In this document: piece by piece, positions 1 to 64,000 of the stretch
Position numbering within the stretch: the first letter of the stretch is position 1
Layout of the letters: each line of letters starts with the position of its first letter
Origin: Phycisphaeraceae bacterium
GTDB taxonomy: Bacteria > Planctomycetota > Phycisphaerae > Phycisphaerales > Phycisphaeraceae
Direction of reading: 5' to 3'
NCBI GenBank assembly: GCA_029260615.1
Contig: JAJDCX010000090.1
Coordinates: 1-64,000 of the forward strand
Length of the DNA: 64,000 nt
Program-made: the position numbers and the translations under genes
The notes under the pieces: model-generated
Databases searched by the model: none
The model's input: the letters and a program-made list of their open reading frames with translations, nothing else
What the model was told of the DNA's origin: nothing

Positions 1-1
1 G

Positions 2-280
2 AACCTTTATTCGCTTGACGGCGGGTTTTTCAGCCTCACCAGCTCCATCCCCCCACCGCCTCTGCCCGATCCGCCTATTGACCCCGACCCGTTGCCTGAT
101 CCTGACCCTGACCCTGATCCAGGTAACGATCCCCCTGATGACCCGGGACAGCCCGGCACCCCCACGGGTGATGGCCGGAATAATCCCATCCCCGAGCCGG
201 CGGGTCTTGGATTGTTCGGCTTGAGCGCAGCGCTAATCGGCGGGCTTCACCGCAGACGGCTGGGCGCGGGTACCAAGTAA
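2..280 (+). CDS. PEP-CTERM sorting-signal protein, 3' end only (5' truncated by window edge)
   Basis: Frame 2 is open from the window edge; Pro/Asp linker (DPDPDPDPDP) then NPIPEPAGLGLFGLSAALIGGLHRRRLGAGTK: PEP motif, hydrophobic stretch, Arg cluster. Confidence 0.75.
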   Translation, partial: NLYSLDGGFFSLTSSIPPPPLPDPPIDPDPLPDPDPDPDPGNDPPDDPGQPGTPTGDGRNNPIPEPAGLGLFGLSAALIGGLHRRRLGAGTK

Positions 281-392
281 GACACCATGCCGATGTTGTC
301 GGCAGGTGATGGGGTTCCAGCGATTTTATAACTCACGCTTCACCGCTATACCCGCGCACAAAGTGGGCACCACGGTCACTTTGGTTTTGCGT

Positions 393-1142
393 TCACCGCA
401 GCAGCGCGGGCTTGGGCGGGGCGTCTTTGATGGTTGGGCCTGGGACGATGTCGAAGCGGCGCAGGCGTTCTGCGGCGTCGAGGTTGCCCGGATCGACGTA
501 GTTGGCATAACCCAGCGAGATAACGGCGTTGGGCTGGTCACCGATGGAACTGTAAAAGTCCGCGATGGTAATGTAGGGCTCGGGGTCGTCGGTGTCGGCG
601 AAGTAGGCGGCCTTGCGGTAAGCGAGGCGAGCGGCGTCGGGGTCGCCGGCCTTGGCGAGGTAGTCGCCCTGGCGTAGGAAGTCGCGGGTCGTGCCGGTGG
701 TCTTGACCTGTTTATCGAGGAACTCGAAGAGGTTAGCCATCCGCTCCTGACGGAACAGGGCCTCGGCGAGGGCGTCGAGAATCTTGGGCGTCAACTGCGA
801 ATCCTTGGGGCTCAGAGCGTGGGCTTTCTCCAAGGCGTACTGGGCTTGGAGGTCCCTGTTCAGTTCCAGAAAAACAACCCCCAACTGGTATTGGGTCTGG
901 GCCGAGCTGGGGTCGATCTCGATGGCCCGTTGTGTTTTTTCAAGGGCTTGGGACGCCTGACCACGGTTCAATGCCAGCCTGCCGTCTTCACGGAGGTTGG
1001 CGGCGGTCTTGTGGCAGCCTGTCATCAGCAACGGCAGGCAGAGTGTAAACCCGAGGAGCGTGGCGGTGAGTCCGACGCGGGGTTGTTTGGATTCCAGGAT
1101 CGCCATGAGATTCCCTTCAAGGTGCGGTATGATTGGGTACAT
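393..1142 (-). CDS. TPR-repeat lipoprotein-like protein
   Basis: 249 aa; hydrophobic N-terminus with LLMTGC lipobox-like motif; TPR-like repeats (ALEKTQRAIEIDPSSAQTQYQLGVVFLELN). Confidence 0.75.
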   Translation of the reverse strand: MYPIIPHLEGNLMAILESKQPRVGLTATLLGFTLCLPLLMTGCHKTAANLREDGRLALNRGQASQALEKTQRAIEIDPSSAQTQYQLGVVFLELNRDLQAQYALEKAHALSPKDSQLTPKILDALAEALFRQERMANLFEFLDKQVKTTGTTRDFLRQGDYLAKAGDPDAARLAYRKAAYFADTDDPEPYITIADFYSSIGDQPNAVISLGYANYVDPGNLDAAERLRRFDIVPGPTIKDAPPKPALLR

Positions 1143-1734
1143 CGTCGAGTTCGGCTCTACCTGTGCAAGATAAGACCCCCGGGCGACACTGACAAGGCAA
1201 GCCCACCCAAGTCCTCACCATGCTCCACGTCCCAACCGCCCTGCTGCTGCATCAGACCCCCACCGGGAGTCACCACGACTGGTTGGTCGGGACACCTGAA
1301 AACTACAGCAAGCCGCGATCCGGTCTGTGGACCGCCCGAGTCTCGCCACCGAGTCGGTGCTGGCGTGGTCTTGGGCAATTCGGCCTCACGCTGCTGGACT
1401 CACATCGCAGGATGTATCTGGATTATCAGGGCCCGATCGCTGGTGGCCGGGGAAACGTGACACGGGTAGACCGGGGCGATGCGGTGATCCACCTCTGGCG
1501 TGTGGGCCTAATTGTCTGGGAACTGCACCTACAACACTTCACCGGGGTCATTGAGGCGGCCCGGATGGCCGACCATGCTTGGCGTGCCCGGGTCATAGAC
1601 TGAGCCCCAGAGGGCCTTGCCCCGTGCCACAAAGCACCTTGTGGCCGGCCCATTGGGAGGATAAAATGATCTTTTCTGAATCGGCGTGACCTTCTGCCCC
1701 GCCAACTCGCCCTATTCATGTCAGGGAGACCGAG

Positions 1735-2163
1735 ATGCCCGAGCAACAAGACCCTTCGAAAAACATCAATGATGACCAACTCCTAGCCGACGCGATCCCA
1801 ATCGATGTGGACCACACCGACGAGAACGACGGCACGGACCACGACGCCGAAGGCCTGACCCCCATCGAGCTGGATGAATCACATTCCAGTGTGGTCGGGT
1901 CAACGAAGATCCGCACCTTCGATACGCGCAAGCCCCATATCGATCACTGGAAACGCACGCCCAACATCACCGGGTCGGGGGCCATCCACGTCAAAACGTT
2001 CGTGACCAAGCTCCGGCTTGACGCGATCGACCACCTGGATGAACAGATCAACGAATGGCTGGACAACCACCCGGAATACGAGGTCAAGTTCACCACCCAG
2101 ACGATCGGCAAACTGGTGGGCAAGAACACCGAAGACGCGATGTTCACAAGTATCTGGGTCTAA
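1735..2163 (+). CDS. conserved-type hypothetical protein
   Basis: 142 aa acidic ORF, ATG just after CAGGGAGACCGAG (RBS-like); no domain recognised. Confidence 0.6.
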   Translation: MPEQQDPSKNINDDQLLADAIPIDVDHTDENDGTDHDAEGLTPIELDESHSSVVGSTKIRTFDTRKPHIDHWKRTPNITGSGAIHVKTFVTKLRLDAIDHLDEQINEWLDNHPEYEVKFTTQTIGKLVGKNTEDAMFTSIWV

Positions 2164-2311
2164 GCCCAGGCGAAGGGCACATCCAACCCAAGCCGCGGCC
2201 GGACCAGCCGAGACCCTAACGAGGAAGCCGCAAAGGGGCACCGCGAGGTATCGCCTTGACAGACCCGCCGGGGACCGGACAATGATCTATTCAGCCCTCG
2301 CAAGAGGCTAT

Positions 2312-2383
2312 GCGGGTGTAACTCAATGGCAGAGTGTCAGCTTCCCAAGCTGAATGTTGAGGGTTCGAATCCCTTCACCCGCT
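2312..2383 (+). tRNA. tRNA-Gly(CCC)
   Basis: Acceptor GCGGGTG/CACCCGC, anticodon stem TCAGC/GCTGA with loop TTCCCAA (anticodon CCC), T-arm GAGGGTTCGAATCCCTTC. Confidence 0.95.
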
Positions 2384-2386
2384 TTT

Positions 2387-2418
2387 AAGCCCTGAACTAG
2401 CAGCGTCTAGGGCTTTTG
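2387..2418 (+). terminator. possible rho-independent terminator after tRNA-Gly
   Basis: AAGCCCT...AGGGCTT stem followed by a short T run. Confidence 0.45.
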
Positions 2419-2552
2419 GAGACCCGTTCTCGTAGCCGCGTCCGGGTCTCCGGATCTGTGCGTGAGTGCCGCTTCGATGGTGCTCACGATTTTTTTCATT
2501 TGCATCTTGTGGAATCTGTGCTTAGACGTAGGTATAGAGAAACCGCAACGAT

Positions 2553-4427
2553 TTATCGCCGGCGGGTCAATAGCTGTAGCAAGGCGGGCAGCAGGAGCAT
2601 GTCGCCGATGAGGGCGGCGGTTACGGCCAAGGCCATCAGCACCCCGAACTCTGCGGTCGGGCGGAACGGTGACATCACGAAGAGAAACATGCACGCGACG
2701 GTGATAAGTGAACTACCCACGCAGGGCCGCCAACAACTAAACATGACCCGCCGAAGGTCACGGTCACGATGAAATGCCGCAACGATATGTAGCGTGTCGT
2801 CGATCGCCGTCCCCACCGCGATCGCCCCGATCAGCAATGACGGCAGGCTAAGACGCCAACCCAACAACGTGACGACCACGACTGTTACTGCAACCGGGAA
2901 CAGGTTCACTGCTGACCCTATGAGTGCAAGCCGGGGGTCTCGACCTCCGATGCACCAGGTTACCACGCCGGCGACCAGGACCATGACTGGAAACGACACC
3001 ACCGCGACCCGTGCCACGCCCAACGACACGCTGTGAAGCTGCGCTGCCACACCCGACCAGATTAGCTCGACGTTGTGTTCTTCGGCCCAGCCCTGCCAGT
3101 CGTCCTGCGCCGCAACCAACTGAACAAGGGCGCTGCTATCGGCTAAGCCCAAGTACAACGATCCCGCGCCCGCTCCCGGAGGACCCAGCAAACTCACATC
3201 AACCAGCAGGCTAACGCCCGGCGTTGCGGCAAGCATTTCAGCAGCATCTACATCGCCTCGTACCTGCACCTCAAACGGCAGCATCCCGACGAGCCTGCTA
3301 TTGAGTTGCTCATAATCACTGCGCACTTGCGAAGTTTCAGGGAAATAGCTGATCGGATCGCTTTGAAGCTGTAGCCAAGGCACACAGGCGATCGCCACGA
3401 CGGTGACTGCGGTGGCTAAGGCGACCACGACCTTGGGACGGCCGATGGCTATCGCACTAGCGGCGATTCGTAATGAATACAGCCGAGCGTGATGTGGCAT
3501 TACGATGCCCCCGGCCTTGCCGGTGGGTCGAACCAGCAACATGACCGACGCCCAGGTCATCATCACCCCCACCGTGCCCCAGATAGCGAAGGAGCGGATC
3601 GGCGGGAACGGGCAGAATACAAACACACCGATCCCCCCCGCCGTCGTCAAGGCACACAGAGCCAGTGTCCCCGATATGCCCCGCCTTAGCGCCCGGTGCG
3701 CCGCGAATGAATACCCAAGCGCCATCATCAACGGCCAAACCATCGACAAGACCATGTCCATCGGCACGCTGAACCAAGAGATGATGCCGACCAACGCGAC
3801 CTGACTCCCGACGATCGCAGCGGTTGCACAAGCGGCCATCCGCACACTACCCACAACCCAATAAAGCAGCACCGCACCTACGACAACAATCATCCCCGAG
3901 ACCCAAGGCATCCGCCGTTGACTCCAATCACTTAATGCCACCGTGAACACGGCCGGCCCCCCCACCGCTACATGATCCCCGTCATCATCTGACTCGTCAC
4001 GCAGCACGCCCCGGATGGCATGAAGAAATACGTCATCACGAACACCGGCACGGGCGAAGCAGAACAGGCCGATGTAGTTGGGGCCACTGAAAGCGTCGCT
4101 TAAGGTGACCGATCGCATCAGGGGTGCAAACCGGTTGGCCGCTCCCGGGGACACACAAGCAGAGACTTCATCAAGTGACTCGAGGTGCTGGCCCAGCCGG
4201 TCCGGGTCAAACGCACCTGTCGCCCCGCCGATGACAACGTAACTTGCAATCGCGTCGTGTCCGGCAAGATCAGGCACCCAGTCTCGTAGCGAGTTTTCGA
4301 CACGGTATCTGCTCAGCCCGGCGGCGGCGAGGCATACTGCGATCAGCCAAATGGTCCAGACACCCAGACGCCGATTAATCAATCGACCTGGGCAAGAGCG
4401 TGGAGATGGTGTCACGTTTTCATTCAA
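2553..4427 (-). CDS. RND/MMPL-family (hopanoid-transporter-like) membrane exporter
   Basis: 624 aa with many TM segments in two clusters; RND-type layout; overlaps the upstream gene. Confidence 0.75.
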   Translation of the reverse strand: MNENVTPSPRSCPGRLINRRLGVWTIWLIAVCLAAAGLSRYRVENSLRDWVPDLAGHDAIASYVVIGGATGAFDPDRLGQHLESLDEVSACVSPGAANRFAPLMRSVTLSDAFSGPNYIGLFCFARAGVRDDVFLHAIRGVLRDESDDDGDHVAVGGPAVFTVALSDWSQRRMPWVSGMIVVVGAVLLYWVVGSVRMAACATAAIVGSQVALVGIISWFSVPMDMVLSMVWPLMMALGYSFAAHRALRRGISGTLALCALTTAGGIGVFVFCPFPPIRSFAIWGTVGVMMTWASVMLLVRPTGKAGGIVMPHHARLYSLRIAASAIAIGRPKVVVALATAVTVVAIACVPWLQLQSDPISYFPETSQVRSDYEQLNSRLVGMLPFEVQVRGDVDAAEMLAATPGVSLLVDVSLLGPPGAGAGSLYLGLADSSALVQLVAAQDDWQGWAEEHNVELIWSGVAAQLHSVSLGVARVAVVSFPVMVLVAGVVTWCIGGRDPRLALIGSAVNLFPVAVTVVVVTLLGWRLSLPSLLIGAIAVGTAIDDTLHIVAAFHRDRDLRRVMFSCWRPCVGSSLITVACMFLFVMSPFRPTAEFGVLMALAVTAALIGDMLLLPALLQLLTRRR

Positions 4428-5634
4428 CTATCATCGCTCGGCTGTCCAGGGTGTAGTAGGTCTTGCGCCAGCCGACGACCCGCCGGATCAGCATCCACCA
4501 GAACGCCCTGGCGAGCAGCACCGAGACCACCACCACGGAAAGCGGATAGAGAAGCAGGTATCGGCGGTCGCAATCTCCCAGCTTCCAGAACCGCCAACTC
4601 ACCGCATACATCAGCACCAGGTGCGACAGGCACGTCCCAGCCGAGACCCAAAGCATCGGGTCGATCTTGGGCGAGACGATGAGTTGGTAGACCAAGTACG
4701 GCCCCACCACAAACGGCAGTAGCGACCCGACCATCAACCATGCAATGCTCAACGCAAGCTTTGTCTTGCTGCGCAGCGCCCCAACAAAGATGCGGGTCCA
4801 CCCATCACACACCCCGACGAGGTCCGTGTACATCCGCACGCCGACCAGATCACGTCCACCAGCGGTCCAGCACCGCACACCCATCTTTGAAGCACGCTCG
4901 GCCAAAGGGACATCTTCGATGATCGCACGCCTGACCGATTCATGCCCACCGATCTTTTCGTACACGTCACGACGGATCAGGATGAACTGCCCGTTAGCGA
5001 AGGCGGAACCCGACCCGGCGCGGCTGTGATTGGCTCGGCCGAACCACAACGCCATCACCGCTGCACACAGAGGGATCAGCATGTGTTCCCAGAAACTATC
5101 TGCCAGATGCCTGGGCCAAAGCGAAAGCATCGAAACATCCCGACGCTGCGCCTCGTCCAACGCCGCTCGCACTGCCCTGGGTTGTAGTGTGCAGTCGGCA
5201 TCGACAAACAGCAGCCAGTCGTCGGTGACTTCTCGTGTCGCGGTCCACAGGGCATGAGATTTGCCTAGCCAGCCCGCGGGCAGGCGATCGATCCGCATGA
5301 CACGGAGTCGATCGTCTTCTGCCGCTATCGCGTCGGCCACGGCGGCGGTCGTGTCTTCGCTACGGTCATCGACCACCACCACACGCAGCCGTGGGTAGTC
5401 CTGTGCCAAAGCCCCCGACAGGGACGCGCTAATCGACTCCGCTTCGTTACGCGCGGGGATCAGGATGCAGACACTGGGCGGCTCACCTGAGTCGGGAACG
5501 TCGTCCTGAGTATGATGGCGCGGCTTGAGCATGATGCCTTGACGCAACGCCACACGCTGGGCGTACAGCAGTGCCGCCCAGACGTTGCAGATCACACCCC
5601 AGCCTGCCAACGGTATCAGGGTTGTCCAGTCCAT
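4420..5634 (-). CDS. family 2 glycosyltransferase, HpnB-like
   Basis: PSVCILIPARNEAESISASLSGALAQDYPRLRVVVVDDRSEDTT...LFVDADCTLQP; C-terminal TM segments. Confidence 0.85.
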   Translation of the reverse strand: MDWTTLIPLAGWGVICNVWAALLYAQRVALRQGIMLKPRHHTQDDVPDSGEPPSVCILIPARNEAESISASLSGALAQDYPRLRVVVVDDRSEDTTAAVADAIAAEDDRLRVMRIDRLPAGWLGKSHALWTATREVTDDWLLFVDADCTLQPRAVRAALDEAQRRDVSMLSLWPRHLADSFWEHMLIPLCAAVMALWFGRANHSRAGSGSAFANGQFILIRRDVYEKIGGHESVRRAIIEDVPLAERASKMGVRCWTAGGRDLVGVRMYTDLVGVCDGWTRIFVGALRSKTKLALSIAWLMVGSLLPFVVGPYLVYQLIVSPKIDPMLWVSAGTCLSHLVLMYAVSWRFWKLGDCDRRYLLLYPLSVVVVSVLLARAFWWMLIRRVVGWRKTYYTLDSRAMIVE

Positions 5635-7229
5635 TTCGCGGCACTCTGTGGGTTAGAAGGATCGGGCAGACGCAAGAGGTGTTTCAAGAGATCCGGGTCG
5701 TCAAAGTCGTAGTGATCCCAGTGGATCATCTGCGTGCCGCGTTGCCTTGGTTGGCCGGAACTCAGCAGGCCCGCGGGCGTGAAGAACACGCCTTCGAGCC
5801 TTTGTGCGCCCTTGACCAGGCCGTTGTCGTAGAACATGCTGACGATTCGGCCGTCGGGGGTTGTTAGCTGTTCCAACTCGTCGTAGGGACGCAGCGTGTA
5901 ACCGATCTGGTCAACCGCCTCGTGCTCATGCCCCTGCTCATCCATAGCTACGTTAATAATCCCGTGCCAGCCGGCGCGGTTGCGCACCACGGGGCGGTCA
6001 CCTCGGCCTTTCATCTGAACGACTTTCGGAACAATCGTATCGAACTTCCAAGGCACACGCCGTTCGATAGCGAAGCGTTTGCCCTTCGCAGGCTTGCCAA
6101 ACGACCGCATCGCCGCCGCTTCCAAATCTGATGATGGGTACAGCCTGTGATAGCAACCGCAGTTGTAGAGCGTCTCAAATGCGATCGGCTCATCCCTCTG
6201 GTCCAGTGTCACACGCAGGGTCAACCCTTCGGTATGCCCGGCCTCGGGGTCGTTGGACTTAAGCTCGGGGTGCCTGGGGTACCAGTAGGTGTAGGTGAGT
6301 TGGGTGTGGGGCCGATCGGTGATACGGATATGGCGGGTGTAGGCGTAGACCGTCGGGTTGGAGGGGTCGATCTCGATCGTGTTTTCATCGGGGGCGACGA
6401 CCCGGCCGAGGCTATCGACCGAGCGTTCATAAGAAACAGTTCCCGGCCGCTCTTGCACAATCACCGGGGCGAAGGCCGTAAGCAAGCCCCATTCACGCTT
6501 CGACATTCCGTCCGGCGGCGTCGTGTCCGCAAGGTCCGGCAGGTAGCGCACCGCTGAGTCAAAAGGCTCGTCCAGGTCACCGCGGTACTCGTTGGAATGG
6601 ATATTCAGGATCGCCAAAGTCGAAGGGATCGCGAATATCGCCCAGGAGATCGCCCTGCCAGCCTTGCCCTGGAGCTTGACGGGTTTTTCGATCCGCTTGG
6701 CCAACGGGCTCAACACCTCGCGGACCTCCCGGACCTGCTGCGCAGCGGTGACACGGCGGCGGAGGTTCCCATACCCCGAGTCGGCATCACGGATGAACTG
6801 GTTCTTAGCCATCTGCCTGGTCTGCTCATCCTGAGACAGCGCTGTGACGAAGTAAGCCCCGATCAGTTCTTCCCAGCCTGCGTCACTAAGACGGTCCAGT
6901 TCGTTAATCGTGGTGCGGGCCGCAAGCTCGTGTGCCGACTCCAGAAAGGCCAGTGCTTGTGCTTTGGCGACAGCCGGGTCGTCGCTTGATAGTGCGGTGT
7001 CGAGTTGCTGGCGGATGGCGGCGTCGATCCTCAGGCCCGGCCAACCCTTAACAAACTGGGCCTTGGCGTCGCGGGATTTATGTGTGACGGTGATTTGGTT
7101 GACCCCGTCGGTAAACCTCTGGGGGTGCCCAGCTGTGCAGCCGGAGACGACAACCGACAACATCGCCGTCATGAAACCCATCCACACCACGGGACGTATT
7201 TTATCAGGCCGTTGCTTCATATATCGCAT
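5616..7229 (-). CDS. uncharacterised lipoprotein
   Basis: 537 aa; N-terminal hydrophobic segment with VVVSGC lipobox; overlaps both neighbours. Confidence 0.75.
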   Translation of the reverse strand: MRYMKQRPDKIRPVVWMGFMTAMLSVVVSGCTAGHPQRFTDGVNQITVTHKSRDAKAQFVKGWPGLRIDAAIRQQLDTALSSDDPAVAKAQALAFLESAHELAARTTINELDRLSDAGWEELIGAYFVTALSQDEQTRQMAKNQFIRDADSGYGNLRRRVTAAQQVREVREVLSPLAKRIEKPVKLQGKAGRAISWAIFAIPSTLAILNIHSNEYRGDLDEPFDSAVRYLPDLADTTPPDGMSKREWGLLTAFAPVIVQERPGTVSYERSVDSLGRVVAPDENTIEIDPSNPTVYAYTRHIRITDRPHTQLTYTYWYPRHPELKSNDPEAGHTEGLTLRVTLDQRDEPIAFETLYNCGCYHRLYPSSDLEAAAMRSFGKPAKGKRFAIERRVPWKFDTIVPKVVQMKGRGDRPVVRNRAGWHGIINVAMDEQGHEHEAVDQIGYTLRPYDELEQLTTPDGRIVSMFYDNGLVKGAQRLEGVFFTPAGLLSSGQPRQRGTQMIHWDHYDFDDPDLLKHLLRLPDPSNPQSAAKWTGQP

Positions 7230-8442
7230 CGATTACTTCTCCTATCTCATGCCTCTCAATTGTCAAAGGTGGCATCCAAGTCAGGACATTGCGGTCGGGT
7301 CCAGACTTCCCAGCTAGGATGCGCAGGTCCTTAAGACGTTCCAAAATCAAATCACATCGTTGGGCGGCCGGCTCACCATCGGAGTTAATCACCGGAACCC
7401 CGATCATCAGGCCCATGCCGCGCGGCTGCCCGAGATGAACCCGCTTCGCGGACAACTCGGTCAGTTGCTTCATGAGATATTGGCCGGACTCCTGGGCGCG
7501 TTGGTCTAGGTGGTGTCGTGTGTGGTAGTCAATCACAGCCAAAGCCGCCGTCGCGTTAACGGGGTTTCCGCCGTGGGTCGAGGCACCGGGACGGGTGTAG
7601 CTTTGGGCGATCTGGTCGGTCGTGATGAACGCCCCGATCGGGAAGCCGTTGCCCATGGCCTTGCTGACCGTCATGATGTCCGGGACGATACCGAAGTGTT
7701 CGCAGGCGAACCACCGCCCGGTCCGGTTGAACCCGGTCTGTATCTCATCGAGTATCAACAACACGCCATGGTCATCGCAGAGTTGGCGGACCCGCTGCCA
7801 GTAGCCGTCGGGTGGGACGTTGATCCCGCCGTTGCTCTGAATGGGCTCGGCAATGAAGGCCGCGGTCTGGTCGGCGTGCTTTGCAAACTCATCCGCCAAT
7901 GCGTCGGCATCCCCAAACGGGATGTGGCTCACGTCGTCGGGGGGATACGGATCGGTGCGCCACATCGGCATGCCGGTGGTGTTCATCGCCCAGCGTGTCC
8001 GCCCGTGCAGGCTGTTGGTGGTCGCGATGATCCTGGGTTTACCGGTGTGAAGTACACTGGTCAGCAGCGCACCCTCGACGGCCTCACTGCCACTCGCGCA
8101 GAAGAAGCTGCGACTAAGTTCGCCCGGAGTCAGTCCGGCCAGCGCCTTAGCCAATCGTAAGATCGGGTCGGTCAGGTAGATCGTTGTTGTGTGCTGAAGC
8201 GTCTGTATCTGCTCGATCGCAGGTCCAATGATGTCGGGGTTGCAGTGCCCGGCACTCATCACCGCCACGCCGCTTAAACAATCCAGATAACGCCTGTCCA
8301 TATCATCAAACAGGAAGCAGCCCTCGCCACGAACGAACACGGGCGGGTCTTTGTAAAAATGATAGACGCAGGGCATCAGGTACTCGCCCTTCAAGGCCAA
8401 TAGTTCCTGCGCCCGGCTTGCCTTGGCGGGGGCACTACCCAT
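7204..8442 (-). CDS. class III aminotransferase (PLP-dependent)
   Basis: Motifs SGSEAVEGALL, LLILDEIQTGFNRTGRWFACEHFGIVPDIMTVSKAMGNGFPIGA, STHGGNPVNATAAL. Confidence 0.9.
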   Translation of the reverse strand: MGSAPAKASRAQELLALKGEYLMPCVYHFYKDPPVFVRGEGCFLFDDMDRRYLDCLSGVAVMSAGHCNPDIIGPAIEQIQTLQHTTTIYLTDPILRLAKALAGLTPGELSRSFFCASGSEAVEGALLTSVLHTGKPRIIATTNSLHGRTRWAMNTTGMPMWRTDPYPPDDVSHIPFGDADALADEFAKHADQTAAFIAEPIQSNGGINVPPDGYWQRVRQLCDDHGVLLILDEIQTGFNRTGRWFACEHFGIVPDIMTVSKAMGNGFPIGAFITTDQIAQSYTRPGASTHGGNPVNATAALAVIDYHTRHHLDQRAQESGQYLMKQLTELSAKRVHLGQPRGMGLMIGVPVINSDGEPAAQRCDLILERLKDLRILAGKSGPDRNVLTWMPPLTIERHEIGEVIDAIYEATA

Positions 8443-9313
8443 CGATCACCTCGATCCGATCCACCTTCGGCCCGATGCCTAACGCCGCAACACGGTCGAA
8501 CATCACACGCATCGCCTGGCGTACATCCTCCTGCAGATGCAGCGTGTCCTCGTTGCTGAACATCTCGACATGCTGGGCGGCGCAGCCTCGTCCGAACTTA
8601 CTGGCAAACTCAAAGGCCTCATCGAAATGGTCTTTGCTCCACTGTAGCGACCGCCGGCATGTATCCGCGATGTCGTTGCAGAGGTCTTGCCCGAGCGATT
8701 TGCGGACAATATTCAGGCCCACCGGAAGCGGAAGGCCCGTGTCATCGCACCATGCGGCACCCAGGTCCGCTACTTTGCTCAAGCCCTTCTCGCCGAAGAA
8801 TAATAGCTCTTCATGGATCATCACCCCGGCGTCAAACTCGCCGGCCGCGATCACGTCGGCGATCAAGTCGTAGCGGTGTTCGATGAACTCCGCCCCGGGG
8901 CAGTACATCATCGCCAGCGCACCGCCGGTCGTGGGAATGCCAGCAACCGCGACACGCTTGCCCCGTAGTTCGTTAAGTGTGTTGTAGTTCTTAGACACCA
9001 GCACCGGGCCGTACCCCCGTCCGACACTGTTGCCGACCGACAACACGGCGTAGCGGTCAGCCAATGCGGGGTAGGCGACCGACGACACGCCGACCACATC
9101 AAACGCCTCCTGCGCCGCGGCACGGTTCAGGGCGATAATGTGGTCCCGCTCAAATTTAGCGGTGTAATCGGGTGTGTTAAGCCCGACCCGATCGAACTCC
9201 CAGCCGTAATAGTTGAAAGCGTCATCGCTGTCAGGGGTGTAGGCGATGCTCAGTGTGTGCGGGGTGACCCCAGCCATCTGCTTGCCGATTAGGTTGTTGG
9301 AAATAATGGTCAT
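8435..9313 (-). CDS. MqnD/MqnA-family protein (1,4-dihydroxy-6-naphthoate synthase-like)
   Basis: SIAYTPDSDDAFNYYGW..., VVGVSSVAYPALADRYAVLSVGNSVGRGYGPVLVS, GVMIHEELLFF: MqnD-like periplasmic-binding fold. Confidence 0.75.
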   Translation of the reverse strand: MTIISNNLIGKQMAGVTPHTLSIAYTPDSDDAFNYYGWEFDRVGLNTPDYTAKFERDHIIALNRAAAQEAFDVVGVSSVAYPALADRYAVLSVGNSVGRGYGPVLVSKNYNTLNELRGKRVAVAGIPTTGGALAMMYCPGAEFIEHRYDLIADVIAAGEFDAGVMIHEELLFFGEKGLSKVADLGAAWCDDTGLPLPVGLNIVRKSLGQDLCNDIADTCRRSLQWSKDHFDEAFEFASKFGRGCAAQHVEMFSNEDTLHLQEDVRQAMRVMFDRVAALGIGPKVDRIEVIDG

Positions 9314-11364
9314 ATCAGGGTCTCTTTTTGATTGTGAAGCTGTCGCATGACGTTTACTGTTGTGGCTGAGTGAACTACCGAGCGGGGGTACGGCCCCAGG
9401 TTAATCGGCCTAGGGCTTAAATCCTCGACACTGCTCCAGCGTGTCTGCCATGAATCATCGTCGAGACATCGCCCGGCGAGTTGATCGAGTCGGTGGCGGT
9501 ACGCACCGGTCACACGCAGGACGTGATCCGTCTGGTCAAACTGACCGTCGATGCGGACCGACGCGATACCCGGACGGCAGAACCGATCGAGGATAGGCAT
9601 CGCCCCGAGGTCGTAGCCGGTCAGCAGGTGGTTTCGGCAGTGCTGGTCGGCGATGACCGGGCGTACTTGGCCGTGCTTGTCTTTCAATCCGAAGTCGACG
9701 TGCCGGCAAGGCCCACGGCAGACATCTTTGCGGCCCACCGATGAGCCGTGCAATGCGATCACACAATGGTCGATCAACATCCCCAACAGCGGGCCGTGTA
9801 TCTGCGCCTCGAGTGGGAGCGTCGCACCATCGGCCAGCTCGAACAGATCGGCAAGCCCCGCCTCGGTCGAGATGCAACAGGCATCGGCACCCAACTCGGC
9901 GAGCAACGCCACCGCTGCGCTGTTCATCATGTTGAACCCAACGTCGGCCACGATCGATGACGACGGGCACAGCCGCGCGGCCAGCGCCAGCGTACCGGGA
10001 TGATGAACCAGAACATAATCGAGTTCGGCCCCCGTAAGCTGATTCAGAACCCACTGGGCCTCTGCCCATTCACGATCGGTCGTGATGCGCGGCGTGCGGA
10101 GTCCAATTTTTGCGCCGGCGCTATGAGCCAGATCAATCGCATCCGTTATAGCCTGGAGTTGCCAGTGTTCGCCGCTGCGTTGGGATAGCTCGGCGGCGAG
10201 GTAGACGCGGTCGGCACCGGCTTCGATCGCCGCAGCCGCGGCCTCTGCACCCGACACACACACAGCCAATTCGATTAACGGGGCGCTCGCGGCCACGGTT
10301 TCACGGTCCGCAGAAGGTATGACGGCCGTGGTGTCTACATCGCTGGGCTCGGCATACCCGTTACTTAACTGCAGGGGCTCGCGACGGCCGTCGGCATCCA
10401 CCACGTCCCGGTGAGATGCGCCGCCAAGAATCGTCAGCGTGGACAGGCGGCGTACCTGATTGCGGTAAACGTTCTCAATTCCCTCGACCGCCAGCGTGAA
10501 CGACGGGGGGCACTGGTAATAGGCGTCGATGGCCTGTCGGTAGCTGTGAACGATCTCACGCAGATAAGCCGCGTCGCGCATCCTGCCCTCGAGTTTCATG
10601 CAGTGGATACCCGCCTGGACGATCTGCGGGATGTGCCGGATCAGGCAGAGATCTTTTAGCGCCAACAGGTGCCCGCCACCGACACGGCCGACGGCCTGCC
10701 CGTCGTCAAGCCGGACCAGATCGTAGTCCCACCGGCACGGCTTCATGCATTCGCCACGGTTGGCGCTCTTGCCAAACAGAACTCCCGAGGTGTTGCAGTG
10801 CCCGCCATGCGCCACACACATATCACCGTGAACAAAGCACTCGACCTCGATGTCGGCCCGCCGTCCGATTTCGCCGATCTGCGACAGGCTGATGTCACGG
10901 GATGTGATGACCCGGCTTACCCCCAGACGCTTAAGCACCAAGGCGTGTTCATGATGATGTACGTTCATCATCGTACTGGCGTGCAGCGGCGTGGTAACCC
11001 CCAACTCCCGCGCCAGACGGATCGTTGCCAGGTCATGCACGATAATTGCATCGGCGCCTACCGCGTCGATCGAAGCGATCAGGTCTGCCGCCTTCCTAAG
11101 TTCAGACTCACCGATCAGGGCGTTGACGGTCACATAGAGACGGCGGCCGGCTTCATGCACGAACTCGACTGCCTGACGGAGTTGCTCTTCATCGAAGTGG
11201 AAGTCCTTGCGGTGTTGCCGCATGTTCAGCGTCTTGGTGCCTAGATAGACGGCGTCGGCACCGGCTTCGATAACAGCCTCGAGCGCATCGCGGCGGCCGG
11301 CGGGGGCTAACAGTTCGATCTGGCTGGTTAGGCTGGTAATGCTCTCGTTGGTGGGCATGATCAT
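9310..11364 (-). CDS. peptidase U32 family protein, two tandem U32 domains
   Basis: ELLAPAGRRDALEAVIEAGADAVYLG; FVHGDMCVAHGGHCNTSGVLFGKSANRGECMKPCRWDYDL; second Cys set DHCVIALHGSSVGRKDVCRGPCRHVDF...DQHCRNHLL. Confidence 0.9.
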   Translation of the reverse strand: MIMPTNESITSLTSQIELLAPAGRRDALEAVIEAGADAVYLGTKTLNMRQHRKDFHFDEEQLRQAVEFVHEAGRRLYVTVNALIGESELRKAADLIASIDAVGADAIIVHDLATIRLARELGVTTPLHASTMMNVHHHEHALVLKRLGVSRVITSRDISLSQIGEIGRRADIEVECFVHGDMCVAHGGHCNTSGVLFGKSANRGECMKPCRWDYDLVRLDDGQAVGRVGGGHLLALKDLCLIRHIPQIVQAGIHCMKLEGRMRDAAYLREIVHSYRQAIDAYYQCPPSFTLAVEGIENVYRNQVRRLSTLTILGGASHRDVVDADGRREPLQLSNGYAEPSDVDTTAVIPSADRETVAASAPLIELAVCVSGAEAAAAAIEAGADRVYLAAELSQRSGEHWQLQAITDAIDLAHSAGAKIGLRTPRITTDREWAEAQWVLNQLTGAELDYVLVHHPGTLALAARLCPSSSIVADVGFNMMNSAAVALLAELGADACCISTEAGLADLFELADGATLPLEAQIHGPLLGMLIDHCVIALHGSSVGRKDVCRGPCRHVDFGLKDKHGQVRPVIADQHCRNHLLTGYDLGAMPILDRFCRPGIASVRIDGQFDQTDHVLRVTGAYRHRLDQLAGRCLDDDSWQTRWSSVEDLSPRPINLGPYPRSVVHSATTVNVMRQLHNQKETLI

Positions 11365-11383
11365 GGTGTGTGCTCCAACTAAA

Positions 11384-12475
11384 TCAGTAAAGCCCGGCGG
11401 CCGGGGGGGTGTTCGGATTGGATAACGGATGGGGGTTATCGACGCCGTGCATCACAAACCCGTTGGGAACGTTGGTGGGCGGTGTGATGAGCCTGGCGTT
11501 GTCACGCTCAAGGAGGCGGACGATCAGGAAGGTCTCGTCCAGCCGGGTAACACGTAGCTGGCCGGGTTCGCCGAACGGCGTACTCTTGCCCATTGCGTCG
11601 AGGGTCTCGAAGACAAGCCGATCCCCCATTGGGAAATAGGCGGGCGTTCTTCCGGGTTCAACGCTTAGCTCCAGGCAGCAACCCAGCAGCGTGTTGCCGT
11701 AACCTGAAAGGTGTACCGCGTTGGGGAAAGACTCGGTCTGCAGTGAGCGGAGCAGGTCGATATCTAGGGCCATGCCACCGTAATGGACACCGCGGATGCG
11801 GAGCCTTTGTGACTCGGTCATCACCTGCGCTAGACGGGCCAACACTGCGGGGGTGGCAAACAGCACGCCGATGTCTTGCGTGTTAATCACATCCATCGCC
11901 TGATCGACAACATGCTGGGCGTAGCGTTGACTGGCGATGCTGTCATTGGGCAACTTGCGGGCCCAGCGCGGATCGAAGTCAACACTGAACGGCTCGGGGC
12001 TATCAACACGGCGAGCCAGCCGGGGTGCGGCCTTGGCGATGATGTGCGGACCGCTTGGGCCAATGAAGAGCCAACGCTCGTTGCGAGGGAACCCGACGTG
12101 CGCTGCCGCAAAAGAGAACGGCTCGATAAACGCAGACTCAAACTCATCCTCACGGTAGGCGGTCCACGTCCCGGGCCCGGTCGTCCCGCCGGTCTGCCCC
12201 AGAACCATCTCGCCTATCCGGTCGTGGAATCGACGGGGGATGTAGTCGCAGAGAGGACGTTGCTGGAGGTCGTGGGCGCTAAGGTTGCCCAGCATCACGA
12301 GGTCTTGAAAATGCTTGACATCATGGCGTGGATCGACACCAAGCCGTTGGGCCCGGTCGATCCAGAACGGTGTGCCCCACTTAGAATCGAAGTGAACATC
12401 CATCAGGTGCCCAATCCGATCGTGATTGACGCCGGGCTCGTAGACTTCACCAAGGCAGGTGGCTGGTTGTGTCAT
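11384..12475 (-). CDS. AMP-dependent ligase / phenylacetate-CoA ligase-like adenylating enzyme
   Basis: 363 aa; LGQTGGTTGPGTWTAYR phosphate-binding-like motif and later GYGNTLLGC segment. Confidence 0.7.
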   Translation of the reverse strand: MTQPATCLGEVYEPGVNHDRIGHLMDVHFDSKWGTPFWIDRAQRLGVDPRHDVKHFQDLVMLGNLSAHDLQQRPLCDYIPRRFHDRIGEMVLGQTGGTTGPGTWTAYREDEFESAFIEPFSFAAAHVGFPRNERWLFIGPSGPHIIAKAAPRLARRVDSPEPFSVDFDPRWARKLPNDSIASQRYAQHVVDQAMDVINTQDIGVLFATPAVLARLAQVMTESQRLRIRGVHYGGMALDIDLLRSLQTESFPNAVHLSGYGNTLLGCCLELSVEPGRTPAYFPMGDRLVFETLDAMGKSTPFGEPGQLRVTRLDETFLIVRLLERDNARLITPPTNVPNGFVMHGVDNPHPLSNPNTPPAAGLY

Positions 12476-13170
12476 GCCCGCCCCCTCTTGGAAATAGTTT
12501 GCCCTATAAAGTCAGCGCAAGCCTCGACGATGCTCGGCTCCATACCTCGGTAGAAGTGCTCGCCGCCCGTGATCAGATACCGCTTTGTGGGCGGATCGAG
12601 CGTGTCCAGCCACTGCTGTGTCACGTCAACGGGTGTAGCAAAGTCGTCGTCACTGTAGATGACCATGCTCGCCAGGTCGGAGTCCTTCAACGACGAGAAG
12701 TCGTGACGCGCAACGGTCGGTGAGATCATCACAAGCGCATCAAAGCAAGGGATTGCTCCCGACACCAGAGCGTATGCCCCGAAGCTGTACCCGATGCCGA
12801 TCCGTGGCAGATCAAACTGCGTGCCCAGCCAGTCGGCCGCGCAGCGGGCTTCCTGTGCCATATTTGGGTCCGCTGGGGACGTGCCTGTTTCCCAGAACTG
12901 CCGCATATTTTCCGCGACATCGACCGGCTCGCCGCCGCTTTTGCCGACCCCGCCGTAGTTAAACCGCAGTGTCACGAAGCCATGTGCCGGGAGGTCCAGC
13001 GCCAGGCGTTCGATGACGTTGTTGTTGACCGCACCGCCCATCAGGGGATGAGGATTGGCGATCAGCACGACAGCGAAAACAGACCCCTGATCGGGGTAAG
13101 TCAGTTCACCCGCCAATCGGCCATTAGGCCCGGGGATATAGACCGATTCTTGTGTCAGTTGGGCAGTCAT
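12472..13170 (-). CDS. alpha/beta hydrolase (dienelactone-hydrolase/KANL3-like)
   Basis: NPHPLMGGAVNNNVIERLALDLPAHGFVTLRFNYGGVGKSGG...GIGYSFGAYAL nucleophile elbow. Confidence 0.85.
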   Translation of the reverse strand: MTAQLTQESVYIPGPNGRLAGELTYPDQGSVFAVVLIANPHPLMGGAVNNNVIERLALDLPAHGFVTLRFNYGGVGKSGGEPVDVAENMRQFWETGTSPADPNMAQEARCAADWLGTQFDLPRIGIGYSFGAYALVSGAIPCFDALVMISPTVARHDFSSLKDSDLASMVIYSDDDFATPVDVTQQWLDTLDPPTKRYLITGGEHFYRGMEPSIVEACADFIGQTISKRGRA

Positions 13171-14765
13171 ACCGTCAGCCCCTCCCGCTGAAGCGTCTCG
13201 CGGTCACAAGGGAACTCCTGATTAAACTTATGCAGGATCATCGCCATCTTCAGCGCCTGCTCGATGTTGCCAGCAACTCGCGCCTGGCGTTTGAAGAATG
13301 CCTCTTGGGGGTGTACCTCCCCAGCGATCGCACGCCAGAACACCTCGCTGTCAGTCCGGTAGGTGAAGTCTTCCTTAAACGTGTTCTCGCCGCGGTGTAC
13401 CTCCACAAGCCGACCGCGATCAAACCGACAGACCCATTGGCCGTCAGCCACATCCTCGATAATGAAGCGCATCGTCACGGTTGCCGCCGTCGTCTTCGCG
13501 GTTTCCGAGCGGCTGATCCGATCGGGCAGGAATGACTTGAAGTAGGCGTCGTAGAGCGGCGTATCTTCCGCCGATGCGTTGTTGGCGGTATCGTTGGTTA
13601 CTGGGTGGTTGCCCCTATCGACCACCTTGCCACGGCCCCATCGGCTTGCATCGGCGTAACTAAATAGCTTGGACAGGGCTTGAAGATCATACGAAGGGCA
13701 GAACATTTTGGCCGACCGCTCCAACAGATCAGCCTCGCCGCGATCAAAAGTCGGGGTATCGACAAAGTAGTGCTCGATGGGTCGGCTCACTTCATAGAAC
13801 AGCCGTTCGGTCTCGTTCATCACCGTGGGGTCAAAAGTGCCCGGGTCCACGAAACGTCCGCCGGTGATGTGGTAATACGACTCAATGGCATGCCTGATCT
13901 GCGCGTTGGTCGGTGGGTCGGGGTGGGTCAGGTGGTAGACCCGGCCATGCAATCGGCGGTCGGTCACCGCGTGCGCGATCATCGCAGTAACATAATCCAC
14001 TGGCACAATGTTCTGTCGATCACCGGCGCGGCCTCGGATGCGCAAAGACACACGGACACACCCACCACCCACGGATGTCCTCGGTGCCCCATCGTGTTGT
14101 TCAGCCAGGATCTGTGACGCGCGGGCAGACAGATAGAACCCCGAGAACTTCGTCGCCCGGCCGGTCGCGTACTCACCGACCACGATCGATGGGCGGTAGA
14201 CCGTCAGGGTTCTGCCGGGGGCGGCGTGTGACCAGGTCTCACAGGCCCGCTCGACCTGCCACTTGGTTCGCTCGTAAGGGTTGTGAAACTCCGGGCGTTC
14301 GCCTTCGATTGTTTCACGGACCTGGCAGTGCGCCTTGCCGCAGCGGTAGGCCGAACTGACCAGGTGCAGGTCGTTGATGCCGTGTGTCTGTGCCCAGCGA
14401 AGCAGAGCGAAAGTCCCCGTCACGTTCGTCCGCTTAGGCTCACCCATCGGGTCGGACTCGAACCGCGTCGATGCTGCGGTATGGATGATAGAGCGGATAC
14501 CCTGCCCGGTGGGGTCGGGCAGGCCACAGACCAAATCGCCGGTGAGGAGGACTACTTGGCCGGATGAAAGCTGTTCATCCAGAACCACTCCAAGCTCACA
14601 GAGCATGTCGGCCAACCGGCGTGTGGAGCGATCCAGCGGTGACCGCAATAGCACCGCGCACCGTACTTGCCGGCGTAGCAGATCCGCGAGCAGATAGTGC
14701 CCGATGAAACCGGTCGCGCCCGTTAATAAGACACGGCTATTGTCGGCGGGTGGTTGATTCATCAT
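13167..14765 (-). CDS. NAD-dependent SDR / thioester-reductase (NAD_binding_4)-type protein with C-terminal extension
   Basis: VLLTGATGFIGHYLLADLLRR Rossmann motif, SSAYRCG...NPYERTKWQVE (YxxxK); ~180 aa unassigned C-terminal region. Confidence 0.85.
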   Translation of the reverse strand: MMNQPPADNSRVLLTGATGFIGHYLLADLLRRQVRCAVLLRSPLDRSTRRLADMLCELGVVLDEQLSSGQVVLLTGDLVCGLPDPTGQGIRSIIHTAASTRFESDPMGEPKRTNVTGTFALLRWAQTHGINDLHLVSSAYRCGKAHCQVRETIEGERPEFHNPYERTKWQVERACETWSHAAPGRTLTVYRPSIVVGEYATGRATKFSGFYLSARASQILAEQHDGAPRTSVGGGCVRVSLRIRGRAGDRQNIVPVDYVTAMIAHAVTDRRLHGRVYHLTHPDPPTNAQIRHAIESYYHITGGRFVDPGTFDPTVMNETERLFYEVSRPIEHYFVDTPTFDRGEADLLERSAKMFCPSYDLQALSKLFSYADASRWGRGKVVDRGNHPVTNDTANNASAEDTPLYDAYFKSFLPDRISRSETAKTTAATVTMRFIIEDVADGQWVCRFDRGRLVEVHRGENTFKEDFTYRTDSEVFWRAIAGEVHPQEAFFKRQARVAGNIEQALKMAMILHKFNQEFPCDRETLQREGLTV

Positions 14766-15388
14766 TCGTTCTCGGCCCGTGCGTCATCCTGAAGATCGGC
14801 GTCAAGACTCTGGAGGTAGGTAATCACAAGCCAGACCTGCTCCCGTGCCAGTGTGTCGTTAAATGCGGGCATCTCGGAGAAGGTGCCGTCGCTATTGGGG
14901 GTTTCTGCGGTGTAGCCCCCGGTGATCTTTCTGAACCACGCACGGGGCGCACCGTGATGGAGCGTGGAAGCAAAGCGGTGGGAGAAGTCGTGGAAGTCGG
15001 CACCCGCGAGGGCTTCGGGCAATCGAGTGCCCCGGCCGTCGGCGTTCTGGCCGTGACAGTCGGCACAGTGCTTCTTGTAAACCACCGCGCCACGGCTGAC
15101 CGCAACGGGGTCTTTACGGGCTTTAAATGGGTTTTTAGTCGTACTCAGCGCCTGGTCCCGCGCCACGGCTTGCTCCGCACTGATCCCCAATTCTTCGACA
15201 CGCATCGTCAGGAACGCCTCGGCCGGGTCGTTCTTTTGATCTGCCAAGGCCTGGGTGTAGGCAGACTCATCCACCACCGTGATCGCCCGATCAAGCGACT
15301 GCGGACCGCTGCAAGCGACAAGGGCCAAGCATGTGGCAACCAGTGATCCAGATAACAGGGCTACAACTCTGATCGAATACTGATGCAT
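14762..15388 (-). CDS. c-type cytochrome, probable lipoprotein
   Basis: N-terminal signal with LVAC lipobox; VVYKKHCADCHGQNADGRGTRLP (CxxCH), EMPAFND distal Met. Confidence 0.85.
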   Translation of the reverse strand: MHQYSIRVVALLSGSLVATCLALVACSGPQSLDRAITVVDESAYTQALADQKNDPAEAFLTMRVEELGISAEQAVARDQALSTTKNPFKARKDPVAVSRGAVVYKKHCADCHGQNADGRGTRLPEALAGADFHDFSHRFASTLHHGAPRAWFRKITGGYTAETPNSDGTFSEMPAFNDTLAREQVWLVITYLQSLDADLQDDARAENE

Positions 15389-15486
15389 GTTTCAGGGGTC
15401 CTGTACTTTGGGGGAAGAAACGGAGGGCGGGAGTCGTTATGACTCACCTCTATATATCGGCACATCTCACTAATTGTTTGATTCTG

Positions 15487-15515
15487 TGCAAACATTGCAG
15501 ACTGCAAGAATTGCA
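15487..15515. promoter_or_regulatory. paired palindromic operator candidate: TGCAA-N3-TTGCA x2
   Basis: TGCAAACATTGCA at 15487-15499 and TGCAAGAATTGCA at 15503-15515, 16-bp period, in the divergent intergenic region 15389-15611. Confidence 0.5.
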
Positions 15516-15611
15516 GGGCTATGGCTGCTGATGCGGTATGTGGTATCACTAGGTCCCGGGCCTAGCGGTTGTGGTACGGTTACAATGTCAGGGGTTAAAC
15601 AGGAACCGTCG

Positions 15612-17192
15612 ATGACTCTGAAAAACCGGCTACTGGTAACAACCTCGGTGATGATCGTGAGTCTGCTGGCGGTCACAGGAGCCTCGCTGTGGGTGATGTC
15701 GGACATCGCCGGGAGCCTGGGCTGGGTCGCCGGTGAATACAACGAACTGCGTCTGATCGATCAGACGGGCAACGACCTGGCGGATGCGAGCGGCCTGCTG
15801 CGGAGTGATCGGCCGGACTTCGAGCTGATCGACGCCAAGCTGGGCAAGGCCATGCTCAAGCTCAACGACTACATCGCGTTGCAGGTCGAGGGAGAATACG
15901 GGCTGGGCAGCGTGACGGAGGGCCACCAAGACGCGGAGCAGCGGACCACCTACACGATTGCCCATGCGTTGGAGCCGATCACCGCAAGAGCCCATGAACT
16001 GAAACTCATCGCCACATCAACCTCGCCCGATGCAACGGACACCCAGGCAGATATCGATGAGATGTCCGCTTCGATCAGGCGTATCCGATCAGACCTGGAG
16101 GCCCTTGCGGCCGAGGGCGACGCCGCCGTGTTGGACGCCCACGACCGTGGCCGGACCGTGCTGAAGCGATCCGTGCTGACCCTCTCGGCGGTGAGCTTCC
16201 TGGCAGCGTTTATCGTGGCGCTTAGCGGATTGGTGCAATACCGAGCCGTCGTGCCACCACTGGCGCGTATGCGTGACCGTGTCCGTGAGATCGCATCGGG
16301 TCGGCTCGATCAACGCCTGTCGCACTGTGGCCGCGACGAGTTCGCCGACCTCGCCCTGGACTTTAACCGGATGGTCGCCGAGTTAGAAGCCCTGTACCAC
16401 AACCTCGAAGAGCGGGTCGAGACCAAGAGCAGGCAACTGGTCCGTTCTGAGCGTTTGGCGAGTGTGGGCTACCTCGCGGCGGGCATCGCCCATGAAATCA
16501 ATAACCCCCTTAGCATAATCGCCGGCTACGCCGAGCTTGCGATCAAAGACCTCCGTGCAAAACAACACGACACCGAGTCACTTGAAGGGTTAGAAGTCAT
16601 ACGCGACGAGGCCTTCCGGTGTAAGCGGATCATCGAGAAGCTACTGTCACTGATGCACAGCCCCGACGCCCCCCGTGGTAAAGTCAGTCTTAGTGCCGTG
16701 GCCCACGATGTCGTGGCGATGGTAAGGGGCCTAAAGCAATTCAATAGCCGGGGGCTGGATATCCAGATCGACTCCGCACAGCCCTTGGAAGTACTGGCGC
16801 ACGAAGCCGAAATGAAACAGGTACTCTTGAACCTGACCATCAACGCAATGGAAGCGGTCAGCGACGGCCACGGCCGGGTAGAGATTTTCGGCAGATTGAA
16901 TCACCAAGAGGTCGAATTAGGTGTGACTGATAACGGCCAGGGCATGTCCGCCGAAGTGCTCTCCCACGCCTTCGAGCCGTTCTACACAGACAAACGCGGC
17001 TCCCATGAACAGGGCAACGGCCTGGGGCTATCCATCGTGCACGCCATCATCCAGGACCACGGCGGGCGGATCGAAGCCCACAGCGATGGTTCCGGGCAAG
17101 GCAGCCGCTTCACTCTTTACCTGCCCAAAGCGAGTATTCGGACGACCGAGGAAAATCATGACCGATCCGACGCCAACACCTCCACCGCCTAA
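15612..17192 (+). CDS. sensor histidine kinase (periplasmic sensor, HAMP, HisKA, HATPase)
   Basis: MTLKNRLLVTTSVMIVSLLAV TM1; HAMP region; LAAGIAHEINNPLSIIAGYAELA H-box; NGQGMSAEVLSHAFEPFYTDK...GNGLGLSIVHAII. ORF opens at 15474 but ATG 15612 is preferred. Confidence 0.9.
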   Translation: MTLKNRLLVTTSVMIVSLLAVTGASLWVMSDIAGSLGWVAGEYNELRLIDQTGNDLADASGLLRSDRPDFELIDAKLGKAMLKLNDYIALQVEGEYGLGSVTEGHQDAEQRTTYTIAHALEPITARAHELKLIATSTSPDATDTQADIDEMSASIRRIRSDLEALAAEGDAAVLDAHDRGRTVLKRSVLTLSAVSFLAAFIVALSGLVQYRAVVPPLARMRDRVREIASGRLDQRLSHCGRDEFADLALDFNRMVAELEALYHNLEERVETKSRQLVRSERLASVGYLAAGIAHEINNPLSIIAGYAELAIKDLRAKQHDTESLEGLEVIRDEAFRCKRIIEKLLSLMHSPDAPRGKVSLSAVAHDVVAMVRGLKQFNSRGLDIQIDSAQPLEVLAHEAEMKQVLLNLTINAMEAVSDGHGRVEIFGRLNHQEVELGVTDNGQGMSAEVLSHAFEPFYTDKRGSHEQGNGLGLSIVHAIIQDHGGRIEAHSDGSGQGSRFTLYLPKASIRTTEENHDRSDANTSTA

Positions 17193-17775
17193 CCGACGCG
17201 TATTAGTCGTCGAGGACGAGCCCAGGCTTCGGGCAATGCTCCTGCGCGCCCTACCCGACATGGGGTTCGAGCCCATCGGCGCAGCCAGCGGTGAGGAGGC
17301 GCTTCTGAGCATGCAAGAAGAACCGGCCGCCATCGCCGTACTGGACCTGAACCTCCCAGGGATCAACGGCATGACCGTCTTTGAGCGGTTACGCGAGCAA
17401 TGGCCCGACACCCAGGTCGTCATCATGACCGGCTACGGCGACCTCGACGCCGCACAGCAAGCGATCCGGCTTAACGTCGCGGACTTCCTCACCAAACCCT
17501 GCACGCTCGGCGACCTGGAACAGGCCCTGGACCGCGCTTGGCGCCGCAGATTAGACGAACACGACACCCCCCCCACCACCGCCCCACCGCACATCACCGC
17601 AACCGATCCGAACGCGGCTCCTGACCCAACGCGCACCATCCAAAATGTCGAAAAAGAACTCATCCTCGCCGCCCTAAATCGCAACAACGACAACCGCACC
17701 GCCGCCGCCCGCGAGCTAGGCATCAGTGTTCGAACACTGTATTACCGGCTATCCCAGTACGACATCGAGCGATAG
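17158..17775 (+). CDS. response regulator with C-terminal Fis-type HTH (PrrA/ActR-like)
   Basis: RRVLVVEDEPRLRAMLLRALPDMGFEP...VLDLNLPGINGMTVFERL...VIMTGYG; C-terminal NDNRTAAARELGISVRTLYYRLSQY; 35-nt overlap with kinase gene. Confidence 0.9.
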   Translation: MTDPTPTPPPPNRRVLVVEDEPRLRAMLLRALPDMGFEPIGAASGEEALLSMQEEPAAIAVLDLNLPGINGMTVFERLREQWPDTQVVIMTGYGDLDAAQQAIRLNVADFLTKPCTLGDLEQALDRAWRRRLDEHDTPPTTAPPHITATDPNAAPDPTRTIQNVEKELILAALNRNNDNRTAAARELGISVRTLYYRLSQYDIER

Positions 17776-17786
17776 GTCTATCGCTC
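17767..17786. repeat. perfect inverted repeat over the response-regulator stop codon
   Basis: GAGCGATAG-GT-CTATCGCTC; no following T tract. Confidence 0.6.
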
Positions 17787-17860
17787 TGGCTACCGCCGCA
17801 CATCAGGCCATCACACGAACAACCACCGGGTCAAGGTTCGGTGGCGGTGCTGGCTTGTGG

Positions 17861-18508
17861 TTAGTCAGAGGATTCATCTGGGGGAAGACTCTGAGATTGC
17901 ACCTCTACTGTGGGGACCGTCAACGGCCGGCTGCCCATCGTGCGTAACAACTCCAAGTCTGACCCGGCGTGTGCGTTACTTAGACGCAGAAACAACGCCT
18001 CACCCCGTGACACGATCTGCTCCTCTTTCTCATAGTAGGGGTAGAAGTGCCTGGGGTCCGTGTCTTTATAGGTGACCAGCCGCATGGGCCAACTGTCGCC
18101 GGAGGCGAAATCGTGCAGGATGATGATACGATCGGGAACCGAGGCCTGAGCTATACCAATGAGGTCACCACCGTCTACGGTATAGGTCACAAACTCCGGC
18201 GGCGGCGAGGTCCGAGGCAGTGTGCCGAAGAAGGCATGCTCAACGAGACGTTTATTGGGGGATTTATTGGGGGACTCATCAGAGGACACACCGGGGTCCG
18301 TGCCTTGGGCATGGACGTGGTAGTGCAGGGAAATCGTCTTCTGCGAGTTCAGTTCGACGGTGACACGGATGCCTCGGCCGTCCTTAAAATCCAACTCCGC
18401 GATCTGCACCGGGTCCGGGATCGCACCCATACGCATACGCATGACCAAAGGCACAACCGCCACGATTAGTATCAGAAACAACGCCAGCGAGATCAGCCTT
18501 GGGTTCAT
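17861..18508 (-). CDS. hypothetical protein with N-terminal TM segment
   Basis: 215 aa; MNPRLISLALFLILIVAVVPLVM; no recognised domain. Confidence 0.6.
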   Translation of the reverse strand: MNPRLISLALFLILIVAVVPLVMRMRMGAIPDPVQIAELDFKDGRGIRVTVELNSQKTISLHYHVHAQGTDPGVSSDESPNKSPNKRLVEHAFFGTLPRTSPPPEFVTYTVDGGDLIGIAQASVPDRIIILHDFASGDSWPMRLVTYKDTDPRHFYPYYEKEEQIVSRGEALFLRLSNAHAGSDLELLRTMGSRPLTVPTVEVQSQSLPPDESSD

Positions 18509-18571
18509 CCCGATACGATAGGCGTTTTCGCACTCACGTCTAGCACGCGGGTCATATATGTCTCGACACGC

Positions 18572-18605
18572 AAAGAAAAAGAGCCCCTTCCATGAGGCTC
18601 CTCTT
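18572..18605 (-). terminator. rho-independent terminator at the end of the polysaccharide locus
   Basis: On the minus strand GAGCC-N10-GGCTC followed by TTTTTCTTT, downstream of the CDS ending at 18660. Confidence 0.6.
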
Positions 18606-18659
18606 CATGTAGAGAGATTCTATTTTATCCCGGATCGGCCACCGGTCTGGGCCTATAAA

Positions 18660-19601
18660 TCAGGCCGCCCGCCGGGCCGGGGCGTCCACGCGCCCATCCC
18701 CCACGTTCGCCGGGTGAGTGACGCCACGCAGCAGGGTCTGGCGGTAATGGTCGTTGGCCAGCCACCAGGGACGACGCAGCAGTTGACGCCAGAGGTAGCC
18801 GCGCGATCGGCTGGCCAGTGTCTCGGATTCTGCCAGGGCGTAGATCCGGCGGCGCTCGTCGATGTTGCTCCAAAGCGTATGCCGCAGGTCAAATGGCAAA
18901 CGGTCAGCGTACCGGGCCGCCGCTTCGATGAACTCGGTGCCGCTGCGGAGGGTATTTTGTGCACAGTTGCTGTGTGTGTGTTCACGGTGAGCCGAAAGGA
19001 CCGCGGGGATGATCGTGGGAGTCATCCCCTGGGCGATGAGCCGGCAGTTCAACTCGTAGCCCCAGACAAACTGCATCTGCGGGTCGAATCGCCCGTAGGA
19101 GTCGAAGACGCCTCGGCGGTAGAACGTCGCAGAACTCGGCAGGTAGCCCGAGTCGTGCATCAGGAACCCGGCAAGTCCATCCGGCTGTGAAGCGTTGAGT
19201 TGGCCGAGCTGTTCATCCAGCTCACCGATCCGCAAACAGTGCCCCACCGCCCACGTGGGTGCATCTTCACGAGCCATGCACTGGGCGACCTTATCGAGTG
19301 TCCCAGGAAGATAAAGATCGTCCGCATTCAGCACCGCGATGATGTCGCCGGTCGCACGCTGGATCGCCTGATTGATCGCATCAGCCGGCCCGGTATCGGT
19401 TTCACTCTGCCAATACGCCAGGTCGTCTTCATATTGTTCAATGAGTTCGACACTGCCGTCGCTGGACCCGCCATCGATCACGATGTATTCCAGATTCTCG
19501 TAGCCCTGATCCAGCACGCTGCATATCGCACGCTCCAGGTAGTCCCCTTGGTTGAGGCTGGGGGTGATAATCGTGATTCGCGGTTGGGTCGTGTTGGGCA
19601 T
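18660..19601 (-). CDS. family 2 glycosyltransferase
   Basis: ITIITPSLNQGDYLERAICSVLDQGYENLEYIVIDGGSSDGS; start taken at MPNTTQPR; ends ...APARRAA. Confidence 0.9.
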   Translation of the reverse strand: MPNTTQPRITIITPSLNQGDYLERAICSVLDQGYENLEYIVIDGGSSDGSVELIEQYEDDLAYWQSETDTGPADAINQAIQRATGDIIAVLNADDLYLPGTLDKVAQCMAREDAPTWAVGHCLRIGELDEQLGQLNASQPDGLAGFLMHDSGYLPSSATFYRRGVFDSYGRFDPQMQFVWGYELNCRLIAQGMTPTIIPAVLSAHREHTHSNCAQNTLRSGTEFIEAAARYADRLPFDLRHTLWSNIDERRRIYALAESETLASRSRGYLWRQLLRRPWWLANDHYRQTLLRGVTHPANVGDGRVDAPARRAA

Positions 19602-19761
19602 ATACGGTTCCTTACACTGACAGGTTCTAACCCCCGAATCGTCACACCGGAGGCGCGACTTAACCACACAACCGTAAAAATCGTTACAACCGTCATATCC
19701 TCACACCACCGGCCAGGATTCACCCACAATCCCACACTTCATCTGAAGCCGGGATCGCTTT

Positions 19762-20655
19762 GTGACGATAATGACGCCTGTATGGGCACAGCCTGCCTGT
19801 GCGTGGACCAGCCGTATGCCGATAAAAGCAACCGTAAAATCCGCTGCAAGACGATGCCTGTTCCAGGCAAACCAATTCTCGCACCGCGTAAGGTGGTCTG
19901 CGGGGCTGTCTACCTTGTCCCAGTTTTATCGGACCCGCCCAGGCATCCGCCAAATACGTGCGCGATTCAACGGCAAGGTCTACACGCTGCACGTCCGAGG
20001 TGGCACGCTCGATGCCGCCATCTTCGAGCAGATCCTGTGTGCCGGCTCAGAGTACCGCCTGCCCAACGACATTGAACCAAAGATCATCTTCGACATCGGC
20101 GCCAATATCGGCGCGTCGGCTGTCTACTTCGCCGCACGCTACCCCGGTGCCAGGGTCTACTGCTTCGAGCCGCTGCCGGAGAACATTGAACTGTTACGGA
20201 AAAATGTCGCGGTGTTTGGCGATCGTGTCACGGTCGTGCCAACAGGCCTCGGCAAAATCGAAGGCAGCTTCGAGTACCGCAGGTCAGACGACCCTATGAA
20301 TTTTGGTGGCGGGACCTTCCACGGCGTGGGCTGTGCCGACACCAATTGCGTCAGGTTACCGGTCACCACACTGACGAAATTCTGCCGCACATACGCTATC
20401 GACCGCATCGACGTGATGAAGATCGACACCGAGGGTGCGGAGTGGTCGGTCATCTCGGGGATGCCTGGAAACATGCTGGCACAGGTCAATATCGTGCTCG
20501 GCGAGCTGCACGGGATCGACGACTGGGAAGTGTTCCGCGCCTTGGATTCGACGCACGATCTGTCTTACGAAAAGCCCCTTGGCCAGACCTGCTACCCGTT
20601 CTGGGCAGTGAAGAGAACCATCTACGCATCGTCAGCCCTCCGCAAAGCGGCGTAG
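19762..20655 (+). CDS. FkbM-family methyltransferase
   Basis: IIFDIGANIGASAVYFAARYPGARVYCFEPLPENIELLRKN...DVMKIDTEGAEWSVI; start may be 19816 (MPIKATVK); ends ...LRKAA. Confidence 0.88.
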   Translation: MTIMTPVWAQPACAWTSRMPIKATVKSAARRCLFQANQFSHRVRWSAGLSTLSQFYRTRPGIRQIRARFNGKVYTLHVRGGTLDAAIFEQILCAGSEYRLPNDIEPKIIFDIGANIGASAVYFAARYPGARVYCFEPLPENIELLRKNVAVFGDRVTVVPTGLGKIEGSFEYRRSDDPMNFGGGTFHGVGCADTNCVRLPVTTLTKFCRTYAIDRIDVMKIDTEGAEWSVISGMPGNMLAQVNIVLGELHGIDDWEVFRALDSTHDLSYEKPLGQTCYPFWAVKRTIYASSALRKAA

Positions 20656-20745
20656 TGTGTTCTCAATCCACCGATTGCAATTCATAGCCCCGGATAAATA
20701 TCCGCAGACCCCTACTCATTAACATCTGAGTTACGAAGCAGACGA

Positions 20746-21636
20746 TCAGGCCGCCTTGCGGTCACCTTGCATGACCGCCTGACGTATCTGCTGCGAGAGC
20801 AGCCACCAAGGCCGCCGCATCACCTCCGGCCACAGCCGGCCCTGTGCCTCGTGAATAACACAGGCTCGGTGCATATACCCAAGACGGCCCCGGACCTTGA
20901 GCTTCTGCGGCAGCGGCAACGACCGGGCGTACCCACCCTCGACACGGATATGTTCACGCGTGAATCCGATCGGTGCGGCGCAACTCTTGCTCGACTCGTG
21001 CAAACGGTACGTTGCCAGAACCGTATCCAGCAGTGTCGGCCGACGCCCCGTTTCAATCAACCTCAGCCAGAACTCAAAATCCATGCAGTAGTGCAAAGAC
21101 TCATCCAGCAACCCCAGCAGGTCGTGTAAAGATCGACGCCAGAACACCCCGGGTTGAGGTAGATTAAACGACCGACCCTCGCCGCGTAATAACACACCCG
21201 GCAACGTGAAGTCGCCGCAAGGATTCACGGTATCCGTCACTACCCCAACCGGATCAATCACCCGGCAACCACCGGCGATCCAATCGTCCTTTGGGTGCAT
21301 CGCAAAGTGACCGCCGATCTTTTCCAATGCCCCTGGCAGCAATGTGTCATCTGAACAGAGCCAACCGACGATCTCTCCGTCAGCCCGAGTGAGTCCCTTG
21401 TTGATCGCTTCGGTCTGGCCGTCATCCCTTTCAATAACCGAAAAGTCCAGCCGATCACGATAACGCTCGATAATCTCGGCGGAACCATCGGTGGACCCGC
21501 CATCGATCACGCCGTACTGGAGGTTGGGATAGCCCTGCTCCAACACACTCTTAATCGTCTCCTCCAGGTAGTCGGCCTGGTTGAAGCTGGGTGTAATGAT
21601 TGTGATGCGGGGTAGTGGGTGCGATTCAGTATTCAT
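20746..21636 (-). CDS. family 2 glycosyltransferase
   Basis: RITIITPSFNQADYLEETIKSVLEQGYPNLQYGVIDGGSTDGS; ends ...GDRKAA. Confidence 0.9.
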   Translation of the reverse strand: MNTESHPLPRITIITPSFNQADYLEETIKSVLEQGYPNLQYGVIDGGSTDGSAEIIERYRDRLDFSVIERDDGQTEAINKGLTRADGEIVGWLCSDDTLLPGALEKIGGHFAMHPKDDWIAGGCRVIDPVGVVTDTVNPCGDFTLPGVLLRGEGRSFNLPQPGVFWRRSLHDLLGLLDESLHYCMDFEFWLRLIETGRRPTLLDTVLATYRLHESSKSCAAPIGFTREHIRVEGGYARSLPLPQKLKVRGRLGYMHRACVIHEAQGRLWPEVMRRPWWLLSQQIRQAVMQGDRKAA

Positions 21637-22517
21637 GCCGCGACACTCCGTGGCGTCTGCATGGTAGAGTCTTCGGTCAGAGTAGGCAGTCCGTATGCAA
21701 CCGAACCCTCCACAGGTGTATCACGCGATTGGTAGTAAAGCGTCAACCAATTACTGGCCAGTGTGTACCCAAAATAAATCCCACTAAGCACCCAGCCCCT
21801 TAACCCAATCCTCCACCCATCAAAGTCTTTAAGCGACTTCTTAAGCTCAACCCACGGCGTAACAAACCCGTCCCGAAAATTAAACCGCTTGCCCTGCGCA
21901 ACCACGGCGGCGGCCTCTTTGTGTGAGTACCGCACAAAGTGTTTGTGCAACAGATCCCTGTAGGAGTCGGACCAGTAGTGTTGCATGTGGTTGTCGCCAG
22001 CATGTGGGATGCGGACATCGCTTTGGCCGGGCTTGAGTTGAGTTATGCGGTTGCAAAGCGGCAACAGGTTGCAGCGATGACGGTGGATCAGCCGTTGTTT
22101 GTAGGTGAGTGTTCCCCAGACCGTGCCGGCAAGCCGTTTGCCTTTAAAGTAGAACCACATCGGCAAACTAAAGGCCCCGGCATCCGGGTGTCCAGCCAAC
22201 GCGGCGTGGATATCATCGACAAGTGATGACGGGATCACCTCGTCCGGGTCAACCAACAGCACCCAGTTGTTAGTTGCGAGTTTCGCAGCGGCGACCCGCG
22301 TCGGCTCGGCGATCGGGCAGGCACTTACATGCAGGACCCGATCTGCCAGTTCACGGGCGACCCCCAGCGACCCATCGGACGACTCCATGTCCACAGCGAT
22401 CACCTCATCACACCACCGCAACGCGCGCAGACACCGACCAAGGTGCTTCTTCTCATTGCGGAAGATCACGATGGCGGTCACCGGTGGGCCCGATGGGTTG
22501 TTTTGCCAAGTAGTCAT
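21633..22517 (-). CDS. family 2 glycosyltransferase (WaaE/KdtX-like)
   Basis: VTAIVIFRNEKKHLGRCLRALRWCDEVIAVDMESSDGSLGVARELADRVLH; ends ...PRSVAA. Confidence 0.85.
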   Translation of the reverse strand: MTTWQNNPSGPPVTAIVIFRNEKKHLGRCLRALRWCDEVIAVDMESSDGSLGVARELADRVLHVSACPIAEPTRVAAAKLATNNWVLLVDPDEVIPSSLVDDIHAALAGHPDAGAFSLPMWFYFKGKRLAGTVWGTLTYKQRLIHRHRCNLLPLCNRITQLKPGQSDVRIPHAGDNHMQHYWSDSYRDLLHKHFVRYSHKEAAAVVAQGKRFNFRDGFVTPWVELKKSLKDFDGWRIGLRGWVLSGIYFGYTLASNWLTLYYQSRDTPVEGSVAYGLPTLTEDSTMQTPRSVAA

Positions 22518-23302
22518 GCGGCTATTCTGATCTCCTGTACGTTTGCTGCAGGATCGGGAACATAAAGTGCATCACCCGACCCAATATCGCCACCGGGGAG
22601 GTGCGTGCATGTGTTGTAGAGGTTAAAGAGCTTGTACCCATGGCTACGCATGAATACATCGATCTCGCCAAAGGTCGCAGACCCTTCGTAGAACGGGACG
22701 AAGTTGATCTCAATATAAATGCACGAGACACCCTGTTTTAGCAACCGATCCGCCCCGCGCAGAGCCTCCAGCTCGTAACCCTGAAGATCGAGTTTGAGGA
22801 TGTCCACCTGCTTGAGCCCCGAACCCTCGAACCAGTCATCAAGCGACGTCGCCCGTAATTCCCGGACCTCCTTGATACGGGTCACCGCATCGAAGTACCG
22901 CTCGCTGTTTTCATTACGAGGCAGAACCGAACTGGTCATCGGCGAGTCGTTGATAAACATCTTCAGCGTCTGCGTCTTGTTGGACAACGCCAGGGGGTGC
23001 CGTTCCCCGGGAATCCCTGCAAGGTTCGCTTCGAGCCTTGGGAATAAGTCGGCGTTGGGCTCGAAGGCGTGGACCTGCAGGCCGGGGAATCGTTTGAGAA
23101 ACCGCTTGGCCATCTGCCCGTCGTGCGCGCCGCCATCGACGTAAACCGGATCGCTGCGACCCTCTGGCAGGTTCCGTGCAACCGCATCAATCCAGTTATG
23201 CGGGGAGTACGATGTGCTGACTGGGTGACGCCAACGGTTCCACGCCGCCAACACACGCCAATACTGCTGCTTGATTGTCATCAGGTTCATCTTCGTCCTC
23301 AT
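22514..23302 (-). CDS. FkbM-family methyltransferase
   Basis: DPVYVDGGAHDGQMAKRFLKRFPGLQVHAFEPNADLFPRLEANL...VDILKLDLQGYELEAL; ORF opens at 23497 but upstream part overlaps the preceding gene, so start taken at MRTKMNLM; ends ...EIRIAA. Confidence 0.85.
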   Translation of the reverse strand: MRTKMNLMTIKQQYWRVLAAWNRWRHPVSTSYSPHNWIDAVARNLPEGRSDPVYVDGGAHDGQMAKRFLKRFPGLQVHAFEPNADLFPRLEANLAGIPGERHPLALSNKTQTLKMFINDSPMTSSVLPRNENSERYFDAVTRIKEVRELRATSLDDWFEGSGLKQVDILKLDLQGYELEALRGADRLLKQGVSCIYIEINFVPFYEGSATFGEIDVFMRSHGYKLFNLYNTCTHLPGGDIGSGDALYVPDPAANVQEIRIAA

Positions 23303-23306
23303 CCTG

Positions 23307-24245
23307 TTAGGCGGCGAGCGCCCAGTAAACAACTTTCCATGTGCGCGGAGAGAGTGGCGCATGCTTAATCGCCTCGGCGGCATGTTTGCATGCCAATGTC
23401 TTGTTCCCGGCATGGATCGCATGGCACGCCCAGTTGCGGTAGTGCTCTGCCGCCGACTGCTTCGGGGCCAGGTCCGGCCTGATCGACTCGACGTCAAATT
23501 GATCGGCTATCCCCCGCCTCCCATACGCCTCTCGCAGCACATCCTTAAGCCCGCTACACATCAATTCGTAATTACGGAAGCACACGCTCTGAACGTGTCG
23601 GCGGTAGGTGTAAAGATACACCGGCAGGTTCGCCAACCGACCGTGCTCAGCGAGACGCAGAAACAGGTCCAAATCCTCGACCCAGTCCGTCCCCTCACAC
23701 CACCCCCCCACCTCCCGCAACGCATCGACTCGCATCATCAGGCTCGCATGGACCATGACGCTGGCGTCGCCATCGAGCAGGCCACGGTCGATCGCGTCGT
23801 GTTCCGTCGGGGGCTCCTGCGAGCCGGCGGGTGAGCCGTACGGGTCAGTCCGCTGAATCCAGCTTCCAAGCGCCACACAATCTGCGTGCTGATCGAGGTA
23901 ATCAACCTGGCGTGCGAAACGAACCTCTGCACACCAGTCGTCGGCATCCATCCGTGCAATGTACTCGCCCCGCGCCGCGTCCAGACCGTCGTTCAATGCA
24001 CCAACGATCCCGGTGTTGGGCCGGGAAATCACACGGATACGTCCATGACGATTGGCGTAATCGTGGAGGATAGCCAGCGATGTGTCCGACGAGCCGTCAT
24101 CGACACAGATCAGCTCCCAATCTTCGAAGCTCTGCGATAATATGCAGTCGATCGCCTCGGCCAAATACGCCTGGGCGTTGTAGACCGGCATCAACACAGA
24201 CACACGCGGTGGGTTATTTTGGTCGTCACCTTTCACAACTATCAC
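23307..24245 (-). CDS. family 2 glycosyltransferase
   Basis: PRVSVLMPVYNAQAYLAEAIDCILSQSFEDWELICVDDGSSDTS...ARMDADD; GTG start overlapping previous stop; ends ...YWALAA. Confidence 0.92.
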   Translation of the reverse strand: MIVVKGDDQNNPPRVSVLMPVYNAQAYLAEAIDCILSQSFEDWELICVDDGSSDTSLAILHDYANRHGRIRVISRPNTGIVGALNDGLDAARGEYIARMDADDWCAEVRFARQVDYLDQHADCVALGSWIQRTDPYGSPAGSQEPPTEHDAIDRGLLDGDASVMVHASLMMRVDALREVGGWCEGTDWVEDLDLFLRLAEHGRLANLPVYLYTYRRHVQSVCFRNYELMCSGLKDVLREAYGRRGIADQFDVESIRPDLAPKQSAAEHYRNWACHAIHAGNKTLACKHAAEAIKHAPLSPRTWKVVYWALAA

Positions 24246-25171
24246 GCGGCCTTTCTTTGAATCTTGGGCGAAGCCCCAAGCAGAGCGGTCAGTTTATTGG
24301 CGGCACGCTTCCACTTGGGTTGATCCAGTGAAGCGAGCCACTTCTCGGCATCTCTGAACCGGGCTGGGGGTGTGGTATCTCTCGACGGGTCCAGCCCCGA
24401 AAACGGCAAAGTAGACAGCATCCTGCCCCGCCAACTGATGACGTCTAGCTGCGGGGTATAGTGCGGGGTTACTTCCCCGGTCATGTCGTGCCAGGGATGG
24501 AACAGCCGGACATCCGGGTTCCACCGCACCATCAACCCCAAACTGCACAGCCGGGCGTACACATCCTTATCGTTGGCGTGGAAGCCGGTAGCAAAGATCG
24601 GGCTCTGCTCGTAGCCATTGATCTCGGTGAGCCACTTACGACGGACACTCAGGCAGGCTCCGTGATTGGATGGATTGGTCAGATCGCAGGCCCCTCGCAG
24701 ATGATCCAAGTTGACCGTATCGGAATGCTTTTCTCTCGGCTCGTTGTAACGATGGTAGTAGGTCACCAGCCGATCGCTTGCCTGGTGATCCGCCCAGACG
24801 GCTTTCAAGAAGCCCGGCTCGGCAATCACATCCGCATCGGGGATCACAACCAATTCACCATGTGCCTCGGCAATGCCATGGTTAAAACAGTACGACGAAT
24901 GGTAGGTACCACTGCGCCCAAGCGCGATCGCACGGAAGCCCCGGCCACGACCTGCCGCATCAATCCTGCGTTGCAGGTCAGGATTCACACGGCCGTAATA
25001 CTCGACCCAGATCAGTTCGTAGTCCTCCGGTGGAATATCCTGCCGGGCCATGAAGTCGATGGATTCGTATCGCTCACGGAACGAGCCATCGACCATGACG
25101 ACGCTGATCTTTGGGCAAGAATCCGGGTTGTTGATATCGCTCTTACTCATTCCTTGCTTATCCGTACTCAC
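24242..25171 (-). CDS. glycosyltransferase (GT2-like)
   Basis: ISVVMVDGSFRERYESIDFMARQDIPPEDYELIWVEYYGR...LVVIPDADVIAEPGFLKAV; ends ...IQRKAA. Confidence 0.8.
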   Translation of the reverse strand: MSTDKQGMSKSDINNPDSCPKISVVMVDGSFRERYESIDFMARQDIPPEDYELIWVEYYGRVNPDLQRRIDAAGRGRGFRAIALGRSGTYHSSYCFNHGIAEAHGELVVIPDADVIAEPGFLKAVWADHQASDRLVTYYHRYNEPREKHSDTVNLDHLRGACDLTNPSNHGACLSVRRKWLTEINGYEQSPIFATGFHANDKDVYARLCSLGLMVRWNPDVRLFHPWHDMTGEVTPHYTPQLDVISWRGRMLSTLPFSGLDPSRDTTPPARFRDAEKWLASLDQPKWKRAANKLTALLGASPKIQRKAA

Positions 25172-26541
25172 GCGGCAATCCTTGTCTGCTCAGACTGCAC
25201 ATTCCAAACGACCAACTCATACCACGCGAGATTGAGTTCAACATGTGTATCCAAACCAAAACGTTGCACAGCCACCTTGACTGATTCCTGGGCAAACGAG
25301 CGACGAAGCTCTGGGTTCTTAAGAAGCATCGTCAGGTATGCGCCAAACAATGCCGGGTCACCCGGTGCCGCGAGCATCCCGGTCTGCCCATGAGAGACCT
25401 GCTCGGGTATCCCCCCCACCTCCGACGCAACCACCGGCGTGCCGCAGGCCATAGCCTCAATCACCGTGGTCGGGAACGTGTCTTCCTTGGCAGCATGTGC
25501 GTAAACATCGGCGGCACGGTAATAATCAGCCACCACATCAGGATCGCTTTGCGGGGCGACAAACCGGATACGTGCCCCACCGATTTCCTGTGTCTCGCCC
25601 GCCTCGCCCAGTGCTACACACAACACCGGACGGTCAGCCACCGAATCCCCGACTTGACGGACAGCCTCTCGCAGCGTTTGAAAGTCCTTGAAGTCCGATC
25701 GGCGGATACCGTTTGCAGCGAAGAGGATGACGTATGCGTTTTCAGGCAACGCCAGGCGGTGTCGCGCACCGGCCTGATCGCCAGGGCAAAACACCTTAAG
25801 GTCCACACCGTTTGGGATCACCCGTGAGCCCTGAATAGCCGGGGCGAGTATCGACCGCTTGGCCTTGTCCAGCAGCCACTTCGAAGGCGCGGTCAGATAC
25901 ACCCGGCTGTTTGCATAGATATCTCGCTTACGCCGCCAGTTCCGAGAAGTAGCGTCTCGCTTCACTGCGGGGTACGTCCCAAGCGCCGGGCATCCGCCGC
26001 AACCTGTACGCCACCGGTCGCAGCCCAATGAGTGGGCACAGTGCCCAGACAGCATCCAGGCATCATGCAGTGTTATAAATATCGGGGCATTGCGTGAGAG
26101 CTGTGGCAGTTGGCGCAGATCAAAATACCCGCCGTGGAGGTTGTGCAGATGAATCAGGTCCGGCTCTTGCGCCGCCAATCCAGTCAGTTGCTTCGTGCCG
26201 GGGAACCCGTAGTGTTCACACCCAAGTTGCTCATCCAGCCAGGCCTTGGGCCGTCCGACCGCATCAGCCGCCGTGCGTAATGGCCGTGTGCTGCCTAGAC
26301 GGTGTTCGTGGGTGTGCAGTTGATACGACACACCAGCCCAAGCACGGGCCCAGGCGTTGCGCGATCTCCGGTTGGGGATCTCGACCACATGTGGGTCGTT
26401 GCCTGTCTTGCGACCAACAGCCAGCGTCGCCAGATGACCACGGGCAATGTACCGCTCGTGTAGATTCATCGCGATGCGCTCGGCCCCGCCGCCTCGGTCT
26501 GCGGTACTCACCTGCAGGATGTTCAGCCTGTTGCGTGTCAT
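25168..26541 (-). CDS. family 4 glycosyltransferase
   Basis: LNILQVSTADRGGGAERIAMNLHERYIARGH...YAHAAKEDTFPTTVIEAMACGTPVVASEVGGIPEQV; start taken at MTRNRLNIL; ends ...QTRIAA. Confidence 0.93.
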   Translation of the reverse strand: MTRNRLNILQVSTADRGGGAERIAMNLHERYIARGHLATLAVGRKTGNDPHVVEIPNRRSRNAWARAWAGVSYQLHTHEHRLGSTRPLRTAADAVGRPKAWLDEQLGCEHYGFPGTKQLTGLAAQEPDLIHLHNLHGGYFDLRQLPQLSRNAPIFITLHDAWMLSGHCAHSLGCDRWRTGCGGCPALGTYPAVKRDATSRNWRRKRDIYANSRVYLTAPSKWLLDKAKRSILAPAIQGSRVIPNGVDLKVFCPGDQAGARHRLALPENAYVILFAANGIRRSDFKDFQTLREAVRQVGDSVADRPVLCVALGEAGETQEIGGARIRFVAPQSDPDVVADYYRAADVYAHAAKEDTFPTTVIEAMACGTPVVASEVGGIPEQVSHGQTGMLAAPGDPALFGAYLTMLLKNPELRRSFAQESVKVAVQRFGLDTHVELNLAWYELVVWNVQSEQTRIAA

Positions 26542-27566
26542 GCTGCCTGCACCCCCACTTCCCGCAGAAGCCGTACCCCGTCCCAATCCCGCACAAGCAT
26601 CCTTGGCAGTTGATAAGGATCAGCACCCCGCGACAGCGCACCCGTGAAATTCGAGCAGGCGCAAGTGAATCCCGCATCGGCCACCGCGTCAACAGTAGCC
26701 TGCGTGTACGAACTGCGTGTGCCGTAGGGATACGAGAAACTCTGTACCGGCTGACCCACCCAGCGTTGCAGGTCTTCCCGGCTCTGGCATATCTGCCTAC
26801 GCTGTTCTTCTAACGACAGCGTTGCCAAGATCGGGTGATCGATTGTATGCGCGCCCACTTCGATGAGCCCGCCGGATGCGAGTTGTCCCAACTGTCCCGC
26901 GGTCATCGCCCGATGGGTCGATCGTGATTCTGTACTAACCCCCGCCCACCGGCAGAGATGTTCGATCACAGACGTTTGCTCCCCGGGTGGCAGCGGACGC
27001 AACTTATTACACAAGGCCAGATAAGCCAACTGCCGTGGGTTCGGGGTTTGTGGGGACAGCACATCCCAACGATCTTGTGTGCTGCCGGACGCCTCTGGAT
27101 CAATGCACCAGCGACCCTCTTCACCCTCGACAGTGACAGCTAGCTCACTTGGTAAATCACGACCCGTCAAAAAAATGTCTTCCAACTTGTCCCAATAGAA
27201 TTCGCGATCACCACCCACCGCACCACTGGCAACAAATACGGTCGCGGGAACTTCATGCTTTTCGAGGATCGGCTTAGCGATCGTAAGATTGTCTTCGTAC
27301 CCATCGTCGAACGTCACGACCACCGCACGGTCCGGCACACTTCCACGACGGACACACAACGACAATGCCTGCAGGCTCATCGGATGGAATTCCTCCGCGA
27401 TCAGCCGCATCTGTTCATCAAACCGCCCAGGACTCACCGCTAGCAGTTGGGGGTCGCACTCTAGATCAACGACACGGTGGTACAGCAACACCGCCGCGGT
27501 ACGCGCGGGTCGGCGTAACAGCCCAAGCGTCTTACCCCGCAGGTTGTCGATCGTGCTGCTAATCAT
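26538..27566 (-). CDS. polysaccharide deacetylase (NodB-like)
   Basis: AVLLYHRVVD..., AVVVTFDDGYEDNLTIAKPILEKHEVPATVFVASGAV, IEVGAHTIDHPILATLS; ends ...VGVQAA. Confidence 0.93.
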   Translation of the reverse strand: MISSTIDNLRGKTLGLLRRPARTAAVLLYHRVVDLECDPQLLAVSPGRFDEQMRLIAEEFHPMSLQALSLCVRRGSVPDRAVVVTFDDGYEDNLTIAKPILEKHEVPATVFVASGAVGGDREFYWDKLEDIFLTGRDLPSELAVTVEGEEGRWCIDPEASGSTQDRWDVLSPQTPNPRQLAYLALCNKLRPLPPGEQTSVIEHLCRWAGVSTESRSTHRAMTAGQLGQLASGGLIEVGAHTIDHPILATLSLEEQRRQICQSREDLQRWVGQPVQSFSYPYGTRSSYTQATVDAVADAGFTCACSNFTGALSRGADPYQLPRMLVRDWDGVRLLREVGVQAA

Positions 27567-28333
27567 GAATCAACGGGCCTCTGCGCCCTTACGGCGACAA
27601 TGATCGGGTAGTCCGGGTCGTGGTAATTGATCTCTTCTTGTGTCAGTTCTTCCAAGGACAGGCCGTGCATGAACGCGGTCGCGGCCAAGACGTTGCCGTA
27701 GGTTTGAACTTCGACAGCCTCATCAGGCCAGTGCTCGCCGAACAATCTCTCAGCAGCCTGTGCGCTAAGCCGCCAATAGTCGCCCCAGCGGTCGGCGTCG
27801 TACCGGCTGATCTGACCCAGTCCGAGTGTGGTCATCAGCACGACCCCGCCGGGCTTGAGCGCGGCGCATGTGTGCTTGATAGCGGCGCGGATGTCGTAAA
27901 CACACTGAACCACCTGCGTGAGGACGATGCAGTCATAAACGCCCACCGGCACGCCTTCCCCAGTCGCCAAGTCACCGACCACCGTGGCCAGTGGGTTGCC
28001 CGCCTCAGCGTGCAGCACATCGGACTGCGTCACATGATCGCCACCAAACGCCTTGGTAACATGGTTGTCCCCGATCTCCAGGACACGCCCTTTAATATCG
28101 GTTGCGTGGGCCTGGATGAACTGGTTGACATAATGCCTGCCGATCCGTGTCCCGCCTCGGCCGTAACCGAATGACCCGGCGATCGGCGTCGTCCGCCGCA
28201 GTGATCCGAAACGCACCGAACCCATCGGCGGCGCGGTTTGGCCAGCCATGCTCCCCGCACGACGTACCATCGCACGGCTGGCTCGCAGTAGCGATACGGC
28301 CCGTGATTCTATCTGTGACTTCATCTGGCTCAC
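27563..28333 (-). CDS. class I SAM-dependent methyltransferase
   Basis: GRVLEIGDNHVTKAFGGDHV...YDCIVLTQVVQCVYDIRAAIKHTCAALKPGGVVLMTTLGL; ends ...QRPVDS. Confidence 0.75.
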   Translation of the reverse strand: MSQMKSQIESRAVSLLRASRAMVRRAGSMAGQTAPPMGSVRFGSLRRTTPIAGSFGYGRGGTRIGRHYVNQFIQAHATDIKGRVLEIGDNHVTKAFGGDHVTQSDVLHAEAGNPLATVVGDLATGEGVPVGVYDCIVLTQVVQCVYDIRAAIKHTCAALKPGGVVLMTTLGLGQISRYDADRWGDYWRLSAQAAERLFGEHWPDEAVEVQTYGNVLAATAFMHGLSLEELTQEEINYHDPDYPIIVAVRAQRPVDS

Positions 28334-30768
28334 GCGGCGGCCTGTGTTTGAAGGGTTAGTGAAACGGGACGGTTGTTACGGACACGATCGGGGACAATGA
28401 CACCGAATGATTTTTCGTACGTCGTTTCCAGTTCTTTGACCAGCGTGAGACTCTGGGACTTGAGATAGCCCGACCACTCGCGTCGCTGCCCAATCAATCC
28501 GTTAAATAGGTCTGCCATATCGACGGGCTCGATACCCTCCCAACGCCGCGACCACCGGCCGTACCCGATCCGCTTGACCAGGGCTGAAACTTTTCCGTTC
28601 TCACCTGTGTAATCGATCGAGAGGATCGGCACGCCCAACGCCATGCAGAACAGGTGGCCGTGGTACCGCATCGCCACCGCCGCATCTGCGGTGGCAATCG
28701 ATTCGAGCAACTCGTTAAGCGTCAGATACCCGCGTTCAACCGATACACGATCGGGAGCAACAAACGCTTTGTCGATCTGCCGGTTAAACAATCGGTCATC
28801 ACCACCCAGCCAAAGCGAGTGCATCGGCAGCAAATCAACAGAGGTATCATATTGCGACGTGGCGGACTCGAAGACCGACGCCAAGTCACTAATCGTCTGG
28901 CGGTTGCGATCTTCCAAGACCTCCCCGGAGAGATCGCCTGTGTATTCACAGGTGTTGGCTCGGACCAACCCGATCAGCCGCGGGGCTTGGCGAGCTTCTT
29001 GTGGTTGACTCTGCCGATCCAGTCGGCGGGCCCGGTCTTGCGCCCAGCGGTAAAGATACCGCAACGCCGGGTCACAACCGATGCCCAGCTTGGGTGAGGC
29101 ACCAAGCCGTACCGCGTAATCGTGGCTCTCCTGGTCGCGGAAGAACCCCCCGGTTGTCATACGCAGGATCGCCGACGCCTGCGCTTTAACTCGCTTGTTG
29201 TGGAAAGGCCCGACCCCACAGCCGAAGATGATCCGCGCCTTGCTTAGTCGGTTTGCCTTGTGGAATAACCCCCATACATGCTCGGTTTCTCCGATATCTT
29301 CCAACGGCCCGCCGCCGAGGATGACCGCATCCGCTCGCTCGACCACACCCAACTCCGCTGCGCGATCCAGATCGACCAACTCGATGTCCGCCAATTCAGG
29401 CATCTCTCGCATCGTCTGCAGACTCACTTTGCGGTCGATCGTTGTGAGCGTGATCTTGCAGTCGGGGCTGTGTGTGCGGATAAAGTGAACCAGTTCGCCG
29501 AGGATCGCCTTGTCGCCCTGGGTCTCCGTTCCGTACCACCCGGTGATGACAACATGACGCCACCGCCCCGGATGCGGGAGCGTGGGGTGATTGATAGTAC
29601 GGGGAGTAAAATCGAAGTTCTGATCGCCTTGCAGGTCTTTTCGTTGTGCGATCCGACGCCGCCACGGCTCCGTGATCTCGTCGACCCCTTGCTTAACCAT
29701 ATCCCGGATCGGCGGGGGCCCCAGCAGATCGTGCCGGCAATCGCCGCAGTGATTCTTGATGATCTGCCGGCGTTGGACCAAGCCTTTCTTATAGACCTCC
29801 GTCGCGCTACCGGTCAGCGCCGACCCGATGATCGGGCTCTTAACCGAGCAGTAACTGAGGTTGCCACGCGCATCGAGAGTAACGCCCTGTGTCTGCCAAT
29901 GGCACCCCGCCGAACGCGGCGAGCCGTAAGCGATCTGATCGACCAGGCTCTTGTAAAAGCGGCGCTGAGCACCACCGACACGCTGATCTCGCGAGAGCTT
30001 GTCAAAGAACATCGTCAGGTGAAACCACTGCTGGGGTGTCAAAGGATTAAGTAGATCATAACCATCGTTGTAGACCCGCCGGATCTCGACACCCAGACGG
30101 AATTCATAATCCTTAATCCCATGGTCTTCGCACCATTGCAAAAGGTCATCCGCGCCATCACAGTTCGCTGCCGTCAGAGTGCAACCGATTGAGACGGGAA
30201 TATTGTTTTCTTTGAGTGTGTCGATCACCTTGACAGCCGAGTCGAAGTTTCCCTTAACACCCCGGTTACGATCGTGGTCTTCACCAACACCGTCGAGGGA
30301 GACACTGACGCCCAGCTTCTTGCCGGCACCCTTGGCCACCTCATTCACCGCAAGGATCCGCTCGGTCACATCCTTGTAACGTATCGCGTTGGTGATGATG
30401 TGCAGATCTTTGAGCTTGGGCAGCTCTTGAGTGAGTACCGATGCCAGTTCGGGCAAATCTTTGCGCAGGGTCGGCTCACCACCGTTAAGCCCGACGAATT
30501 CGACCTCTGTGAACAACGGGTCGCGCAGGATGGTCGCTAATTCATCGGGCGTGACTTCGTGGTCACGTTTCTGCTGCCAGATGTTACACATACCACAGCG
30601 GGAGTTGCAGATATCGTTGACCGGGAACTGGATCACGGTGGGTTTCGTGGCGACGTAATGTGCGGCAAGGCGAGTCGAGGCTTCGATCCCAACATGACCC
30701 AACAGAAGCCCGCCTCGCTTAGCGGCACCTGCGACGGACCTGATTTGGCGCAACTTCTGAAGCATCAC
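28330..30768 (-). CDS. fusion: N-terminal radical SAM + C-terminal polysaccharide pyruvyl transferase (CsaB/PS_pyruv_trans)
   Basis: FPVNDICNSRCGMCNIWQQ (CX3CX2C), GLNGGEPTLRKDLPEL; C-terminal half HVVITGWYGTETQGDKAILGELVHFI...DAVILGGGPLEDI...AVAMRYHGHLFCMALGVPILSIDYTGENGKV; ends ...QTQAAA. Confidence 0.9.
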   Translation of the reverse strand: MMLQKLRQIRSVAGAAKRGGLLLGHVGIEASTRLAAHYVATKPTVIQFPVNDICNSRCGMCNIWQQKRDHEVTPDELATILRDPLFTEVEFVGLNGGEPTLRKDLPELASVLTQELPKLKDLHIITNAIRYKDVTERILAVNEVAKGAGKKLGVSVSLDGVGEDHDRNRGVKGNFDSAVKVIDTLKENNIPVSIGCTLTAANCDGADDLLQWCEDHGIKDYEFRLGVEIRRVYNDGYDLLNPLTPQQWFHLTMFFDKLSRDQRVGGAQRRFYKSLVDQIAYGSPRSAGCHWQTQGVTLDARGNLSYCSVKSPIIGSALTGSATEVYKKGLVQRRQIIKNHCGDCRHDLLGPPPIRDMVKQGVDEITEPWRRRIAQRKDLQGDQNFDFTPRTINHPTLPHPGRWRHVVITGWYGTETQGDKAILGELVHFIRTHSPDCKITLTTIDRKVSLQTMREMPELADIELVDLDRAAELGVVERADAVILGGGPLEDIGETEHVWGLFHKANRLSKARIIFGCGVGPFHNKRVKAQASAILRMTTGGFFRDQESHDYAVRLGASPKLGIGCDPALRYLYRWAQDRARRLDRQSQPQEARQAPRLIGLVRANTCEYTGDLSGEVLEDRNRQTISDLASVFESATSQYDTSVDLLPMHSLWLGGDDRLFNRQIDKAFVAPDRVSVERGYLTLNELLESIATADAAVAMRYHGHLFCMALGVPILSIDYTGENGKVSALVKRIGYGRWSRRWEGIEPVDMADLFNGLIGQRREWSGYLKSQSLTLVKELETTYEKSFGVIVPDRVRNNRPVSLTLQTQAAA

Positions 30769-30795
30769 TGATAGTCGATCCTTGACCCAGAATCC

Positions 30796-32157
30796 CTAGG
30801 CAGCCTTGGACTGTTCTCCAACGCATCGTACCCGGCAGGACAGCAACACCCTCGGCACCACGTTCGATGCTGTCACGCTAACCCCGTCAAAGTGCTTTGA
30901 TAGCGCGGCCTTGAAGTTATCCAGTGTGTACCAGGCGTATTGATCCGTGTACCATTCCGCAACGTGACGGTCTTCCTTGGGAACAAACTCGACCAGAAGT
31001 TCCTGCCCGGTGAACCCCGCGAGGGTCTCGGCGATCTGGTCAAAATCCATCCCGGCCTTGAAGACCAGATGGTGCGTGATCGCCAGAGCCAAGACCAGGT
31101 CGGACCGCAGCCGTGTATAAGCGTCGGGGAACTCGCTTTTGGCGCCGTGTGCCGGGCTCGGCCGGGTGAAGTCCTGCACCACCGGGAGGATGTCCAACCC
31201 GTCGGCCTTGGCATTTCGATAAAGCTCCGCCAGGCAAGTCTCGTCATTGTCGGTTGCAACAACCTGGCAGCCGTGCCGTTCGGCGAGCCTTGAGAACCAG
31301 CCGGCATTAGCCGCGAGGTCCAGCACGGTCTTGGGCTTGACCCGGCGAAGCACGTCGTCCGCGACGCGCTGCTTGGCGGTCCATGTGTCGGGGGCATCCA
31401 GCGAAGCGTATTCGTTGTAATAGTCCGACCACTCGGTCGCGGGCGCGGGCAGCTCGATCTGGTTGAGGTAATCTTTCAGCTTCACAAGCGCCTTGGACCT
31501 TGGCTCGTTCTCTCTGGGGAGCATCGTCAACCCCAGCCAGAATCGCGTCAGCCGAGCCTTGACCCCCAGAGCCTGCGCCAGGTCCCGGCCGGTGACCCCC
31601 CACTTGCGGGTTTGAACCATGTGATGTCGTGCCTCACCACCGAAGCCTCGCACCAGAAGGAACAGGGGGTTGATGAAAGTCTTGACGAACTCTCCCTGCG
31701 CGATCCACGGCGTATTGGGCTCGGCAGGCTTGATCGATCCAAAATCAATAAACCGTGGTGCCGTACCCTCAAACAAGACGTTCCAGGGATGCGCATCGAG
31801 CAGTTCAAAGCCCAGCTTGTCCAGCTCGATCGCCAGGTCGATTGTAAGTTTCGCCGCATCCAGCAGCATCGGGGCGCACCACTCAAACCCGTAAGTCACA
31901 CGCGGCAACTCCCGGTGACACAGAACCAGCCCGTAGCCCTCCAGATCGAAGTCAGCCACCCCGGTGTCGATCAGGCCGACATCGAACAGCCGAGAGCAAC
32001 GCGGGTCGTCAAGCAGCCGGCGATAGATCGGCGCAGCTTCATGATTGATCGCGCGGTACAGCCTGCCGCTCCACCGGAAAACCCTCCCGTGGGGGTCCGC
32101 CACCGAAGACGGCTCAAAGCTTACCTGCTCGCGTTTTAATGTCTCGGATAAGGGCAT
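30796..32157 (-). CDS. two-domain protein: kinase-like N-terminus + SAM-dependent methyltransferase
   Basis: N-terminal LDKLGFELLDAHPWNVLFEGTAPRFIDFGSI (HxxNxLF...DFG kinase-like); C-terminal VLDLAANAGWFSRLAERHGCQVVATDND; start taken at MPLSETL; ends ...QSKAA. Confidence 0.8.
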   Translation of the reverse strand: MPLSETLKREQVSFEPSSVADPHGRVFRWSGRLYRAINHEAAPIYRRLLDDPRCSRLFDVGLIDTGVADFDLEGYGLVLCHRELPRVTYGFEWCAPMLLDAAKLTIDLAIELDKLGFELLDAHPWNVLFEGTAPRFIDFGSIKPAEPNTPWIAQGEFVKTFINPLFLLVRGFGGEARHHMVQTRKWGVTGRDLAQALGVKARLTRFWLGLTMLPRENEPRSKALVKLKDYLNQIELPAPATEWSDYYNEYASLDAPDTWTAKQRVADDVLRRVKPKTVLDLAANAGWFSRLAERHGCQVVATDNDETCLAELYRNAKADGLDILPVVQDFTRPSPAHGAKSEFPDAYTRLRSDLVLALAITHHLVFKAGMDFDQIAETLAGFTGQELLVEFVPKEDRHVAEWYTDQYAWYTLDNFKAALSKHFDGVSVTASNVVPRVLLSCRVRCVGEQSKAA

Positions 32158-32315
32158 TGTCCAATAACCTCTACGTCCCCTGGGGTATTCCCAATCAGTA
32201 CAACCGGTACATCCGTCATCGACCACACCCAGCACCCTCTTGAGGCCGGTGTCCGGTATTGATAGCCAGTGGTTATCGGGCGTATGTGGGGTATTTTTTT
32301 GCCGGCCCACGTGGG

Positions 32316-33560
32316 CTATGCCGCCTGGGTCCGCCACTTTTGTGGCAGCAGGAACAGCGAGTCACGCCGGTCAAAGCTCCGACCTGTGTGGTAGATGTCG
32401 GCAGGCTCGATCCCGAAACGAGTGGCCTGTGAAACGTGGTCCGCCATCTCCTCACCAAGCTGGACGGCAACATTGACATAACACATGCCAGCGGTCGCAA
32501 GCAGCGGCCCTGTCTCGCAGACCACCTCGCCCCGCGCGGGCAGCGACTCGGGGAGTTGATCGGTGACCTGAGTGTCTAATCGAAACAATGGCTGATTCAT
32601 CTGATCGTAGATCCCCACCAGGAATCGAGGCCGACTCAATGGCTTGTCACTCTCATAGCGGATCGTGACACGCAGAGGATCGCCGCTTTGGATGAAGGTC
32701 TGATCGGGGTGTTCAGCGTTCTGGATCGATATGCCGTGAAGCCGTACCGCCCCGCTCCCCGCCCTGTCTTCGCGGTCACGCAGCGCTACCGGCACCTGCT
32801 CATCGCCACGTTGAAGGTAGAGTTGTATCGCCTTATCTGTCGCGCCAACAAACGCTACCTCCCCGCCCTCCAGCAGCACCGAACGGTCACAGAGCGTCGA
32901 GATCGCAGCCATGTTGTGACTGACAAAAACTACCGTTCGGCCCTGCTTGGCAACATCGTCCATCTTCCCCAGGCACTTGCGCTGAAACGCCGCATCCCCA
33001 ACCGCCAGCACCTCGTCGATCAGCAAAACCTCTGGCGACAGGTGCGCCGCAACCGCAAACGCCAACCGCACATACATCCCGCTTGAGTAGCGTTTCACCG
33101 GCGTATCCAGGAACCGATCGACCTCGGCGAAGTCGACAATCTCATCAAACCGCCTCTTGATCTCGGCCCGCTTCATCCCCAGAATCGCCCCGTTAAGAAA
33201 AATGTTCTCCCGCCCGGTCAGCTCGGGGTGAAACCCGGTCCCGACCTCAAGCAGGCTCCCCACACGACCGCGGATCGTAACCCGGCCGTGGGTTGGGTCG
33301 GTGATCCGTGAAAGTATTTTAAGCAGCGTGCTCTTGCCCGCGCCGTTGCGCCCGATCAGCCCCAGCACCTCGCCGGGCTCCACAGCCAGCGCCACATCAC
33401 GCAACGCCCAGAACTCATTGTCCCCACAAGCTTCCGCCTTCTCACCCCCGCCCCGCCGTGCTTGCCCGACTACCTCCGCCAAACGCTGGCGCAGCGTCAT
33501 CGCCTGCCCCAGACGGTAGCGTTTGGAAAGACCTTCAACCTGGATCGCTGTTTCACTCAT
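32316..33560 (-). CDS. polysaccharide ABC transporter ATP-binding protein (Wzt-like, with C-terminal substrate-binding-type domain)
   Basis: VLGLIGRNGAGKSTLLKILSRIT, YSSGMYVRLAFAVAAHLSPEVLLIDEVLAVGD; ends ...WRTQAA. Confidence 0.93.
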   Translation of the reverse strand: MSETAIQVEGLSKRYRLGQAMTLRQRLAEVVGQARRGGGEKAEACGDNEFWALRDVALAVEPGEVLGLIGRNGAGKSTLLKILSRITDPTHGRVTIRGRVGSLLEVGTGFHPELTGRENIFLNGAILGMKRAEIKRRFDEIVDFAEVDRFLDTPVKRYSSGMYVRLAFAVAAHLSPEVLLIDEVLAVGDAAFQRKCLGKMDDVAKQGRTVVFVSHNMAAISTLCDRSVLLEGGEVAFVGATDKAIQLYLQRGDEQVPVALRDREDRAGSGAVRLHGISIQNAEHPDQTFIQSGDPLRVTIRYESDKPLSRPRFLVGIYDQMNQPLFRLDTQVTDQLPESLPARGEVVCETGPLLATAGMCYVNVAVQLGEEMADHVSQATRFGIEPADIYHTGRSFDRRDSLFLLPQKWRTQAA

Positions 33561-33572
33561 GACTTAAACCCA

Positions 33573-34451
33573 TCAAACCACATCCGCGAACCTGCGCTCC
33601 AGCTTTGCGAAAAAGAACAGGCCGATGACCAACGTGATCGCCGCAACCGTCGTTGAAACACCCCACGCTGCGTAGTTCACCGGCTGATCCAACACCACCG
33701 CCCGGAAGGCGTCGATCGTCCCAGCCATCGGGTTAAGGTTCATCAGCCACTGGTAACGCTCTGGCACAAAACTTAAATCGTAGATCACCGGCGTCATAAA
33801 CAGCCAAAGCTGAAGCATGAACGGCACGACGTACCGAAAGTCGCGGTAGCACACCGTCAGGCTCGCCAAGAGGATCCCGATCCCCAAGACCGCCAGCACC
33901 ACCGACAACACCAGCAGGGGCACCAGCACCAGGCCAAACGTGACCGGAACCTGGAACCAAAGCATCAGCCCGGCCAGGACGACAAACGCGATTACATAAT
34001 CAATTGCCGGCACAAGCGTCGCTGACAGAGGCAGCAAAAGCCTGGGGAAGTAGACCTTACTCATGATGTGCGAGTTGCCGACCAGGCTGTTGCTCGACGC
34101 GGTTACTGCGTTAGAAAAAAGCGTCCAAGGCAATAGCCCGGCGTAAAGAAAAACCGGGTACGGCACGTCCCCAACCCTGTCAGCCATCCCCATCACCTTC
34201 CCAAAGAAGATGTGTAACACCACCATCGTCGCCAACGGCTGGATCACCGCCCAAGCCACCCCCAGAAACGTCTGCTTGTAACGCACCCGCAGATCTCGCA
34301 TCGCCAGAACCCAAGCCAGCTCACGACGTCGCCACAGTTCAACCGGGTCGAGCGCGCCTAAGCCCCCCTGCGGCTTAATGACTGTCACATGAGCCCCCTG
34401 AGAAGCCGTCTCGCCAAGCGGAATGAGGGTCGTAAAAGGTGTGCTGGACAA
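33573..34451 (-). CDS. polysaccharide ABC transporter permease (Wzm-like)
   Basis: LWRRRELAWVLAMRDLRVRYKQTFLGVAWAVIQPLATMVV; ABC2-type permease; ends ...RRFADVV. Confidence 0.93.
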   Translation of the reverse strand: MSSTPFTTLIPLGETASQGAHVTVIKPQGGLGALDPVELWRRRELAWVLAMRDLRVRYKQTFLGVAWAVIQPLATMVVLHIFFGKVMGMADRVGDVPYPVFLYAGLLPWTLFSNAVTASSNSLVGNSHIMSKVYFPRLLLPLSATLVPAIDYVIAFVVLAGLMLWFQVPVTFGLVLVPLLVLSVVLAVLGIGILLASLTVCYRDFRYVVPFMLQLWLFMTPVIYDLSFVPERYQWLMNLNPMAGTIDAFRAVVLDQPVNYAAWGVSTTVAAITLVIGLFFFAKLERRFADVV

Positions 34452-34600
34452 ACCGCGGGCTCCCGACGCCTAAACGCCTCGAAGTCTGGACGTAGACCGT
34501 CCAATCGTTACAGCCGATACAACCGGCAAAGGCTGTATCGACCTAACGGGGATGTTACTTAAGTGACTACTCGGATGTGATGGACCGATAACCCGGCTTC

Positions 34601-36433
34601 TTAAAGAGGCCTGGCCAACGACTCCGGCTCTTGCTCGTCGGTGTCCTCGGCAGGGTCGGCTGGCGGTACCGAATCTTCCGCGTCCCCGCCGTCCTCCTCG
34701 TCCTGTTCATACCACCGCCGCTTAGGCTTGCTTACCTTTTTCTCACGCGGGAACCGGGGCGCGAACAGCGACACAACCAGCAACGCCTGGATACCCAATA
34801 CGGGCAGACGGAACCGCTCCAGCCCTGTGGTCTGTGTAGCAAACGCGAAGTAAAACATCACGCCGCCAAGCAAAAGCAGCGCCGACCAGTGCCCGCGCAC
34901 AAGCAGTATCACCGCTCCAAGGACCATCCCCACCAGCAGCAGGCCGTTAAACCCGACCCAGGCCAACGCCAGCCACCCAGTCGGGTTCTTGAGGGTTTCT
35001 GACAGATTCGTCCACGTAAAACCGCCATTCATCAGCTTGTCACGCAGCCCGGTCGGCATATAAGTCAGGCCAAGCTGCTGATACAGCGCACCCATCGAGT
35101 GGTCCGTGAAGAACTTGGTCACGCTCTCCCTAAGGACACGCCCATACAGCCCGGGGTTGTCTCTGATCGCGTCAATGCCCATCGTCTTCATCGTGCCGAA
35201 GACCTCTGCATCAGGATTCAGATTCTGCTCGGCACGCAGCTCGGTCATCAGCGTATCCACCGTCGCCGGCCAGTCCTGTTTCCAATCCCCGCCTTCCTCG
35301 GTGATCCGCATGTAGGCGTTGCCGTAGAAGTACGTGTTGATGTACGGGATGCTGCTAAGCCGGTAGCCAAACCCCACCGATTCATTACGCGCCATCCACG
35401 CCGCACCGGGTGCCAACGAAAGGGCAATCATCAGCGTCGCCAGCACGAAGGTCTTGACCCTGAAATCCGTCACCACCATCCACAGCGCCACCGCCGGCCC
35501 CAGCATGATCGACACCGGACGAACCAACACACTCAGCCCGATCATCAGACCACCGAACGTTGTCGACCCGATCCCCCGTGTCTCCCGGTCCGCCACCGAC
35601 CACAGGCCAAGCAGCACCAGGAAAGTAAAACACGTCTCGGTAAGCACAGCCGTCGGAGCCGCGATGGCTGCGGGGTGTACCGCAACAATCGCCGCAGCGA
35701 ACAGCGCAGGCCCGGGACGTTTCAATAACGCCCGCCCAATCCCGTAAACCAACGCCACCGAAGCCGCACCAAATAGACACTGCAACAGCAGCAGCCCGTT
35801 CATCCCAAGCCCCAACCAGGCCGCCGCCCCCAAAAACGCCGGATACCCAGGCGTCCGCATGATCTCGGGACGCACACCATCGGCACCCGCCGATTCGACT
35901 TGACCAAGATCCACTCGCAATTGATGCAACGGCTCATGCACCACACCCGTCTCGGGCCCCGACCGCCCAAACTCACCCTGATTAACAAGCGTCTCACTCA
36001 ACTCAACATACCGATACGAATCCGGGAACATCGCCCGCTCGCTATCACCGTAGGGGCCCACCGCAAACAGCATCAAACGCAGTGCGATCGCGGCAAAGAA
36101 AATCAGCACCACATAAAACGCCTGCGACTCGTCATACACCATGCGCACAGGTGCAACCACCGGCCGGGGCTCGCTCTGCCCCAACACCCCGGTACTGTGA
36201 GGCGCAGCAACCTGAGGCGCAGCAACCTGAGGCTCAACATCTTGCTCTACAACCGAATCACTTGCCTTGGCATTGGGTAGAAACCACATTTCATCAACTC
36301 CCGTCGGCCGCCGGGTCTGGCACGGAACCCGTGCAACCCATACAACCCGCTTCTTCGTCATCGTCGGCTCAACCAGCAGACTTAAACACCGGCCGCACCG
36401 CACAAGACCCGTCCCATAACGAACCTCAGCCAT
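34601..36433 (-). CDS. GT39/PMT-like membrane glycosyltransferase with N-terminal zinc-ribbon-like CxxC segment
   Basis: 610 aa, multiple TM segments, RTPGYPAFLGAAAWLGL; N-terminus GLVRCGRCLSLLVEP. Confidence 0.75.
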   Translation of the reverse strand: MAEVRYGTGLVRCGRCLSLLVEPTMTKKRVVWVARVPCQTRRPTGVDEMWFLPNAKASDSVVEQDVEPQVAAPQVAAPHSTGVLGQSEPRPVVAPVRMVYDESQAFYVVLIFFAAIALRLMLFAVGPYGDSERAMFPDSYRYVELSETLVNQGEFGRSGPETGVVHEPLHQLRVDLGQVESAGADGVRPEIMRTPGYPAFLGAAAWLGLGMNGLLLLQCLFGAASVALVYGIGRALLKRPGPALFAAAIVAVHPAAIAAPTAVLTETCFTFLVLLGLWSVADRETRGIGSTTFGGLMIGLSVLVRPVSIMLGPAVALWMVVTDFRVKTFVLATLMIALSLAPGAAWMARNESVGFGYRLSSIPYINTYFYGNAYMRITEEGGDWKQDWPATVDTLMTELRAEQNLNPDAEVFGTMKTMGIDAIRDNPGLYGRVLRESVTKFFTDHSMGALYQQLGLTYMPTGLRDKLMNGGFTWTNLSETLKNPTGWLALAWVGFNGLLLVGMVLGAVILLVRGHWSALLLLGGVMFYFAFATQTTGLERFRLPVLGIQALLVVSLFAPRFPREKKVSKPKRRWYEQDEEDGGDAEDSVPPADPAEDTDEQEPESLARPL

Positions 36434-36549
36434 GAATCGTCGGATATAACACGCAGCGGACTAACGCCGTACCGTGAAAAGAAACCGCGTAGGTGGTAAA
36501 CCATGCCGCCTGTGATAACTGGGCAGCTTTCCGATACCGCTACTCTCGT

Positions 36550-37746
36550 TCAGACCAACGACGTACAGTACCGGTGCAGTTCCAACACACTCAAAAGGTA
36601 GGCCAACGTGGATTCGGCACCCTGGTTGCGGTTCACCCCGTCAGGACGCAGCCCGTCCATACAACCCCCGGTCTCCGGCGAATACAACATCACGCCCAAA
36701 TCATTGCCGCCGATGAACCACTGGAAACACCGCCACGCCTCGTCAGCCCATACCGAGTCACCACTAACCCGCGCCGCGTCCAGGCAGGCGTGTACCAAAG
36801 CGTGCGCTTCAAGCGGTTGTTGATCGAACCCAGCCTTAGACCCACCACGCGGCAGCCAACCCGCGTTACCGATGACACTGAGGTGCCCCTGTGGTGCCCG
36901 CTGCACATCCAGCAGCCAACCCAGCGACTTCAATCCTTGCTCAACCATTTCGTCTCGACCCATCGAACGGCCCGCAACCAACAAGGCGTGGCAGAGCTTA
37001 GCATTGTCATATATCGCCCTGTCTTCACACCACGCCCAATCGTCCGAGGCGTGTTCCGTAAACGCAACAAAAAGGTCCGAAGCATAACGGTCACGCAGAT
37101 CGCTCGCCGAGATACTTTCCCCAAGGCTATCCGGGGGAAGATCTGGATATCGCTTGAGGTAATCTTCCAGCCCCAAGACGGTAAACGCTTTAGATCGCAG
37201 ATCGCAAAATCCGCTGACCCCCGGCAGGGCCTTTTGAAACAACTCACACGCAAGGTCACATGTGTCGTCATCCTTCGCCGTCACCACCGCCACACCCAGC
37301 GCCCAGATCGTTCGCCCCTGACTGTCCGGGCTACCCACCTCCTCCAGCCAACGCCGATCATACGACATGAAATTCCGAAACACGCCCGCGGATTCGTTGT
37401 AGGCGTAAGCCAAAAACATCAAGTACCGATGAACCGACGCCCCCGGTGCACCACACTCCCCCGGTGGAACATCCCCAAATAACTCCGCGTGATACAGCGC
37501 CGCGATCAAGGCTCGGGCATTGTCGTCTATACAGTACCCATGCCGAAGGTCCGGCACGGAATACAGGGCGTGCTGAAACATCCCCGTGCAATCGGTCATC
37601 TTTATAAGGTGCCGAAGGTCTACCGAAGGCATCGACCACCCCCGATCTGGCCCACCCGCTACCGGGGCATCGTCCGTTCCTTGGCTTCCCATGGCACAAA
37701 CATCGGCCGAATCACGCAGCCCCGGACAATACACCTCTGTAACCAC
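36550..37746 (-). CDS. (alpha/alpha)6 six-hairpin glycosidase-like protein
   Basis: YSVPDLRHGYCIDDNARALIAALYHAELFG...DDWAWCEDRAIYDNAKLCHALLVAG...NQGAESTLAYLLSVLEL. Confidence 0.65.
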   Translation of the reverse strand: MVTEVYCPGLRDSADVCAMGSQGTDDAPVAGGPDRGWSMPSVDLRHLIKMTDCTGMFQHALYSVPDLRHGYCIDDNARALIAALYHAELFGDVPPGECGAPGASVHRYLMFLAYAYNESAGVFRNFMSYDRRWLEEVGSPDSQGRTIWALGVAVVTAKDDDTCDLACELFQKALPGVSGFCDLRSKAFTVLGLEDYLKRYPDLPPDSLGESISASDLRDRYASDLFVAFTEHASDDWAWCEDRAIYDNAKLCHALLVAGRSMGRDEMVEQGLKSLGWLLDVQRAPQGHLSVIGNAGWLPRGGSKAGFDQQPLEAHALVHACLDAARVSGDSVWADEAWRCFQWFIGGNDLGVMLYSPETGGCMDGLRPDGVNRNQGAESTLAYLLSVLELHRYCTSLV

Positions 37747-38017
37747 GCTCTAACGCGACCTGCACCCTGTTGGCTTCAAACAAATAAAACAGCCTTTTTA
37801 TAGCCCTTAACCATATAATCACGCATTAGATTATGTAATTAAAATTCAATCCTATCTATATATATAACTATTTATTATACAATTATTTAAATGATAAATT
37901 CCACTAATTGCCAATAGTCTAATCCCACCCCCATTCCCTATAAAAATCCTCACCAACGCGCTAAACCGCAATATTGAGAGCCTAAAACCAAGTTTTGTCG
38001 ATTATCACCTCAATCTA

Positions 38018-38045
38018 TTGACAATCAGCCCCCTTGTTATATAAT
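38018..38045 (+). promoter_or_regulatory. consensus sigma70-type promoter upstream of the PEP-CTERM/dockerin-like gene
   Basis: TTGACA (38018-38023), 16-bp spacer, TATAAT (38040-38045); AT-rich upstream DNA. Confidence 0.75.
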
Positions 38046-38148
38046 CAGATTGAGTTAAATTGTATTTTCAGGCCATTGTGCCAAACTCAGGAACGCCTGT
38101 TGTTTCTGACGATTCATCACACCCATCTTGCTAGGGAGGAATTACATC

Positions 38149-39252
38149 ATGCGGAAGTTTGCACTTGGACTTGGATGCGCAGCACTGCTGGGCACGGCCA
38201 GCACGTCGTGGGCAGTACTTGGTGTTGTCGTAAGCGAAGACTTTGAGAGCTACGCCGATACCGCCGCCATGTCGGCCGTCTGGGCCGGGTTCGACGGCGT
38301 CCTTGAGACAGAAATCGACTTCGACTTTGACGGGGTCCCCGACGAAGTCGGCAACAACACCGCTAGCCACCCCGGTGGTGTCGTCAACGCATTTGACCTA
38401 GCTTCCCCCATCAGCGCCTCAGCGACAGAGTGGATCAAGCTCAGCGTCGATATCTTCGATGACGACACATCACTGATCCCCGGCTTTCCGCTGGTCCCAG
38501 ACAACAAGCGGATGGGCTTGGGCATGCGCTCCGTTGATCCATTAAATGGGACGACCAACATCATCGAACTAGGCATGTGGAACAACCCAACCCACTTCGT
38601 CCACCGCGCAGTCCTGTTTGATTCGACCAACGGTGTACCCAACCCCAGTTGGCAGGCTTTTGATCTGGGCACCGAAGCCTTTGACATCGACGGCAGCGGC
38701 GTGATCGAGCCCGACGAAGAGGCCATCAACGTCAACCGCTTCCGCGGCCCTGGCTGGCACTCCTACAGTGTCATCATCAAGCCTGACTCCATGGTCTTCG
38801 AGTTTGACCTCGACCGCGACGGCTCGATCGACAGTTCTGCCGAGTACTTCGACATCCCACACACCGCCGATGGCTTTAGCCAGCTCCGTTTCGGTGGCCC
38901 ATCCAACGTCAGTTCCTCAGGCGGTGGCGTCCACTTCGACAACGTCGTCTTGGAAATCATCGCAGCCGATGCACCCGGCCTCGCCGGCGACCTCAACGGC
39001 GACGGGTTCGTCGGTATCGCTGACCTGAACATTGTCCTGGCTGACTGGAACAACGGCGATCCCCCAAACGACCCCATCATTAACCCGCTGGCCGACCCTT
39101 CCGGTGACGGGTTCGTCGGCATCACCGACCTGAACGTCGTCTTGGGCAACTGGAACGCCGGCGTTCCGCCCGGCCCAGCTGTTGTTCCCGAGCCGACCAC
39201 GCTGGCTCTGCTTGGTCTTGGTGGCGTAGCCATGCTGCGTCGTCGTCGCTGA
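38149..39252 (+). CDS. PEP-CTERM protein with two dockerin-like Ca-binding repeats
   Basis: RBS AGGGAGGA at 38133; signal peptide; GDLNGDGFVGIADLNIVLADWN...DPSGDGFVGITDLNVVLGNWN; VPEPTTLALLGLGGVAMLRRRR. Confidence 0.9.
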   Translation: MRKFALGLGCAALLGTASTSWAVLGVVVSEDFESYADTAAMSAVWAGFDGVLETEIDFDFDGVPDEVGNNTASHPGGVVNAFDLASPISASATEWIKLSVDIFDDDTSLIPGFPLVPDNKRMGLGMRSVDPLNGTTNIIELGMWNNPTHFVHRAVLFDSTNGVPNPSWQAFDLGTEAFDIDGSGVIEPDEEAINVNRFRGPGWHSYSVIIKPDSMVFEFDLDRDGSIDSSAEYFDIPHTADGFSQLRFGGPSNVSSSGGGVHFDNVVLEIIAADAPGLAGDLNGDGFVGIADLNIVLADWNNGDPPNDPIINPLADPSGDGFVGITDLNVVLGNWNAGVPPGPAVVPEPTTLALLGLGGVAMLRRRR

Positions 39253-39339
39253 ATCGACTGTCTTGAAATGTTGGGTGTATCTGAGTTGTAACGGTCTTAG
39301 ATATGCTTGGACAACCGTTTGTGTTGTCAGACACTGAAA

Positions 39340-39371
39340 CCGGGCGTCGCTCCCACGGCGCCCGGATTTTT
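39340..39371 (+). terminator. rho-independent terminator
   Basis: CCGGGCGTCG-CTCCCA-CGGCGCCCGG stem followed by ATTTTT. Confidence 0.88.
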
Positions 39372-39465
39372 ATGCGCCTATCTAAACCTAAAGACACTAC
39401 CCCACCTCTCTATCCCAACCCAAGGCCGCTATCATAGAGTGGACTGGCGGATAAAAGGTGTCGTG

Positions 39466-40389
39466 ATGAATCAACAACCCAACCCCATTAAAACTAAACC
39501 CGCCTCCCCCGCAACCAGCCTCTTTGCCGAGCACGGCCGGCACTGGGAATCATTCGCTTATGTCTACCCGGTCGTCAGCCGACGCAGCAGGGGCCTGTCT
39601 ATCGGTATCAACCTCAATCCCGACACGATATGCAACTTCGATTGCGTGTATTGCCAGGTCGATAAATTAGAAAACCCAAAACCCATGCCGGTGGATCTTC
39701 ATCGTCTGCGACAAGAGTTGGGAGCGATGCTACAGGACGTGGCGTCTGGGAGAATATGGGCCCTACCAAGATTCGCCCAAATTGACCCGGCCTTAAAACG
39801 TCTCAACGACATCGCGTTCTCCGGCGACGGCGAGCCCACCACCGCCAAGGGCTTCACGCAAGCAGTCGACATAGCCGTGGAATTAAAAAACGCCTCTGGG
39901 CTTGACGGCATAAAGCTCATACTCATTACCAACGCGACCCTGCTTGACCGCCCCCACATCGAATCAGCGATTCGGGTGCTGGACGACAACAACGGAGAGG
40001 TGTGGGCCAAACTCGATGCCGGAACAGAGTCATACTACAAGCAGGTCGACCGTTCAGCCGTGCCTTTACGGCGAGTGTTGGACAACCTCCTCGCTTGCGG
40101 CAAACGCCGACCGATCGTGATCCAGTCGATGTTCCTGAACATGCACGACCGCCCCATGCAGACCCAGACATTTGACGCCTACACCGACCGACTCGCCGAA
40201 CTGATCCAAACGGGTTGCCAAATCAAGGCCGTACAACTCTACACCGTGGCACGACAACCCTTGGAGGATTATGTGTCGGCATTGACCAATGAGCAGCTAG
40301 CCGAATTGTCCAAACGTCTAAAACGCCGGCTCGCCAACCTGCCCGATGCAAAAGATATCACCCTCGAAGTGTTCGGCGGATGCGATTAA
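39466..40389 (+). CDS. radical SAM protein
   Basis: GINLNPDTICNFDCVYCQVDKLE (CX3CX2C), IAFSGDGEPTT. Confidence 0.9.
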   Translation: MNQQPNPIKTKPASPATSLFAEHGRHWESFAYVYPVVSRRSRGLSIGINLNPDTICNFDCVYCQVDKLENPKPMPVDLHRLRQELGAMLQDVASGRIWALPRFAQIDPALKRLNDIAFSGDGEPTTAKGFTQAVDIAVELKNASGLDGIKLILITNATLLDRPHIESAIRVLDDNNGEVWAKLDAGTESYYKQVDRSAVPLRRVLDNLLACGKRRPIVIQSMFLNMHDRPMQTQTFDAYTDRLAELIQTGCQIKAVQLYTVARQPLEDYVSALTNEQLAELSKRLKRRLANLPDAKDITLEVFGGCD

Positions 40390-40467
40390 GAAGACTTCCG
40401 GGCTTACACTTAAAACATCCTGAAGTTCAATCACCTTGATCCACAACCACGCCTTGGATCCAAGCAA

Positions 40468-41457
40468 TCAGTACGTCCAACTCTGCAAAACATGCACATA
40501 GTTCGCCCGCTCGTACGCGGAGGGGTTCGGGCAATTCTCCAGGCTCATGCTGCCCTGGAGTTGATATAGAGAATCGTAATCGTGTTCGACCAACCAGCGT
40601 TCCAGGTCCTCACGGACGCTCAGCAGGTGCTCCGGGCCATGCTCAAGCAAAGCCGAAACCATCTGTACCGCATGCGCACCGGTCATCACAGCCTTGACCA
40701 CATCGATCTCGTTATGCACCCCACCGGTCACCGCCAACGACGCATCCACGCGACTGGACAGGATCGCCAACCAGCGAAGACGAAGCAGTAACTCCGACGG
40801 CGAAGACAGATTCACCCGCGTCACCTCCAACGCTTCCACATCGATGTCAGGCTGATAGAACCGATTAAATATAACCAGCGCATCCGCCCCAGCCTCAACA
40901 AGCCGACCCGTGAAGTCTACCAACGACGTGTAGAACGGCGAAAGCTTCACCGCAACCGGTAATTGGGTCGACTCCTTGATCGTTTGGACCATCTCCACCG
41001 CCCGGTCTTCCAACACCCCGCTTGTCTCCTGGGGGTCCATCGCCACGTAGTAGATGTTCAACTCCAGCGCATCCGCGCCGGCCTGCTCGATCAGCTTCGC
41101 ATACTCAAGCCAACGCCCCCCACTCATCCCGTTCAGTGATGCGATCACCGGCAGCTCCGTGCATCTCTTGATCGCCCCCACCTTCTCCAGGTACCCGTGC
41201 GGCCCCAGTTTGAATTCCTCGTTGCGAGGAAAATAGTCCAACGCCTCGGCAGACACCTCATCGTGCGAAGCGATGCTGTCGTGGGTCGCCAGCTGCTCGC
41301 GCAGGATCTGCTCCTCGAAAAGAGAAGGCATCACGATTGCCGCAGCACCGGCGTCTTCCAGGCGCTTCACCGATCCTAAGTCATAAGCCAGCGGTGACGC
41401 CCCGGCCATCAGCGGGTGGGGCAGCTTAAGCCCCATGTAATTCGTTGAAAGATCCAT
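40468..41457 (-). CDS. dihydroorotate dehydrogenase-like protein
   Basis: MDLSTNYMGLKLPHPLMAGASPL...PVIASLNGMSGGRWLEYAKLIEQAGADALELNIY...PVAVKLSPFYTS. Confidence 0.88.
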   Translation of the reverse strand: MDLSTNYMGLKLPHPLMAGASPLAYDLGSVKRLEDAGAAAIVMPSLFEEQILREQLATHDSIASHDEVSAEALDYFPRNEEFKLGPHGYLEKVGAIKRCTELPVIASLNGMSGGRWLEYAKLIEQAGADALELNIYYVAMDPQETSGVLEDRAVEMVQTIKESTQLPVAVKLSPFYTSLVDFTGRLVEAGADALVIFNRFYQPDIDVEALEVTRVNLSSPSELLLRLRWLAILSSRVDASLAVTGGVHNEIDVVKAVMTGAHAVQMVSALLEHGPEHLLSVREDLERWLVEHDYDSLYQLQGSMSLENCPNPSAYERANYVHVLQSWTY

Positions 41458-41469
41458 CGTGTCGTTTCC

Positions 41470-44400
41470 TTATCTAATGGCCGCGGGTTTCGCGGATATG
41501 GGTTTCTCGGATTGTCCGTTGTGATTTTCTGCATCCAGGCCCAGACCAGCCAGATGCTGGTAGAGCTGCACACGCTGCACCGCGTGACGCTGCGCCGCCT
41601 TGGACAAACGACGGAACCGATCTGGGTCGATCTTCTCAACCATGCGGAACCGCGTCTCCTGGCTCATGTATTCTCCAACCGGGATCGACGGCGGCTTGGA
41701 ATCAATCTGCAATGCCGGCAACCCCTGCGCCACTCGCCTTGGATCAAACCGATACAACGGCCAGATACCCGATGCCACCGCACGCTTCTGCTGATCCAAC
41801 CCGTGCGACAGATCGTACCCGTGCGCGATGCAATGGCTGTAGGCAATAATCAGTGACGGCCCGGAATACGACCCCGCCTCCTGCATCACCTTCACCGTGT
41901 GGTTGTCGTTGGCACCCATCGCGATGCTGGCCACATACACATGCCCGTAGCTCATCGCCATCAGACCAAGGTCTTTCTTGTGGACACTCTTTCCCGCAGC
42001 CGCGAACTTCGCAGCCGCACCTAACGGCGTGGCCTTGGATTGCTGACCACCCGTGTTGGAATAGACTTCGGTATCTAAAACAAGCACGTTGATGTCTCGT
42101 TGCATCGACATCACATGGTCCAGCCCACCGAAGCCGATGTCATACGCCCACCCGTCACCGCCAACCAGCCAGACAGCCTTCTTCACAAGGTAGTCAGCCA
42201 GCAGATCCAGCCGGTGTGCCGGCGCCGAATTAATCTTCGCCAGCGCCTCTCTTAATAATACGACCCGGCCCCGCTGCATCGCGATACCCGCCGAATCGTC
42301 TTGGCTCCCACTAAGCAACCCATTCACAAGCTCTGAATCCAGTTGCGAGCCAAGCTCCGCAAGCATGTCCTGAGCCTGTTGACGGTGCTGGTCAATCGCA
42401 ACACGGTGGCCAAACCCGTACTCCGCGTTGTCTTCAAACAGCGAGTTGCTCCACGCGGGCCCTCGGCCGTCTTCGTTCGTGCAGTAAGGCGTCGTCGGCA
42501 GGTTCCCACCATAGATCGACGAACACCCCGTCGCATTGGCGATCAACAACCGATCGCCGTAGAGCTGGGTCAGCAGCTTGACGTAAGGCGTCTCCCCACA
42601 GCCCGCACAAGCACCGGAATACTCGAACATCGGCAGCAGGAACTGCGAACCCTTCACGTCCAGCCGCTTGATCTTCATCGGGTCAACCTCGGAGAGGTCA
42701 AGAAAATATTCGTAATCGGCCCGCTCACGCATCCGCGTCTCATGCCCATCGCGGGCCTGCATGTTGATCGCTTTACGTTTGGGCACCGCCTTATTCTTCG
42801 CCGGGCAGACATTCACACACAACGTGCAGCCCGTGCAGTCCTCGGTCGCAACCTGCAGAGTGTACTTAAGCCCCTTGAAGTCCGGCGCCTTGTAGTCCTG
42901 CGACTTAAACGTATCAGGTGCGCCCTCCAACTCGCCAGGCTCGTACACCTTGCAACGGATCGCCGCGTGAGGACACACCAGGACACACTTGTTGCACTGG
43001 ATACACACGTCGGGATCCCACAGGGGAACACTCGGGGCAATGTTCCGCTTCTCATAGCGTGTCGTCCCGGTCGGCCAAGTGCCGTCCGGCGGAAACGCGC
43101 TGACCGGTAGGCCATCGCCATGCCCCGCCATCATCGCCGCCGTCACACGCGATACAAAGTCGGGCACATCGTCCGGCACCACCGACAACGGTGCCAAAAC
43201 CGAAGTCACCTTCGACGGAACCGAAACCTCATGCAGATTCTCAAGCGATTGATCCACCGCGTCAAAGTTCCGACGGATCACCTCCTCGCCACGCTTGGCG
43301 TAGGTCTTCTCGATCGCCTTCTTGATCTTGCTGATCGCCTCATCCCTCGGCAGCACACCCGAGATCGCAAAGAAACAGGTCTGCATCACCGTGTTGATCC
43401 GCCGACCCATCCCCGCCTTCTGAGCCACCGCGTACCCATCGATCACATAGAACTTCAGCCGCTTCTCGATGATCTGCTCCTGCACCTTAGCAGGCAGGTG
43501 GTCCCAGACCTCATCGGGTCCATACGGCGCATTCAGCAGGAACACCGCCTCCGGCTCCGCGTTCGCCAACACATCCACCGTGTCCAAAAGCGTAAACAAA
43601 TGACACGCAACAAACCCCGCACACTGGATCAGGTACGCCGCACGGATCGGCTCAGGCCCAAACCGCAGGTGCGAAACCGTCATCGCACCCGACTTCTTCG
43701 AGTCGTACACGAAGTAACCCTGCGCGTAAAAATCTGTTGATTCACCGATGATCTTGATCGTGTTTTTATTCGCACCCACTGTGCCGTCCGCGCCCATCCC
43801 GTAAAACATCGCACGGGTCACACCCTTAGGCACGATTACAACGTCTTCATCCACCGGCAACGACAGATGCGTCACATCGTCCATGATCCCAACCGTAAAA
43901 TGGTTGCGGGGTTCATCACTTGCAAGGTTGTCCAACACCGCATGGACATGCGCTGGGGTAAACTCCTTACTCGACAGCCCGTAACGCCCACCGACGATCG
44001 CCGGGAACGGATCACGCTTGGAGTCGTAGTCAGCAGCAACAACATCCAGATACAGTGGCTCCCCCACCGCCCCGGGCTCTTTAGTCCGGTCCAATACGGC
44101 AACGTTCTTGGCGGTATGTGGCATCGCAGCGATGAAGTGTTCAATCGAGAAAGGCCGATACAGACGAACCTTAATCAGACCCACCTTCTCACCAAGGTGT
44201 ACCATCTCACTAATCGTTTTGTGCGCCGTCTCCGCACCCGACCCCATCATCACGATCACCCGCTCCGCCTTGGGATGCCCAACATAATCAAACAGGTGGT
44301 ACTGCCTCCCGGCCATCTCCGCGAAGCGGTCCATCTGCTCCTGCACCGTCTGCGGGCAGGCATTGTGAAACGGGTTACACGCCTCGCGGGCTTGAAAGAA

Positions 44401-45075
44401 CGTATCCGGGTTCTGTGCCGTGCCCCGAATCTTGGGCGCATCAGGGGTCAAAGCACGTCTGCGATGCTCCGCGATCCACTCGGGTTTTATCATCTTACGC
44501 AGCACATCATCGGATAGCGGGTGGATCTTGGCGACCTCGTGAGAAGTACGGAACCCGTCAAAAAAATGCACGAACGGGATTCGGCTCGCCAGCGTCGATG
44601 CCTGCGCGATCGCCGCATGGTCCTGCGCCTCCTGCACCGAGCCCGACGCCAGAAACGCGAATCCCGTCTGCCGGCAAGCCATCACATCCGAGTGATCCCC
44701 AAAGATCGACAGCGCATGGGTCGCAACCGTACGAGCAGCAACGTGCATACAGAATGAGCTCAACTCCCCAGCAATCTTGTACATGTTTGGGATCATCAGC
44801 AGCAAGCCTTGCGACGCCGTAAACGTCGTCGCCAGGCTGCCCGCCTGCAGCGCCCCGTGGATCGCCCCGATCGCACCACCCTCAGACTGCATCTCAACAA
44901 TGCTCGGAACCGAACCCCACAGGTTCTCCTGCCCGTGCACCGCCCAGTCGTCAGCCAACTCACCCATCACCGAGGATGGCGTGATCGGGTAGATCGCCGC
45001 TACCTCATTAAGCCGGTACGCAACACGCGCCACCGCCTCGTTTCCGTCTACTGTAATCATACTATCAGCGGGCAT
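41470..45075 (-). CDS. nifJ: pyruvate:ferredoxin (flavodoxin) oxidoreductase
   Basis: MITVDGNEAVARVAYRLNEVAAIYPITPSSVMGELADDW; CIQCNKCVLVCPHAAIRCK and CTGCTLCVNVCP clusters; ACAGCGETPYVKLLTQLYGDRLLIANATGCSSIYGGNLPTTPY; start taken at MPADSMITV. Confidence 0.97.
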   Translation of the reverse strand: MPADSMITVDGNEAVARVAYRLNEVAAIYPITPSSVMGELADDWAVHGQENLWGSVPSIVEMQSEGGAIGAIHGALQAGSLATTFTASQGLLLMIPNMYKIAGELSSFCMHVAARTVATHALSIFGDHSDVMACRQTGFAFLASGSVQEAQDHAAIAQASTLASRIPFVHFFDGFRTSHEVAKIHPLSDDVLRKMIKPEWIAEHRRRALTPDAPKIRGTAQNPDTFFQAREACNPFHNACPQTVQEQMDRFAEMAGRQYHLFDYVGHPKAERVIVMMGSGAETAHKTISEMVHLGEKVGLIKVRLYRPFSIEHFIAAMPHTAKNVAVLDRTKEPGAVGEPLYLDVVAADYDSKRDPFPAIVGGRYGLSSKEFTPAHVHAVLDNLASDEPRNHFTVGIMDDVTHLSLPVDEDVVIVPKGVTRAMFYGMGADGTVGANKNTIKIIGESTDFYAQGYFVYDSKKSGAMTVSHLRFGPEPIRAAYLIQCAGFVACHLFTLLDTVDVLANAEPEAVFLLNAPYGPDEVWDHLPAKVQEQIIEKRLKFYVIDGYAVAQKAGMGRRINTVMQTCFFAISGVLPRDEAISKIKKAIEKTYAKRGEEVIRRNFDAVDQSLENLHEVSVPSKVTSVLAPLSVVPDDVPDFVSRVTAAMMAGHGDGLPVSAFPPDGTWPTGTTRYEKRNIAPSVPLWDPDVCIQCNKCVLVCPHAAIRCKVYEPGELEGAPDTFKSQDYKAPDFKGLKYTLQVATEDCTGCTLCVNVCPAKNKAVPKRKAINMQARDGHETRMRERADYEYFLDLSEVDPMKIKRLDVKGSQFLLPMFEYSGACAGCGETPYVKLLTQLYGDRLLIANATGCSSIYGGNLPTTPYCTNEDGRGPAWSNSLFEDNAEYGFGHRVAIDQHRQQAQDMLAELGSQLDSELVNGLLSGSQDDSAGIAMQRGRVVLLREALAKINSAPAHRLDLLADYLVKKAVWLVGGDGWAYDIGFGGLDHVMSMQRDINVLVLDTEVYSNTGGQQSKATPLGAAAKFAAAGKSVHKKDLGLMAMSYGHVYVASIAMGANDNHTVKVMQEAGSYSGPSLIIAYSHCIAHGYDLSHGLDQQKRAVASGIWPLYRFDPRRVAQGLPALQIDSKPPSIPVGEYMSQETRFRMVEKIDPDRFRRLSKAAQRHAVQRVQLYQHLAGLGLDAENHNGQSEKPISAKPAAIR

Positions 45076-45781
45076 CAGATAACTCCTTCGCTGTACCAAC
45101 AGGCACGGGCATGTCGGCACAGGTCTCGTCCTGCGCCGCTTGGGTCTTGGATAAAAGCCAGTCGAGCCAACGCTCAATCTTCGGCTCGGTGACGGAGAGT
45201 TCAATCATCTCCACGCCCGGGTTCAACTTCTCAACATCCTCTCGAAAAGTAACCGGGTGGAACTTAACATATTTCATCAAGTCGATCTTATTCAACAACA
45301 ACAGGTCTGCCGCACGAACCAGGTGCGGATGCTTGGCCGCCTTGTCATCCCCCTCGCAGACGCTGAACATCCCGACTTTAGCGTCCTGCCCCAAATCAAA
45401 CCCCACCGGGCAGATCAGGTTCCCAACGTTCTCAATAATCAACAGATCAAGCCCCGCCAGGTCGATCTCGTCTAGTGCGTGACGGACCTGGTTGGCGTCT
45501 AAATGACAGCCCTTGCCCGTATTAATCTGTACCACCCTTGCCCCACAGGCCTGGATACGCTGAGCGTCGCGGTCCGTCGCCAGATCCCCAGCAATGATGC
45601 CGATGTTGATCCGGTTGTGCAACCGCCGCAGTGTCGCCTCCAACAACGACGTCTTGCCACAGCCCGGCGAGCCGATCAAGTCAATACAAAACACACCGTC
45701 GTCGCGCAGTCGATGACGGTTCATCGACGCGATCTCATCGTTGTGTTTTAATACGTTCTGGACGATCCTGATCTCAGACAC
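45065..45781 (-). CDS. hypB: hydrogenase nickel incorporation GTPase HypB
   Basis: FCIDLIGSPGCGKTSLLEATL, GDLATDRDAQRI, LLIIENVGNLICPVGFDLG, LLLLNKIDLMKYV. Confidence 0.96.
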   Translation of the reverse strand: MSEIRIVQNVLKHNDEIASMNRHRLRDDGVFCIDLIGSPGCGKTSLLEATLRRLHNRINIGIIAGDLATDRDAQRIQACGARVVQINTGKGCHLDANQVRHALDEIDLAGLDLLIIENVGNLICPVGFDLGQDAKVGMFSVCEGDDKAAKHPHLVRAADLLLLNKIDLMKYVKFHPVTFREDVEKLNPGVEMIELSVTEPKIERWLDWLLSKTQAAQDETCADMPVPVGTAKELSDAR

Positions 45782-46187
45782 GGCGAGTCTCCTTTGAAGC
45801 TTGGCTCCGTTTCACGGCACGGGGGGCATCGGCGGAGGCCGTGCGATTCGGCAAATCCTCCACCTCGATCGATTCCAGTCTCAACTCATCACCACCAACC
45901 GGATCGACCCGGCACGACCCGCATGTACACGGGTCGGACCAACTATCACTTGACCAACTCCGGCCACACTCCCGGCATCCCAATTCCCAAGGGACAAACG
46001 TCAACAATAACTCGGCTCCCTCAAACACCGTCCCCTCGGTCGCCGCACACCAGGAAAGTTCCATCGCCCCGGACTCGATTGCCTGAAGCGGACCAACACG
46101 CACAAGTACAGACTTTACCACCGCCCCACCGGGGACGCTCTCACGCACCAACCCAACCAACGACCTGGCGATCGACAACTCATGCAT
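45774..46187 (-). CDS. hypA: hydrogenase maturation nickel metallochaperone HypA
   Basis: MHELSIARSLVGLV..., CRECGRSW...CTCGSC zinc site; start taken at MHELS. Confidence 0.92.
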   Translation of the reverse strand: MHELSIARSLVGLVRESVPGGAVVKSVLVRVGPLQAIESGAMELSWCAATEGTVFEGAELLLTFVPWELGCRECGRSWSSDSWSDPCTCGSCRVDPVGGDELRLESIEVEDLPNRTASADAPRAVKRSQASKETRRV

Positions 46188-46686
46188 GCCGCTGCTCCTG
46201 TGACAAGCCAGACCATTGCTCCGCACGCTTAACCACAAGACTGACCGCCTCAGCTACTGACTCCGGCAGATGTTCGCTCTGAGGTTGGCCGACTCCTGCG
46301 GGCTCAATACAGACAGCGACCAGACGCACTAGCCCAGGCAGCAGGCCCAGCCGCCCGGCAAGGTCCAGTTGCATACCGATCGACAGCCCGTGGGTACTCA
46401 TCGTGTCGTCATTCATAAGCCCCGGCCGATCGGGGCTAAACCAATCGATATCCAACACACGCCCGACCTCCAACCCAGGCGCATATACCGCATCAATAAG
46501 TATCAACCCGTTCTTCCCCGGCAGGTAGTCCATCAACGCCGCCGGTCGGATATCCAGATCGACCACCTCCACACCCGCCAATGCACGCCGACAAACCTCG
46601 CACGCAACCAACGGGCCGAACGCATCGTCCGACGCCATCACATTGCCGCAGGCCGCGACCAGGATTGATTGGGTGTGGTCATCCAT
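46180..46686 (-). CDS. hydrogenase maturation protease
   Basis: ILVAACGNVMASDDAFGPLVACEV...VEVVDLDIRPAALMDYLPGKNGLILIDAV. Confidence 0.85.
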   Translation of the reverse strand: MDDHTQSILVAACGNVMASDDAFGPLVACEVCRRALAGVEVVDLDIRPAALMDYLPGKNGLILIDAVYAPGLEVGRVLDIDWFSPDRPGLMNDDTMSTHGLSIGMQLDLAGRLGLLPGLVRLVAVCIEPAGVGQPQSEHLPESVAEAVSLVVKRAEQWSGLSQEQRHA

Positions 46687-46690
46687 CACG

Positions 46691-48088
46691 CTAAGCTCCA
46701 TCCAACACACCGACCGGGGACGTGCAACCAACCCCCCCGCCCCGCCAGTCACGGGTGAACCTCAAAAAGTGCACCGAACAGCTAATGCACGGGTCGTAGT
46801 TACGGATCAGGTGCTCACAACGCATCGCGGCCTCTTCATCACTCACATCCACAAGCAGCCGAGCCAACTCACGCAGGTCCGACTCGATCGTGATCTGGTT
46901 CTGACTGGTCGGCGGGACGATGTGTGCGGACTTGATCGTGCCATCCGCCTCCGTCTCATATTCGTGCCAGCACGTGCCGCGTGGCGCTTCGGTCCCATGC
47001 GCACCCCAACCCGCACGAGGCGTGATCGGCACACGACTGATCTTGGGGAGTTCGTAATTGCGAATAATGTCCGCCGAGATCGCCAACGCATGGACTATCT
47101 CGATCCCCCGGGCCGGGAGACTCAGGAAATTATTACGCCAAGGCAGTTGCTGTCCGACCAGATCGCAGACCTTGGGCAGCAATTCTTGAGCGCGGGGGTG
47201 TAGCCCATCATGCCTGAGGTTCAACCGCGCCAAGGGCCCAACCAGGTATTCGCCACGCCCCTTGATGATCGATTGCAGCGCGGTGGAATGCTCGACGTGT
47301 CGCTCTTCGATCGCGTTACCAAATTCCTCCTGTGTGACATTCAAACCCTTGTTGCTGATGAGCCCGCCAAGGTTCATTGGGTACCCCTCGTCAGGGTTCA
47401 GGCAGACAAACTCATAATCCCGCACCAGGTCCGGGTAGGTAATGTTCTTAGCCAGGAAAAGAGTCAGCTCGCACATCAGGTCCAAGCAAGCCTCGACCTC
47501 GGGCAGCAGGTCAGCCATCGCCTTAGGGTCCGGGGCCTTGTAGAACCCGCCGACACACACATTCACCGGGTGGACACTCCGACCCGCGACCACATCCATC
47601 AGCGTGTTGCCCAGCTTCTTAATACGCAGAGCCTGCTTGACCGTCTCCCCGTGGTCCTCCGCCATACTGATCGCGCTCTCATAACCCAAAAAGTCCGGCA
47701 GGTGCAGCATAAACATATGCAACGCATGACTCTCAACCCACTCGCCACAATACAAAATGTCCCGCAGCAAACGTATCTCGGGTGTGACATCATCAAAAAC
47801 GCCCATCGCTTTCTCCAGCGCATGGCACGACCCCATCTGATACGCAATCGGGCATATCCCACAGATCCGCGCGGTGATGTCTGGCACCTCCTTGAAGTCC
47901 CTCCCGCGCAGCAACGCCTCATAGAACCGCGGGGGTTCGTAGATTTCAAGGTGGACCTTCTCAACCTGGTCGCCGTTCATCACCAAGTGCAGCGCCCCCT
48001 CGCCCTCAACCCGGGCCAGCGCCCCAACACGGATGGTGCGTGCTGTATTATTGGTTTTCTTGTTGTTCGAGTCGTTCATATTCATCAC
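46691..48088 (-). CDS. [NiFe] hydrogenase large subunit, group 3b-like
   Basis: L1 RICGICPIAYQMGSCHALE and L2 DPCISCSVH near the C-terminus with a residual C-terminal peptide. Confidence 0.95.
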   Translation of the reverse strand: MMNMNDSNNKKTNNTARTIRVGALARVEGEGALHLVMNGDQVEKVHLEIYEPPRFYEALLRGRDFKEVPDITARICGICPIAYQMGSCHALEKAMGVFDDVTPEIRLLRDILYCGEWVESHALHMFMLHLPDFLGYESAISMAEDHGETVKQALRIKKLGNTLMDVVAGRSVHPVNVCVGGFYKAPDPKAMADLLPEVEACLDLMCELTLFLAKNITYPDLVRDYEFVCLNPDEGYPMNLGGLISNKGLNVTQEEFGNAIEERHVEHSTALQSIIKGRGEYLVGPLARLNLRHDGLHPRAQELLPKVCDLVGQQLPWRNNFLSLPARGIEIVHALAISADIIRNYELPKISRVPITPRAGWGAHGTEAPRGTCWHEYETEADGTIKSAHIVPPTSQNQITIESDLRELARLLVDVSDEEAAMRCEHLIRNYDPCISCSVHFLRFTRDWRGGGVGCTSPVGVLDGA

Positions 48089-48869
48089 TCGCCTGTTTAA
48101 AGGGTTCGAGGTAGCCGTTGAAAGTACGGAGCATCCGCTTCATGTCGCGGTTGGTTTGGCCCAGCTCCCCGGTGAGCTTACCACCGAGCGATTTGATGTT
48201 GGGCTGGTCCATCGGGCCGAAACACCCGTAACAAGCACGCGAGCAGCCAGGACACAACGCTCCACAGCCGGCCTGCGTGATCGGGCCCAGGCAGGGCTCG
48301 CCCTTGGATACAAGGACGCACGGCAGCCCCCGACGTTTGCACTCCATGCACACGCTGTACGACGGGATGTTGGGTTTACGACCAGCCAACAACGCCGTGA
48401 TAACTTCTAACAACTGGTCGCCACTGATCGGGCAGCCACGCAGCTCAAAGTCCACAAACACATGCGCCGCAACCGGGGTCGAGGCCTCCAGCGTCTTGAG
48501 ATACTCTGGGCTTGGATAGACCAGGTTCGCATACTCCTTCACATCAGCCCAATTGCGCAACGACTGGATCCCCCCTGACGTCGCACACGCTCCGATCGCA
48601 ATCAGATACTTGCACTCCCGACGGACCTGATGCACCCGCTCCTCTTCCTCGGGCGTCGAGATGCTGCCCTCGATCAACCCAATGTCGTAAGGCGGCGGCA
48701 ACACACGGCGCCGCGCCTCCAGGAATAAAGCAATCTCCACCGCATTGGCGATATCAAGAAGTTCATCCTCAAGATTCAACAAGGTCAACTGACAACCGTC
48801 GCAGCTCGAAAACTTGTACACCGCTAGCTTGGGTTTGTCCGTCTGCACGGGGATGGTGATACCTGACAT
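48048..48869 (-). CDS. [NiFe] hydrogenase small subunit
   Basis: KLAVYKFSSCDGCQLTLLNLEDE, AIGACATSGGIQSLRN, VDFELRGCPISGDQL, multiple Cys motifs. Confidence 0.95.
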   Translation of the reverse strand: MSGITIPVQTDKPKLAVYKFSSCDGCQLTLLNLEDELLDIANAVEIALFLEARRRVLPPPYDIGLIEGSISTPEEEERVHQVRRECKYLIAIGACATSGGIQSLRNWADVKEYANLVYPSPEYLKTLEASTPVAAHVFVDFELRGCPISGDQLLEVITALLAGRKPNIPSYSVCMECKRRGLPCVLVSKGEPCLGPITQAGCGALCPGCSRACYGCFGPMDQPNIKSLGGKLTGELGQTNRDMKRMLRTFNGYLEPFKQASDEYERLEQQENQ

Positions 48870-48871
48870 GG

Positions 48872-49743
48872 TTAGATCTCCTTCCTTCCAAAGACGCCGT
48901 CGATCTCATCAAACGAAAAGACTGGGCCGTCCGTGCAGACAAACTCACGCCCGTACTGGCAATGACCGCATCGCCCGAATCCACAATTCATGTTGCGTTC
49001 CAGGCTGATGTACACATGCTCGGGCTTGACGTGCAGTTGAAGGAACTGCCAGGCCGCGACTCGGTTAAGGATCGGCGGCCCGCAGACCAGCACCACCGTC
49101 TTCTGTGCATCCACACGGATACGCTGCAGCAGATTGGTCACCACACCCACCGGGCCGACCCACCCGCCGGTCGCGTTATCAACCGTGACCAGCACCTGGA
49201 TAGACTCGTCCTCGGTCCACTGATCCAATTCCGGGGCAAAAACGCGATCGTCTGGAGAACGGCAACCGTACAACAACATCACCCGGCCAAATTCTTCGCG
49301 GTGACGCAGCAACGAATAAATCGCCGGCCGCATCGGTGCCAACCCGATCCCCCCCGCGACAATCACCACGTCCTGCCCCTTCATCGCTTCCAAAGGCCAC
49401 CCCCGACCAAAAGGCCCACGGATCCCAACCACACCCCCAACACCCAATCGCTGGATCGCCCGTGTCACCGAGCCGACTACCCGGATCGTGTGATCGATCG
49501 TGTCCGTTTCTTCCGGGTCACTGCTGATCGAGATCGCCGCTTCACCAACGCCCGGCACATACAGCATGTTGAACTGCCCCGGCAGGAACCGGTAGCTGTC
49601 TCGGTGGATCTCATCCACAAACCGCATCTTGAACGTCAACGTGTTGAAGTTCTCTTCGTTGATCGAAATGATCTCGGCGGCAACCGGGACCCAAGTATCC
49701 AGCCCGCAAACCGGGGCGGGACGTGTTTCTGTTAAGACTGAGG

Positions 49744-49747
<4 letters not shown>
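48872..49747 (-). CDS. hydrogenase FAD/NAD(P)-binding gamma subunit (HydG-type)
   Basis: YRFLPGQFNMLYVPGVGEAAISISS, GIRGPFGRGWPLEAMKGQDVVIVAGGIGLAPMRPAIYSLL, MNCGFGRCGHCQYGREFVC. Confidence 0.95.
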
Positions 49748-50934
<1,187 letters not shown>

Positions 50935-50956
50935 CACCGATTCCTTTCCGCTTGGA

Positions 50957-52027
50957 CTAACAGATCCTTGGCAACTGCTCCCCGTAGGGTTTTTGGATAA
51001 TCCGCCGCCCACCGATCAGTGTGTGTAACTCGCACAACCCATCCTCAATACCACCGACGTGCCCGATGATCCTTGCCCCTTTCCCCAACGGGTGATTACG
51101 CATCGCCTTGAGCGCCGCATCTGCTTCGTAAGGCCTGACCACCACAACCACCTTCCCCTCGTTGGCGACCTCCAGCGGATCAAGCCCCAGCATGTCCGCC
51201 GCGTGCTGCGCCTCGGGACGCACCGGGATTCGTGCCTCGTCCAACGTCACCCGCCAGCCGCTGTCATGTGCAAGGTCACAAGCAACCCCCGCTAACCCTG
51301 CCCGTGTAGCGTCCCGCATAAACAACACGCCCGGCACCCGCTTAAGCAACGCCCGGATCAACCCATTCAAAGGCGCCGCATCACTCCGCAAAACGCTTTG
51401 AACCCGTGGCATCTCACGCGCCAGCATCACCACCAACCCGTGCTCGCCGATCGGACCATTCACAATCAACACATCCCCGGGCTTAACATTCTGCGGCGTA
51501 AGCGTTCGATTCTTCGGGACACACGCCACCCCAGCGGTCGTGATATAAATCCCATCCGCTTGACCCCGACCAACCACCTTCGTGTCGCCGGTCACCACAG
51601 ACACGCCCGCCTCCTTACCCGCCGACGCGATCGAGTCGATCACCTGCGCCAGGTCTGACATCTCAAAACCCTCTGCCAGGATCAGGCTCAACGCAATCCC
51701 CATCGGGTCGCCGCCGCAAACCGCCAAATCGTTCACCGTCCCACACACCGCAAGCCGCCCGATATCCCCACCGGGAAATTTCCAAGGCTGCACGACATAA
51801 CTATCAATCGTCACCGCCAGCCGATCCGTCCCCGTCGCCGCAAGCGTCGCCGAATCCAGCAGCCCCCCCATCAGATCGTTACCCAGACGCGGCAGGATCA
51901 ACTCGTCCAGCAACTCGTCGGTTAACTGACCACCCCCGCCATGCGCCAAAGACACACGCCCGCGCGGCTTGCCGGCCTTCTTGGCGAGCCATCTTTTCGT
52001 ATCAATAGTCACGGTGGCCTGTGTCAT
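50957..52027 (-). CDS. hypE: hydrogenase expression/formation protein HypE
   Basis: VSLAHGGGGQLTDELLDELILPRLGN..., VTGDTKVVGRGQADGIYITTAG; C-terminal PRIC. Confidence 0.96.
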   Translation of the reverse strand: MTQATVTIDTKRWLAKKAGKPRGRVSLAHGGGGQLTDELLDELILPRLGNDLMGGLLDSATLAATGTDRLAVTIDSYVVQPWKFPGGDIGRLAVCGTVNDLAVCGGDPMGIALSLILAEGFEMSDLAQVIDSIASAGKEAGVSVVTGDTKVVGRGQADGIYITTAGVACVPKNRTLTPQNVKPGDVLIVNGPIGEHGLVVMLAREMPRVQSVLRSDAAPLNGLIRALLKRVPGVLFMRDATRAGLAGVACDLAHDSGWRVTLDEARIPVRPEAQHAADMLGLDPLEVANEGKVVVVVRPYEADAALKAMRNHPLGKGARIIGHVGGIEDGLCELHTLIGGRRIIQKPYGEQLPRIC

Positions 52028-53202
52028 GGCTTAATCTCCAATGCGGCATGCCTGCCCGCCCCAGGTTTACACTGAATTTCACCTTGATCAGTTAAAACAC
52101 GCCGATGCCGTGTGGGAACGCCGACCCGGTGATACTTAAACCACGCCTGACAAGTCCCCTCCGAACTCACCATGCAAGGCCCGATCGGATTCGTCGGCGT
52201 ACAACCCTTATCAAACAACACACACTCCGGCGGCGTCACCGCACCGGTAATCACCTCACCACACCGACAACCCTTAGGCTCACGGTCCTCCGGTTGCACC
52301 AGATTAAACCTCGCCTGCGCATCAAACTCCCGGTACACATCACGCAACACCAACCCACTACCCGGGATCGTCCCAAGTCCCCGCCACCGCACATCAGAAA
52401 CCTCAAACACCTTCTTCACCAGCGCCCTCGCCGACAGGTTGCCGTCTTCACTCACCGCCTGGGGGTACTGATTAATTAATTCTGTACGCCCCTCCCCAAC
52501 CATCTGAACCAAGTCCACCAGCGCCTCGGGGATCTGTTCATCCTCGAACCCCCCAACCACGCAGGGCAATCCGTATTCTTTGACGATCGGATCGAACTCA
52601 CGCCAACCCGTGATGACCGACACATGCCCCGGCAACAAAAACCCATCGACATGCACCTCACCACTATCCAATAACGCCGTCACCGCCGGCATCACCAGCT
52701 TATGACTAGCCAACACCGTAAAATTATCCAAACCCATCTGCTTAGCACGTTCAACCGCCGCCGCTGTCGCGGGGGTCGTCGTCTCAAACCCAACCGCGGC
52801 AAATACAACCTGCTTCCCCGGCAAATCCTGGGCAAGAAACACCGCGTCCATGCTGGAATAGATCACCCGGACATCCGCACCATCCCCCCGTGCCTTCTCT
52901 AGACTCCCCCGTGCGCCAGGAACCCGCAGCATGTCCCCGTAGGTGCAAACGATCACGTCGTGGTCAACCGCCAAAGCGATCAGCATGTCAATATCACTCT
53001 GCGCAGTCACACAGACCGGGCAACCCGGACCGCTCAGAAGATTAACGTTCTTAGGCAGCAAGCTCCGCAGACCGCTACGGAAAACACTCATCGTGTGCGT
53101 CCCGCAAACTTCCATAAACGCAACATCTCGGCCAACCTCCGACGCGAGTTGGTTGAGCCGTTTGAGCGAATTCAATCTGATTGTTGGATTACCAGGGTTC
53201 AT
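52024..53202 (-). CDS. hypD: hydrogenase formation protein HypD
   Basis: VAFMEVCGTHTMSVFRSGLRSLLPKNVNLLSGPGCPVCVT; GFETTTPATAAAV; CRCGEVITG. Confidence 0.96.
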   Translation of the reverse strand: MNPGNPTIRLNSLKRLNQLASEVGRDVAFMEVCGTHTMSVFRSGLRSLLPKNVNLLSGPGCPVCVTAQSDIDMLIALAVDHDVIVCTYGDMLRVPGARGSLEKARGDGADVRVIYSSMDAVFLAQDLPGKQVVFAAVGFETTTPATAAAVERAKQMGLDNFTVLASHKLVMPAVTALLDSGEVHVDGFLLPGHVSVITGWREFDPIVKEYGLPCVVGGFEDEQIPEALVDLVQMVGEGRTELINQYPQAVSEDGNLSARALVKKVFEVSDVRWRGLGTIPGSGLVLRDVYREFDAQARFNLVQPEDREPKGCRCGEVITGAVTPPECVLFDKGCTPTNPIGPCMVSSEGTCQAWFKYHRVGVPTRHRRVLTDQGEIQCKPGAGRHAALEIKP

Positions 53203-53431
53203 CGACGTCCTCCGGCAAGGGTTCAACCAGATCCTTAAGCACCGCCCACGTCGCCTCGGCCTGGTAGCGATCCAGCTTCTTAATCACGAACCCGGCATGA
53301 ACCAAAACCCAATCGCCGACCTTTGCCTCCGGCGCGAACAACGCCTGCACCGGAACCAGGTTGCCGTGCAAATCCGCCACGCCTTCGTCACCGTCACGCT
53401 CAACCAACTTCGCCGGGACTGCCAGACACAT
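53189..53431 (-). CDS. hypC: hydrogenase maturation chaperone HypC
   Basis: MCLAVPAKLVERDGDEGVADLHG...VGDWVLVHAGFVIKKLD. Confidence 0.95.
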   Translation of the reverse strand: MCLAVPAKLVERDGDEGVADLHGNLVPVQALFAPEAKVGDWVLVHAGFVIKKLDRYQAEATWAVLKDLVEPLPEDVDEPW

Positions 53432-55818
53432 CAGACACCCACCTTTCTATTCAGCCCCGCTTTCAGCCGTGCCGCAGCCACCGCCGCCTGACCAAACGCC
53501 AACCCGCCGTCGTTCCCAGGAACTATCCCGTGAACCAACACACGCAACCCAACCTCTGAAAGCCGCCCCACAAGACACTCCATTAGACGCTGGTTACAGA
53601 ACACCCCGCCAGACAGCACCGCAGTAGTAACACCCAGCCGCCTTGATGCACCTAACACCGAATCCGCCAACGCCCAAGCCAACTGGTCATGGAACAGCGC
53701 CGCCAGCGCTTCAACCGACACGCCCCCCGACCGGCCCGCAACAACCGCGCCGATCAAAGGCGAAAGATCAATCACACCCGGCTCGCCCGAGACAACATGA
53801 AACAACGGACCACGGCTCACCGGCGTTTCACACCGATACGCCGCCGTCTCCACACGCATCGCCGCCTGCGCCTCGTAGGCATTACCCGTTGACAACCCAA
53901 GCAACGCCGCCACCCCGTCAAAGTACCGCCCCGCAGCACTACTGGATACACAGTTCACCTCCCCCACGAGCATCCCAGCAAGCATCCGCCGCTCGTCAGG
54001 ATCTTTCACCAGCGCAACCGCAGCCGGATGCTCCGCAAAGTCGTCACCATAAACCTGATACAACAGCGCCAACCCACAACGCCGGGTATCCTGCGCCGCC
54101 GCATCACCACCCGCCAAGCTGATCGGCCTCAGATGCGCCAACCGCTTAAACGAAGTCAGATCAGCCAACAACAACTCGCCACCCCAACTCGTGCCATCGC
54201 TCCCATACCCCACCCCGTCACACACCACCGCCAACACAGGCCCTGCCTCGCCGTGTTCCGCCATCACCGACGCGGCGTGCGCGTGATGGTGCTGCACACC
54301 GATCAAGGGGACATCCAACTTCTTTGCCAGCGACTTGGCATACACAGTCCCCAAGTACCTCGGGTGCAGGTCGTGTGCGATCCACGCCGGGCGAACATCA
54401 AACAAACCCATCATGTCACCGATCGTTTCTCCAAAATGCTCGAACACCGGCGTGTAACTCAAATCACCCAGATGTTGGCTCAACACCGCCCCACCATCAC
54501 GAACCAGCGCCACCGTATTTTTCAATTCCCCGCCAACACACAGCCCCGGCACGTCCCCACCAACCGCCAGCCCCAACGCCCCCGGCACAAACCCCCGCGC
54601 CCGTCGCAAAGGCAACGGGTCAGCCCCGCCCATATCTAAATAAACCGAATCATCGACACGACGGCGGATCGGCCGATCGTGCCAAAGGATCGCGTCACAC
54701 AAACCACTTAACCTCGACAACGCCTCATCATTATCAATCGTCAACGGCTCACCCGACGGGTTCGCACTGGTCATCACCAGGGCATCGATACCCGGCCCTA
54801 ACCCTGCAAACAACAAATGATGGATCGGCGTGTAAGGGAGCATCACACCCAGACGGTGACTGTCCGGCGCGACAGACGCCACCACCACAGCACCGCAACG
54901 ACGCTCCGCCAACACGATCGGTGCCGCACCCGAACGCATCAACGCCTGGGCCTTGCGACCAAGTTTCACAAACCCCCTCACCACACGGATCGACTGACAC
55001 ATCAAAGCGAACGGCTTACCATCCCTCTGCTTGCTCTGCCGAAGGCGTGACACCGCCCGCTCATCATCCGCACGCACCGCCAGATGAAATCCGCCAAGAC
55101 CTTTGATCGCGACAATCTTCCCACTTGCCAGCAACGCCGCGCACACCTCAATCGGATCACCCGTCAACGGCACACCTTGAGCATCCACCAACCCGACCCT
55201 AGGCCCACAATCGTGACAAGCGATCGGCTGCGCGTGATAACGCCTATCAGACGGGTCTGTATATTCCTCACCACAACTCGCGCACAACTCAAACCCGCGC
55301 ATCGTCGTGTGGGGCCGGTCATAAGGCACCTCATCGATGATCGTGTAACGCGGACCGCAATCGGTGCAGTTAATCAACCCATACCCGTGCCGCCGGTCAC
55401 CCCGGTCGACCAACTCTTTTAAGCAAGCCCCACACACCGCCGAGTCCACCGTCACCCCAGCCCGCGCCGAGTCGCTTGCCCGTTCTTCCGACGCCGGGTC
55501 TTTGTTCTCACATATCTGAAATAAAGGCGCTCCCGACTCCGCCCCCGCCACAGATGGGAGTTCTTCGACCAGGACTTGGTCTATAAGTGCCAGGGGCGGC
55601 CGCTCGGAATCAAGGGCCCGTGAAAACCGCTTAAGTTGAGCAGCCGACCCCTGGGCTTCAACGGTAACGCCCCGGGCATCATTAAGGACATATCCACCGA
55701 TCTCAAACCGCCGCGCCAGCCTGTATACGAATGGCCGATACCCCACACCCTGAACCTGTCCAAGGATGCGCCAGCGTCGGCGAAGACTTCTCGAGCTCGA
55801 CTCAGCGGTGGGGCACAA
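53431..55818 (-). CDS. hypF: carbamoyltransferase HypF
   Basis: Acylphosphatase RRRWRILGQVQGVGYRPFVYRLA; zinc fingers CGACLKEL...CTDCGPRYTI; GVQHHHAHAASVMAEHG. Confidence 0.96.
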   Translation of the reverse strand: MCPTAESSSRSLRRRWRILGQVQGVGYRPFVYRLARRFEIGGYVLNDARGVTVEAQGSAAQLKRFSRALDSERPPLALIDQVLVEELPSVAGAESGAPLFQICENKDPASEERASDSARAGVTVDSAVCGACLKELVDRGDRRHGYGLINCTDCGPRYTIIDEVPYDRPHTTMRGFELCASCGEEYTDPSDRRYHAQPIACHDCGPRVGLVDAQGVPLTGDPIEVCAALLASGKIVAIKGLGGFHLAVRADDERAVSRLRQSKQRDGKPFALMCQSIRVVRGFVKLGRKAQALMRSGAAPIVLAERRCGAVVVASVAPDSHRLGVMLPYTPIHHLLFAGLGPGIDALVMTSANPSGEPLTIDNDEALSRLSGLCDAILWHDRPIRRRVDDSVYLDMGGADPLPLRRARGFVPGALGLAVGGDVPGLCVGGELKNTVALVRDGGAVLSQHLGDLSYTPVFEHFGETIGDMMGLFDVRPAWIAHDLHPRYLGTVYAKSLAKKLDVPLIGVQHHHAHAASVMAEHGEAGPVLAVVCDGVGYGSDGTSWGGELLLADLTSFKRLAHLRPISLAGGDAAAQDTRRCGLALLYQVYGDDFAEHPAAVALVKDPDERRMLAGMLVGEVNCVSSSAAGRYFDGVAALLGLSTGNAYEAQAAMRVETAAYRCETPVSRGPLFHVVSGEPGVIDLSPLIGAVVAGRSGGVSVEALAALFHDQLAWALADSVLGASRRLGVTTAVLSGGVFCNQRLMECLVGRLSEVGLRVLVHGIVPGNDGGLAFGQAAVAAARLKAGLNRKVGV

Positions 55819-55928
55819 GCCGCACCCCCATTCACGGGCCCTAAGGCAGTTAAACCAGTCACTTATCTAAAGTGTAGAGATTCAATAAGATGTGTCAAGA
55901 CCTATATATCTTTTAATTGCGCCCCACG

Positions 55929-55965
55929 AAAAAAAACCCCGCAGAACGGTCTGCGGGGCAAAAAA
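55929..55965 (-). terminator. rho-independent terminator downstream of dnaK
   Basis: CCCCGCAGA-ACGG-TCTGCGGGG flanked by A tracts (T tract on minus strand). Confidence 0.9.
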
Positions 55966-55995
55966 TGTCTTTAATTCAGGTCAAATACAGAAAGG

Positions 55996-57900
55996 CTATT
56001 CCTTCACCTCGTACTCGGCATCAATCACATCGTCGTTGGCCGAATCGGAACCGGCCGTCGCATCCGACCCGCTTGCAGCGTCCCCGCCGCCCGACTCGGC
56101 AGCAGCCGCTTCGTAAACAGCCTTGCCCAACTCCTGGGCCTGCTTGTTCAACTCTTCCAACGCAGCCGTGATCGCCGCAGCGTCGTCCGCCTTGAGCTTG
56201 TCTTCCACGCTGCTGACCGCCGACTCGATGTTCCCTCGGACCTCCGGGCTCACCTTGTCCCCGTGCTCCTCGAGCTGCTTACGGGTCTGGTAAACCGCGT
56301 TGTCCGCGGTGTTTTTCGCATCCACCAACTCCCGGCGCTTGCGGTCGTCATCCTCGTGGGCCTCGGCATCCTTCTTCATCTGGTCGATTTCAGCATCCGA
56401 CAAACCCGACGAGCCCTTGATCTCAATGTTCTGGCTCTTATTCGTCGCCTTGTCCGTCGCCGTCACGCTGAGGATACCGTTGGCGTCGATATTAAACTCC
56501 ACCTCGATCTGCGGCAGCCCACGCGGTGCCGGGGGAATGTCCGCCAGGTTAAATCGGCCAAGCGTCCGGTTGTCCGAGGCAAAATCACGCTCCCCCTGCA
56601 GCACATGGATCGTCACCTCGGTCTGGTTGTCGCTGGCTGTGGAGAAGGTCTCCTTCTTGCTCGTCGGGATCGTCGTGTTCTTCTCAATGAGCTTGGTGTT
56701 CACCCCGCCCATCGTCTCGATACCCAGGCTCAACGGCGTAACATCCAGCAAAAGGATGTCCTTCACATCACCCTGCAACACCGCACCCTGGATCGCCGCA
56801 CCGATAGCGACGACCTCGTCGGGGTTGATGCTCTTGTTGGGCTCTTTGCCGAAGACTTCCTTAGCGATCTCCTGCACCTTGGGCATGCGGGTAGACCCAC
56901 CCACGAGAACGACTTCCTTAATGTCCGACGCCGAGAGCTTGGCATCCTTAAGCGCCTGCTTAACCGGCCCAGTAATCCGATCAAACAAGTCACTACTGAC
57001 CTGCTCGAACTTAGCCCGGGTGATCGCGATCTGCAGGTGCTTAGGCCCTTCCTGCGTTGCCGTGATGAACGGCAGATTCACCGTCGTCTCCTGCGCAGAA
57101 CTCAGCTCCTGCTTGGCCTTCTCCGCAGCTTCCTTCAGACGCTGCAACGCCATCGCGTCCTGACGCAGGTCGATACCCTCGATCTTCTTAAACTCGTCAG
57201 CCAGGTAATCGATCAGGCACTGGTCCCAGTCGTCACCTCCGAGGTGTCCGTCGCCATTGGATGACAACACCTCGAACACGCCGTCCCCGATATCCAGGAT
57301 CGAGACATCAAACGTCCCGCCGCCTAAGTCGAAGACGACGATTTTTTCATTGGCTTTCTTATCGAGCCCATACGCCAGCGCCGCGGCCGTCGGCTCATTG
57401 ATGATCCGCTCAACCTTCAGCCCCGCGATCTCCCCAGCCTCCTTGGTCGCGGTCCGCTGTGCGTCGTTGAAGTAGGCCGGAACCGTGATGACCGCCCGAT
57501 CGACCGCCTCTCCGAGGTAGTCCTCAGCCGTCTTCTTAAGATCGCCCAGGGTCATCGCACTGACTTCCTGCGGCGTGTAGTCCTTGTCCCGGACGTTGAC
57601 CTTCACCAACTCGTCCGCCCCCCCAACCACGCCGTAGGGAACTAATTTTTCTTCAGACTGCACTTCGTTGTGCTGCCGACCCATAAAACGCTTGACCGAG
57701 AAGATCGTGTTCTTGGGATTCGTCACCTGCTGATGCTTCGCCGGCTGCCCAACCAGACGCTCGCCCTTGTCGGTAAAAGCGACAATAGAAGGGGTCACGC
57801 GGTTGCCCGAACTGTTGATCAGCACCTTGGGCTGACCGGCTTCCATGACGGCGACGACGGAGTTAGTCGTGCCCAGATCGATGCCGATGATTTTGGACAT
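55996..57900 (-). CDS. dnaK: molecular chaperone DnaK (Hsp70)
   Basis: [80 protein letters not shown]. Confidence 0.99.
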
Positions 57901-58411
57901 GATATTGACCTCGCTTTAATTCGGATACTGTATCTATTGCTTTTTCAAGCGGTTATTACAGACGACGCGGGGCCGAGCCTACTAAATAAGGCCCATTGAG
58001 CCGGCGCACCATCTTACTACACCCCTCTTATTCGCAAACCCGGTGCCACCCTATCACCCCCCTATCGGGCTTGGATACGCCCTGACGCGAGCAGCGTCTG
58101 CCAGTGTGCCGCGACAGCCAAATCCCACTGCCAAATTGGCAATCCATCCAACCCTCAACCCACCGGATAGCCTCCGCCGAGGTCACCCAAGAGCCCGATT
58201 TGAGACCGATTTAGCAGGCAAAAAGCCGTCGATTTGGGCCCTCGACCCATGAAAATAAGGGAAAACTTACCCACAAATTGAAATCCGGGCTTGAAAAGTA
58301 CAGGAAATAGCGTACAAAACGCGATATTCCGTTCTACCCCGCAGGGGTGAAAGTAACATCGGGTTGGCTCCATTCACGGATGAAGCAACCCCAAACCGCT
58401 AGGAGAGCAAC

Positions 58412-58750
58412 ATGGCTAAGAAGAAAACCACCCGTAAGAAAGCACCCGCCGTCAAGAAGGCTCCAACCAAGAGCGAGGTCTTCAGCACCATCGCTACGAA
58501 GACCGAACTCGCCAAGCGCGACGTCGCCGCTGTCTTCGAAGAGCTTCAGCCCATCATCAAGAAGAGCCTCCGCGCCAACGGCATGTTCACCATGCCTGGC
58601 CTCTGCAAGATGGTCGTCAAAAAGAAGCCAGCCACCAAGGCACGCAAGGGCATCAACCCCTTCACCGGCGAAGAGATGATGTTCAAAGCAAAGCCCGCCA
58701 GCAAGACCGTCCGCGTCAGGGCACTCAAGAACCTCAAGGAAATGGTCTAA
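58412..58750 (+). CDS. HU-family DNA-binding protein with Lys-rich N-terminal tail
   Basis: AKKKTTRKKAPAVKKAPTK tail, then LAKRDVAAVFEELQPIIKKSL...GKMVVKKKP-type HU/IHF fold sequence (GINPFTGEEMMFKAKPASKTVRVR). Confidence 0.85.
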   Translation: MAKKKTTRKKAPAVKKAPTKSEVFSTIATKTELAKRDVAAVFEELQPIIKKSLRANGMFTMPGLCKMVVKKKPATKARKGINPFTGEEMMFKAKPASKTVRVRALKNLKEMV

Positions 58751-58814
58751 TCAACCAAACCCCGGTGTGCGTCGCAAACACGACCCGCACCACGGTTTTA
58801 CCTTGATTACAACG

Positions 58815-58851
58815 AACCCCCGGCACGCTCCGATGCCGGGGGTTCTCTTTT
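58815..58851 (+). terminator. rho-independent terminator downstream of HU-like gene
   Basis: AACCCCCGGCA-loop-TGCCGGGGGTT followed by CTCTTTT. Confidence 0.88.
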
Positions 58852-58908
58852 GCGCACTACCAAGCTCTGATATCATCCGCTAATACCCCCGCCCCGGAGA
58901 CTCGACGC

Positions 58909-60165
58909 TTGCCACCCACTCACAACAACTCCTCGACCCAAGAAATCATCGCCCGCCACGACCGCGCGATGTCCATCAACTACGGACGATACCCCGTTGC
59001 CATGGTGCGCGGTGATGGCTCGACCCTCTACGACGCCGACGGCAAACAATACCTCGACCTCTTCGCGGGCTTCGGCGCATGCGTGCTTGGTCATTGCCAC
59101 CCCGACCTCACCAACGCCGTCAACGAACAGGCCCATAAACTCTGGCACGTCGGCAACCTCTTCCACACCGACCCCCAGACACGCGCCGCTGAAGCCATCA
59201 GCAAGTTCGGCTTCCAAGGACGCAGCTTCTTCTGCCACAGCGGAGCAGACGCCAACGTCGCCGCACTCAAACTCGCACGACTCCACGGCCAGAAAAACAA
59301 AGGCAAAGCCTCCGCCGGCCGTTACAAAGTCATCTCCACACTCGGCAGCTTCCACGGCAGAGCCTTCGGCGCCATGGAAGCCACCGGCCAACCCGCCGTC
59401 TACGAAGGCTTCGGACCCCTGGGGCCCGGCCACGTCCACGTCCCATTCAACGACCTATCCGCCATCGAATCCGCCATCGACGATGAAACCGTCGCCGTCC
59501 TCGTCGAACCCATCCAGGGCGAAGGCGGCGTCAACGTCCCCGACGACGCCTACCTCGCCGACCTCCGCAAACTCTGCGACGACCGCGACCTTGTACTCAT
59601 CTTCGACGAGGTCTGGACCGGCGTCGGACACACCGGCGAATACTTCGGCCACCAGCACTGGAACGTCACCCCCGACGTCATGACACTCGCCAAAGGCGTC
59701 GGTGGCGGCCTACCCGTCGGCGTCACGCATCTTAGCCCTGAGTTCGCCGAACTCTTCGACTGGCGCACCCACGGCCACGCCGTCCACGCCACCACCCTCG
59801 GCGGAAACTGCCTGTCCATGGCCGTCACCGCCACCATCTTCGACGTCCTGCACCGCGACCAACTCGTCACACGCGCCAAAACCCTCGGCTACAAAATCAC
59901 CGACCGCCTCAACGCATTCGCCAAAGACCACCCGATCATTAAGGCCGTCCGGGGCAAGGGCCTCTACCTGGGTATCGAGTTAGACCTCGACGCCTCCCCC
60001 AGCCAATTCAAAACCGGCGGCGACGTCGTCAAAGCATGCATGGAACGCGGGGCCCTGTTTAATGCCGTCCAAGGCAAAGTCCTACGCATCGCACCGGCGC
60101 TCACCATCGAGCAGGACCAATTAGATAGGGGCCTGGATATCCTCGAGGACGTCTTAAACGGATGA
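58909..60165 (+). CDS. class III aminotransferase (acetylornithine/aspartate aminotransferase family)
   Basis: TTG start; VLIFDEVWTGVGHTGEYFGHQHWNVTPDVMTLAKGVGGGLPVG; HATTLGGNCLSMA. Confidence 0.88.
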   Translation: MPPTHNNSSTQEIIARHDRAMSINYGRYPVAMVRGDGSTLYDADGKQYLDLFAGFGACVLGHCHPDLTNAVNEQAHKLWHVGNLFHTDPQTRAAEAISKFGFQGRSFFCHSGADANVAALKLARLHGQKNKGKASAGRYKVISTLGSFHGRAFGAMEATGQPAVYEGFGPLGPGHVHVPFNDLSAIESAIDDETVAVLVEPIQGEGGVNVPDDAYLADLRKLCDDRDLVLIFDEVWTGVGHTGEYFGHQHWNVTPDVMTLAKGVGGGLPVGVTHLSPEFAELFDWRTHGHAVHATTLGGNCLSMAVTATIFDVLHRDQLVTRAKTLGYKITDRLNAFAKDHPIIKAVRGKGLYLGIELDLDASPSQFKTGGDVVKACMERGALFNAVQGKVLRIAPALTIEQDQLDRGLDILEDVLNG

Positions 60166-61130
60166 CAGACAAGCCAATCACCCCACGAGCAACCCTGGCA
60201 GTCCTGGCGACACTGATCCTGTCGCTTTGTTTAGGCGCTTGTGAGATCCCCCCGCCCCAAACAACCACCGGCATCCTTGATGCCAACCCCACCGGCCAAG
60301 CAGACAACTCTCAAGAACCCAGCCCCGACACAGACCGCCCCACCGCCGACACCCCCGTCGGCGTATTGATCCACCGCGTCGATCTCCCACTGGATGTCTC
60401 TTTGGACGCAGCATGGCTTATCGTCGATGAATCCACCGTGTCATTACGGACCCACGGCATGTGGCAAGCAAACGGCCTGCGCATCGGCATACTCAACGCA
60501 GAACAAGCCCCCACCTTTGCCGACTCCCTCCCAACCATCCTCGGCGAGTCCCGCGCTAAACTCATCGGATCACCCCACCCCACCACCGTCCGCAGCACAC
60601 CCAGACTCATCCAACCCGTCACCATCGACCTCACCGACCCACCTAAAAGCATTAAGGTCCTACACCCCCAAGGCGGGCGACTGCAACTCCTAGCCAAAAT
60701 TACCCGCGACCAGGCCGGCCAAGCCTACCTCGAACTCACCCCTCACCACTACAAGCCCAAGCCAGACCTCGTACCACGCAGCCCACTCGAAAAACAACTG
60801 GATGGAACCGTATACACCCCCCTCACCGCCCGCCTACCCCTCACACCCAACACCGCCGCCATCGTCGGCCTATACAGACCCTGGCCCAAACCCCAAAACA
60901 CCACAGACACGACCCCTGACAATCAAAACCCACCTCCCGACAACGTCACCGAAAACACCGAAGCCACACCCCCCGTCGATGACACACAGATACTCCAAGA
61001 AGAAACCCCACCCAACGACCCACCCCAGCCGCCCACGATCCCTAATCACCTGGGAAAAGCCCTCATGGCCGGCAAACGAGCAGGCCACGACACTCAGGTA
61101 CTCCTCATCATTTCTATCATCGAAGATTGA
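60162..61130 (+). CDS. hypothetical lipoprotein, Pro/Thr-rich
   Basis: LATLILSLCLGAC lipobox; 4-nt overlap with upstream gene. Confidence 0.7.
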   Translation: MTDKPITPRATLAVLATLILSLCLGACEIPPPQTTTGILDANPTGQADNSQEPSPDTDRPTADTPVGVLIHRVDLPLDVSLDAAWLIVDESTVSLRTHGMWQANGLRIGILNAEQAPTFADSLPTILGESRAKLIGSPHPTTVRSTPRLIQPVTIDLTDPPKSIKVLHPQGGRLQLLAKITRDQAGQAYLELTPHHYKPKPDLVPRSPLEKQLDGTVYTPLTARLPLTPNTAAIVGLYRPWPKPQNTTDTTPDNQNPPPDNVTENTEATPPVDDTQILQEETPPNDPPQPPTIPNHLGKALMAGKRAGHDTQVLLIISIIED

Positions 61131-61258
61131 GTTTCCCCCATCTGACGGGCAAATCGCAAAACAAGAAACGTAGAGCGAGCCTTCTAATTCCCCCCCACCC
61201 CATCACCGACACCCACGTTCATAGAACATGGGCAGACGTTCTTTTAGAGCGGTCTAAC

Positions 61259-61364
61259 TTAAGGCCTCCTCTAATAATTGAAATCCCTCCGCTAAAAAGC
61301 CGCTTGCGGCTTAGCGGGGCCTCATGGATGACCTGCGTGTGTGTATTTTTAGAGGTGGCCTTAA
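61259..61364. repeat. structured intergenic element (long inverted repeat with nested hairpin)
   Basis: TTAAGGCCTCCTCTAA (61259-61274) vs TTAGAGGTGGCCTTAA (61349-61364), 15/16 complementary; nested CCGCTAA-AAA-GCCGCTTGCGGC-TTAGCGG (61289-61317). Confidence 0.65.
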
Positions 61365-61505
61365 ACCGTAACCAGTGAGGGTTAGCCCCCGCGGCCACGC
61401 GACATCCCAGAACCTTAACGGACCCCCTCAAACGCTAAAGCCACGCTACGAACAAGGTGGTTCTGCTTTAAACACACGAGCATCTACCTAAACCCGTATC
61501 ACCCC

Positions 61506-62930
61506 TCACCCCCCCGCTGACGGCCCACCAGACGAACCACCGCCATCACCATCGCTTCCCCCGCTACCTCCCTCGCCGCCGCCACCGGGCTTACGCCTGC
61601 GCCCCCGCCGTCGCCTCCGACGTTTACGTTTACCCGCCCCCTCTTCACCCGGCTTATCCGTTTCAGACCCGGGGGCCTGCCCATCGACCGGTCCAGCCGA
61701 CGGCGATGGCGTATTGTTATTTTCAACCCCGGGGGAACCGGGGGCATCCGGGGAACCCGGGGAACCCCCATCAACCTTGCCACGCTCCGGCCGACGCGGA
61801 CGCCGACGACCCTTGCCCTCACCTTCACCCGTGGGCTTATCACCCGTCCGACCCGCAGGCCTGCCGCCCGACCCACCAGCCCCCCCGCTTCCTCCACCCC
61901 TGCCTCCGGGGGCGGGGGCCGAACGCCGAGAGTACGACTGCTCCGCCTTCTCCTCGCGCTCCTTCTCTTCCTTGCGAAACTGCGCCGATTCTTCCTTATT
62001 CAATGGCCGAATACTCTCTAACGGGTACGCCATCGGCGCCGTCACCCCCACCTTCACCAGCACCAACTGCGTCAGGATCTGTGAATTCAGCACCAGCCCA
62101 ACCCCGTCTTCGGTCTCCACCAGCGTCTTGCGATGTGGCAGCTTCTTACGCAGCTCCTCATACGTCTTGTCCTCATAACGCAAACAGCACATCAGCCGAC
62201 CACAACGCCCCGATATCTTCTGCGGGTCCAGCGTCGCCTTCTGCACCTTCGCAGAACGCATCGACACCGGCTTAAGCACCTTCAAGAAATTCTTGCAACA
62301 GCAATACTGACCGCAACGCTCATAATCAGCGACCAGCCTCGCCTCCTCACGATCATTGACCTGGTGCATCTCGATCCGCGTCTGCAGCTCCCCTGCCAGC
62401 AGCTTCACCAGCTCCCGAAAATCCACCCACTGCTCCGCCGAGTAGTGAATAATGATCCGCTCACCCCCCAATAGATGCTCCACCTCGATCGGCTTCATCT
62501 CCAGCTTCAGCTCCCCGACGAACCCCCGCGCCATCCGAAGCACCTCCACCTTCCGCCCATCCATCCGCGACTGCTCGTTCAAATCCTCCACGGTCGCCAC
62601 ACGCAGCACCTTCCCGTCCGTCGTGAACGGGTAGTCCTTCCCCCCAGAGTTCTCGATGTACTTGAGCATGTCCTTCCGCGACACCGCCTTGGAGCAGCCG
62701 GAGTTCGGGCACGTCGTCGTCAGCATCTCCCCCATCTCCGTCCCCCGACTCGTCCGAATCACCAGCTTCGACCCACAGCCCGGCTTCGCGTCCCCGTTAT
62801 AAGGCAGCTCCGCCACCATCTTCTGCAACCCATAACGCACCACGATCGATTTAGGTGCCTCAAGCTGCTCGTAGATCTTCTGATCGGCTTCCTCAAGCAT
62901 CACCGGCAACGGCGTAATAAATCCTGCCAT
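61506..62930 (-). CDS. PSP1-domain (RicT/YaaT-like) protein with long Gly/Arg/Pro-rich C-terminal tail
   Basis: CGQYCCCKNFLKVLKPVSMRSAKVQKATLDPQKISGRCGRLMCCLRYE; tail GKRKRRRRRRGRRRKPGGGGEGGSGG; start taken at MAGFITPLP. Confidence 0.88.
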   Translation of the reverse strand: MAGFITPLPVMLEEADQKIYEQLEAPKSIVVRYGLQKMVAELPYNGDAKPGCGSKLVIRTSRGTEMGEMLTTTCPNSGCSKAVSRKDMLKYIENSGGKDYPFTTDGKVLRVATVEDLNEQSRMDGRKVEVLRMARGFVGELKLEMKPIEVEHLLGGERIIIHYSAEQWVDFRELVKLLAGELQTRIEMHQVNDREEARLVADYERCGQYCCCKNFLKVLKPVSMRSAKVQKATLDPQKISGRCGRLMCCLRYEDKTYEELRKKLPHRKTLVETEDGVGLVLNSQILTQLVLVKVGVTAPMAYPLESIRPLNKEESAQFRKEEKEREEKAEQSYSRRSAPAPGGRGGGSGGAGGSGGRPAGRTGDKPTGEGEGKGRRRPRRPERGKVDGGSPGSPDAPGSPGVENNNTPSPSAGPVDGQAPGSETDKPGEEGAGKRKRRRRRRGRRRKPGGGGEGGSGGSDGDGGGSSGGPSAGG

Positions 62931-63126
62931 GTTGAATTCGACTCCGTGTAACGACCGCCCGCGCATAGAACCGCACGGAACGCCCATCAAACCTAAATCA
63001 TGTCACCGGGAGGGTTTTTATAAGCCCCACGCCAGCCCGGCGCCGCATGGGGGTCCATACACGAAGTCGGGGATATGGTAAGGGACGGGGGGAAAGGCCA
63101 CAAGGTTGGTGGCTGGCCACTAACCT

Positions 63127-63519
63127 TTACTTAACCGTAGTAAAAGTGCCAACGCCTAGGACTTTGCCACCCTCGTCCATATGAATCCGCCGTGGCCTTG
63201 ACTCGGTTTCAAATTTACCCCCAGGTGTAAGATGTCCTAACTCCAGAGCCCCGTCATGTAAACGCCAATGTTGAGTACGCGTCTTGTCGTCGTGACGGAT
63301 AACCTTCTCACTCGCTTTGGAATAGAACTCCGTGATGACTGTCCCGTCTGCGTGGTATGTATCAAGCATCCAGATCGGGAAATCAAGGCCAAGGTTCTCG
63401 GATTGCCACTTCCCAATAATCTGGTCGTGAATCGAGCCGTGTTCTTGACTACGCTCAGCCCGCGGAGAGTCACTACAGCCCATCAGCGAGAGAAATGTAA
63501 CGATTAGAAGGATTCGCAT
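63127..63519 (-). CDS. small hypothetical lipoprotein
   Basis: 130 aa, MRILLIVTFLSLMGCSDS lipobox. Confidence 0.65.
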   Translation of the reverse strand: MRILLIVTFLSLMGCSDSPRAERSQEHGSIHDQIIGKWQSENLGLDFPIWMLDTYHADGTVITEFYSKASEKVIRHDDKTRTQHWRLHDGALELGHLTPGGKFETESRPRRIHMDEGGKVLGVGTFTTVK

Positions 63520-63528
63520 GTCGTGCCC

Positions 63529-64000
63529 TTACTCTCCCCTCAGCCCCCCACTATCACTCGCCCCCAGATTCTGGAAAATCTGCCGCGTCGCGTTGGACTG
63601 ATTCAGCGTATAGAAATGAATCCCCGCCACATCGTGGTCCAACAAGTCCCGGCACTGCTCCGTCGCCCAGTGGATACCCACCCGCTTCACCGCCTCGACA
63701 TCCTCACCCGCACGCAGAATCGACTTGAGTAGCGGCGCGGGGAATCGTGACCCCGCAGACAGCTCCGCCATCCGATTCATCCCCTTGGCGCTGGTGATCG
63801 GCATGATCCCCGCCACGATCGGCACGTTGATCCCCGCCAAACCGCAACGCTCACGGAAGTCATAAAAGTCGTGGTTATCGAAAAACAGTTGCGTGCAGAT
63901 ATAGTCCGCCCCCGCATCGACCTTCGCCTTGAGATAGTCCATCTCGATCAACCGGTTCGGCGTCCCCGGATGCCCCTCGGGAAAACCCGCCACACCGATC
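63529..64000 (-). CDS. metF: methylenetetrahydrofolate reductase, partial (5' end outside window)
   Basis: VAGFPEGHPGTPNRLIEMDYLKAKVDAGADYICTQLFFDNHDFYDFRERCGLAGINVPIVAGIMPI. Confidence 0.95.
   Translation of the reverse strand, partial: IGVAGFPEGHPGTPNRLIEMDYLKAKVDAGADYICTQLFFDNHDFYDFRERCGLAGINVPIVAGIMPITSAKGMNRMAELSAGSRFPAPLLKSILRAGEDVEAVKRVGIHWATEQCRDLLDHDVAGIHFYTLNQSNATRQIFQNLGASDSGGLRGE

Follow-up and report, generated by a model that had tools for sequence, protein, structure and literature searches.

Within the window, a 64,000-nucleotide stretch from a Phycisphaeraceae bacterium, the list of open reading frames places ten genes on the minus strand from position 15388 to position 2553 (Table 1). 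The junctions between them measure −4, −4, −4, +19, −4, −8, −26, −19 and −8 nt in the order of transcription, as described in a sequence-only reading of this DNA, which had proposed a ten-gene overlapping operon with overlaps of 4–26 nt and one gap of about 20 nt. The domain calls of that reading were also borne out, the alpha/beta hydrolase match being weak and the MMPL match lying only at threshold. A divergent sensor histidine kinase, whose family (cluster c7) is kept in 20 loci, and a response regulator are conserved as well and should be added to the operon. Promoter and terminator scans gave results at chance level.

Table 1. Genes of the operon, in order of transcription, and the two divergent regulatory genes (positions in the window).
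Feature	Length (aa)	Position	Strand	Basis
c-type cytochrome, operon gene 1	208	14762..15388	-	Pfam Cytochrom_C, E 2.3e-9
SDR reductase (NAD_binding_4, thioester-reductase-like) with C-terminal SCP2 domain	532	13167..14765	-	Pfam/NCBIfam
alpha/beta hydrolase	232	12472..13170	-	weak Abhydrolase_6 match, below cut-off
EhpF-type adenylate-forming enzyme without C-terminal domain	363	11384..12475	-	profile search
double U32 protein, two predicted Fe-S sites	684	9310..11364	-	two U32 domains (Pfam)
MqnD2, paralogue clade of 1,4-dihydroxy-6-naphthoate synthase	292	8435..9313	-	PF02621, E 1.8e-53
class III aminotransferase	412	7204..8442	-	PF00202, E 5e-94
lipoprotein	537	5616..7229	-	no Pfam or NCBIfam match; CGC motif invariant
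GT2 glycosyltransferase, HpnB/CruG-like	404	4420..5634	-	HpnB 154.7 bits, cut-off 379
short MMPL/RND-type exporter, ~11 predicted TM	624	2553..4427	-	Pfam MMPL at threshold; TM scan
sensor histidine kinase, start uncertain		15474..17192	+	NCBIfam two-component kinases
response regulator, Fis-type C-terminus, likely start Met52 of listed ORF		~17158..17775	+	NCBIfam

The cytochrome c gene, which holds the first or a near position in about 10 loci, encodes the only cytochrome of the window operon, a single-heme protein. The SDR-SCP2 protein matches MxaA in the PDB (4u7w, E 1.8e-12) and its Ser137, Tyr164 and Lys168 are almost invariant in a 58-row alignment; in anammox bacteria the SCP2 domain is a separate gene and is not fused to the SDR. 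Lys261 of the aminotransferase is invariant in 32 sequences. The lipoprotein has no family match in Pfam or NCBIfam, and no PDB structure resembled the fold of its AF2 model (pLDDT 88) at an E-value under 0.001; Cys357-Gly358-Cys359 is invariant in 23 sequences. The alpha/beta hydrolase family is present in about 35 loci and the exporter family in about 32; the exporter itself is small for an RND/MMPL protein and scores 20.7 bits against an MMPL threshold of 20.5. The GT2 gene is found in only about 15 loci and is therefore accessory.

The AMP-ligase scored weakly in Pfam and was recognized as an EhpF homologue by a profile search, in which its residues 12–363 aligned to EhpF 15–366 (E 3.5e-39) and EhpF was the only PDB match. 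The homology covers full-length EhpF; the protein ends at residue 363, the C-terminal ANL domain is absent, and both the P-loop (TGGTTG-type) and the YGxT motif are conserved (58 rows). The EhpF relatives GriC/GriD activate aryl carboxylates for reduction (PMC10179220), and the operon enzyme is likewise predicted to adenylate an aryl carboxylate that is then reduced. A single-domain EhpF-like enzyme beside a reductase is also the arrangement of EhpF/EhpG (phenazine, D-alanylgriseoluteic acid) and GriC/GriD (grixazone) (PMC11278526, PMC10179220). The Ehp partner is an aldehyde dehydrogenase, as it is for a planctomycete paralogue of the ligase, whereas the partner here is the thioester-reductase-like SDR with SCP2. 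A second, distant AMP-ligase paralogue is common in Phycisphaerae; it shows no tie to mqn genes and was left aside.

In a phylogenetic tree MqnD2 forms its own clade (support 100/100) apart from the canonical MqnD of the same genome, which is encoded elsewhere (G000:C34), so the operon copy is not the host's ordinary MqnD. Its His167 and Thr128-Thr129 are invariant. The other mqn genes of the window genome are unlinked to the operon. The U32 protein keeps Cys 183/190/206/210 and 534/549/553/576 in all 26 homologues, that is, four Cys per U32 domain as in UbiU/UbiV. The O2-independent ubiquinone pathway of UbiT-UbiU-UbiV combines an SCP2 protein with two U32 proteins that have four Fe-S Cys each (PMC6747719), and the operon also has an SCP2 domain and two U32 units. 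Here, however, the two U32 domains are fused to each other and SCP2 is fused to the SDR. A simple UbiTUV homologue was ruled out by the NCBIfam scores (186.5 against a cut-off of 440 for UbiU; 74.7 against 275 for UbiV) and by the Cys spacing, since the first U32 domain has the general U32 motif CX6CX15CX3C rather than the CX6CX16CX38C of UbiU.

The same gene set and order recur in tens of genomes, which is beyond chance. The core of the cluster (EhpF-type ligase, SDR with SCP2, class III aminotransferase, MMPL exporter and often the double U32 protein) was found in dozens of other genomes from the Planctomycetota (including anammox Scalindua), Gammaproteobacteria, Magnetococcia, Hydrogenedentota and Lentisphaerae. 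Most of these carriers are metagenome-assembled genomes (MAGs), in which the absence of a gene is weak evidence. In loci from anammox bacteria, among others, the operon extends into multiheme cytochrome genes; the anammox loci also have a downstream cytochrome b. This conserved synteny, the point on which the sequence-only reading had staked its claim, supports its view of a single uncharacterised pathway that combines adenylation, reduction and transamination with Fe-S chemistry and export; its leaning towards lipids and hopanoids fared worse (see below). A literature search, with most subscription journals outside its reach, found no published account of this cluster, which is conserved in several phyla.

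The cluster is strongly linked to the futalosine pathway. MqnC/MqnE was detected in 43 of 45 carrier genomes and PF02621 in 42 of 45. Among 147 genomes of a gammaproteobacterial order, the 3 that have MqnA/MqnD are also the 3 that have the ligase, and among 48 genomes of Magnetococcia MqnC/E and the ligase are confined to the same 2; the pathway is otherwise missing from both groups. The second Magnetococcia carrier (G475), which holds an mqnD-B-E-A-C operon, was revealed only by testing the predicted co-occurrence. Within the class of the window genome, MqnD is present in 14/14 carriers of the close orthologue versus 137/234 others (p 7.5e-4). The link is also physical: mqn genes lie within the cluster in its gammaproteobacterial, Hydrogenedentota and Sedimentisphaerales versions, and in several Gammaproteobacteria the genes for MqnA-E share an operon with genes of the cluster. 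Gammaproteobacterial operons of the order lipo-abH-mqnD-mqnB-mqnE-mqnA-mqnC adjoin a divergent SDR-MMPL-AMPlig-AT3-U32 set. At another locus (L082), a gene for a 254-aa MqnA-like protein precedes a fusion of mqnE and mqnC whose overlap with the SDR gene is 4 nt, and from there the series of genes reaches multiheme cytochromes. The classical Men pathway was rejected as a source of naphthoate because MenB did not exceed the cut-off in the window genome or in the exceptional carriers. Neither this link, statistical or physical, nor the multiheme cytochromes in related loci figured in the sequence-only reading, which had also overlooked the SCP2 domain and the EhpF character of the ligase.

The futalosine pathway is generally regarded as a route to menaquinone, and to our knowledge only one natural-product branch of it has been reported. 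In that precedent for a futalosine-derived naphthoquinone, the PM100117/PM100118 (gon) cluster of Streptomyces caniferus, dedicated copies of MqnA, C, E and D divert 1,4-dihydroxy-6-naphthoate (DH6N) to a naphthoquinone unit, and further mqn copies lie elsewhere in the genome (PMC4763440). The gon cluster resembles the versions of our cluster that contain mqn genes. It differs in directing the synthesis of a large PKS macrolide with sugars, by acyl-CoA ligase and PKS extension; neither an EhpF-type ligase combined with SDR reductase and aminotransferase, nor U32, nor respiratory cytochromes are reported for it. No polyketide synthase was found among the operon genes or their recurrent neighbours.

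On balance, we favor the view that the operon represents one form of a conserved cluster for biosynthesis and export, which is fed by the futalosine pathway and converts DH6N into an exported naphthoquinone-type redox compound. We infer the substrate, the individual reactions, the product and its role as follows. The carboxylate of DH6N, or of a close relative made by MqnD2, would be adenylated by the EhpF-type enzyme; the SDR-SCP2 protein would then reduce it to the aldehyde, which the class III aminotransferase would aminate. In the clusters that have it, the double U32 protein may hydroxylate the ring in an O2-independent reaction like that of UbiU-UbiV. Decoration by the glycosyltransferase may follow, and the MMPL protein and lipoprotein would move the product across or into the outer envelope. 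This naphthoquinone-type product would act as a redox carrier for c-type cytochromes.

Tailoring of prenylated menaquinone, in which ring hydroxylation or amination would give a new membrane quinone much as rhodoquinone arises from ubiquinone, is an improbable alternative. The UbiT-like SCP2 domain and the two UbiU-UbiV-like U32 domains would fit it, as their counterparts act on prenylated intermediates (PMC6747719), and so would the cytochromes (cytochrome b and multiheme) that lie downstream in anammox loci, as well as the canonical MqnD and UbiA-family proteins of planctomycete carriers (UbiA-family proteins also occur in the window genome). However, finished menaquinone offers no carboxylate to an aryl-acid adenylating enzyme. 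Moreover, in two fully checked gammaproteobacterial carriers with mqnA-E (G283, G285) the only UbiA-family proteins were UbiA (UbiA_proteo) and CyoE, with no MqnP/MenA found, and no clear MqnP/MenA was found in G280 or G284. The cluster uses or adjoins MqnA-E and contains an MqnD paralogue, but unlike the menaquinone pathway it has gammaproteobacterial carriers in which no prenyltransferase was found, and it adds genes for activation, reduction, transamination and export.

Slightly less probable still is that the substrate of the ligase, SDR, aminotransferase and U32 protein is a different aromatic or acyl acid and that the futalosine link reflects a common need for low-potential respiration and not a common metabolite. 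The EhpF-like family accepts varied acids, and several observations count against DH6N. Two distant carriers (G279, G281) show neither MqnC/E nor MenB, which points either to a core that can take a different acid or to incomplete MAGs; ArsS-type clusters of Phycisphaerae lack MqnD2, aminotransferase and U32; three genomes (G269–G271) combine MqnC/E with a single PF02621 protein, which in G271 is MqnA-like by its position, and apparently have no MqnD. MqnD2 occurs alongside MqnD, even within one locus (L087, L091), and no thioester carrier protein was found. The distance of the mqn genes from the operon in the window genome and the single heme of the operon's cytochrome also weigh against the proposal. 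Against a different acid stand the operons common to mqn and cluster genes in Gammaproteobacteria and Sedimentisphaerales and the exact co-occurrence in ubiquinone-type proteobacteria, where no further role is apparent for the futalosine genes.

A pathway for a modified hopanoid or other lipid with RND export, as the sequence-only reading suggested, is very unlikely. The GT2 protein resembles HpnB, the exporter weakly resembles HpnN, and SCP2 is a lipid-binding domain, but hopanoid handling was rejected on the low scores (HpnB 154.7 against 379 bits; HpnN 20.6 against 752 bits; NCBIfam) and on the missing squalene-hopene cyclase, which was found neither in the window genome (best match E 6.1e-6, far below cut-off) nor in most carriers tested, among them the other carriers of the same class and four gammaproteobacterial carriers. 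The accessory status of the GT2 gene also speaks against this pathway. That MqnD2 and the U32 protein are only carried along, without a part of their own, in an operon that turns a carboxylate into an amine is hardly credible: each is missing from many loci, but a U32 or MqnD-family gene is present in 25 of the 26 well-flanked loci that have the aminotransferase, and the catalytic or Cys residues of both proteins are kept.

A more specific form of the DH6N proposal can be offered only tentatively. Several phyla, anammox Scalindua among them, may export an aminated naphthoquinone other than menaquinone, made from DH6N, as a new class of dedicated electron carrier that links the inner membrane or periplasm to multiheme c-type cytochromes. 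Dependence of a multi-phylum cluster on the futalosine pathway, in organisms without an evident menaquinone prenyltransferase, would amount to a second, respiratory-type use of that pathway and would provide a concrete candidate for a new redox carrier in those anammox bacteria that have multiheme cytochromes. The "only five genes" futalosine set described for a Magnetococcia MAG, in a study that otherwise found the pathway absent from Pseudomonadota (PMC11707229), would then be accounted for as well.

The ten minus-strand open reading frames placed in the window by the sequence-only reading are present at matching coordinates, with intergenic distances of −4, −4, −4, +19, −4, −8, −26, −19, and −8 nt at their nine junctions. 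Domain searches (Pfam/NCBIfam) upheld its gene list and added an SCP2 domain at the C-terminus of the thioester-reductase-like SDR and two U32 domains within the U32 protein. The adenylate-forming ligase gave a weak Pfam match, and the sole PDB match of a profile built from five orthologues was EhpF (E 3.5e-39). The operon cytochrome c is single-heme. The predicted structure of the lipoprotein is confident (pLDDT 88), and a PDB fold search with this model returned no match below E 0.001. Upstream, in divergent orientation, are genes for a histidine kinase and a response regulator that are conserved with the operon.

The ligase profile was run against 84,980 species genomes and yielded 67 loci, found in Phycisphaerae and other Planctomycetota (including the anammox Scalindua, Brocadiaceae, and Anammoxibacter) and also in Hydrogenedentota, Gammaproteobacteria, Magnetococcales, Lentisphaerae, and Verrucomicrobia; two actinobacterial matches look like unrelated outliers. 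Neighbors within 9 kb were counted at the 37 loci where the ligase is flanked on each side by at least 5 kb of sequence, a set in which up to four genomes are entered under two locus identifiers. The SDR was present at 34 of these, the class III aminotransferase and the alpha/beta hydrolase at 26 each, the MMPL protein at 25, the lipoprotein at 22, U32 at 17, an MqnD-family gene at 15, and the GT2 at 14. Synteny, which the sequence-only reading had proposed to check in relatives, is conserved, and the operon is real; the genes for cytochrome c, GT2, and U32 count as accessory. In a subset of Phycisphaerae, an ArsS-like radical SAM fusion with an N-terminal part of about 430 aa replaces MqnD2 (the operon MqnD-like protein), the aminotransferase, and U32, and directly precedes the SDR; these clusters sit poorly with the route proposed below. 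A Pfam search with one of the approximately 200-aa proteins listed in the table, that of L140, gave no match.

Features of the operon and of related loci (L numbers, retrieved loci)
Feature	Location	Remarks
Lipoprotein	window 5616-7229	invariant Cys-Gly-Cys (CGC) motif
ArsS-like radical SAM protein	L052:5493-7751; also L045, L047, L048, L049, L055, L056, L058	TIGR04167 over cut-off
181-aa relative of the ArsS-like N-terminal part	L145:9005-9550	adjoins MqnD, Hydrogenedentota
~200-aa proteins, candidate group	L140:6980-7579; L169:6480-7097; L168:4914-5606	adjoin lipoprotein or SDR, proteobacterial versions
~255-aa conserved secreted-looking protein (DUF547, working label)	L136:7907-8668; L168:13871-14638	after U32, proteobacterial versions
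Second, distant EhpF-type ligase family	L163:9823-13546; L160:9680-12331	common in Phycisphaerae; adjoins aldehyde dehydrogenase and Fe-ADH, or class III aminotransferase

The window genome encodes a second MqnD (contig C34) and an MqnA-range protein (C40). A tree of 79 sequences places the operon-type proteins in a single group (100/100 support) apart from canonical MqnD, and by sequence MqnD2 is a paralogue of MqnD. The window genome and the carriers of its class have both types, and in two gammaproteobacterial genomes the two lie at one locus (L087/L143; L091/L141). MqnD2 is probably an active enzyme, since His167 and Thr128-Thr129, which align with conserved MqnD residues, are invariant.

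The operon is linked to the futalosine pathway. PF02621 proteins were found in 42 of 45 carrier genomes and MqnC/E-family proteins in 43. Within the window's class, MqnD was present in every one of the 14 genomes that encode a close ligase orthologue and in 137 of the remaining 234 (Fisher p 7.5e-4). In the order to which one gammaproteobacterial carrier belongs, 3 of 147 genomes encode genuine MqnA and MqnD, and the ligase occurs in the identical three. A survey of Magnetococcia served as a prospective test: of 48 genomes, two encode MqnC/E, and these two alone carry the ligase. The naive probabilities of such exact overlap (1.9e-6 and 8.9e-4, respectively) are optimistic because of shared ancestry. 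One carrier first found through this survey, G475, has SDR-MMPL-AMPlig-AT3-U32-DUF547 at L168 and an apparently complete mqnD-B-E-A-C operon at L167 (contig C22), with B and A assigned from order and length. Another Magnetococcia genome, G275 (L166, contig C110), has only MqnA-like and MqnC/E-type genes of the pathway. Against the link, neither MqnC/E nor MenB was found in carriers G279 and G281. Three further genomes (G269, G270, and G271; L078, L081, and L082) have MqnC/E and only one PF02621 protein, which in L082 is MqnA-like by position; MqnD is apparently absent. A published survey did not find the pathway in Pseudomonadota and reported that one Magnetococcia MAG has just five futalosine genes (PMC11707229), which fits the present pattern.

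Some clusters are physically joined to mqn genes. The gammaproteobacterial operons run lipoprotein, alpha/beta hydrolase, MqnD, MqnB-like, MqnE, MqnA, MqnC. In L082, a 254-aa gene, MqnA-like by position, precedes a fusion of mqnE and mqnC; this fused gene shares 4 nt with the SDR gene, and the run extends to multiheme cytochromes. A UbiA-family search found no MqnP or MenA in G280, G283, G284, and G285 and no family member at all in G287. In G283 and G285, the family is represented solely by UbiA (4-hydroxybenzoate octaprenyltransferase) and CyoE, each scoring over its cut-off; additional matches in G280 are CyoE-like or EboC-like, and the third in G284 is a weak PRK13592-like protein. These genomes are MAGs and each absence is weak alone; taken together, the absences suggest that the naphthoate in these organisms is not turned into menaquinone.

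Enzymes related to EhpF activate polycyclic aryl carboxylates so that they can be reduced; GriC/GriD likewise activate and reduce 3-amino-4-hydroxybenzoate (PMC10179220). Whereas EhpF adjoins the aldehyde dehydrogenase EhpG, the reductase partner in the window cluster would be the SDR, whose Ser/Tyr/Lys are intact; a planctomycete ligase paralogue (L163) adjoins an aldehyde dehydrogenase and an Fe-ADH. The distant EhpF-type family of Phycisphaerae shows no tie to futalosine genes. In the proposed route, the acid 1,4-dihydroxy-6-naphthoate (DH6N) would be converted by the ligase to an acyl-adenylate, by the SDR to an aldehyde, and by the aminotransferase to an amine; an amide route in place of the aldehyde is possible. 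The double U32 protein has 4+4 invariant cysteines and, with the SCP2 domain, resembles UbiT-UbiU-UbiV, which are O2-independent hydroxylases (PMC6747719). It falls below the UbiU/UbiV cut-offs and is therefore not a member, but by analogy it may act alike. The MMPL protein and lipoprotein suggest export or outer-envelope delivery. Diversion of the futalosine pathway to a naphthoquinone has a precedent in PM100117 (PMC4763440). A hopanoid role, which the sequence-only reading had raised through the HpnB and RND/MMPL families, was excluded for the window genome by a genome search in which no squalene-hopene cyclase reached the cut-off.

An exported, aminated naphthoquinone derived from DH6N might carry electrons to multiheme c-type cytochromes, a role that we consider less likely than not and put forward tentatively. 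Anammox loci run SDR, SCP2, MMPL, ligase, U32, TPR, aminotransferase, cytochrome b (in two halves), and then 5-heme, 10-heme, and 7-11-heme cytochromes. Cytochromes with 5 and 12-22 hemes follow the core in L078, L082, L089, L090, and L092, and a 5-heme cytochrome follows it in genome G009.
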